Shown: positions 1 through 33,960, counted from the stretch's first letter. The stretch is 33,960 nucleotides of DNA from Ignavibacteria bacterium GWF2_33_9 (GCA_001804565.1 MHAC01000044.1:1-33960), one strand, 5' to 3'. The notes: a model not told the origin generated them from the letters alone. Program-made: numbers and translations.

Positions 1-233
1 GGTTGACCTTCAATTATTCTGTCATTTTTACCAACAAAATGAATAGCCTTCCCTTGAATAGCATCATCAATGTATGTGGGATTATTAATTGGTGTACCGT
101 GATATGTATTGCCTGAATAATCTTTGCAGTCGGAATTGTCGAATGGATAATAAGAAATCAGGAATTGGTCTAAATCCTGGGATAACAAATTATTTAATCC
201 AAAGAAACAAAATATGATTAAAAAATTTCTCAT
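1..233 (-). CDS. Secreted LamG-like (concanavalin A-like) domain protein, N-terminal part only
   Basis: An open frame begins at an ATG at 233 and runs off the left edge of the window, so only about 77 residues are visible. Residues 1-18 form a Sec signal peptide (MRNFLIIFCFFGLNNLLSQ). The following segment has the hallmark opening of LamG/concanavalin A-like jelly-roll domains: an aromatic-Pro-Phe-Asp (YYPFDN), then D-Y-S-G-N-T-Y-H-G-T, then a short loop, and A-I-x-G-K-A-I-H-F-x-G-K-N-D-R. This is the usual start of the LamG_3 family, which binds carbohydrate or mediates adhesion in large secreted proteins. No sorting domain can be seen because the C-terminus is missing. It is read in the same direction as the glycosyltransferase above it, 53 bases downstream of that gene's stop, so it may be the last gene of the same unit. 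The domain call rests on pattern recognition only. Confidence 0.7.
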   Translation of the reverse strand, partial: MRNFLIIFCFFGLNNLLSQDLDQFLISYYPFDNSDCKDYSGNTYHGTPINNPTYIDDAIQGKAIHFVGKNDRIIEGQ

Positions 234-286
234 AATTGGAATTTGTTAATAATTATATTTTAAAATTATGAAAAAAAAATAAATAA

Positions 287-1483
287 TTATCTTTTTTCCA
301 TTATAATTTTATATAAATCAACAATTTTTTCGACATTTTTAGTCCAACTGTGTTTTTCAACAGCATCTTTTCTGGCCTGCACCGAGATTTGGTGGGATAA
401 GTCAGGATTCTGATAAAGTTCGAAGATACGCTCTATAATTGATTCAAAACTATTATGTTCCAAAATCAAAGCATTATGCTTTTCCTGGAATATTGTGTTT
501 AATTGTCCTAAATTTGTTGCAACAATGGGTTTGCCCATTGCTTTGTATTCAAAATTCTTAATAGGACTTCCGAAGAATTCATCATTATGATTATGTTTGA
601 TTGGACTTACAAGGACATCGCATGCTGCGAGATGGTCGGGGACATCATTTAAGGGAATAAGTCCTGTGATTATAACTTTGTCCCGAACATTATCTATCTT
701 GAGAATACCTTCAACTTTTTCCCGCAAAGCTCCATCACCAACCATTAAAATTCGAGAATCAGGAATTTCAGTAAGCAATTTCTTTGCAGCTTGAGCCAGC
801 AGATCTATACCGTGATACTCATTGAAAGAACCCGAATAACCAATTACGTATTTCCCCTCCAATCCATATTTTTTCAAAACTGAGCTCGAATCAATGTATG
901 GATTAAATTTATCAACATTTACTCCATTTGGAGACACGTGAATTTTTTCTTGTGGAATGGAGTAAAATTCACTCGCTTGTTTTTTTAAGACTTCAGAAAT
1001 CACTATGATTGCATCAGCCTGGTCCACCTCAATTTGTTCGCACCATTTTAGTAAATTTCCGAAATAGAGTTTCCCCCAATTTTTCTTCACCCAATATTCA
1101 ATCGAATCAAAATGTAAAATAAAAGGTAATCCAGTTTTTTCCTTTAGTTTTGCTCCTCCATAATGGAAATCATGGTGATGCAAATAAAAAAAATCCGGTT
1201 GAGTATTCTCAACAATTTTCATCATTTGCTTCAAAGAAGATTCATTATATGGGAAATTCAGCACCTCAGGGAAATTTCTGAGCAATTTTGAATATTCAAT
1301 TAACCGAAAATCAGTTTCTTCAGGCAAATTCATAGGACCGCTTGAAGCGAATATTGTCTTATGGCCGAGTTTCACAAATGCTTCAACAAGACCTCGGTAA
1401 AGCGTACCCACGCCACCTTCGGTCAGAGCTCCATAGAAACTTGTACGCCAAAAAAGCGATTTTAATTTGACCTGTACTTCCAT
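287..1483 (-). CDS. GT4-family (group 1) glycosyltransferase
   Basis: The 398-residue protein has the two-Rossmann GT-B layout of GT4 retaining glycosyltransferases. The N-terminal half holds the acceptor-side loop GALTEGGVGTLYRGL (18-32) and a histidine-rich LHHHDFHYGG (101-110). The donor half holds HVSPNGVNVDKFNP (182-194), GYSGSFNEYHG (215-225) and an EFFGSPIKNFEYKAMGKPIVAT block (302-323), where E302 and E312 stand at the place of the family's EX7E-type pair. No signal peptide or TM segment is present, so it should act on the cytoplasmic face of the inner membrane using a nucleotide-sugar donor. The ATG at 1483 lies 22 bases inside the upstream 134-residue gene. A GTG at 1471 is a possible alternative start, but the first beta strand favours the longer form. 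Together with the upstream GlmU-like gene it suggests surface polysaccharide synthesis. The sugar is unknown. Confidence 0.88.
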   Translation of the reverse strand: MEVQVKLKSLFWRTSFYGALTEGGVGTLYRGLVEAFVKLGHKTIFASSGPMNLPEETDFRLIEYSKLLRNFPEVLNFPYNESSLKQMMKIVENTQPDFFYLHHHDFHYGGAKLKEKTGLPFILHFDSIEYWVKKNWGKLYFGNLLKWCEQIEVDQADAIIVISEVLKKQASEFYSIPQEKIHVSPNGVNVDKFNPYIDSSSVLKKYGLEGKYVIGYSGSFNEYHGIDLLAQAAKKLLTEIPDSRILMVGDGALREKVEGILKIDNVRDKVIITGLIPLNDVPDHLAACDVLVSPIKHNHNDEFFGSPIKNFEYKAMGKPIVATNLGQLNTIFQEKHNALILEHNSFESIIERIFELYQNPDLSHQISVQARKDAVEKHSWTKNVEKIVDLYKIIMEKR

Positions 1484-1866
1484 CTCAAATAATATACTCT
1501 TTGATGATAAATGATTACTAAAAGTCCGCTTAGGATAATTTCCAGAAAGAATAACGGAATTTCTTTGAATATGAATTTTGCGAGTGAAAATTTATTTGAT
1601 TTTCCGTATTCGTCCAGCAGTGCCCCTTTCCAAATTCCTGCAAGGAATAAATATATTTTCATAAATGTCTGAAATCGCTGGAATCGCAATTCGATTGTTC
1701 CGAAATAAACATTTTCGTATTTCTTCACTTTCATTAGTCTGAGTATCGTTCCGGGTTTGGAGAGAACTTTTTCATCAAGTTTCACAATTTCCAAATCCGA
1801 TTCATCCAGACTATTAGCCCGGATAATCTTATCAGCATTTCCTATTAGCAAAATAAGTAATTTCAT
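1462..1866 (-). CDS. Small membrane-associated protein of unknown function in polysaccharide cluster
   Basis: I do not recognise this 134-residue protein. It opens with a short hydrophobic beta-strand-like run (MKLLILLIGNAD), which looks like the first strand of an alpha/beta fold rather than a signal peptide. A basic amphipathic stretch follows (LRFQRFQTFMKIYLFLAGIWKGALLDEYGK, cut here to its key residues R62, R65, K70, W79, K80), and a probable transmembrane helix near residues 103-120 (PLFFLEIILSGLLVIIY). The tail is positively charged (RVYYLRWKYRSN), which predicts a cytoplasmic C-terminus. Its start overlaps the GlmU-like gene by 4 bases (ATGA) and its end overlaps the GT4 gene by 22 bases, so the three are translationally coupled. 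An accessory or membrane-docking role for the adjacent glycosyltransferase is an inference from this coupling. Confidence 0.6.
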   Translation of the reverse strand: MKLLILLIGNADKIIRANSLDESDLEIVKLDEKVLSKPGTILRLMKVKKYENVYFGTIELRFQRFQTFMKIYLFLAGIWKGALLDEYGKSNKFSLAKFIFKEIPLFFLEIILSGLLVIIYHQRVYYLRWKYRSN

Positions 1867-3131
1867 TGTCTTTTGGAAATTATCTTATTATATTCATTGC
1901 GGATTAATTTTTCTTCTTCAGGCAGTAGTTCCTTATTTCTGCGTCCCAACACTATTTTTGCAGTTTCGATTGCAGAAGTAACTTTATAGGTCGGTGAATT
2001 TTTACCGCCACCCCATGAAAATGAAGGGATGAAATTCGGCAGGAACCATTCCCTCACGAGTATTCCGCAAATTCCTACAACTGTACCGGTAGTGAACATT
2101 GTGTTAATGCCGGTTTTTGTGTGGTCGCCGCAAAGCAGACCAAGAAACATTTTGCCGGTATCAATTTCTTCGTTTTCCAACCTGATCTTTATATTAGAAT
2201 AAGTGTTTTTCAAATCGCTGTTATTTGTGTCGGCACCCAAATTTACCCATTCGCAAAGGAAGGAATGTCCCAAAAATCCTTCATGCTGCTTATTGGAATA
2301 TGATTGGATTATAGAATTTTCTATTTCACCACCAACTTTGCACCATTCTCCAAAGCTGCAATCTTGGTAAATTTTTGCTCCTATTTTAATTATGGAATTT
2401 TTTCCGATATAGCATGGACCGAGAATTACGGCGTTCGCCATTATTTTCACATTATCATCAAGAATGATAGGACCCTCACTTGCATCTAATACGCAACCCG
2501 GAGCAATTTGCACATTTTTTCCTAACAATATCTCATCAGCATTGGTAGAATAAACTCCTGTATAATCATTCACTGCAAGCAGTTTATTATGCATTCTCCG
2601 TAAATGAGCATCTTCTCGCAAAGCGGCTCCATTGGCATATATTGCATCGTAAAGATAATTTAATTTAGTAAAATTGGAAAGTTCTATTCTAGAGAATTTG
2701 GCAAATAAATCAATATCTAAATCTGAAATTAATTCCGGTCTTGAAAATTCCTCTGTTTTGTTCAAGTCGTCGCTTGCAATATAAATACCGATTGCTTTTT
2801 TATTTATAGTGAAAATTAAGGATTTATCCAATGTTTCAATAATCTTGCTCATATTAGTCAGGAATTCCTGTGAGGGAAGTAATGAGCAATCCAAAGCAAG
2901 TAAATTGCCTTCATGGAAATTCTGACTTTCGAATCCGAATCTCTTGTAGAACGAAGCCAGATGGTCTTTCCTGCCATAATACATCACATTTGCATCGGGA
3001 AAGAGGAACTGATATTTCTCGAATATTCTGAATGCTCCCACCCTGATTTCCCAAATGGAATGCAGTATTGAGAATGGATAAAAATCTGCTGTATTATTGG
3101 GTTCGTATAGTAATATATTATTTATTTTCAT
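1863..3131 (-). CDS. Alternate GlmU-like sugar nucleotidyltransferase/acyltransferase with left-handed beta-helix
   Basis: The protein (422 residues from the ATG at 3131) matches the Bacteroidetes-type alternate GlmU family. A divergent nucleotidyltransferase-like half (about 1-190) opens with NILLYEPNN and then PFS...IWEIRVGAFRIFEKY, the family's N-P-F-S / D-L-R-x-G / E-K-W pattern. The second half is hexapeptide-repeat beta-helix (about 200-350): GKNVQIAPGCVLD, GPIILDDNVKIMANAVILGP, IGKNSIIKIGAKIYQDCSFG. Family members are thought to form UDP-GlcNAc or another NDP-sugar by uridylyl and acetyl transfer. I chose the ATG at 3131; a GTG at 3158 would add nine residues, but nothing favours it. 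The gene is 76 bases downstream of the YhcG stop, enough for its own promoter. Since cells of this group usually have only the alternate GlmU or several paralogues, it may serve the neighbouring glycosyltransferase rather than peptidoglycan. Confidence 0.82.
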   Translation of the reverse strand: MKINNILLYEPNNTADFYPFSILHSIWEIRVGAFRIFEKYQFLFPDANVMYYGRKDHLASFYKRFGFESQNFHEGNLLALDCSLLPSQEFLTNMSKIIETLDKSLIFTINKKAIGIYIASDDLNKTEEFSRPELISDLDIDLFAKFSRIELSNFTKLNYLYDAIYANGAALREDAHLRRMHNKLLAVNDYTGVYSTNADEILLGKNVQIAPGCVLDASEGPIILDDNVKIMANAVILGPCYIGKNSIIKIGAKIYQDCSFGEWCKVGGEIENSIIQSYSNKQHEGFLGHSFLCEWVNLGADTNNSDLKNTYSNIKIRLENEEIDTGKMFLGLLCGDHTKTGINTMFTTGTVVGICGILVREWFLPNFIPSFSWGGGKNSPTYKVTSAIETAKIVLGRRNKELLPEEEKLIRNEYNKIISKRQ

Positions 3132-3207
3132 ATTATATCTAATTTTTTCTAATTTCACATCTTGAACAGTATTCTGCCATTACAAATCAATCTCTGTTAT
3201 TTATTTT

Positions 3208-4269
3208 CTAAATATTTTCCAGTTCGTCTGTTTTTAGTTGTAATTTACTATGTGCAATTTCTATTGCTTTATGTAACTTTTCCTGCAATAGTTTCTTCGA
3301 CGGGAGAATCGTATAATATTCAGCTACCCGAATATTGCTTTTATCCAATCGAAGTAATTCAACATGTTCTTCGTTTTTGCCTGTGCAGAGAATCAAACCA
3401 ATTGGAGTATTTTCACCATCCAACTGCATATATTTTTCGAGATATCGCAAATAAAGTTCCATTTGACCTTTATGCGCCGCCTCAAATTCGCCGATTTTTA
3501 AATCTACTGCAACTAGACATTTCAATCTGCGATGATAGAACAAAAGGTCGATGAAATAATCTCTATTATCAATTGATATTCTTTTTTGACGGTCCATAAA
3601 CGCAAAATCACTGCCAAACTCAATAATAAACTTTTGAAGTTCGACGATTATTGCTGATTCAAAATCTTTTTCGGTATAAACATCTATTAATCCGAGAAAT
3701 TCTAAAAAGTACGGATCCTTGAATACTAAATCAGGACTAATCTTACTTTCATTTTTGAGTAAATCCAGATTATTTTTAATTGTTTCATCCGGTTTTTTGC
3801 TAATCGCAGTTCTTTCAAATAGCAGAGATTGAATTCGTTCCTGTAAAACTCTTACACTCCAACGTTCTAACTTGCACATCTCAATATAGAAATCACGTTT
3901 CACATCATTTAATGGAATTAAAACTTTGATATGTGACCAACTTAATTGTCGCTTCAATGTAGCGACAATTTGTTCATCAGGAAATTCTTCTGCAAATTGC
4001 ATCATTCTTCTTAAGTTTTTCTCTGAAAAGGATGTCCCATATTCAATAGTTAATTGTGCAGATAGTGTTTGGACTATTTGTTTTCCGTACTCGGCTCTTT
4101 TCTCTTTCAATATTTCTAAATTGATTTTTCTGCCAATATTCCAATAAAGCATAGTAATTTCTGCATTCACCACTACGGCCACATGATTACGGCTTTTATC
4201 AATTAATTGCCTGATTTCATTAACTAAAGGCAATTTTGCAGTTTCCGTAATTATTGATTTTTTTTCCAT
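3208..4269 (-). CDS. YhcG-family (DUF1016) PD-(D/E)XK nuclease
   Basis: The 353-residue protein shows the two YhcG parts. An N-terminal helical DUF1016_N domain (about 10-165) contains the typical LYWNIGRKI (41-49), YGKQIVQTLS (61-70), FSEKNLRRMMQFAEEF (81-96) and LSWSHI (109-114). The C-terminal PD-(D/E)XK nuclease-like domain (about 180-340) contains DYFIDLLFYHRRLKCLVAVDLK, seen here as D241 in IDLL and D256-L-K258 at the second acidic/lysine position, then GQMELYL (268-274). Most relatives have E-L-K where this one has D-L-K; both fit the catalytic pattern. YhcG proteins are commonly found inside restriction-modification loci, and that is the setting here. The ATG at 4269 sits 7 bases after a GGAGG site (4281-4277) and overlaps the ASCH stop as TGATG; a GTG at 4272 is possible. 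Full length, no sign of decay. Confidence 0.9.
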   Translation of the reverse strand: MEKKSIITETAKLPLVNEIRQLIDKSRNHVAVVVNAEITMLYWNIGRKINLEILKEKRAEYGKQIVQTLSAQLTIEYGTSFSEKNLRRMMQFAEEFPDEQIVATLKRQLSWSHIKVLIPLNDVKRDFYIEMCKLERWSVRVLQERIQSLLFERTAISKKPDETIKNNLDLLKNESKISPDLVFKDPYFLEFLGLIDVYTEKDFESAIIVELQKFIIEFGSDFAFMDRQKRISIDNRDYFIDLLFYHRRLKCLVAVDLKIGEFEAAHKGQMELYLRYLEKYMQLDGENTPIGLILCTGKNEEHVELLRLDKSNIRVAEYYTILPSKKLLQEKLHKAIEIAHSKLQLKTDELENI

Positions 4270-4568
4270 CACTCTCCCTCCACTACCCGTATTTCTTCTC
4301 TTTCATTACGTATGTTTTCAGAGGAGATTACTTTGCCTAAATGCAATTCATACTTTTTCCAATAATCATTTTTTGTGATTTTTTTCAATTCAACTATCAT
4401 TCTGGGAGCATCTTTCGAATATCCATTTAGGAAAAGGATATGTGTATATTCTTTTGCAAAAAGTTTTTTATCATAATGAGGAGTAATTGCTCTATATTCA
4501 GAATGCTTTTTCCCGTGCAGTATTTGGTCAAACCAAAGTTTCTCTAATTGCAAATATAAAGTTTCCAA
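4269..4568 (-). CDS. ASCH-domain protein with a C-terminal tail copied from the restriction enzyme
   Basis: The 99-residue protein is a single ASCH (PUA-like) domain: LYLQLEKLWFDQILHGKKHSEYR (residues 4-26, with the G19-K20 and E24-Y25-R26 signature), then THILFLNGYSKDAPRM and VELKKITK. ASCH domains bind RNA or modified bases, and some are nucleases or deaminase-linked. The domain reaches its natural end at ELHLGKVISSENI (74-86). The last residues, EEIRVVEGE, match the C-terminus of the type IIG enzyme (EEIRIVEEE) at both protein and DNA level (28/30 bases), so they appear to be a grafted tail. The gene starts 2 bases after the stop of the 77-residue membrane protein and overlaps the YhcG gene at TGATG. 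The domain assignment is firm; the role in the operon is unknown. Confidence 0.82.
   Translation of the reverse strand: METLYLQLEKLWFDQILHGKKHSEYRAITPHYDKKLFAKEYTHILFLNGYSKDAPRMIVELKKITKNDYWKKYELHLGKVISSENIRNEREEIRVVEGE
4270..4299. repeat. 30-nt direct repeat, copy A (3' end of ASCH gene)
   Basis: On the plus strand this copy begins CACTCTCCCTCCACTACCCG and runs to position 4299. It aligns without gaps to 5276-5305 with 28 of 30 identical bases; the differences are at 4276/5282 and 4286/5292, and identity stops sharply at 4300/5306. Read on the minus strand it encodes the last nine residues and stop of the ASCH gene and contains GGAGG and the start overlap of the next gene. Confidence 0.9.
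4277..4281 (-). promoter_or_regulatory. Ribosome-binding site inside the ASCH gene for the YhcG gene
   Basis: GGAGG on the minus strand lies seven bases before the ATG at 4269 and four before the GTG at 4272. The better spacing favours the ATG as the YhcG start. It is the same site as in the other repeat copy. Confidence 0.6.
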
Positions 4569-4570
4569 AT

Positions 4571-4804
4571 TTACTCCTTTTTTATATTATCTATCATAAT
4601 ACCAGCTTGTCCATTGCTATTTGCAGTAACGTTATGAAACACATTGCTACCAAAATTAGAAATATTATTAATTTCCGATTTAAGATTACCAATTTCAACT
4701 TTATTTTCATTCACAATTTTAATGGCTTTATTTGCCCTTAATATTGCCCAAATAGAAATTGGAATTGAAATTACTGCACAAATTGTTATAATCCATTCTG
4801 CCAT
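4571..4804 (-). CDS. Small single-TM protein with short coiled coil, unknown function
   Basis: The 77-residue protein begins MAEWIITICAVISIPISIW, an N-terminal transmembrane helix (about residues 4-24) without a clear cleavage site, followed by a charged amphipathic helix that could form a coiled coil (LRANKAIKIVNENKVEIGNL, residues 23-42) and a polar, Asn-rich end (NVTANSNGQAGIMIDNIKKE). I do not recognise a family. The ATG at 4804 is preceded by GAGG (4814-4811) at 6 bases; a TTG four codons upstream has no such site. It starts 12 bases downstream of the DUF2158-like gene and stops 2 bases before the ASCH gene. Small TM proteins in defence operons often act as membrane effectors or anchors, but nothing in the sequence proves this. 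Confidence 0.65.
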   Translation of the reverse strand: MAEWIITICAVISIPISIWAILRANKAIKIVNENKVEIGNLKSEINNISNFGSNVFHNVTANSNGQAGIMIDNIKKE

Positions 4805-4816
4805 AAAATACCTCAA

Positions 4817-5278
4817 TTATAATGAAAAATAACCTTTAAATCTATCTGTTTTAGATGACCTTGCTGTTGGAATAACTAATTTATATTCCCTTAATACATC
4901 TTGATTAAACCATTTTTCCTTAATTTCTCTATCAACAGACCAAACACATAAAACTTTGTTATTCCAAAAATTATACTTAGAAATGACCATATCAGGCAAC
5001 TTATCATTTTTTAAAATAACCCGAGTTCCATTATTAAAAGTTTGTTTAGATTTTAATTTTTTCGAAATATATATAATTATTACATTAAGAAATAGGAGAA
5101 AAATTATTATTCCAAAAAAATTGCTAATTGATATACAAAATTCGTAATTGATTACTTTATTAAGAAATATTAGAATTGTTGCTTCTGTTATTCCTAAAAA
5201 CCCACATAAAATTATTGAACCCTTTAACAAAGAATATTCAAGAAATTTTAAAACTAAATTGTTATATAAAGTTTTCAC
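4817..5278 (-). CDS. Two-TM membrane protein with C-terminal DUF2158/YodC-like domain
   Basis: The 153-residue protein has two hydrophobic helices (about 16-37, LLKGSIILCGFLGITEATIL, and 48-70, ISISNFFGIIIFLLFLNVII) and then a cytoplasmic domain after a basic KKLKSKQ. That domain starts FNNGTRVILKNDKLPDMVI and continues NKVLCVWSVDR...WFNQDVLREY. This is the layout of the DUF2158 (YodC) SH3-like fold: F-x-x-G-x-x-V-x-L-K-S-G-G-P-x-M-x-V, then a K-V-x-C-x-W strand and a final F-x-x-x-x-L. Known YodC proteins are about 60-70 residue soluble proteins, so a membrane-anchored form is unusual. The start is GTG, overlapping the restriction enzyme stop as GTGA, with a GGAGG 4 bases upstream inside that gene. 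The segment is very AT-rich. The domain match is by eye and needs a profile search. Confidence 0.6.
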   Translation of the reverse strand: MKTLYNNLVLKFLEYSLLKGSIILCGFLGITEATILIFLNKVINYEFCISISNFFGIIIFLLFLNVIIIYISKKLKSKQTFNNGTRVILKNDKLPDMVISKYNFWNNKVLCVWSVDREIKEKWFNQDVLREYKLVIPTARSSKTDRFKGYFSL

Positions 5279-8256
5279 TCTTCCTCCACTATCCGTATTT
5301 CTTCTTCGGTGAGGTCGTAAAGTTGGTAAACCAAATTATCTATTTGTTTGTCGAGGGAATCGCAAATGTTCTTGTACATTTGTTTATTGCTTTCTCCTTT
5401 TGCTTCGGAAAGGTACTTCTGATTCTCAAGCATCTGCTCTACCAAACTTACCATTTTATCATGTTTAGCTTTTTCATCTTTATTTGTGAAGTCTATGGTT
5501 TTAATTGGAATAGGTTTTAAGTTGACAGTCTTTATTTGAGCAAAAACTCTTCCACTTTCTTGTACCCTATTTTGGTATAAAAAATTAAATAGTTTACTAT
5601 TGTATATTCCTAATAAATATTTTAAATTTAAGTCAGTTAATAATAAGTGAATAACATGGGTACTATCAAGTGAAAAATATCCTTCTGTGTCTATTGTTGA
5701 AATTATTTTATCACTAGTTTGCCTACTAATTATTTTTTCTTTTACTTTAAACATATTTATATCAGTATTACTCCATAAATCCTTAGGTGAATAATAAACA
5801 AAATTATTATTGTAGGTAAGAGAATATCTGTTGATATCTCGTCCTTTAATAATTGGAAACCATTTATTATCTATTTGATTTTGAGATAAATATTTTTTAT
5901 TATCTCCTGTAATAATACCTTGGTAGATTTTAATAATTTTACCTAATTCTACAATTCCATCCTGATTATTTATTTTCTTTAATATTTGATTTGCATATTT
6001 ATTTTGAATTAAATTATAATCTAAGTCATTAAGAAACTCGCTTTTTAATACTTTTTCGAAATTCATAATATTAAAGTTATCTATATTTTTTATAGAACAG
6101 ACTGATGATTCAATTAACGATAAGTTTTTGTTATAAAGATAAATAGCACTTCCGCCGATTTCAGCATCAACAAATACTTTATAGCGCAAATCTAAAAGTG
6201 TTTCAAAGTGTCCTTTATTTAACATAAATTTTCTAAGAGATTTAAAAGATGTTGTATTATAAAAAGTATTAGGTATAATGAAGGAAAAATAACAACCATC
6301 TCCCATCAAGGAAACAACTTGTTCCATAAATAGAGCAAATAAATTAATCTTATATTCAAATGATGCCGTAAATTTTTTTTGATAATAGTCGATAATATTT
6401 TGATCTTGTGACTCTTGTTTTTTACCTAAAAGTAAAGTCCTATATGGAGGATTTCCTATTACAACATCGAAACCTCCATTTTTCATTATTTCTGGAAAGC
6501 CGTTTTTGCCGTCCCAATCGAATGTGTTTATTTTCCTCTTTTCTTTTTCATTGAAAAGCGAAGGTCGGTTTTCATTATAAAAATCACTTGCGATTAAGGA
6601 ATTTCCGCATTTGATATTATTTTCCAATTTCGGAAGTGTAGGAAGTTTGTACAAACTATTATCTTCAATCACTTCATCGTGGGAACTATCCTCCAATGCC
6701 TTCATCGAAAGTGAGAACTTCGTTACGAGAACCGCTTGGTCATCTATATCCACACCGAAAATATTATTCGTTAAAATATCCGATTTGAGTTTATGCGAAA
6801 GATGAATCGTATAATCCTCAGAATTGTTATTTTGAAAAATCCTCATACTCTTATTATTCCTGCTACGGAAAGAATCGAGAGGATTTTTCTTAGTCCATTT
6901 CGTCAGTTCATTATAATAATAATTTTTGTGCCAGTCAATAATTTTTTGGTAAGCAACGATTAGAAAACTGCCCGAACCACAAGCAGGGTCAAGCACTTTA
7001 ATTTTAGCAACTTCTTCGGGAGTTTTGCATTCGTCAAGCATTTTACCCAATGTATTGTCCACGATGTACTGCACGATATAGCGTGGTGTGTAGTAAACAC
7101 CACCGGCTTTCTTCTCATCGTATTTCGAAACGATTTGGAGAGTCGTACCTTTCTTTACGATTTGTTCAGCAATAAAAAGTTCATAAATATTGCCGATAAT
7201 TTCCACAGGCATAGCCGCAAGAGTATAAATCGAAATTTCCGGCTTGAGAGCGGAGAAAATGCTCTTCAGAACTGAATTATCAATTACGATTTCGTCCACA
7301 ACCGAATCATAAGAAAACATAGAACCATTATAAATATGGTCCAAACGAGTGAAAATATCACGGCAAAGTTCGTAAAGTTTAAGCTCGGATTTCTTGGATT
7401 GAGTAAGTTTCTCGAGAATCTGCGTTAAGTAATCTTCTTCTATATTCCTATCCGCAAGCATTTTAACGAATATAATTCGATTGATGACTAGCAAAGTAGC
7501 TTTAGTTAAACTGAAATCATCGAGAGATTTATCGTTCTTCCACATACTTTTAGCAATTGCGAGCCGCCAATCTTTCAAATCTGCCATAAACTGCTTATCG
7601 GGCGTGATGCGTTTTTCCGACAAATCCTTAGCCGTAATAGCCCATTTATCCAAAGAGCCATTGACCACATTATTGTACTCGAACAAATCCCAAAGTTCAT
7701 CGAATTTATTAACGTAATCGGTATAATGCCAATCCTTTAGAACGTGCTTATTGAAAGCTTCCGCACGGTTTTGCTTAAGTGGAGTAACGTCCTGACAATC
7801 AAAAAAACGGAATTCCTCAAAATCAGTAAGAACAGCAAGCCGGACCTGATTATTAGGATTATCTGATGAGTTCAAAGTTGACCAAGCGTATTGATACACC
7901 TGCCTGATGTACTGTTCATTGGTTTTGAGGTCATAGATAGGTTTCTTCGCTTCAATAAAAAAAGCAGATTTCATAGAATTAGTCTTCTTATCGGGGATTC
8001 TAATCAAATAATCGGGTCTTTTATTATTCTCTTTTCCTGTTTTACCGGTAACTTGAAGTTGGAAAATCTGACGTTCCGGCTCCAGTTCACGATTTGTAAC
8101 ATTCCAATTCAAACTTTCAAAAAGAGGTCTGATAAAATCATTTTCAATTTGAGCTTCTTTATAAGTTGAACCTTTGAATTGTTGAATATTCCTTTCAAAA
8201 TGATTTACTAATTCTTGAATTTCCTTTTTTGCTTCCTGCTTGGTGTATTGTTTCAT
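5275..8256 (-). CDS. Type IIG restriction-modification enzyme (PD-(D/E)XK + N6-adenine methyltransferase + TaqI-like specificity domain)
   Basis: At 993 residues it has the single-chain type IIG layout. An N-terminal nuclease domain carries E38 (IENDFIRPLF), R80-P81-D82 and E102-A-K104, the PD-x19-EXK pattern. A helical linker follows. The N6-adenine methyltransferase has motif I VLDPACGSGSF (D423-P-A-C-G-S-G) and motif IV DVVIGNPPY (N602-P-P-Y605). After it comes a target-recognition region (about 700-940) with INLFALFMEQ..., GRDINRY and the TaqI-like specificity style I-x-x-x-G-x-x-T-G-D-N-K. It should cut and methylate one DNA site on its own, without a separate specificity subunit. The ATG at 8256 is only 3 bases after the fmt stop, so it depends on upstream transcription. 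The C-terminal third (about 5540-6440) is visibly more AT-rich than the first half, which fits an exchanged recognition domain. No frameshift is seen; an A8 run lies in the coding strand near 6373-6380. Confidence 0.92.
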   Translation of the reverse strand: MKQYTKQEAKKEIQELVNHFERNIQQFKGSTYKEAQIENDFIRPLFESLNWNVTNRELEPERQIFQLQVTGKTGKENNKRPDYLIRIPDKKTNSMKSAFFIEAKKPIYDLKTNEQYIRQVYQYAWSTLNSSDNPNNQVRLAVLTDFEEFRFFDCQDVTPLKQNRAEAFNKHVLKDWHYTDYVNKFDELWDLFEYNNVVNGSLDKWAITAKDLSEKRITPDKQFMADLKDWRLAIAKSMWKNDKSLDDFSLTKATLLVINRIIFVKMLADRNIEEDYLTQILEKLTQSKKSELKLYELCRDIFTRLDHIYNGSMFSYDSVVDEIVIDNSVLKSIFSALKPEISIYTLAAMPVEIIGNIYELFIAEQIVKKGTTLQIVSKYDEKKAGGVYYTPRYIVQYIVDNTLGKMLDECKTPEEVAKIKVLDPACGSGSFLIVAYQKIIDWHKNYYYNELTKWTKKNPLDSFRSRNNKSMRIFQNNNSEDYTIHLSHKLKSDILTNNIFGVDIDDQAVLVTKFSLSMKALEDSSHDEVIEDNSLYKLPTLPKLENNIKCGNSLIASDFYNENRPSLFNEKEKRKINTFDWDGKNGFPEIMKNGGFDVVIGNPPYRTLLLGKKQESQDQNIIDYYQKKFTASFEYKINLFALFMEQVVSLMGDGCYFSFIIPNTFYNTTSFKSLRKFMLNKGHFETLLDLRYKVFVDAEIGGSAIYLYNKNLSLIESSVCSIKNIDNFNIMNFEKVLKSEFLNDLDYNLIQNKYANQILKKINNQDGIVELGKIIKIYQGIITGDNKKYLSQNQIDNKWFPIIKGRDINRYSLTYNNNFVYYSPKDLWSNTDINMFKVKEKIISRQTSDKIISTIDTEGYFSLDSTHVIHLLLTDLNLKYLLGIYNSKLFNFLYQNRVQESGRVFAQIKTVNLKPIPIKTIDFTNKDEKAKHDKMVSLVEQMLENQKYLSEAKGESNKQMYKNICDSLDKQIDNLVYQLYDLTEEEIRIVEEE
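5276..5305. repeat. 30-nt direct repeat, copy B (3' end of type IIG gene)
   Basis: On the plus strand this copy begins CACTCTTCCTCCACTATCCG and runs to 5305. It is the partner of 4270-4299, offset by exactly 1006 bases. It encodes the EEIRIVEEE tail of the restriction enzyme, its TGA, the GTG of the following gene and a GGAGG site. The two copies bracket the DUF2158-like, small TM and ASCH genes. Confidence 0.9.
5283..5287 (-). promoter_or_regulatory. Ribosome-binding site inside the type IIG gene for the DUF2158-like gene
   Basis: The minus strand reads GGAGG four bases before the GTG at 5278. It lies in the coding sequence of the last codons of the restriction enzyme, so translation of the two genes is coupled. 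Strong GGAGG sites are rare among the genes in this window. Confidence 0.6.
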
Positions 8257-8259
8257 ATA

Positions 8260-9192
8260 TTACTCCACTTTCCCTCTTGCTTCACCTCTGTATCCATTAA
8301 GAAAATCTTTGAAACTCATTTGTTTCTTTGTTTCAGGCTGCAATTCAAGTATCTCGATGCATCTGTCAGCACATCCGATATAGAATCGTTTATTGTCGAT
8401 AAGATATTCACCTGATTCAAGGCTAATGTCAAGTTCCGGAAGTTTTGCCCTAAGGAATTTCATATTCTTCCCTCCCCAAATCTTCCAAGCACCTGGAACA
8501 GGCGAAACTCCATTAATGAAGTTTTTCACATCATAGGCAGTTTTACTGAAATCCAATTCGCAATTTTCTCTGAAAATCTTTGGAGCTTTCGAGACCAAAT
8601 CCGGATTTTGCTTCTGGATAGATTTGTTTCCTTGGGCAAGTCTTTCAATTGTTCTAATTGCGATGGCTGGAGCTTTCTGCATTACTATTTCGTATAAATC
8701 TCCTGCAGTAATATCTGCAGCAATAGTAAATTCATCCTGCAGTAAAATTCCGCCTGCATCTACTTTTTCCTCCAGCAAAAAAGTCGTTATACCGGTTTCA
8801 GTGTCCCCATTAATTATAGTGTGGTTAATAGGTGCTGCACCACGATATTTCGGTAAAATACTCGGATGAATATTGAATGAACCGATGAAAGGAATTGCAA
8901 GAATTTCTGATGGTAAAATTTTAAAAGCAAACACAAGAAAAATATCTGCCTCGAAAGCTCTCAATTGATTGTGAAATTCAGTATCCTTTAAACTATCAGG
9001 TTGCAGAATAGGTAAATTCAGCTTTTCAGCTGCAATTTTCACCTCGCAAGGTGTAACTTTTTTGCCCCGTCCCTGTGGTTTGTCTTCGTTGGTAACTACA
9101 GCAACAACATTGTATTTTTCAGCCACAGTTTCCAGGACAGGAACTGCAATCTCAGGAGTACCGAAAAATATTATTCTAGGATTTATTAACAT
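8260..9192 (-). CDS. fmt: Methionyl-tRNA formyltransferase
   Basis: The 310-residue enzyme transfers a formyl group from 10-formyl-tetrahydrofolate to initiator Met-tRNA in the cytoplasm. The N-terminal hydrolase-like domain starts RIIFFGTPEIAVPVL, contains the DKPQGRGKK loop (37-45), and has the catalytic triad N107 and H109 in FNIHPSILPKYRGAAPI and D145 in EKVDAGGIL, at nearly the same numbers as in E. coli Fmt. The C-terminal OB-type tRNA-binding domain begins near residue 205 and includes NFINGVSPVPGAW. Length is normal for the family. The upstream GH2-like gene stops inside its start as GTGATG; I take the ATG at 9192, with the GTG at 9195 as the alternative. It is unusual that a defence cassette begins 3 bases after its stop. 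Confidence 0.97.
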   Translation of the reverse strand: MLINPRIIFFGTPEIAVPVLETVAEKYNVVAVVTNEDKPQGRGKKVTPCEVKIAAEKLNLPILQPDSLKDTEFHNQLRAFEADIFLVFAFKILPSEILAIPFIGSFNIHPSILPKYRGAAPINHTIINGDTETGITTFLLEEKVDAGGILLQDEFTIAADITAGDLYEIVMQKAPAIAIRTIERLAQGNKSIQKQNPDLVSKAPKIFRENCELDFSKTAYDVKNFINGVSPVPGAWKIWGGKNMKFLRAKLPELDISLESGEYLIDNKRFYIGCADRCIEILELQPETKKQMSFKDFLNGYRGEARGKVE

Positions 9193-11774
9193 CACAAAAG
9201 CATATTAAAGAAATAAGAAAGTGAACTCAAAAAGTTTGTCTGATATTGGTAAAGCAGATAAAATCCAAAGAAAAGAACTGCAAAACATGCTGCACCAACG
9301 AAATATACCTTGATAAAGTTTGCATCAAATAGTACAGCTGTTGCCTTCAAGATTCTGAATATTGACATCAAGAATATAATTATGGAGAAAAATATTATAA
9401 AATATACCATAACTGAATTTAACTGCAATAGCTTGAACATTACAATATCGAAAGGTAAGAGGAAAATAATTAGAACACTTCCCCAAATTGTAATATTTAC
9501 CACATCAAAATGATGTATATTCAAATGTTTGAAATAAGCGAATATTCTAATTAATAAAGCAACTAAATATACCATAATCAAATAAAGAAGTGCAAACACG
9601 AAAATTCCGGCAATAGGTATCCAAATGATTTTATAAATAATAGCAAGTGCAATTTGATTTGGTAAAAAGATATTTGTCAGGTATTGGAAAACCTCGGAAG
9701 ATTTATAATAATAAAAAAGAGATTCTGTGAAAATACCGAAAGAAAGAGCAATAATTATTCCCAAAGCATAAGTAAACATTGGTGAAAGAATTCTTTGGTC
9801 CCGAATGTCAGAATAGAAATTGAATGGACGTAAAGTTGCTCTCACAAAATATTCCTGGAATCTTCTATATCGAGAAAACAGCATAAAGAATAAAATGATT
9901 ACCAGCAAACTAACGATAATGAAAGTATACACAGTTTGTCCAAAATTGCCAATATCAATCAAAGGTTCATTTTCATCGTTGAATAATGCTTTCAACACAC
10001 TAAAAGAAAGTTTCGTTTTATGATTTAAATCTATTAATCCCCTAGATACAATTTTTTCATCGATATATTTAGTTGCTAAAATTGGATTTTGTGAGAAATA
10101 ATCATTAAAATCAGAATAAAATGCTCCATATCCGTTATTTACAATCGAGATTTTATAAATATTCTGTATATAATAACCCTGAAATTCTGTGCTCAAAGGA
10201 TCGGAATAGCCGTTATGATTATAATTTTGCGCCCCAACACCAAAACTTATAACAATCGGCATTGGATTCACTAACTCACGCAAAGCATTATATTCTTCAT
10301 TTAAATTTTCAAATGATTTATACGAAGTATATGATTGATAAATCAGGAAATCAAAAGGTTTATTATCTTCCAAATGATTTGTACTATAAACAGTTCTGAA
10401 AAGTAACTTGTCTGAATTTTCTTTGAATATTTTTGAAAGATTATTTATAAAATCTGTATAAAATGAAGTATTGTCTGCTAATCCAACTCCCAAACCTACT
10501 GCGACAACAGAAGGATGCGATGAATATTGAGTTATCAGATTCTTAGACTGATTAGTAATATTGGAAATTACGGTTTCGCTTGCAATTTGCTTTTCGGTAG
10601 TATTATTAAGCGGTAAATCAATGAATGCCATTATTCCGTACCTGTCACACAAAGACAACAAATAAGGTGATGGGTAATTGAATTTGAATATTACTGTATT
10701 CACACCCAGAATTTTAAGTAATTTGAAATCTGCTTCATATTTATCGGGCGAAAGATAATTCGAATTTCTAGTGAAATTTTCAGTATAATAAACTCCTTTG
10801 AATTTGAAAGGTTGTCCGTTGAAAATGAATGCACTGCCATTTTTGGTTTTCATAGACTTCAAAGTTCTGAAAGAGAAATTAGAAATTGATTCATCAACCA
10901 AACTTCCTCCTGCAAAAATTTTACAAACTACTTCATATAAATTCGGGAAATCTACTGACCAAGGTTTGAAATTGTATAGAGAAAATGAGTATTCTTTGTT
11001 AATCATTCTTTGCGATTCAAGTGAAAAAGGATACATATCTGAAGTTGCAATTGCCGTACCGCTGCCTTTTTCACGAATCTGGAACTGAATATAAAAAGAT
11101 TTGGAAGATATAGATTTATTCACAGAGTCAATTACATCAATTTTAGTCAAATTATCCAGATTTTTAGATGTGATTTCTGCTTTAATTTTCACTCTGGCTT
11201 GAGTCATTGAGCTGTTAAATTCGGATGTAAAGAGCATATTAGAAATATACAGCTGAGGAGTACCAACCAAGAAAATACTTCTAGGTATTCCAGTTATAAT
11301 CATCGGGGCAAAAATATCATTCTGCAAAGTGTTGGAAAATTCATCAATATCATTAGAAATTACAATTCGAATTGTATTATTTGAATTTGTGAGAACTTTT
11401 TGTGGAATATTGACATTGAATGGAATTCCATTACTAATATATTTTCCGATGAATTGTTCATTCACAAATACTTCTGCTTGATTAGATACCCCGAGGAAAT
11501 AAAGCGACCATACCATTCTGTTCATCATTTGCGGGTCGAATTTGAATTGTCTTTGGTAAACAATTTTATTTGCTTCAATCACGCTGCCGGGGACATTCAC
11601 TCTTTTCCACTGACCACCGTCAACAGAGTTATCCCACACTCCATCGAGAGAATAAACCAAACGAGTGGATGAAGGGAAAAGTTCTTTAATTTGCTGAGCA
11701 TCGAAAAGTTCTCCTCTTGCAAAAACTGAGATAATTGAAACAAAAAATATAACGAAAAATAGCACTTTTTTCAT
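9192..11774 (-). CDS. Secreted GH2-like (catalytically degenerate) domain fused to a polytopic membrane domain
   Basis: The 860-residue protein has a signal peptide (1-20, ending VFARG) and then the glycoside hydrolase family 2 order. A jelly-roll sugar-binding domain (about 40-180) has W-x-x-V-x-V-P-G and VFVNEQFIG. An Ig-like domain (about 180-320) follows, then a TIM-barrel-like part (about 325-560) with FKGVYYTENF and LLKILGVNTVIF. In true GH2 enzymes the barrel has H-P-S-V-x-x-x-x-x-G-N-E; here it is HPSVVAVGLGVG, with V430-G431 in place of Asn-Glu. The nucleophile Glu of the x-E-[FY]-G motif is replaced by S510 in ISFG. Hydrolysis is therefore unlikely. From about residue 608 there are six or seven TM helices with a Yip1-like look. 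The gene overlaps fmt by 3-4 bases. A sugar-sensing or envelope scaffold role is an inference. Confidence 0.75.
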   Translation of the reverse strand: MKKVLFFVIFFVSIISVFARGELFDAQQIKELFPSSTRLVYSLDGVWDNSVDGGQWKRVNVPGSVIEANKIVYQRQFKFDPQMMNRMVWSLYFLGVSNQAEVFVNEQFIGKYISNGIPFNVNIPQKVLTNSNNTIRIVISNDIDEFSNTLQNDIFAPMIITGIPRSIFLVGTPQLYISNMLFTSEFNSSMTQARVKIKAEITSKNLDNLTKIDVIDSVNKSISSKSFYIQFQIREKGSGTAIATSDMYPFSLESQRMINKEYSFSLYNFKPWSVDFPNLYEVVCKIFAGGSLVDESISNFSFRTLKSMKTKNGSAFIFNGQPFKFKGVYYTENFTRNSNYLSPDKYEADFKLLKILGVNTVIFKFNYPSPYLLSLCDRYGIMAFIDLPLNNTTEKQIASETVISNITNQSKNLITQYSSHPSVVAVGLGVGLADNTSFYTDFINNLSKIFKENSDKLLFRTVYSTNHLEDNKPFDFLIYQSYTSYKSFENLNEEYNALRELVNPMPIVISFGVGAQNYNHNGYSDPLSTEFQGYYIQNIYKISIVNNGYGAFYSDFNDYFSQNPILATKYIDEKIVSRGLIDLNHKTKLSFSVLKALFNDENEPLIDIGNFGQTVYTFIIVSLLVIILFFMLFSRYRRFQEYFVRATLRPFNFYSDIRDQRILSPMFTYALGIIIALSFGIFTESLFYYYKSSEVFQYLTNIFLPNQIALAIIYKIIWIPIAGIFVFALLYLIMVYLVALLIRIFAYFKHLNIHHFDVVNITIWGSVLIIFLLPFDIVMFKLLQLNSVMVYFIIFFSIIIFLMSIFRILKATAVLFDANFIKVYFVGAACFAVLFFGFYLLYQYQTNFLSSLSYFFNMLL

Positions 11775-11907
11775 AATTTTCCAAAATTTGCAATTTGTAA
11801 ATTATAAAATTACAAAAAAAACAAACAATTTATATTAAAATATTATATAATAATCATCAAAATTCTATAATTTTGATATTAAGAAAAAAATCAAAAAGAG
11901 AAAATAA
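11775..11907. other. Divergent AT-rich intergenic region
   Basis: This 133-base gap lies between the divergent GH2-like and bi-domain oxidoreductase genes and must hold promoters for both directions. On the plus strand a TAATTTTG (11868-11875) matches the Bacteroidota -7 element TAnnTTTG, but I see no TTG at the expected distance upstream, so I do not call a full promoter. No hairpin or clear operator is visible. Confidence 0.35.
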
Positions 11908-14043
11908 ATGCTTCAGGTTTTGCAACATCAAAAAACCGGCGAAATTATAGTCGAAGAATTGCCAATTCCTCAATGTTTCCCCGGGGGAATTTTGGTGGAA
12001 ATAAAAAACTCATTAATCAGTGCCGGTACGGAAAAAACTTCAGTTGATAATGCTAAAGCTTCACTTTTGGAAAGAGTAAAACGCCAGCCTGACCAGGTGA
12101 AACTTGTGATGGACTTCATTAAAAAAGAAGGCGTGTTTTCCACTTTGGAAAGAGTGAGGACGAAATTAAATTCATATAAATCACTGGGTTACTCTGCATC
12201 AGGGATTGTTCTGGAAAGCGATTGCCCAGAATTTTCACCCGGAGACAGAGTGGCGGTTGCCGGTGCAGGATATGCAATTCATAGTGAAGTTTGCGCAATT
12301 CCCAAAAATTTGGCTGTAAAATTAACTGAAAATGTTGACTTCGAATCTGCATCCTATACAACTGTTGCAGCAATTGCCCTGCAGGGTGTTCGTCGTGCAG
12401 AAGTGCAGTTGGGCGAAAATATTGCTGTAATCGGACTTGGCTTAATTGGACAGATAACAGTACAATTGCTTAAAGCAAACGGTGCAAATGTAGTAGGATT
12501 CGATATTGATGAATCAACATTCGATAATGCAATAAAATTCGGCTGTAAATCTGTTTTCCCAAGCAGCAAAGAATATGCAAAAGAAGCATTACAACAAACT
12601 AATACAAACGGATTCGATTCAGTCATAATTACTGCTTCCACTAGTTCCAATCAACCTCTTGAACTTGCAATCGATTTGCTCCGAAAAAAAGGTAAGGTGA
12701 TAATAGTTGGTGCTGTGAGTATGAATATTGCCAGGGGTGTTTTTTATCAGAAAGAGTTGGATCTTAGAATTGCTACAAGTTACGGACCCGGAAGATATGA
12801 CACTCTTTACGAGGAACTCGGTATGGATTATCCGATTGGATATGTACGCTGGACTGAAAACAGAAATATGGATGCAATAATCGAACTTCTTGCAAAAAAT
12901 CAATTGAACTTTTCAGCCTTAACCACACACAATTTCCATGTAAAAGAAGCAAAATCGGCTTACGAACTCATTTCCGGTGAAAAGAGCGAAAAATATCTAG
13001 GTATTGTATTGAATTATCCTGAAAGGGAAAATAAGTTAATAACACATTTAGATTTTAGGACTTCATCTGTCAAAACAGGTAAACTTGGGATTGGATTTAT
13101 CGGAGCAGGAACCTTTGCACAAAATTACCTGCTGCCGGCAATCCGATCTAATGATGTTAATTTTGTAGGAATTTCTAATTCTACTGCTCTTTCCACGAAA
13201 AATACAGCAGATAAATTCGGCTTTAAATCAGCATATACAAGTGGAATTGAATTAGCAAATAACACCGATATAGATTTGATATTCTGTGCTTCCAGACATG
13301 ATTCACATGCAAAGTATGTAACCGAAGCTCTAAAAAATAATAAGCATATATATGTAGAAAAACCGTTAGCTGTGAATCAGACTGAACTTGAAGAAATTCA
13401 AGAAGCCTATAATAATTCGCAAGGAAGTTTGATGGTTGGTTTCAACAGGCGGTTTTCCGATTCATTTCAGGAAATTCGGAAATTTTTCTCGCAAAGGAAA
13501 ATGCCTTTGAATATGATTTATCGTGTTAATGCCGGACAAATTCCCAAAAACCACTGGGTGCATTTACCAGAACAAGGAGGCAGGATAATTGGTGAAGTTT
13601 GCCATTTTGTGGATACGCTTACTTTCCTTGCAGGCTCTTTGCCGGTAGAAGTATTTGCATTTTCTTCATCAGCAGCAAATCAGGAAATTTCCAATTTTGA
13701 TAATGTTTCCATTAATCTTAAATTTGCCGATGGTTCAATCGGAACAATAATCTATACCTCGACCGGAGACAGTGGTTTGCCTAAGGAATATTGCGAAGTT
13801 TATGCTGAAGGAAAAACTGCGATAATGAACAACTTCAGTTCTGTGCAATTATTCCGTGCAGGAAAGGAGAAAGTATTGAAATTCGATGGAGAAAAAGGTA
13901 TTAAAAATGAAATTGCAAAAACTTGCGAAGCAGCGAAAAACGGTAAAAATATGCCAATTTCTCCTGAAGAAATTTTTACTACAACACGTGCTACTTTCCT
14001 GGCAATAGAATCTCTCAAAAAAGGGGAACCTTATAAGGTATAA
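11908..14043 (+). CDS. Bi-domain oxidoreductase: zinc-less MDR dehydrogenase fused to Gfo/Idh/MocA
   Basis: The 711-residue protein joins two NAD(P)-binding enzymes. The first (about 1-365) is a medium-chain dehydrogenase with GLGLIG (176-181) as the dinucleotide loop and no G-H-E or four-Cys zinc ligands where alcohol dehydrogenases have them. The second (about 392-711) is a Gfo/Idh/MocA oxidoreductase: GIGFIGAG (394-401), the E484-K-P486 signature in YVEKPLAV, and HWVHLPEQGGRIIGEVCHF as the sugar-binding strand. This fusion is known from Bacteroidota, cyanobacteria and other phyla in polysaccharide and nucleotide-sugar clusters, where it is thought to act on a sugar derivative. Here it stands at the head of a plus-strand pair with a histidine kinase that begins one base after its stop. 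Its substrate cannot be read from the sequence. Confidence 0.92.
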   Translation: MLQVLQHQKTGEIIVEELPIPQCFPGGILVEIKNSLISAGTEKTSVDNAKASLLERVKRQPDQVKLVMDFIKKEGVFSTLERVRTKLNSYKSLGYSASGIVLESDCPEFSPGDRVAVAGAGYAIHSEVCAIPKNLAVKLTENVDFESASYTTVAAIALQGVRRAEVQLGENIAVIGLGLIGQITVQLLKANGANVVGFDIDESTFDNAIKFGCKSVFPSSKEYAKEALQQTNTNGFDSVIITASTSSNQPLELAIDLLRKKGKVIIVGAVSMNIARGVFYQKELDLRIATSYGPGRYDTLYEELGMDYPIGYVRWTENRNMDAIIELLAKNQLNFSALTTHNFHVKEAKSAYELISGEKSEKYLGIVLNYPERENKLITHLDFRTSSVKTGKLGIGFIGAGTFAQNYLLPAIRSNDVNFVGISNSTALSTKNTADKFGFKSAYTSGIELANNTDIDLIFCASRHDSHAKYVTEALKNNKHIYVEKPLAVNQTELEEIQEAYNNSQGSLMVGFNRRFSDSFQEIRKFFSQRKMPLNMIYRVNAGQIPKNHWVHLPEQGGRIIGEVCHFVDTLTFLAGSLPVEVFAFSSSAANQEISNFDNVSINLKFADGSIGTIIYTSTGDSGLPKEYCEVYAEGKTAIMNNFSSVQLFRAGKEKVLKFDGEKGIKNEIAKTCEAAKNGKNMPISPEEIFTTTRATFLAIESLKKGEPYKV

Positions 14044-14044
14044 T

Positions 14045-16303
14045 TTGAAAAAGTTAAAATTCATATTATTATTTTTCTTTATTTTCATCTCCGGTGCAGC
14101 AGCAGATGTGAAATTCCCTTTGATGATTAGTAACGATTTGAAGTATTCCGATGGGAAATTACTTGTGGATACTGCAAATATGCAATTTTATCTTGTAAAA
14201 CCTAACTGGACAAATGTTCTTGAAATTATTTCCACTTGGAATGGATTAGATAATCAAAATAAAATTAGTAAAAATCCCGGAAATATCCAAATTCAAAAAT
14301 CATTCATATTAAATGGAAATTTAATATTACTGGCTTTAGAAAATGATAACTTACATTTTATCGAACTTGATTCTGAATTGAATTTGATTAATAATCTGAT
14401 TATTGCAAACTTAAATAACTCACCGGGTACAAATGCATTTGACTTGGTACCCTACGATACTACCCATTTTTTCCTGCGGGTGAATGAATCACTTTATTCA
14501 TTCATAAAAAATGAGGATTTATTCATTTATGAAATAAAAGATGAAAAAGTAAACAGTTTTAATGTAATTGAGGATAATTCAAAACCCAAATTAGCTTTAA
14601 TAGAAAATTTCTCAGATTTCAATATGCTGAAAGTTGAAAATCTCAAAGGAGAAGTTGAATTTCAATTGCGGCTTAGTTCCGGTGAAATTAACAACATACA
14701 GCAATTCAACGATTTGCTGTTGGTCACAAGTTATATTGAAGGTGCAAATTCCACTTTACTTGAAGTAGTAAATTTAAAAAAGAGGGAAGTCACTTTTTCA
14801 GATTATTTTGATGTTCAACCGGAAAATCTTGCTTTTTCGCAGCTTAGGAATGGAAATGTGCAAATTGCTTGTATTAACCATGATAAAGAGTCAATAAGGT
14901 TGAATTTAAGGGAATTACAAAATTTTTCAGAACTTGTGAATTATTCTTCAATTAAACTGAATGAAGAAATAAATGAACCTATTTCACTTGTTTTTGTCAA
15001 TAATTTATATTTTGCATTATTCCGCAATTACATAATTGCCTTCAATGAAGATTTAGTAATTCAACTGAACGATTTTGTACAGCTTGGAAAGAATTTCAAG
15101 ACTACTCCCAATCTAAAAATCTATAATAATTCACTTTTAATAAGTTCCACTTATTACAGTGAAGTTTTCAATTTGGAACAAAATCAATACTGGATGTTTT
15201 ATTCATTACTTAACTATATTTCAAAATATATAGTTCCTTTAATTTTGCTTTTGTTTATTTATATATACTATATGAAATTCAGGAAGCAAAAGAGATTATT
15301 AAGAGAAATAACAGAATTACCAAGTTCAGGATTAATGATAATTTTGAACAAAACGGGTGAAATTTCCCGAATAAATAAGCAGGCTCGTGATTTACTCGGA
15401 ATTGAATCCGGCATTCCTTTGAATAAACATATTCTGGAATATTTCACTCTGGCTTTCACAAGTGAATTAAAGGCATTTGTTATAGATGGATTACTGAATA
15501 ACCTCTATATTACAAAGAAGATTATGCTGCGGAAGGAAAATCAGAATTTTGAATTTGTCTTTAGTTTTTCTCCAATTTGGTCAACTTCAGGAAGCATAAA
15601 AGGTTATTTACTTAATGGATATAATATAACTGAGCAATTGGAAAGAAAAAGGATTTCAAACTGGGCTCAACTTGCTCATGATATGCAAACAAATCTGCTT
15701 ACTATAAAACTTAATGCCGAACAATTACATTCCGAAGAAAATGCTGAAAATCAAAGTAGATTAGGAAAAATACTACATCAGGTGAATTTGCTGCAAAGAA
15801 GAGTACGTGATATTGTTACTGTCGGCAGATCAAATAAGCTTGAGCTTGTAAGGACTTCAGCAGAAGAAATTTTCAATGAAGTTACCGGTGAATTTGATGC
15901 AACAGTCTTCCCCACTATTACTATCAACATGAATTATACTAATTTCGATTTATTTTGCGATAAACCAAAACTAATTAGAGCAATCCGTAATGCGATTGAA
16001 AATGGAATTAAGGCGATACCTGACCAGAAAGGCAGAATTGATTTATCCAGTTGGACAGACTCGAATTACTATTACTTCCAAATCAAAGACAATGGAGTGG
16101 GGATGGACGAAGAATTGAAGAAAAAGATTCTTACCCCTTATTTCACAACTTCCAAAGACGGCAGTGGTTTCGGTCTGGGGACGATGATTATTCAACAAGT
16201 TGTGGAATTGCATTATGGTAAATTGAATATTAATTCCGAAAAGGGAAAAGGAACTGAATTAATTATCAAAATCCCTAAAAATATTCAAAGCAAATCAAGA
16301 TAA
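14045..16303 (+). CDS. Membrane-bound sensor histidine kinase with large periplasmic sensor and PAS domain
   Basis: The 752-residue protein begins at TTG, eight bases after AAGG (14034-14037) and one base after the previous stop. This start gives a perfect signal sequence (MKKLKFILLFFFIFISGAAA), and no ATG lies upstream of residue 27. Residues 22-390 form an extracytoplasmic sensor of repeated beta strands, possibly a propeller. A TM helix follows (about 393-415), then a PAS domain (about 425-530; GEISRINKQARDLLGIE) and a HisKA region with H545 in LAHDMQTNLL. The HATPase domain has N649 in the N box (RNAIENG), D682-N-G-V-G-M and GSGFGLG. After sensing, it should phosphorylate a response regulator, but none is encoded nearby. 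Its tight spacing to the oxidoreductase suggests co-transcription. Confidence 0.9.
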   Translation: MKKLKFILLFFFIFISGAAADVKFPLMISNDLKYSDGKLLVDTANMQFYLVKPNWTNVLEIISTWNGLDNQNKISKNPGNIQIQKSFILNGNLILLALENDNLHFIELDSELNLINNLIIANLNNSPGTNAFDLVPYDTTHFFLRVNESLYSFIKNEDLFIYEIKDEKVNSFNVIEDNSKPKLALIENFSDFNMLKVENLKGEVEFQLRLSSGEINNIQQFNDLLLVTSYIEGANSTLLEVVNLKKREVTFSDYFDVQPENLAFSQLRNGNVQIACINHDKESIRLNLRELQNFSELVNYSSIKLNEEINEPISLVFVNNLYFALFRNYIIAFNEDLVIQLNDFVQLGKNFKTTPNLKIYNNSLLISSTYYSEVFNLEQNQYWMFYSLLNYISKYIVPLILLLFIYIYYMKFRKQKRLLREITELPSSGLMIILNKTGEISRINKQARDLLGIESGIPLNKHILEYFTLAFTSELKAFVIDGLLNNLYITKKIMLRKENQNFEFVFSFSPIWSTSGSIKGYLLNGYNITEQLERKRISNWAQLAHDMQTNLLTIKLNAEQLHSEENAENQSRLGKILHQVNLLQRRVRDIVTVGRSNKLELVRTSAEEIFNEVTGEFDATVFPTITINMNYTNFDLFCDKPKLIRAIRNAIENGIKAIPDQKGRIDLSSWTDSNYYYFQIKDNGVGMDEELKKKILTPYFTTSKDGSGFGLGTMIIQQVVELHYGKLNINSEKGKGTELIIKIPKNIQSKSR

Positions 16304-16334
16304 GGCTTGCCTAAATTTTATTCAATAAAATACG

Positions 16335-16363
16335 TTGTATTTAAGAATATTTTCTTAATTTTA
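16335..16363 (+). promoter_or_regulatory. Candidate Bacteroidota-type promoter for the subtilisin-like protease
   Basis: TTG (16335-16337) is followed after 18 bases by TAATTTTA (16356-16363), which matches seven of the eight positions of TAnnTTTG except the last base. It lies about 58 bases before the ATG at 16422, which has AAGG eight bases upstream. In such AT-rich DNA a chance match is possible. Confidence 0.35.
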
Positions 16364-16421
16364 AAGTTACGATTTTTTCTAATAATGAAATTAAATTTTA
16401 TAATATAACAAGGTTAAATAA

Positions 16422-19400
16422 ATGAAAAAAATAACAACTAATTTATTCTTGATACTATTACTCGTCACTGGACAAGTATTTGCAAGACCTAATGTAGATG
16501 CAACAGCTGCAACAAAAGGCTATTACATCAAAACAGCAGGTAATACTAAAGATGGCAAATGGTATACTCTTGCAAAGAATCAATTTGTAAAAAAAATTGA
16601 TTCAAAATATTATTTGCAAAATGCTGTAAATGTGAAATTCAAGGATAAAATAGAAATTTCCAATGATAAAAAATCATTGAGGAATCCTTCAATTCAAACG
16701 GCAATAAAGGATTACGGAATAAGCAATATTTCTGCTCCTTATGCAAAATACGTTATGAATCAAGAAGATAAAATAGGCATATCCAGAATTTATCAAATAA
16801 ATTATGACAAAACAATAGATCCCTACTTAATTTGTGAAGAATTGATGAAAAATCCTGAAGTGGAATATGCTTCACCAATTTTCATTCGTGAACTTTACGA
16901 ATATTCACCCAATGATCCTCAATTCCAGAATTCTAATCAATATTTCCTTGATGTTCTCAAAATGAGACAAGCATGGGAAATATCCAAAGGAAGCAAGGAT
17001 GTGAAAATTGCAATTGTGGATAATGCTATAGATATAACACATCAGGATTTAGCAGATAATATCTGGACAAATCCCAATGAAATTGAGGGCAATGGCATTG
17101 ATGACGATAATAACGGATTTAAGGATGATGTGCACGGATGGGATTTTGTTGGAAATATTACCGGTCTTCCTTTGAGACCAGATAATGATACAAAACCACT
17201 TTATGCTGCAGTAAATCATGGCACACACACATCAGGTTGTGCTTCAGCTGTTACAAATAATAGTGTTGGTGTTGCAAGTGTTGGTCATAGTTGCAGCATT
17301 ATTCCGATTAAAGTAGGTTCCGATAATCCGAATGTTGGATCAATTATCGCCGGTTATGATGGAATCCTATATGCAGCAAATATTGGTGCAGATATTATTA
17401 ATTGCAGTTGGGGAGGTCCCGGATTTTCTCAAGCTGAAAAGGATATTGTAGATTACGCAATTTCAAAGGGTTGTATTCTTGTAGTATCAGGTGGAAATTA
17501 TAATGAACAAGTTGATGATGGTACAAATTATCCTGCATCATTCGAAGGTTGTTTTACCGTGGGTGCCTCAGGAACTAATTCTCCAGCTTCATTTACTGCT
17601 TACGGTATTAACGTTGATATTTTTGCCCCCGGCTTAAATATTGTATCTACACTTCCCGGCAATAATTATGGAGGAGAATCCGGAACCTCAATGTCGTCAC
17701 CGATAGTTGCGGGTCTTTTCGGACTTTTAAAGTCACTTCATCCTGATTGGACTCCAATGCAATTACAGCATCAGATTAGAGCAACAGCAAATAAAAGTTT
17801 AACAAGCAGTCCTAGTTTGAAGCCTTATTATTACGGCAATGCAAATGCTTTTGACGCACTTCGGTATAATAATAACGATGCAAATTATGTAATGCCAGGT
17901 ATTTCAATGGAATCAGTAATGATTAATGGTGCTTCTGAAATTTCGAGTTTTGAAGATAATGAAGTTAAAGCTTCATTCAAAAACTATTTGGGTGATGCTG
18001 ACAGTGTTACAATTGAATTTATTCCAATTAATGATTGGTTAACTGTTACTGACGGTATTCAAACAATTCCTGCTATCAAAGCAAATGAAATAAAAGAAGC
18101 GACAATTCATATTCAAATCACAGATAAATGTCCCTGGTTTTTTGGTGATACACGAATTATTGTTAAAATTACAGCACAAAATAACTATGTTAATTATGAA
18201 TTAATATCATTACCGATAAATTTACCTTCAAATAATATATTTACAACAAGGATTAATCAGTTAACTGATATTACCACAAGCTATATAAGCACATTGCATA
18301 TGTATTCTGAATCGAACGGCTGGGCTGCAGGTATGAACAGATTAGACGACAGAGGTTTGTTCCATAAAATAACAAATAACAATTTTACTTCCGGTTATAT
18401 TTCAAGTGAACCTACATACTGTGTTTACGGTTTTGATGCAAACAAAGCTTTGATTGGTACAGGTACTGATGATGCAGTCGGAACTTCACATATTTATATT
18501 ACAACAAACGGCGGAACAAACTGGACAACTGTAAATACTTCTAATATAACAAACTTTATTAATTTCATTCACTTTTGGGATGACCAAAATGGAATTTTCC
18601 TTGGTGATGCCGTTGGTTCACAATGGGGAATTGCTACAACTTCTGACGGTGGATATACATGGAATCTATTGAGTACAATGCCTGATCCTCTTTCCGCTGA
18701 AGATGGTTTAGTTGGTTCAGGTCAGTTCGAAGGAGATGAAATTTGGTTTGGTACAAATATGGGTAGAATATTTTATTCTCCTGACCGTGGTCAGACCTGG
18801 TCTGTTTCCAATGTTATGCTTGGAAAAGCAGTTACAGATTTAACATTCCTCGACAAGAACACAGGTGTTGCAATTGTTTCCGAAGATTTGCGTGCAACTT
18901 CAAGTCGTTATCCTGCTTCTACTTCTGATGGAATGGTAACCTGGAAAACAAATACTAATTTGGATTTCACAGCAAATAATTTGTATCCGATTTATACATT
19001 TGCTCCTCAAAATTCCGGAAAAATTTACATGCTTTTCTCAACAGGCGAGGTGTTTTATTCAGAAAATCTATGGGCTACATTCCAACCGGAATTGACAAAG
19101 AAGTTTGCGGTTTATGTTTGCGGATCCCATCGTATGTATAATGGAAAAGTACGATTATTCCATGTAGGTAATGCATTCTCCACTCTCGACTTTATTTTTA
19201 ATGCAGCTGTGATTGAAAAGAAAATTGCATTAGCCGAAGCATCACCTGTTGACTTTGGCGATATTGAAACCAGTAAAACCAAGACAAAATTTATTAAAAT
19301 TGATAATGTAGGAAATACACTCACTAATATTTATTCTTCTGAAGTTATTCCGGGAGCAAATACAAGTGCAAATGAATTCGAAGTGAAAACATCTTTGCCT

Positions 19401-19817
19401 TCTGATATTGATGTGGGTTCTTCAATGAATTTCCGTGTTGCTTTCTCTCCAATCGATGGCGGTGCGAAAAGTGCTACAATACGTCTGACAACTGACGGCG
19501 ATCCTAATACTTTCGAATTTGAAGTTATTGGACAAGGTATATTATCAGTTTATGAAATTGCTTCTCCTGAAATTCTTGCAATTAGCCCAAACCCAAGCAA
19601 TTCACTTGCTTACGTAAAATTCCAAAGTAAATCAAATGCAAAGTCAAACATTACTCTTTATGATAATTTGAACAGAAAAGTGTTTGAAAATACTATGGAT
19701 ATGATTGTCGGTGAAAATGAATTCAATCTGGATGTCTCCAAATTGAATACCGGTATGTACTTCCTAATTATTTCAGATGGCAGTATAAATTATGTCAGCA
19801 AATTAATAAAAGAATAA
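16422..19817 (+). CDS. Subtilisin-like (S8) serine protease exported by T9SS
   Basis: The 1131-residue protein has a signal peptide (1-21, ending FARP) and an N-terminal prodomain (to about 160). The S8 catalytic domain (about 175-480) has D200 in KIAIVDNAID, H266 in NHGTHTSG, the oxyanion Asn N359 in SGGNYN and S423 in SGTSMSSPIVAG. A calcium-loop-like DDDNNG (227-232) stands between the first two. Residues about 610-930 carry BNR/sortilin-like Asp-box repeats (TNGGTNWTTV, SDGGYTWNLL, PDRGQTWSVS). A HYDIN/choice-of-anchor-D-like Ig domain follows (about 940-1045; VDFGDIETSKTKTKFI). The end is a type A T9SS sorting domain, with ISPNPSNSLAYVKF and LNTGMYFLIISDG and a final KLIKE. It should be exported across the outer membrane and act outside. 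The catalytic triad is intact. Confidence 0.95.
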   Translation: MKKITTNLFLILLLVTGQVFARPNVDATAATKGYYIKTAGNTKDGKWYTLAKNQFVKKIDSKYYLQNAVNVKFKDKIEISNDKKSLRNPSIQTAIKDYGISNISAPYAKYVMNQEDKIGISRIYQINYDKTIDPYLICEELMKNPEVEYASPIFIRELYEYSPNDPQFQNSNQYFLDVLKMRQAWEISKGSKDVKIAIVDNAIDITHQDLADNIWTNPNEIEGNGIDDDNNGFKDDVHGWDFVGNITGLPLRPDNDTKPLYAAVNHGTHTSGCASAVTNNSVGVASVGHSCSIIPIKVGSDNPNVGSIIAGYDGILYAANIGADIINCSWGGPGFSQAEKDIVDYAISKGCILVVSGGNYNEQVDDGTNYPASFEGCFTVGASGTNSPASFTAYGINVDIFAPGLNIVSTLPGNNYGGESGTSMSSPIVAGLFGLLKSLHPDWTPMQLQHQIRATANKSLTSSPSLKPYYYGNANAFDALRYNNNDANYVMPGISMESVMINGASEISSFEDNEVKASFKNYLGDADSVTIEFIPINDWLTVTDGIQTIPAIKANEIKEATIHIQITDKCPWFFGDTRIIVKITAQNNYVNYELISLPINLPSNNIFTTRINQLTDITTSYISTLHMYSESNGWAAGMNRLDDRGLFHKITNNNFTSGYISSEPTYCVYGFDANKALIGTGTDDAVGTSHIYITTNGGTNWTTVNTSNITNFINFIHFWDDQNGIFLGDAVGSQWGIATTSDGGYTWNLLSTMPDPLSAEDGLVGSGQFEGDEIWFGTNMGRIFYSPDRGQTWSVSNVMLGKAVTDLTFLDKNTGVAIVSEDLRATSSRYPASTSDGMVTWKTNTNLDFTANNLYPIYTFAPQNSGKIYMLFSTGEVFYSENLWATFQPELTKKFAVYVCGSHRMYNGKVRLFHVGNAFSTLDFIFNAAVIEKKIALAEASPVDFGDIETSKTKTKFIKIDNVGNTLTNIYSSEVIPGANTSANEFEVKTSLPSDIDVGSSMNFRVAFSPIDGGAKSATIRLTTDGDPNTFEFEVIGQGILSVYEIASPEILAISPNPSNSLAYVKFQSKSNAKSNITLYDNLNRKVFENTMDMIVGENEFNLDVSKLNTGMYFLIISDGSINYVSKLIKE

Positions 19818-19845
19818 GAAAATTCAATTATTACTGAATTAAATA

Positions 19846-19874
19846 AAAAATGGGCGACTAAGTCGCCCATTTTC
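19846..19874. terminator. Bidirectional intrinsic terminator
   Basis: TGGGCGA (19851-19857) pairs with TCGCCCA (19863-19869) around a five-base loop, and the stem is extended by AAAA/TTTT on each side. U-rich runs follow in both directions. It lies between the convergent ends of the protease and TPR genes and serves both. Confidence 0.9.
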
Positions 19875-19906
19875 TTTTAGAGTTTATTCCTTACTGAAAT
19901 TGCTAA

Positions 19907-20608
19907 CTAAATTACATCGTCAGTCATATCGGAAGCAAGGAAAAGACCATTTTTCGATTTCTTATCGTCCGGGTCCAAATCCAAAGCAATTTTATAATGC
20001 TGGCGAGCTTCCAGTTTTTTATCCAGATTTAAATATGCATCTGCAAGTAAAGAATGTGCTGTTGGGCTGTCCGGGTTAACTTCCGTTAAGGTAGTGAAAT
20101 TTTCCACTGCTTCTTCGAAGTTCCCCATTCTCAAATTTGCAACACCCAAATGATAATAAGCAATTGTGAAATCAGGATTTTCCATCACAACGTGGCGGAA
20201 ACTGTCACGAGCTTTGCAGGGGAAACCATACTGATAGTAAAAAATTCCCAGCCAGTAATGTGCAATCAAAATAGACATATCCATCTGAATAACTTTTTCA
20301 AGGCAGGTTATCGCTTTTTTAATTTGAGCTTCACGGTAAAGGCAAAGTCCTAGTTCGAAAAGCGGAGTCGGGAAAGTTGGCATTTTTTCCACGGCTATTC
20401 GGAGGTATTCTTCTGCTTGCTTTAAATTTCCCAATCTGTAATGCACATTTCCAATATGTTTGTACACTACTCCAAGCTCAGGATCTTTTTCCAGAGCTTT
20501 TTTGTATGCATCTATTGCTTCTGCATATTTCCCTTTCGATTCCAATTGATATGCACGTAGTACATCTTCATTTTCTGAATCATAAGTATTGAAATTAAAA
20601 TCTTCCAT
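19907..20608 (-). CDS. Tetratricopeptide-repeat protein
   Basis: The 233-residue protein is almost wholly TPR: about six 34-residue units, with clear copies at AYQLESKGKYAEAIDAYKKA (19-38), YKHIGNVHYRLGNLKQAEEY, LFELGLCLYREAQIKKAITC, HYWLGIFYYQYGFPCKARDS, YYHLGVANLRMGNFEEAVEN and HSLLADAYLNLDKKLEARQH. There is no signal peptide or TM helix, so it is a cytoplasmic scaffold. The acidic N-terminus (EDFNFNTYDSENED) precedes the first repeat. Its ATG lies 19 bases after the stop of hydroxybutyryl-CoA dehydrogenase, so the two probably share a message that ends at the hairpin near 19846. No enzymatic motif is present and the partner is unknown. Confidence 0.9.
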   Translation of the reverse strand: MEDFNFNTYDSENEDVLRAYQLESKGKYAEAIDAYKKALEKDPELGVVYKHIGNVHYRLGNLKQAEEYLRIAVEKMPTFPTPLFELGLCLYREAQIKKAITCLEKVIQMDMSILIAHYWLGIFYYQYGFPCKARDSFRHVVMENPDFTIAYYHLGVANLRMGNFEEAVENFTTLTEVNPDSPTAHSLLADAYLNLDKKLEARQHYKIALDLDPDDKKSKNGLFLASDMTDDVI

Positions 20609-20627
20609 TTAAAATATTACCATAAGA

Positions 20628-21515
20628 TTAAAAGATTGAAAAATTCATTGGAACAGGGCTTTCGCCTGTGTAATCGTAAAATCCTTTGCCTGACTTCCGA
20701 CCATAATATCCTGCTGCAACCATTTTTTTAAGCAATGGGCAAGGACGATAACGTGGGTCACCCAAATCATTATGCAATACTTCCATAATAGCCAAAGTTG
20801 TGTCCAATCCAATTAAATCAGCCAAAGTGAGAGGTCCCATTGGATGAGCAAAGCCAAGTTTTGCAACCTGGTCAATTCCTTCTGCTGTTCCAACGCCTTC
20901 CATTAGTGCGAACATTGCTTCATTAAGCAAAGGCATCAAAATTCTATTAGCAATAAAGCCGGGGAAATCATTTGCCAAAACAGGGATTTTACCCAATTTT
21001 TCAGATATATCTTTCACTGTTGCATAAGTTTCATTACTTGTAGCGATACCACGAATTACTTCCACAAGTTTCATCATCGGAACAGGATTCATAAAGTGCA
21101 TACCAATAACATTTTCAGGATGCTTTGTCTTTGCTGCGATTTCCGTAATAGAAATTGTTGATGTATTGGATGCTAATATTGCTCCATCTCTTGCATTGTC
21201 ATCGATTTGAGTGAAAATTTTGAATTTCAGGTCTTTATTTTCTGTCGCAGCTTCGATGATTAAATCTGAATCAGCGCAATCTGCAATATTTACTGTAGTT
21301 TTGATTTGAGCTAAAGTTGCTGCTTTTGCTTCTTCAGTCATAGTACCTTTTTTCACCTGTCTTGCAAGATTTTTTTCTATAGTCCCGAGACCTCTTTGCA
21401 ATGCCGCATCGTTCACGTCCATAACGGTTACATCATAACCTGTTTGTGCAAAAACATGAGTAATTCCATTACCCATTGTTCCTGCTCCAATTACAAACAC
21501 TTTTTGAATTGACAT
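20628..21515 (-). CDS. 3-hydroxybutyryl-CoA dehydrogenase
   Basis: The 295-residue enzyme oxidises or reduces 3-hydroxybutyryl-CoA with NAD(P) in fatty-acid or butyrate metabolism. The Rossmann loop is GAGTMG (10-15), and the acidic position after the second strand is D33. The catalytic residues of the family are present: S119 in SNTSTI, H140 in [18 protein letters not shown]152 and N190 in PGFIANRI. The C-terminal dimerisation domain has [16 protein letters not shown] and ends [13 protein letters not shown], as in Clostridium Hbd and Mycobacterium FadB2. An AGAGGA ribosome-binding site precedes the ATG. It is divergent from the YhdH-type gene across 120 bases and is followed by the TPR gene. 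No thiolase or crotonase is adjacent. Confidence 0.95.
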
Positions 21516-21635
21516 AATTTTCCTCTTATATTATAATTATTATCTTTTTTGTAATTTTATTTTTTTTAAAATTACTAAAAAAAAGATTAAATTAGTTAAT
21601 TTCATATTTTTTTAAAGTAAATATATAATAAAATT

Positions 21636-22634
21636 ATGGAAAATCTCACATTCAAATCACTAATAATAAATGAAAACTCTGAAGGAAATTTTTCACATAA
21701 TTATGCAAGTAAAACTTTATATGACTTGCCTGCGGGTGAAGTCGTAATTCAAGTAAAGTATTCAGCATTGAATTATAAGGATGCACTCGTCTTCCGTGGA
21801 CATAAAGGCATTTCCGGAAATTATCCGCAGACTCCCGGAATTGATGCTGCCGGGATTGTGTATCATTCCGACTCTCCCGATTTTAAAGTAGGTGATAGTG
21901 TTATCGTTACAGGGTATGATTTGGGAATGAATACTTCCGGAGGATTTCAAGAATTTATCCGTGTACCGTCAAATTGGGTTGTGCCCCTGCCTGAAAAAAT
22001 GACCTTGAAGGAAGCAATGGTACTTGGTACTGCCGGATTTACTGCAGCACTTGCCATTCACAGATTGCAAACAGTAGGAATATTTCCTGATTCAGGTCCT
22101 ATTTTGGTAACCGGAGCTACCGGTGCAGTTGGAGTATGTGCTATTTCAATTTTGAATAAAATCGGATATAAAGTATCTGCTTCCTCAGGCAAACCGGAAC
22201 TTTATGAGTTTCTTAACCAAATCGGAGCAGATGAGATTTTTTCCCGTGAAGAGATTCTGGATGATTCACCTAGACCATTGTTACGCAGACGCTGGAAGGG
22301 AGTAATAGAAAATGTAGGCGGAAAAACCCTGGAGTCTGTTGTAAAAGCTACCGACAAAGAAGGTGCAATAACTGTTATTGGAATACTCAGTGGTGATAAT
22401 TTTTCAAGCACCCTTTATCCTTTCATTTTGCGTGGAATTGCCCTTTTAGGAATTGAATCTGCAGAAACAGAATATCCGCTTCGGAAAGAACTTTGGAGTA
22501 AATTGAGTAATGAATGGCGTATAGTCGATTTCAATTTAATTTGCCGTGAAATCAGTTTCGACCAAATTCCGGATGAACTTGCTAAAATGCTTCAAGGCAA
22601 ACAATCCAAGAAAATTGTTGTGAGAATTTCATAA
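21636..22634 (+). CDS. YhdH/YhfP-type quinone oxidoreductase, acryloyl-CoA reductase-like
   Basis: The 332-residue protein is a zinc-less medium-chain dehydrogenase. It has NYKDALVFRG (46-55), PGIDAAGIV (67-75), GGFQEFIRVP (102-111) and GTAGFTAALAI (131-141), followed by the NADPH-binding TGATGAVG (159-166). This is the arrangement of the YhdH/AcuI group, whose E. coli and Rhodobacter members reduce acryloyl-CoA to propionyl-CoA. No zinc-ligand motif (GHE) is present. It is transcribed away from 3-hydroxybutyryl-CoA dehydrogenase across 120 bases, which suggests shared acyl-CoA metabolism, but the substrate is not proven. The gene is full length, with a hairpin right after the stop. Confidence 0.88.
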   Translation: MENLTFKSLIINENSEGNFSHNYASKTLYDLPAGEVVIQVKYSALNYKDALVFRGHKGISGNYPQTPGIDAAGIVYHSDSPDFKVGDSVIVTGYDLGMNTSGGFQEFIRVPSNWVVPLPEKMTLKEAMVLGTAGFTAALAIHRLQTVGIFPDSGPILVTGATGAVGVCAISILNKIGYKVSASSGKPELYEFLNQIGADEIFSREEILDDSPRPLLRRRWKGVIENVGGKTLESVVKATDKEGAITVIGILSGDNFSSTLYPFILRGIALLGIESAETEYPLRKELWSKLSNEWRIVDFNLICREISFDQIPDELAKMLQGKQSKKIVVRIS

Positions 22635-22638
22635 AAAA

Positions 22639-22669
22639 AAGAGGGTGCATTGTCGAAAACCACCCTCTT
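22639..22669 (-). terminator. Intrinsic terminator of the peroxiredoxin gene
   Basis: AAGAGGGTG (22639-22647) pairs with CACCCTCTT (22661-22669) over nine bases, with a 13-base loop. Read on the minus strand the stem ends in an eight-base T run that touches the stop codon of the convergent oxidoreductase. In the plus direction the following sequence is less U-rich, so it mainly serves the minus-strand gene. Confidence 0.8.
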
Positions 22670-22693
22670 ACTAATTTATCTCTACTCTATTTT

Positions 22694-23422
22694 CTATTTA
22701 TTCATTTTCATAAACCACATAAACCAATTGTAGGAATAATACTCCTCGTTATTTTTAGCTCTGAATTGTTCAGCTTCCTTTTCATTTGAAGGGGGTACGA
22801 TCATGCAATCCTGTCCTTTTACCCAATTTACCGGTGTGAGAAGTTTATCATTATATGTCAATTGCAAAGCTTGCAAAACACGATAAATCTCATCCATATT
22901 TCTTCCTACTGTGCCAGGATAAAAAGCAATAAATTGAATACGATTATCAGGACTTATTATAAAAACACCTCTTACATTTTTTGTACTATTTGTATATGGA
23001 TGTTGCATCCCATACAGTTTTGAGATCCTCATATTAACATCAGATATTAGAGGGAACTTAATTTTTGCGGGTTTTCTCCCCTGATATTCCAGTTTTTCCA
23101 TTATTTCAATCCATGAGAAATGGCTCGGGATACCATCAGTAGAAATTACCATAATTTTTGTTTCCAAGTCGTCGAATTTACCTTGCATTTGTGCAAGCTC
23201 CCAGATTTCTGAAGTGCAGACAGGTGTGAAGTCTGCAGGGTGACTGAAAATTATCCTCCACTTGCCGTAAAAATCATCAGGGAATTTTAGAGTTCCCATT
23301 GTTGATTGTGCCTCGAAAGATGGAGCAACCTGGTTTAGTGTCGGGATTTGTAAGTCTTCCTTTATCTGAGCAAATAAGTTCATCGAAAGAAAGAAGAGCA
23401 AAATGTAAGTAAAATGTTTCAT
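22694..23422 (-). CDS. Secreted peroxiredoxin, Prx6/1-Cys-like
   Basis: The ATG at 23422 is five bases after GGAGG (23432-23428); an upstream TTG lacks such a site. The 242-residue protein starts with a signal peptide (MKHFTYILLFFLSMNLFAQ). The AhpC/TSA domain follows, with the peroxidatic C69 in HPADFTPVCTSE and its T66. The Prx6-group features R174 in GRNMDEIYRVLQAL and PVNWVKGQDCMIVPP come later, where C206 could be a resolving cysteine like those of archaeal peroxiredoxins. It should reduce peroxides with a thiol donor, in the periplasm. Most Prx6 proteins are cytosolic, so export is notable. The gene is convergent with the oxidoreductase and divergent from osmC across 314 bases. Ends in a cluster of aromatic residues (YYSYNWFMWFMK). 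Confidence 0.92.
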   Translation of the reverse strand: MKHFTYILLFFLSMNLFAQIKEDLQIPTLNQVAPSFEAQSTMGTLKFPDDFYGKWRIIFSHPADFTPVCTSEIWELAQMQGKFDDLETKIMVISTDGIPSHFSWIEIMEKLEYQGRKPAKIKFPLISDVNMRISKLYGMQHPYTNSTKNVRGVFIISPDNRIQFIAFYPGTVGRNMDEIYRVLQALQLTYNDKLLTPVNWVKGQDCMIVPPSNEKEAEQFRAKNNEEYYSYNWFMWFMKMNK

Positions 23423-23736
23423 TTTAGCCTCCAATGTTTTTTACTTAATTAACTAAACGAAAACAAATACAATTATTTTAGTTGTGGCGAAATATATATT
23501 TAGTTTTCCCTAATACTGATTATATTCACATATAATATGCGATTATAAATAAAATTATACAGTAATTATATGCCTTGTATAATACGGCTGCATCGTTATG
23601 AATAATATTTATGGCTAAATATCGACAATTTTTATAACTATTTATCATCATACTGAATATTTTATGAAAATAGTCAAAAAAATCATTTTATTTGATTAAT
23701 TTGCATTTTTACATTTTAACTAATAAGGAAAATAAA
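23423..23736. other. Divergent intergenic region between peroxiredoxin and osmC
   Basis: The 314 bases hold no gene. They are strongly AT-rich and must contain two divergent promoters. An inverted repeat TATAAT-N5-ATTATA lies at 23531-23547, which could be an operator, but its spacing does not match the PerR box (which has a one-base centre) and the composition makes chance repeats common. No OxyR- or Fur-type site was recognised. Confidence 0.4.
23428..23432 (-). promoter_or_regulatory. Ribosome-binding site that fixes the peroxiredoxin start
   Basis: GGAGG on the minus strand stands five bases before the ATG at 23422. It favours that ATG over the TTG at 23434, and the resulting protein begins directly with its signal peptide. 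Confidence 0.7.
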
Positions 23737-24153
23737 ATGAAATTCACAAGAAAAGCAAAGGCAAACTGGCAAGGAGCCGGTAAAGATGGCAAAGGAACAC
23801 TATCAACTGCAAGTGGAATCCTTAACGAAACACCATATAATTTCTCCATGAGATTTGAAAATGAACCGGGCACAAATCCCGAAGAACTCGTTGGTGCTGC
23901 TCATGCAGGTTGTTTCACAATGAAATTAAGCTTTGTTTTAGGTGAGCATGGATTTACTGCAAATAATATGGATACAGAAGCAACTGTTACTTTCGAAGAT
24001 GGCAAAATATCGGAAATCCATCTAAATCTTTCTGCTTCTGTTGACGGAATTGACGATGCAAAATTCCAGGAATTAGCAGCTTTCGCAAAAGCCGAATGTC
24101 CAATTTCCAAATCATTAAATACCAATATTACTTTGACAGCAAAGCTAGTATAA
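23737..24153 (+). CDS. OsmC-family organic hydroperoxide peroxidase
   Basis: The 138-residue protein reduces organic hydroperoxides with two cysteines. The first is C59 in GAAHAGCFTMKLSF and the second C121 in AECPISKSLN, the exact OsmC arrangement; the arginine-type switch region lies in MRFENEPGTNPEEL (38-51). The start at 23737 has AAGGA seven bases upstream; an alternative start at 23692 would add 15 unrelated residues. It ends before a strong hairpin, so it is probably monocistronic. The length and order fit OsmC proper rather than Ohr. It is cytoplasmic (no signal peptide), which complements the exported peroxiredoxin transcribed away from it. Confidence 0.95.
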   Translation: MKFTRKAKANWQGAGKDGKGTLSTASGILNETPYNFSMRFENEPGTNPEELVGAAHAGCFTMKLSFVLGEHGFTANNMDTEATVTFEDGKISEIHLNLSASVDGIDDAKFQELAAFAKAECPISKSLNTNITLTAKLV

Positions 24154-24173
24154 AGTAAATAATTCATGTCCTG

Positions 24174-24202
24174 AAAAAACGCCTTAACGAGGCGTTTTTT
24201 TA
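24174..24202 (+). terminator. Intrinsic terminator of osmC
   Basis: CGCCT (24180-24184) pairs with AGGCG (24190-24194) around TAACG, extended by six A-T pairs, and a run of seven T follows from 24195. It is a classic rho-independent terminator and separates osmC from the Rieske operon. Confidence 0.92.
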
Positions 24203-24321
24203 TTTTTAGTAAGTTAATTATAACAAAATCAATTATGTTCGTCTGCTCTAATTATTATGTTTGTTGGAACGAATTTATATATTTTGAGTAATTCTTATTA
24301 AGCTTAAGAGAGATTATTAAA

Positions 24322-24732
24322 ATGACAAGAGATGAATTTTTGAAAGTATTAGGCTTGGGAGCAGTTGCTACAGCTTCCATGTTTTGCTTTGGAGGGTGCA
24401 GCAGCGATTCTCCAGCCGCCCCGCAAAATGTTGATTTCACAATTGACATTTCACAATCTTCATATGCAACATTGCAAAATATTGGTGGATTTATCATTAA
24501 AGATGGAGTAATTATTGCTCATATAGAATCAGGTGAATATATTGCTTTGAGTGCTGCTTGCACTCACGAAGGTACAATAATTAATTATAATTCCGGTCAA
24601 AATCTCTTTGTTTGCCCGGCACATGGTTCGGAATTCAATACTGACGGGACTGTTGCAAAGAATCCTGCAAACAAATCTTTGACAAAATATAATGTTACGG
24701 TAACAGGTAATTCAATAAGAGTTTATTCATGA
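24322..24732 (+). CDS. Rieske [2Fe-2S] lipoprotein
   Basis: The 136-residue protein has a Rieske cluster-binding fold: C80-T-H82 in the first box and C98-P-A-H101-G-S in the second, spaced 15 residues apart. The N-terminus (MTRDEFLKVLGLGAVATA) resembles a Tat-type leader with only one arginine, followed by a lipobox-like FGGC with C26 as the likely lipidated residue, then a Ser/Pro-rich linker. The protein should be anchored in a membrane and hold its iron-sulfur cluster outside the cytoplasm. It differs from bc1-complex Rieske proteins, whose boxes read CTHLGC and CPCHGS, by lacking the disulfide cysteines. It heads a four-gene operon with a b561-like cytochrome, YceI and a T9SS protein. Confidence 0.92.
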   Translation: MTRDEFLKVLGLGAVATASMFCFGGCSSDSPAAPQNVDFTIDISQSSYATLQNIGGFIIKDGVIIAHIESGEYIALSAACTHEGTIINYNSGQNLFVCPAHGSEFNTDGTVAKNPANKSLTKYNVTVTGNSIRVYS

Positions 24733-24733
24733 T

Positions 24734-24737
24734 AGGA
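24734..24737 (+). promoter_or_regulatory. Ribosome-binding site for the b561-like gene
   Basis: AGGA within the end of the Rieske gene lies six bases before the ATG at 24744. It supports this start over the ATGA overlap at 24729. Confidence 0.5.
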
Positions 24738-24743
24738 AGTAAA

Positions 24744-25619
24744 ATGAAACCATTAACTATAACATTTGCAGTCATCGCTTTTTTCTCCTTTACTTCAATG
24801 AAGGCTGAAAATATAGTTATTCCAGGAGAGACTCAGCAATCCGAGATTACGAATCAATCAAGTTTGCATTCAACCGAGGATTTTTCATTATTTTCCGAAA
24901 GTAAAGACGGCCTTTCAAATCGTGTGAATGAATGGGCGGATGAACAAAATTTCGGTAATACCGATTATTATGATATTGAAATGAAAGAAAACCAAAATGA
25001 ATTGTTTGCACTCAATTCAGCACAGGATGATACAACGCAGACCGAAAATGATTTAAGTTTTGATGATTTCAACACTGATACAAACCCTAATGCAAATTTA
25101 CTTCCTGAAAATATTAGCTGGAATGAAAGAATGTTTTGGGGTAAAAGTGGTGTGATGCGAAAATTGGGATTGGCAGGTGAACTCTCAGCAGAACAAAGAA
25201 CAAAAGAAATTGGGTGGAGAAGAACTTTCCTCACAATGCACCAAACAACCGGACTTCTCACCTTAGGATTGATGCTGGCATCGTGTTATACCGGTCAAAT
25301 GCATCTCAATGGGGAACCTAACTACTTGAATTACCATGAAGCATTTACTACCAGCACAATAGTTGGGTATTCACTCACAGGTTTTTTGGCATTTATGACT
25401 CCTCCTCCTTCAATTAAAAGGAATGAATTTTCAACAATATCAGTACATAAAACGTTGGCATATTTACATATGGCAGGTATGATTCTTACTCCAATCCTGG
25501 GTTCACAAATTGAGGACAGCAGTAATTGGAATAAAGCTGCTCAATTCCACCAGACATCGGCTTATATAACAACAGCTATATATGCTTCAGCAATGGCTGT
25601 AATTTTATTATTTGATTAA
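24744..25619 (+). CDS. Cytochrome b561-like membrane protein with long acidic N-terminal region
   Basis: Starting at the ATG at 24744, which has AGGA six bases upstream, the protein has 291 residues. The longer ATG at 24729 overlaps the Rieske stop as ATGA and would hide the signal peptide by five residues. Residues 1-21 form a signal peptide; residues 22-120 are polar, acidic and Asn/Gln-rich, with no recognised fold. The C-terminal half has about four TM helices with conserved His: H166 (TFLTMHQTTG), H198 (NYHEAF), H235 and H242 (SVHKTLAYLHMAGM), and H269 (QFHQTSAY). The paired histidines fit two b-type hemes, as in cytochrome b561-like proteins. It should move electrons across or along the membrane to neighbours in this operon. 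No crystal-level assignment is possible from sequence. Confidence 0.72.
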   Translation: MKPLTITFAVIAFFSFTSMKAENIVIPGETQQSEITNQSSLHSTEDFSLFSESKDGLSNRVNEWADEQNFGNTDYYDIEMKENQNELFALNSAQDDTTQTENDLSFDDFNTDTNPNANLLPENISWNERMFWGKSGVMRKLGLAGELSAEQRTKEIGWRRTFLTMHQTTGLLTLGLMLASCYTGQMHLNGEPNYLNYHEAFTTSTIVGYSLTGFLAFMTPPPSIKRNEFSTISVHKTLAYLHMAGMILTPILGSQIEDSSNWNKAAQFHQTSAYITTAIYASAMAVILLFD

Positions 25620-25638
25620 TATTAATATGATAATTAAA

Positions 25639-26187
25639 ATGAAAAAGATATTTTTTTTCTTTGCAATCTTTGCAATTCTGAACTTAAATCTTTTTGCTCA
25701 AGAAGCAGTTCAACTCACAAATACTAAGAATACTGAGATTATTTATACATTGAGTCATCCTGCACACGAAGTAGAAGCAAAAAGTAAGGACTTGCAAGTG
25801 AAAATTGAATATGATAAAAAAGGAAACAAAGTAACAAAGGCAATTGCAATGGTAAAAGTAACTTCTTTCGATAGCGGCAATTCCAGCAGGGACTCTCACG
25901 CAATGGAATCAATTGAATCCACTAAATACCCCACTGCAACCTTTAAAAGTTCTAGTTTTGCTTATGATGGTGACAGTTTAAAGATCTATGGTTCAATCAC
26001 ATTCCATGGTGTTACAAAACTGTTAACTATTAATGCAAAGCAAAGCTTGTCGGGTAATTATCTTAAAATCACAGGACGTTTTGGAATAAGCCTTGATCAT
26101 CACAATGTGGAAAGACCAAAATTGCTCTTTGTACCAACGGATGAATACTTACATTTTAGTTTCACAGCTGATTTTAACATTAAATAA
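25639..26187 (+). CDS. YceI-family secreted lipocalin-fold protein
   Basis: The 182-residue protein starts at 25639 with a signal peptide (MKKIFFFFAIFAILNLNLFAQ). The earlier in-frame starts at 25612 (TTG) and 25627 (ATG) put extra residues before this leader. The YceI fold is shown by HAMESIESTKYPTATFKSS, LKIYGSITFHGVTKLLTI and GRFGISLDHHNVERP, three blocks that line the hydrophobic pocket for isoprenoid lipids in family members. YceI genes often accompany cytochrome b561 genes, and here one follows the b561-like gene by 19 bases. The ligand could be a quinone-like or other isoprenoid lipid; that is inference. There is no metal or heme motif. Confidence 0.9.
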   Translation: MKKIFFFFAIFAILNLNLFAQEAVQLTNTKNTEIIYTLSHPAHEVEAKSKDLQVKIEYDKKGNKVTKAIAMVKVTSFDSGNSSRDSHAMESIESTKYPTATFKSSSFAYDGDSLKIYGSITFHGVTKLLTINAKQSLSGNYLKITGRFGISLDHHNVERPKLLFVPTDEYLHFSFTADFNIK

Positions 26188-26200
26188 TTAAGGAACACAT

Positions 26201-27013
26201 ATGAATAATTATAAATTCATTTTAATATTACTTTTAGCAGTAATATTTAGTACAGGAAATATTTTTGCAAGGAAAAACGGAATTAATGGATTGACTTCAA
26301 CAAAAGCTCAGGGGTGTTTTTGTCATAATATAACAGCAAGTGAAGAAACAGTCCTTTCCATTACAAGTTCAACCGGATCTTTCACAGTTGAACCGGGTTC
26401 AACCACGAAATTTACAATAACAGTGAATCACCCTACTTTACTTGCAGCAGGGATTGATATAGCTGTGGGTATTACATCCGAAGATGATGAACATATAGGG
26501 ACATTAAGCCCAATCACCGGAGAAGGTTTAAATATTCTTGGCGAGGAACTGGTACATTCTGCTCCGAAAGACTTGCAAAATGGGAGTGTTTCATTCAGTT
26601 TCAACTGGACTGCTCCATTGGAGGAAGGTATCTATAATTTACGTGCTGTCGGAAATGCCGTAAATAAAAACAATAAAAGCGATAATGCAGATAAATGGAA
26701 TTATATGTTACCTCAAAGTATTAATGTGAAAGGTCCTAATTCTATTACTGATAATTTTCTGACAAAAGTAGTATTCCCGAATCCATTTAGTGATTTTACA
26801 GTATTCAACTTAAGTGATTTTAATCAAGGTTCAATTCAACGTATTTCGATTGCAGATGTGAAAGGGAATGAAATCCTTAGTATCCCCGTTTCATCAAAAA
26901 TATTTAAATGGAATGGAAAAGATGCTAATGGTAAAAATGTTGCTGCCGGAATATACTATTTGATTATCCAATTAAGAAATGAAAGGAGAATTATACCACT
27001 TATTTCATTATAA
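26201..27013 (+). CDS. Choice-of-anchor-V-like secreted protein with C-x-C-H motif and T9SS sorting domain
   Basis: The 270-residue protein begins 13 bases after the YceI stop, with AGGA six bases upstream. A signal peptide (1-23) precedes NGINGLTSTKAQGCFCHN, where C39-x-C41-H42 resembles a shortened heme c site (normal C-x-x-C-H). Residues about 45-175 form a Reeler-like, choice-of-anchor-V-type beta sandwich (FTVEPGSTTKFTITV, PLEEGIYNLRAVGNAVN). The C-terminus is a type A T9SS sorting domain (VVFPNPFSDFTVFNL, AAGIYYLIIQL). It should be exported to the outside or held on the surface. In eukaryotes Reeler domains stand beside b561 domains, and here a b561-like gene lies in the same operon. 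The gene stops one base before the stop of the convergent glycosyltransferase. Confidence 0.75.
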   Translation: MNNYKFILILLLAVIFSTGNIFARKNGINGLTSTKAQGCFCHNITASEETVLSITSSTGSFTVEPGSTTKFTITVNHPTLLAAGIDIAVGITSEDDEHIGTLSPITGEGLNILGEELVHSAPKDLQNGSVSFSFNWTAPLEEGIYNLRAVGNAVNKNNKSDNADKWNYMLPQSINVKGPNSITDNFLTKVVFPNPFSDFTVFNLSDFNQGSIQRISIADVKGNEILSIPVSSKIFKWNGKDANGKNVAAGIYYLIIQLRNERRIIPLISL

Positions 27014-27014
27014 C

Positions 27015-28172
27015 TTATTCACTTAGATAACTTTTGCAAAAATCAATTAATTTTATTGAATCATAACGCCAGCGATATTGTTTCATAAATGCATCACGAG
27101 CATTTTTAGAACAAGCCGGCCAGTTTTTGTTAGGAATTGAATTAATGAAATTTACAATTGCATCCGAATCATCACAATCAACTACAAATCCTGTATGAGT
27201 TTCCTTCACTATTCTCTTTAAAGGAACTGCCTTGGAAACAATAACAGGAATACCAAGTGCAAAATAATCGAATATCTTATTATGAATTGTATAATTATTG
27301 AAATCATTTACTTGATAAGGCAGAATTCCTATATCAAAATTAGATATAATGCTCACTAAATTCTGAGGTTGAAAGTTTCCATGGAAAATCACATTATCAC
27401 AGTCCTTCGCAATTTTCATTAATTCCGGGATTTCATCGCCATCACCAGCAATTTCCAAACGGAAGTTTTCATGATTTTTGAAATTTTCGGCAAAAGCTGT
27501 CACAAAGTTCTTTATACTCTTTTCACTTGTATGATATCCGTGATGACCAATTGTGTATATACTTCCAAACTCCTTATTAATTTTTTGGGGAAAGTTTCTT
27601 TTTAATGGAGTATTATGAACAATTTCAATTTTATCTAAATCATATTTATAAACTCTGTTCAACCTTCTTTTTTGTTCATTGCAAACTGTGATAATACCAT
27701 CCATAAGGGGAACTACTTTTGCCTCGACCTTGTCGGGCAGACGGAGTTTATGAACCAAAAATCTGGAAATGAAATTTTTATTATACTTTTTCCAGGCACG
27801 CATAGCTGCAGGATAATTTTCAGCCATATCGAGTATAATTGGAATTTTGAATTCATGAGCAAGTTTCCCGGCAGTTTCAGCCAGCATAATTTCACGCACT
27901 ATTATTAAATCAGGAATTATTTCTTCAATTGCCTTTTTGATGGCTTTATTCCATGTTGGATTAAATGGCAAAGGATATGAACGAATTGAATGTTTGAGAT
28001 AACCTACTCTATGAATGTGAACATTGTCTATTACTTCAGAATCGTGAACTTCGTTGCCCCATCTTGCTAAAATATGCACCTGATACTTTGCTTCAGTCAA
28101 TGACTTACAGAATTTTTCGACACGAACATCCCAGGGGTATGGACTTTTCCAAATGTAAAGTATTTTCTTCAT
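27015..28172 (-). CDS. GT4-family glycosyltransferase
   Basis: The 385-residue protein has GT-B folds typical of GT4: an N-terminal acceptor domain opening KILYIWKSPYPWDVRVEK, the donor domain with VHNTP (185-189), TIGHHGYHTSEKS (207-219), EIAGDGDEIPEL and NYTIHNKIFDYFALGIPVIVS (293-313). D302 stands where many relatives have the first Glu. There is no signal peptide; two hydrophobic patches do not make a TM segment. It stops one base from the stop of the T9SS protein, with no room for a terminator between them. The sugar donor and acceptor are unknown, and no other polysaccharide gene is adjacent. Confidence 0.88.
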   Translation of the reverse strand: MKKILYIWKSPYPWDVRVEKFCKSLTEAKYQVHILARWGNEVHDSEVIDNVHIHRVGYLKHSIRSYPLPFNPTWNKAIKKAIEEIIPDLIIVREIMLAETAGKLAHEFKIPIILDMAENYPAAMRAWKKYNKNFISRFLVHKLRLPDKVEAKVVPLMDGIITVCNEQKRRLNRVYKYDLDKIEIVHNTPLKRNFPQKINKEFGSIYTIGHHGYHTSEKSIKNFVTAFAENFKNHENFRLEIAGDGDEIPELMKIAKDCDNVIFHGNFQPQNLVSIISNFDIGILPYQVNDFNNYTIHNKIFDYFALGIPVIVSKAVPLKRIVKETHTGFVVDCDDSDAIVNFINSIPNKNWPACSKNARDAFMKQYRWRYDSIKLIDFCKSYLSE

Positions 28173-28347
28173 TTCAGGTTATTTATTTCAGCAAATTTTC
28201 ACAATTCATTATTTTCAAAATTACTTAATATTTCAAATTATTATATCATCTTCGAAAAAAAAATACAAATAATCAAATTATTTCAATATTTTGCGAATCA
28301 ATTCGCTTTTATATTTCATTAGTTGTGAAATTTTTTATATAAATTAT

Positions 28348-28635
28348 ATGAGTAGAATAAAGAAGCAATTCCAAACAAAATACAAAGCAGATGAACTGAA
28401 AAATTGGGTTTCTGCTGAACTCTTACCAAATCCTATGCTGAGTCAAGCAATTAATCAGGCTGCTTGGAACGGATATGATCTCTTTCTCGACACAAAAATC
28501 GGAAAAGGGAATATAATTATCCGGGACTATTTGGTTGATATTGATTTCGAATTGAATTTCATTGGTTCGATGGCAAGTAAAACAATTGAAGATACTCTCG
28601 ACCAGGAATTCAAAAAACTAGAATCAAAAAAATAA
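28348..28635 (+). CDS. Small protein resembling polyhydroxyalkanoate-system family
   Basis: The 95-residue protein starts at ATG 28348 (an earlier TTG/ATT at 28291 would add 19 unrelated residues). It has a helical N-terminus (IKKQFQTKYKADELKNWV) followed by strands around AAWNGYDLFLDTKIGKGNIII and VDIDFELNFI, then a C-terminal helix (KTIEDTLDQEFKKLE). The order, helix, W-N-G-y-d-l-F, G-k-G-n-i, V-d-i-d-f-e-L, helix, resembles the PHA_gran_rgn (PF09650) fold seen in small proteins of poly-hydroxyalkanoate granules. This is a weak match by eye. No phaC or phasin gene is nearby. It is followed 56 bases later by the outer-membrane protein. Confidence 0.5.
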   Translation: MSRIKKQFQTKYKADELKNWVSAELLPNPMLSQAINQAAWNGYDLFLDTKIGKGNIIIRDYLVDIDFELNFIGSMASKTIEDTLDQEFKKLESKK

Positions 28636-28691
28636 AATCTTCATCTTAATTTTAAGAATTTTATTATTTTAGGAAAAAATGATATTGCAAT

Positions 28692-29288
28692 ATGAAATTT
28701 TTCCTAATTATAATACTATTTCTTTCAATAATAAGTGTTACTTCTTTTTCAGGTAATAATTATCAGGATGATGAATACTATGAAGATGAAGAAGCATATG
28801 TTCAAGAAGGTGTAGTGAAAGCTGTTAATGTTGATTTGGGCTATTTCGGTCCTGCAGGTCTTTCTGCAGCGGCAGGTTTCCGGTACTGGTTTGCAAGTTT
28901 CACTCTTGGTTTTTCCGGTATAGTCAATGACATTCCAAATTATGCACTTAACGGATATGCCCAGGGTATTTATCAAACCAAACCACTCCCGGCAAATTTT
29001 GATGAAAAAAATTATCCTGCTTTGATTGTGACAGGCGACTTTGCTTACCATTATCAGATTTTGCCAAAAGTATCTGCTTTTGCTTCATTGGGATTTTATT
29101 CTCAGTCAGATACAACATTAGCGTGGGATTATTCTAATGATTGGTATTATTACTGGAAGACTCAGAAAAGTTCCGGTGTTGCATTCGGCTTAGGAGCTGA
29201 AATGGATTATCAGGAGAATTTACGAATTGGATTAGGTTATCACACAAAAAGAGGTATATTTGCCCGGCTCTCATATTACTGGTACTAA
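28692..29288 (+). CDS. Outer-membrane beta-barrel protein
   Basis: The 198-residue protein starts with a signal peptide (1-19) and an acidic segment (NYQDDEYYEDEEAYVQEG, 23-40), then about eight alternating strands rich in Gly and aromatic residues (VNVDLGYFGPAGLSAAAGF, FRYWFASFTLGFSG, YPALIVTGDFAYHYQI, KVSAFASLGFYSQ, SGVAFGLGAEMDY, LRIGLGYHTKRGIFARLSYYWY). It ends in aromatic residues, as Bam-assembled barrels do. The number of strands suggests a small eight-stranded barrel of OmpW/OmpA type; the ligand is unknown. The gene overlaps the next by 29 bases. Confidence 0.72.
   Translation: MKFFLIIILFLSIISVTSFSGNNYQDDEYYEDEEAYVQEGVVKAVNVDLGYFGPAGLSAAAGFRYWFASFTLGFSGIVNDIPNYALNGYAQGIYQTKPLPANFDEKNYPALIVTGDFAYHYQILPKVSAFASLGFYSQSDTTLAWDYSNDWYYYWKTQKSSGVAFGLGAEMDYQENLRIGLGYHTKRGIFARLSYYWY
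29251..29254 (+). promoter_or_regulatory. Ribosome-binding site for the YbbR-like gene
   Basis: GAGG, five bases before the TTG at 29260, lies inside the barrel gene. It supports the TTG as the start, for which no ATG substitute exists in frame. Confidence 0.45.
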
Positions 29289-30246
29289 TTTTGTAAAAGT
29301 CAGCAAAAAAATTATAAAAAATATCCGTTCAAAGGGTATTTTTTCTTCATTGCTGTTTGCTTTTGCTCTTTGGTTTTACGTAAGCATGAATAATGTTTTC
29401 ACAATGAAACTTTATGTTCCGTTAATCCTGAAAACAAATGAAAATCAATCAATTGTCAGCGAAGTACCTTCCAAAATTGAAGTAGAAATTAAAGGTAAAG
29501 GATGGAATTTAATAAATGCAAAATTTTTCTACAGTTCTTATTATTGTCTGCTAAAAATTGACAATCTCGAAAGTGAAAATAATCAAATTAATCTGACATA
29601 TTCAAAACTACTGAATAGCATTAAAAATCTGGAAAAATTTGAAATAAAAAGTATAAATCCTGAAAATTTAAATCTTATACTCGGCAATATTGATCAAGTA
29701 TTGAGGAAGATTAAATCCAATATTGAAATACACACCAGGAATGGGTTTACTATTGTAAACACAAAAATGAATCCCGAAGAAGTCGTAGTGAAAGGGTCCT
29801 TAGAAAAAATCAAGGATTTACTGGAAGTTCCTACAAGAAGCAAAATTCTTGAAGATGTATATAAGAATATGAATGGATTGATTTCATTTGCCGATACTCT
29901 TTATCCATCTTTTAATATCAAACCGAATTATACTAAATATAATATAAATATTCAGTTTAAGTGCGACTTATCCTACAAACAAATTCCTGTTAAAGTCAGG
30001 GGTGGTTTATTACCTGCTGATAATGAAATTAAACCCGGATATATTACGGTATATCTAACAGGGGGTGTGGAGGAATTGGCAAATATTAATCCTTCAGAAT
30101 TAGTTGCTTATGTTAATTTTGAGGATTTAATGGATGATTCAACCGGCATATTAGTGCCTGAAATTTCATTACCTTCAAATGTGACTTTAATGAAAACAGA
30201 ACCTCCTTATCTTTACCATTTCAAGTATTCTCAAAAAGGTCTTTAA
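29260..30246 (+). CDS. YbbR/CdaR-like domain protein
   Basis: The 328-residue protein has a basic N-terminus (VSKKIIKNIRSKG) and a TM anchor (about 26-44, IFSSLLFAFALWFYVSMNN). Repeated YbbR-like units follow: KLYVPLILKTNENQSI, PSKIEVEIKGKG; IEIHTRNGFTIVNT, NPEEVVVKGSLEKIKDL; KQIPVKVRGGLLP, KPGYITVYLTGGVEEL. In Bacillus CdaR, proteins with this architecture regulate the c-di-AMP cyclase CdaA; Bacteroidota also have CdaR-like proteins. No diadenylate cyclase gene is present in this window. Starts at TTG, with GAGG 5 bases upstream, inside the last 29 bases of the barrel gene. The exact start is not certain because no other start codon lies before the TM. Confidence 0.85.
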   Translation: MPGSHITGTNFVKVSKKIIKNIRSKGIFSSLLFAFALWFYVSMNNVFTMKLYVPLILKTNENQSIVSEVPSKIEVEIKGKGWNLINAKFFYSSYYCLLKIDNLESENNQINLTYSKLLNSIKNLEKFEIKSINPENLNLILGNIDQVLRKIKSNIEIHTRNGFTIVNTKMNPEEVVVKGSLEKIKDLLEVPTRSKILEDVYKNMNGLISFADTLYPSFNIKPNYTKYNINIQFKCDLSYKQIPVKVRGGLLPADNEIKPGYITVYLTGGVEELANINPSELVAYVNFEDLMDDSTGILVPEISLPSNVTLMKTEPPYLYHFKYSQKGL

Positions 30247-30394
30247 AACATATTTTCATATATATCAAACAATTATAAAAACTATAATTCGTTAGTATCA
30301 TTTCCTGTTTTATAAATAATGTAAATATTCAGCGAAAGAAGAATTTGGGGATAAGATAGGGTATTTATTTTGTTTCATTAAGATTAAGGGGTTA

Positions 30395-31162
30395 ATGTTA
30401 GATAATTTAAGAAAAATATTGAATTTATCTGCAAAACCAACAATATTTCTGATTATTTTTTTCGTATCTTTTTTTTCATTGATAGAAGCTGAAGATCATT
30501 TCCAATTACAAGTCAATTATACACCCACATTTCCATTCGAATACGAAAAAAACATCAATAAAGGACTTTTGACAATGCTCACCGACAGTACTCTATTTGT
30601 ACAGGAAGGTGGTTCTTCATTTTATGGCAAAAGATTCCACAATCGCCGTACCGCCAGCGGTCAGATTTTCGATATGAATAAATATACTGCTGCTCACAGA
30701 AAATTGCCTTTTGGCACAATTGTACAGGTTACAAATATGAATTCCGGCAAAACCTCGATTGTAATTATTAACGATAGAGGACCTTATCACGGAAAGAGAA
30801 TAATTGATTTATCCAAACGAGTAGCAGATCAAATTGGGACTCCAGGAATTCCTCCAATAAAAATTAAGGGTGTTTCGAATGAAAATTACCCTGATTCTAC
30901 ACTTTATACCAATAAATTCATTGTATTTCCTCTAATTAAAGATGTAACCCTAGCTGAAAGTTTCGATATCAATTTTATGAAGAAATACGAGGATTTTGAT
31001 GAAGCTATTATTATGTTGCATACTTTACAAGATTTGCACCCAAGTATACCCTATTGCCTTGCAGTATATGCAAATCAATATTTCGATACTCGTTTCGATA
31101 GAACTTATTATGTGGGAATCTTACTCAAAAGTTCCCTTACAGACTCAATCGTAAAAAATTAA
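30395..31162 (+). CDS. RlpA-like double-psi beta-barrel protein
   Basis: The 255-residue protein has a signal or anchor segment (15-31), then an RlpA-type double-psi beta-barrel (about 66-160): GSSFYGKRFHNRRTASGQ, YTAAHRKLPFGTIVQVTN, and IVIINDRGPYHGKRIIDLS. D127 in NDRGP corresponds to the catalytic Asp of RlpA lytic transglycosylases, which cleave glycan strands without stem peptides. The C-terminal 95 residues have no clear SPOR signature, although YCLAVYANQYFDTRFDRTYYV might be a diverged one. An AAGGGG ribosome-binding site precedes the ATG. It lies 149 bases after the YbbR-like gene and is convergent with the CorA gene, with five bases between the stops. Confidence 0.9.
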   Translation: MLDNLRKILNLSAKPTIFLIIFFVSFFSLIEAEDHFQLQVNYTPTFPFEYEKNINKGLLTMLTDSTLFVQEGGSSFYGKRFHNRRTASGQIFDMNKYTAAHRKLPFGTIVQVTNMNSGKTSIVIINDRGPYHGKRIIDLSKRVADQIGTPGIPPIKIKGVSNENYPDSTLYTNKFIVFPLIKDVTLAESFDINFMKKYEDFDEAIIMLHTLQDLHPSIPYCLAVYANQYFDTRFDRTYYVGILLKSSLTDSIVKN

Positions 31163-31167
31163 TATTA

Positions 31168-32094
31168 TTAGAAATAATTTCGTCGCCTGAAAAGAATCAG
31201 CACTACAAGTGAAAGTAGGAATGATAAGGCAATGACTATGAAAAATCCATAATGATTTTGTTCGAATGAATTTGGGATATTCATGCCGTAAAAACTTGCA
31301 ACAAGTGTCGGAATCATTAAAATGATTGAAATTGAAGTAAGAGTTTTCATGACTATATTCAGGTTGTTGGAAATAACAGAAGCATAAGCGTTCATCATAC
31401 CGCTCATGATATCACTGTAAATATTTGTTGTTCCCAAAGCCTGGCGCAGCTCAATTTCCACATCTTCCATTAAGTCTTCATCGTAAGTATCTCGATAATC
31501 ACGGAGATTTTTCAGTCGGGCAACTAAAATATCATTTCCTTTCAAAGAAGTAGTGAAAAGCACCAGACATTTTTCAATCTGAAGCAAAGTCTGCAAATCT
31601 TCATTTTTAATGGATTTTTCCAGTTGATTTTCCGCTTCCTTGATTTCATAATTAATTTGTTTCAGGTATTTCAAAAACCAAACGCTTGAGGAAAGTGACA
31701 ATTTAAGCACCAAGTCGAAACTATTTTCCATTATAATATTTTTACGTCTGGTAAAATTTATGAAATCAGGAATGACTTCTGTTGTATGGAAAGAAAGAGA
31801 AACAAAAACATCTCCTCTGAAAATTAAGCCCATAGGAATTGTCGCATAAGGAATATCGTCAGTTTGTATTTTAATCGGGAAACGCATGATGATAAAGTAC
31901 CAACCATCCTCAATTTCGATACGAGGACGTTCATCAATATCTTCAACATCATTATAAAAAGCTTCGGGAATTTGTAATTCTTCGAAGAGAAATCTGCGGT
32001 CGTCAAGTGTAGGACATTCCACATGAACCCAGCAATTTGGTTCCCATGTGTCTGTTTGAACTAAGCCGTTACCATTTTTCAAAAAAGTTCGCAT
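31168..32094 (-). CDS. CorA-family divalent-cation transporter
   Basis: The 308-residue protein is a CorA-type pentameric Mg2+/Co2+ channel. A cytoplasmic alpha/beta N-domain (about 1-130) leads into a long charged helix (about 150-240, with ENQLEKSIKNEDLQTLLQIE). Two TM helices follow near the C-terminus. The first ends in the signature G270-M271-N272 (YGMNIP), which forms the selectivity filter, and the second is followed by the basic tail RRRNYF. An AAGGGGG site lies seven bases before the ATG. Length matches the family. Neighbour genes give no hint of a special metal. Confidence 0.93.
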   Translation of the reverse strand: MRTFLKNGNGLVQTDTWEPNCWVHVECPTLDDRRFLFEELQIPEAFYNDVEDIDERPRIEIEDGWYFIIMRFPIKIQTDDIPYATIPMGLIFRGDVFVSLSFHTTEVIPDFINFTRRKNIIMENSFDLVLKLSLSSSVWFLKYLKQINYEIKEAENQLEKSIKNEDLQTLLQIEKCLVLFTTSLKGNDILVARLKNLRDYRDTYDEDLMEDVEIELRQALGTTNIYSDIMSGMMNAYASVISNNLNIVMKTLTSISIILMIPTLVASFYGMNIPNSFEQNHYGFFIVIALSFLLSLVVLILFRRRNYF

Positions 32095-32330
32095 TTTGTG
32101 CCCCCTTTTATTTGAAAAATATCTCCATCGCTTCGTCAGGAGTTGTTTTTCAGAGTATCATTTTAAACAAAAATATTTTCATTGTCTCTTTGTAATTATT
32201 TGAATTTTTTCGCAAACAAATAATAACTATATTTAAACAAAGTACAAAATTACAAGTTTTTTGTGTACTAATTTCATTAATATTGAAAATTATTTTATAT
32301 TTTTGTAAGAATTAAACTATAATATATAGT

Positions 32331-32744
32331 ATGGAAAAAGTTACCGGTTTAGGTGGAATATTCTTTAAGACAAAAAATCCAGAAAACATAAAAAAATGGT
32401 ACTCTGAGCATTTAGGTTTGTCAGCAACGGAATGGGGAACAATTTTTGAATGGAGACCTTCCGAAAATCCTGAAAAGATTGCGACGACTCATTGGAGCCC
32501 TTTCGAGGAGGATACGAATTATTTCAATCCAAGTACCAAGGATTTCATGATTAATTTCAGGGTAAAAAATATCGAAAAGTTAACGGAGCTGCTCAGACAA
32601 GAAGGAGTAACAATCTTGGACGATATTGAGAGTTATTCTTACGGGAAATTTATTCATATTTTAGATCCCGAAGGTAATAAAATTGAACTTTGGGAGCCTG
32701 CAGAAAATGATTCAGAAAATTATGTTACACATAAAACTAGTTGA
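32331..32744 (+). CDS. VOC-family (glyoxalase-like) protein
   Basis: The 137-residue protein has two beta-alpha-beta-beta-beta units of the vicinal oxygen chelate fold. The first includes GGIFFKTKNPENIKKWYSEHLGL (8-30) and a conserved strand with ATTHWSPF (51-58); the second includes FMINFRVKNIEKL and GKFIHILDPEGNKIELWEP (105-123), where E120 would be the last metal ligand. These proteins are small metalloenzymes or resistance proteins; the reaction is not shown by the sequence. No signal peptide is present. A DUF4199 gene starts nine bases after the stop, so both may be on one transcript. Confidence 0.88.
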   Translation: MEKVTGLGGIFFKTKNPENIKKWYSEHLGLSATEWGTIFEWRPSENPEKIATTHWSPFEEDTNYFNPSTKDFMINFRVKNIEKLTELLRQEGVTILDDIESYSYGKFIHILDPEGNKIELWEPAENDSENYVTHKTS

Positions 32745-32752
32745 GGTGATTT

Positions 32753-33259
32753 ATGTTAAAAAAAATCTCTTTGGAAATTCAATGGGCATTCATTTTCTTT
32801 TTGATGATGCTTGGGTGGATGGTTTTGGAACGTTGGTCGGGTTTGCATGATACTCATTTAGAACTGCACCCTTATCTGACTAATTTGGTTGCTATTCCGG
32901 CAATTTTGATTTATGTTTTAGCTCTAATAGAAATAAAGAAAATAAAATTCGCAGGAAATATGTCCTATATTCAGGCATTTTATACGGGTATTATAATAAC
33001 AATCATTATTGCAATACTTAGTCCACTTAGCCAATATATCACTTCATATTGGATTACACCTCATTATTTCAATAATGTAATAAACTATTCTGTAGCTCAT
33101 AATTTGATGACTTTCGATGAAGCCGTTTCATATTTCAACTTTAAAAGTTATGTGATACAAAGCATTTTTGGAGCATTGATTATGGGTATAATAACTAGTG
33201 CAGTAGTTTCCCTTTTTGTAAAAACCAAAAAAGGTATTGAAACAATAAAAAATACTTAA
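32753..33259 (+). CDS. DUF4199-family membrane protein
   Basis: The 168-residue protein has four hydrophobic helices (about 11-30, 42-58, 76-97, 137-159). The segments IQWAFIFFLMMLGWMVLER, PYLTNLVAIPAILIYVLALIEIKK and MSYIQAFYTGIIITIIIAIL fit the DUF4199 family, which is common in Bacteroidota and has no known function. The loop between helices 3 and 4 has the family-like YWITPHYFNN and YFNFKSYVIQS. It follows the VOC gene by nine bases. Topology puts both ends inside. Confidence 0.82.
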   Translation: MLKKISLEIQWAFIFFLMMLGWMVLERWSGLHDTHLELHPYLTNLVAIPAILIYVLALIEIKKIKFAGNMSYIQAFYTGIIITIIIAILSPLSQYITSYWITPHYFNNVINYSVAHNLMTFDEAVSYFNFKSYVIQSIFGALIMGIITSAVVSLFVKTKKGIETIKNT

Positions 33260-33342
33260 AAGCACAATATTTGATGATTTTTATACAATTTTGTAAAAAG
33301 AGTGAAATAACATTTTTTTGAAATTGATAAAATATAAATAAT

Positions 33343-33960
33343 ATGAAAAATAAAAGTTTAATCTCAATTACAGATTACTCGAAGGAAGAATATTTGCGCA
33401 TACTCGAATTAGCGGCTCAATTCGAAGCAAATCCTAATCAGAAACTGATGGAAAATCATGTTGTTGCATCATTATTCTTCGAACCTTCCACACGCACAAG
33501 ACTCAGCTTTGAAACTGCTGCAAACCGTCTGGGAGCGAGAGTAATAGGTTTTAGCGAAAGTGGTTCTACTAGTGTAAAAAAAGGCGAATCACTGAAGGAT
33601 ACTATAATCATGGTAGCGAGTTATTCCGATATTATTGTGATGCGTCATCCAAGGGAAGGAGCGGCACGCTGGGCAAGTGAAGTCTCTTCGGTACCGGTCA
33701 TAAATGCAGGAGACGGAGCAAATCAGCACCCCACTCAGTGTATGCTTGACCTTTACACAATAATGCAAACTCAGGGTACTTTGGAAAATCTGAATATTGC
33801 AATGGTGGGTGATTTGAAATACGGCCGTACAGTGCATTCTTTGGTGCAGGCGATGTGCAATTTTAATGCTACATTTCATTTTGTTTCACCTAATGAACTA
33901 AAAATGCCCAGATCATTGAAAATGAATATTAAATCTGCAAATCTGAATTATCATCAATAT
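33343..33960 (+). CDS. pyrB: Aspartate carbamoyltransferase catalytic subunit, 5' part
   Basis: The gene starts at ATG 33343 and runs off the right edge after 206 codons. It has the carbamoyl-phosphate motif S49-T-R-T-R53 in [13 protein letters not shown], the flexible 80s loop with [12 protein letters not shown] (73-84), and H129-P-T-Q132 in [16 protein letters not shown]. These are diagnostic of PyrB, which joins carbamoyl phosphate and aspartate in pyrimidine synthesis, rather than ornithine carbamoyltransferase. The start of the second domain ([17 protein letters not shown]) is also visible. No internal stop is seen. Confidence 0.96.

Follow-up and report, generated by a model that had tools for sequence, protein, structure and literature searches.

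A conserved Rieske, b561-like and YceI gene module of Ignavibacteria and their relatives, joined in some lineages by a Reeler-like surface protein

Four adjoining genes of Ignavibacteria bacterium GWF2_33_9 encode a Rieske protein (R), a b561-like membrane protein (B), a YceI-family lipocalin (Y), and a choice-of-anchor-V surface protein (V). The first three form a conserved module, R-B-Y, within which B-Y is the irreducible core, and V is an accessory, lineage-specific addition. With middling confidence, we propose that the operon is an extracytoplasmic redox relay built round the Rieske-b561-YceI core, its likeliest job being to keep the quinones and lipids of the envelope reduced. The parts each belong to or resemble known families, and the nearest kind of system is the b561-YceI pair. 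What is new with respect to the literature searched is the addition of the Rieske protein, the unclassified B family, and the recruitment, at least twice, of a C-Xn-C-H protein with Reeler-like features. No publication was found that names the gene set, in keeping with the preliminary description of this DNA, or that joins YceI, Rieske, and b561 proteins; papers mentioning both YceI and Rieske proteins concern, by their titles, unrelated subjects.

The window, meaning the whole stretch of 33,960 nucleotides that was analyzed, lies in contig C44 of a 2.65-Mb genome (G000) that is about 94% complete. Relatives of this genome include contigs named Candidatus Kapabacteria and Kapaibacterium. The features of the operon and its left edge are as follows.

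24172 to 24202, + strand: terminator-like hairpin, 14 pairs and then a T run (consensus match only)
24322 to 24732, + strand: R, Rieske [2Fe-2S] protein of 136 aa, with a lipobox-like Cys26 and the motifs C80-x-H82 and C98-x-x-H101
24729 to 25619, + strand: B, b561-like membrane protein of 296 aa (ORF, conservation, AlphaFold2 model, VIA-align)
25627 to 26187, + strand: Y, YceI-family lipocalin with a signal peptide, of a subfamily tied to B (Pfam YceI)
26201 to 27013, + strand: V, choice-of-anchor-V protein of 270 aa (NF041895 and Por_Secre_tail)

The preliminary description, made from the sequence alone, had outlined a four-gene operon at 24322 to 27013 with its genes 4 to 19 bases apart. 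ORF calls confirmed four near-contiguous, co-directional genes on the + strand at these coordinates, and all four gene readings (Rieske, b561-like, YceI, and T9SS C-x-C-H protein) proved right. R and B share a 4-base overlap, ATGA. The gap from B to Y is 7 or 19 bases, depending on whether Y starts at the ATG at 25627 or at 25639, the two likely start codons of a TTG-started frame that runs from 25612, and 13 bases separate the Y stop from the V start. The operon is bounded on the left by the hairpin, which lies 3' of an upstream OsmC gene, and on the right by a glycosyltransferase gene on the opposite strand (27015 to 28172). A peroxiredoxin gene (- strand) and the OsmC-like gene occupy 22694 to 24153, directly upstream of the operon; they were dropped as functional context, not being kept in relatives.

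The gene set occurs far beyond chance, since it is recurrent across a phylum. Among 60 near relatives, counting the genome itself, B was present in five; the exact order R-B-Y-V was found in a congener and in another member of the family, R-B-Y in one further genome, and B-Y in another. An alignment of B, used as the query, matched 33 of 395 genomes of the phylum, 26 of 245 genomes of the class, and 170 stretches in GTDB contigs, a collection in which a scan with the single B sequence gave nothing. The GTDB loci came from Kapabacteria, Ignavibacteria, relatives of Chlorobi, Kryptonia, and many Bacteroidetes, including Emticicia. When 53 whole-genome B loci (a few genomes being counted twice) were scored with local profiles, 39 held R, B, and Y, seven of these with V as well, 13 held B and Y, and one held B alone. 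Y accompanied B in 52 of the 53 and R did so in 39. The GTDB contig counts rest on 80 of the 170 stretches, on named Bacteroidota/Chlorobi contigs. There, Y shared the strand of B and was no more than about 2 kb away in 78 of the 80, a figure that includes seven overlapping frames missed by a limit of -50 bases and one locus (L078) at 1.7 kb, and R was present in 34. These counts, from the 53 whole-genome and 80 contig loci, are what define R-B-Y as the module and B-Y as its core. The idea that all four genes make up one system was thus sound as to a real conserved operon, but the core is R-B-Y; as to conservation of the four-gene order, R-B-Y recurs phylum-wide (39/53), whereas V is found in only seven of those 39.

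R matches the Pfam Rieske family at 2.7e-12 (46.9 bits against a cut-off of 20.3), and across 29 aligned sequences its ligands C80, H82, C98, and H101 do not vary. The window protein lacks the second cysteine of either loop (CTHEG, CPAHG); these extra cysteines are absent from most of the 29 and present in a few. The nearest solved chain is 5cxm and the nearest named families are the Rieske subunits of b6f/bc1 complexes. R shares its ligand motifs with 5cxm and the b6f Rieske proteins, its best solved-structure matches, but differs from them in its missing loop cysteines and in sitting with B-Y rather than with a cytochrome b. That family resemblance would fit a role for R in the respiratory chain, within a bc-like or alternative complex, its clustering with B and Y being merely regulatory, yet we consider this very improbable. 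No PF00033 match, and so no cytochrome b of the bc1/b6f type, was found in the genome at about 94% completeness, and R therefore needs another partner and works elsewhere; membership in a bc complex was rejected on this ground. The start-stop overlap of R and B, and the fact that R follows B-Y across the phylum, further argue against a merely regulatory linkage.

The AlphaFold2 model of B, built from 62 sequences, begins with a signal-like helix and a low-confidence stretch (about 24 to 110), followed by four helices (154 to 193, 199 to 223, 236 to 261, and 267 to 294) in a bundle with pLDDT mostly >90. The membrane part had been credited with six suitably placed histidines. All six are real (H171, H192, H203, H240, H247, and H274), but five are conserved: H171, H240, H247, and H274 are invariant in 83 of 83 B sequences and H203 is kept in 79 (95%), whereas H192 is not conserved in that set. 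From their order along alternating helices we infer that H171 and H240/H247 would lie near one face of the modeled bundle and H203 and H274 close to the opposite face, which gives a 1-3/2-4 pairing as in diheme bundles. VIA-align ranked the designed diheme protein 4D2 best (Z 13.2), a score that for a helical bundle is suggestive only, as a common helix arrangement can give Z values of about 13; bacterial NOX (Z 10.3) and the plant cytochrome b561 4o6y (Z 10.2) stood in lower rows. A signal-like N-terminal segment is found in 55 of 62 B members, which would leave on the outside the loop that precedes helix 1 and the one that joins helices 2 and 3. Those loops are the most positively charged, and the positive-inside rule points the opposite way.

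By sequence, the kinship of B with b561 proteins is weak, though consistent among members. The b561-like label was right to that extent, but the window protein stays below the cut-off of every curated family, scoring 15.5 bits against 30.1 for prokaryotic cytochrome b561 (PF01292). Ni_hydr_CYTB is the Pfam family that most B members reach (27 of 62, weakly, best 1.2e-5), and further weak matches are to DUF4079, eukaryotic b561, and ferric reductase. The B profile aligned with seven YceJ-type proteins at hhalign probabilities of 3 to 12%. An HMM search against solved structures and a comparison with PHROGs returned no match, plain Foldseek with the model gave no significant match, and NCBIfam held no convincing model for B.

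Y belongs to the Pfam YceI family (1.8e-14, 54.8 bits against a cut-off of 23.7), and its nearest solved structure is E. coli YceI, 1y0g (3.5e-12). A profile of B-linked YceI proteins scored the operon Y at 7.9e-64 and the two other YceI genes of the genome at 1e-8 and 4e-7, which sets Y apart as a subfamily of its own, tied to B. Beyond the residues of E. coli YceI, Y has two histidines, H52 (HPxH) and H132 (TFHG), that are 95 to 97% conserved in B-linked YceI proteins and may form a ligand or cofactor site. Several solved YceI members hold an isoprenoid or quinone in the barrel (PMC9113575).

Two characterized systems bear on the B-Y core, and one is a superoxide oxidase (SOO). The SOO CybB of E. 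coli is a four-helix diheme protein in which electrons taken from superoxide go on to quinone (PMC11869295). Its four-helix, two-heme, quinone-linked design is the one predicted for B, from which it differs in that B has no sequence family match above cut-off and spaces its histidines otherwise, H240 and H247 lying seven apart in helix 3. The other is LcoA-BcnA, in which PsrA is a partner; it shares with E. coli yceJ-yceI, and with the present operon, a widely conserved order within one operon, where a membrane protein gene (of b561 type in those pairs, b561-like here) directly precedes that of a secreted YceI lipocalin. In Burkholderia cenocepacia, loss of the b561 gene and the adjacent lipocalin gene leads to more membrane lipid peroxidation, and its authors proposed that quinone bound by BcnA is re-reduced by LcoA (PMC9113575). 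This lipid-peroxyl-radical defence, which has no Rieske or Reeler-like partners, is the closest functional precedent for the operon. Compared with both pairs, B scores under the Pfam cut-off for b561 and its kinship may be remote, Y carries additional conserved histidines, and the operon includes a Rieske lipoprotein along with, in certain lineages, a surface protein that is Reeler-like. The preliminary description had suggested that electrons could pass to the outside or between periplasmic partners; for the b561-YceI pair, the best precedent from experiment is lipid-radical defence rather than ferric reduction.

The operon might, then, serve superoxide or lipid-radical defence outright, with B oxidizing superoxide or re-reducing YceI-bound quinone in the manner of CybB or LcoA, and with R and V ancillary. 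We judge this somewhat unlikely. The gene order is that of yceJ-yceI and lcoA-bcnA, SOO provides a four-helix diheme protein that delivers superoxide electrons to quinone (PMC11869295), and the peroxiredoxin and OsmC genes stand just upstream in the window, but those neighbors are not kept in relatives, homology of B to CybB or LcoA was not demonstrated by sequence comparison, and the scheme leaves no place for the Rieske protein.

V is a member of the choice-of-anchor-V family by the curated cut-off (NCBIfam choice_anch_V, NF041895; 2.6e-30, 105.5 bits against 42). Its layout is C39-F-C41-H42, a Reeler-like beta-sandwich at about 44 to 178, and a T9SS sorting tail at 191 to 261; the tail passes the Por_Secre_tail cut-off in both libraries (5.3e-8), and the genome encodes a T9SS (SprA_N, 2.9e-46). 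The sandwich domain was modeled with pLDDT mostly 80 to 93. The first six Foldseek matches of the model are F-spondin Reeler domains (E 1.8e-6 to 1.9e-5), as are the top three in VIA-align (Z 11.5 to 11.7, the Z of 11.7 spanning 117 residues), and the next family is cytochrome f (Z 9.9). The window V itself gave no match to Pfam Reeler (PF02014) at E 0.01; the B-linked V of locus L184 is above that family's cut-off (26.1 against 21, 1.4e-5), and six of 54 V relatives match it (best 2.8e-7). The parallel drawn earlier between b561 and Reeler domains gains structural support from these matches and, through a relative, support from Pfam. A search of the literature on choice-of-anchor V found none, and most family members occur alone or in Ig-repeat proteins of 800 to 950 aa, not adjoining a b561-like gene. 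In V proteins of about 830 to 930 aa (L190, 5756 to 8257; L191, 5636 to 8428), the V domain is followed by Ig-like and ASH repeats. The genome of the window has a second, large V protein on contig C63 (L187, 5070 to 7487), its start partly masked by N.

The heme-like motif that had been pointed out in V is present as C-F-C-H, which is not the canonical C-x-x-C-H heme c motif. The spacing among 82 V relatives is C-X1-C-H in 47, C-X2-C-H in 20, C-X4-C-H in seven, and C-X3-C-H in two, so the window form, the commonest in the family, is typical of it, and decay from CxxCH was rejected as a general rule. C-x-x-C-H is found in V relatives at L046, L047, L057, L183 to L185, and L186, and the other B-linked V proteins have CxxCH. 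Cytochrome c assembly genes are present in the genome.

V closes the operon in Kapabacteria (R-B-Y-V) and opens it in three genomes that belong to a different, distant class (V-R-B-Y; L183, L184, and L185). In the V tree, the Kapabacteria and V-R-B-Y proteins fall in separate starred parts (97/93), which forces at least two label changes, and these positions imply that V was recruited separately to R-B-Y. Other families of the same order have V beside Y and R without B, and a relative of the same genus keeps R and V with B and Y not beside them; with groupings so varied, R, Y, B, and V behave like a recombining toolkit.

Animal CYBDOM proteins (SDR2/FRRS1, CG8399) pair a Reeler-fold extracellular part with a diheme b561-type membrane part, as the operon may do with V and B. 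In SDR2 and CG8399, the Reeler, DOMON, and b561 domains form a single chain; these proteins show ferric reduction in vitro, and the role of their Reeler domain is not established (PMC10691727). The bacterial genes, by comparison, are separate and lack DOMON, V has a C-Xn-C-H motif and a T9SS tail, and the partners are Rieske and YceI proteins instead; the parallel is close for some of the parts and does not extend to their arrangement. No literature was found on a bacterial Reeler protein with b561.

This parallel is the basis for reading the operon as a ferric or other extracellular reductase, in which B and R would relay quinone-pool electrons to V at the surface, as in animal Reeler-DOMON-b561 proteins that reduce ferric iron in vitro (PMC10691727). 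The Reeler-like fold of V (Foldseek top six F-spondin; VIA-align Z 11.7), the Reeler matches of the L184 protein and of 6/54 V relatives, the joining of V to R-B-Y in two lineages, and its predicted export by T9SS all speak for it, as do the sister Y-R-V clusters, which adjoin a CxxCH protein resembling an outer-membrane barrel. However, with V missing from most R-B-Y modules, the core job cannot be surface reduction; the Reeler domain's own role in the animal proteins is not established (PMC10691727), and no iron transport or siderophore gene adjoins the operon. We regard this reading as quite unlikely. A broader proposal combines B, as an unnamed membrane redox family of Bacteroidota, and the Rieske-b561-YceI module with Reeler-like C-Xn-C-H proteins recruited at least twice. 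The whole would be a bacterial equivalent, made of several proteins, of the Reeler-b561 reductases of animals, and would carry quinone-pool electrons to the surface via a non-canonical C-x-C-H cofactor site. It is speculative and, in our estimate, unlikely.

The redox relay remains the reading that we favor, and its cofactors (heme and Fe-S), its quinone binding, and the path, direction, and substrate of its electrons are predicted. B would probably hold two b hemes in its four-helix bundle, one between H171 (helix 1) and H240 or H247 (helix 3) near one face, the other between H203 (helix 2) and H274 (helix 4) near the other face, and would exchange electrons between the periplasm and the quinone pool of the membrane. 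The barrel of Y may house a quinone or another isoprenoid, with Y acting as B's partner, as in LcoA-BcnA. R, lipid-anchored and independent of any bc complex, would use its [2Fe-2S] cluster as a one-electron donor or acceptor beside B. The likeliest outcome would be that radicals and oxidants are quenched and the envelope quinones and lipids stay reduced. In this lineage, T9SS-secreted V could be a surface or outer-membrane endpoint with a putative C-Xn-C-H cofactor site, and may widen the role to oxidants outside the cell, ferric iron or oxygen species among them. The relay is argued from the linkage of R-B-Y across the phylum, the five conserved histidines and the model of B, the weak Ni_hydr_CYTB matches of its members, the lack of a bc1/b6f-type cytochrome b in the genome, the b561-YceI mutant precedent, the occurrence of V beside R-B-Y in two parts of the V tree and with Y and R but not B in other families of the order, and the presence of cytochrome c assembly and SprA genes in the genome. 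Counted against it are the absence of R from about a quarter to half of the loci, the score of B below the b561 cut-off, its low hhalign probabilities with YceJ-type proteins, the limited weight of a Z of about 13 for a helical bundle, the conflicting topology signals of B, and the C-x-C-H of V, which is not a canonical heme c site.

One conserved unit here links a Rieske protein whose genome encodes no bc-type cytochrome b, an unclassified family of histidine-rich four-helix proteins, a lipocalin, and a surface protein. Because the module is found in cultured genera, such as Emticicia, its function is open to experiment. If the V cofactor were heme, then C-X1-C-H, dominant in the V family, would attach heme through a spacing that has no native precedent known to us. 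The recurrent association of Reeler folds with b561-type proteins, if true, would bear on the role of the Reeler domain in animal ferric reductases.

Some further genes were observed near these loci. In four families of the order, a gene for a protein of 386 to 408 aa with one N-terminal CxxCH (NRC..CH) lies just upstream of YceI-Rieske-V clusters (L188, 7921 to 9081; L189, 8432 to 9595; L190, 3102 to 4268; L191, 2497 to 3723). It reached no Pfam or NCBIfam family above cut-off, and in L191 it shows a weak likeness to an outer-membrane barrel. An apparent nitrous-oxide reductase (nos) cluster lies near the operon in one relative (L010, 1 to 4603), and in L012 (8729 to 12699) the neighbors of a divergent B-Y pair are YeeE/YedE-like genes and genes for two cytochromes, one with several CxxCH motifs and one of b type.
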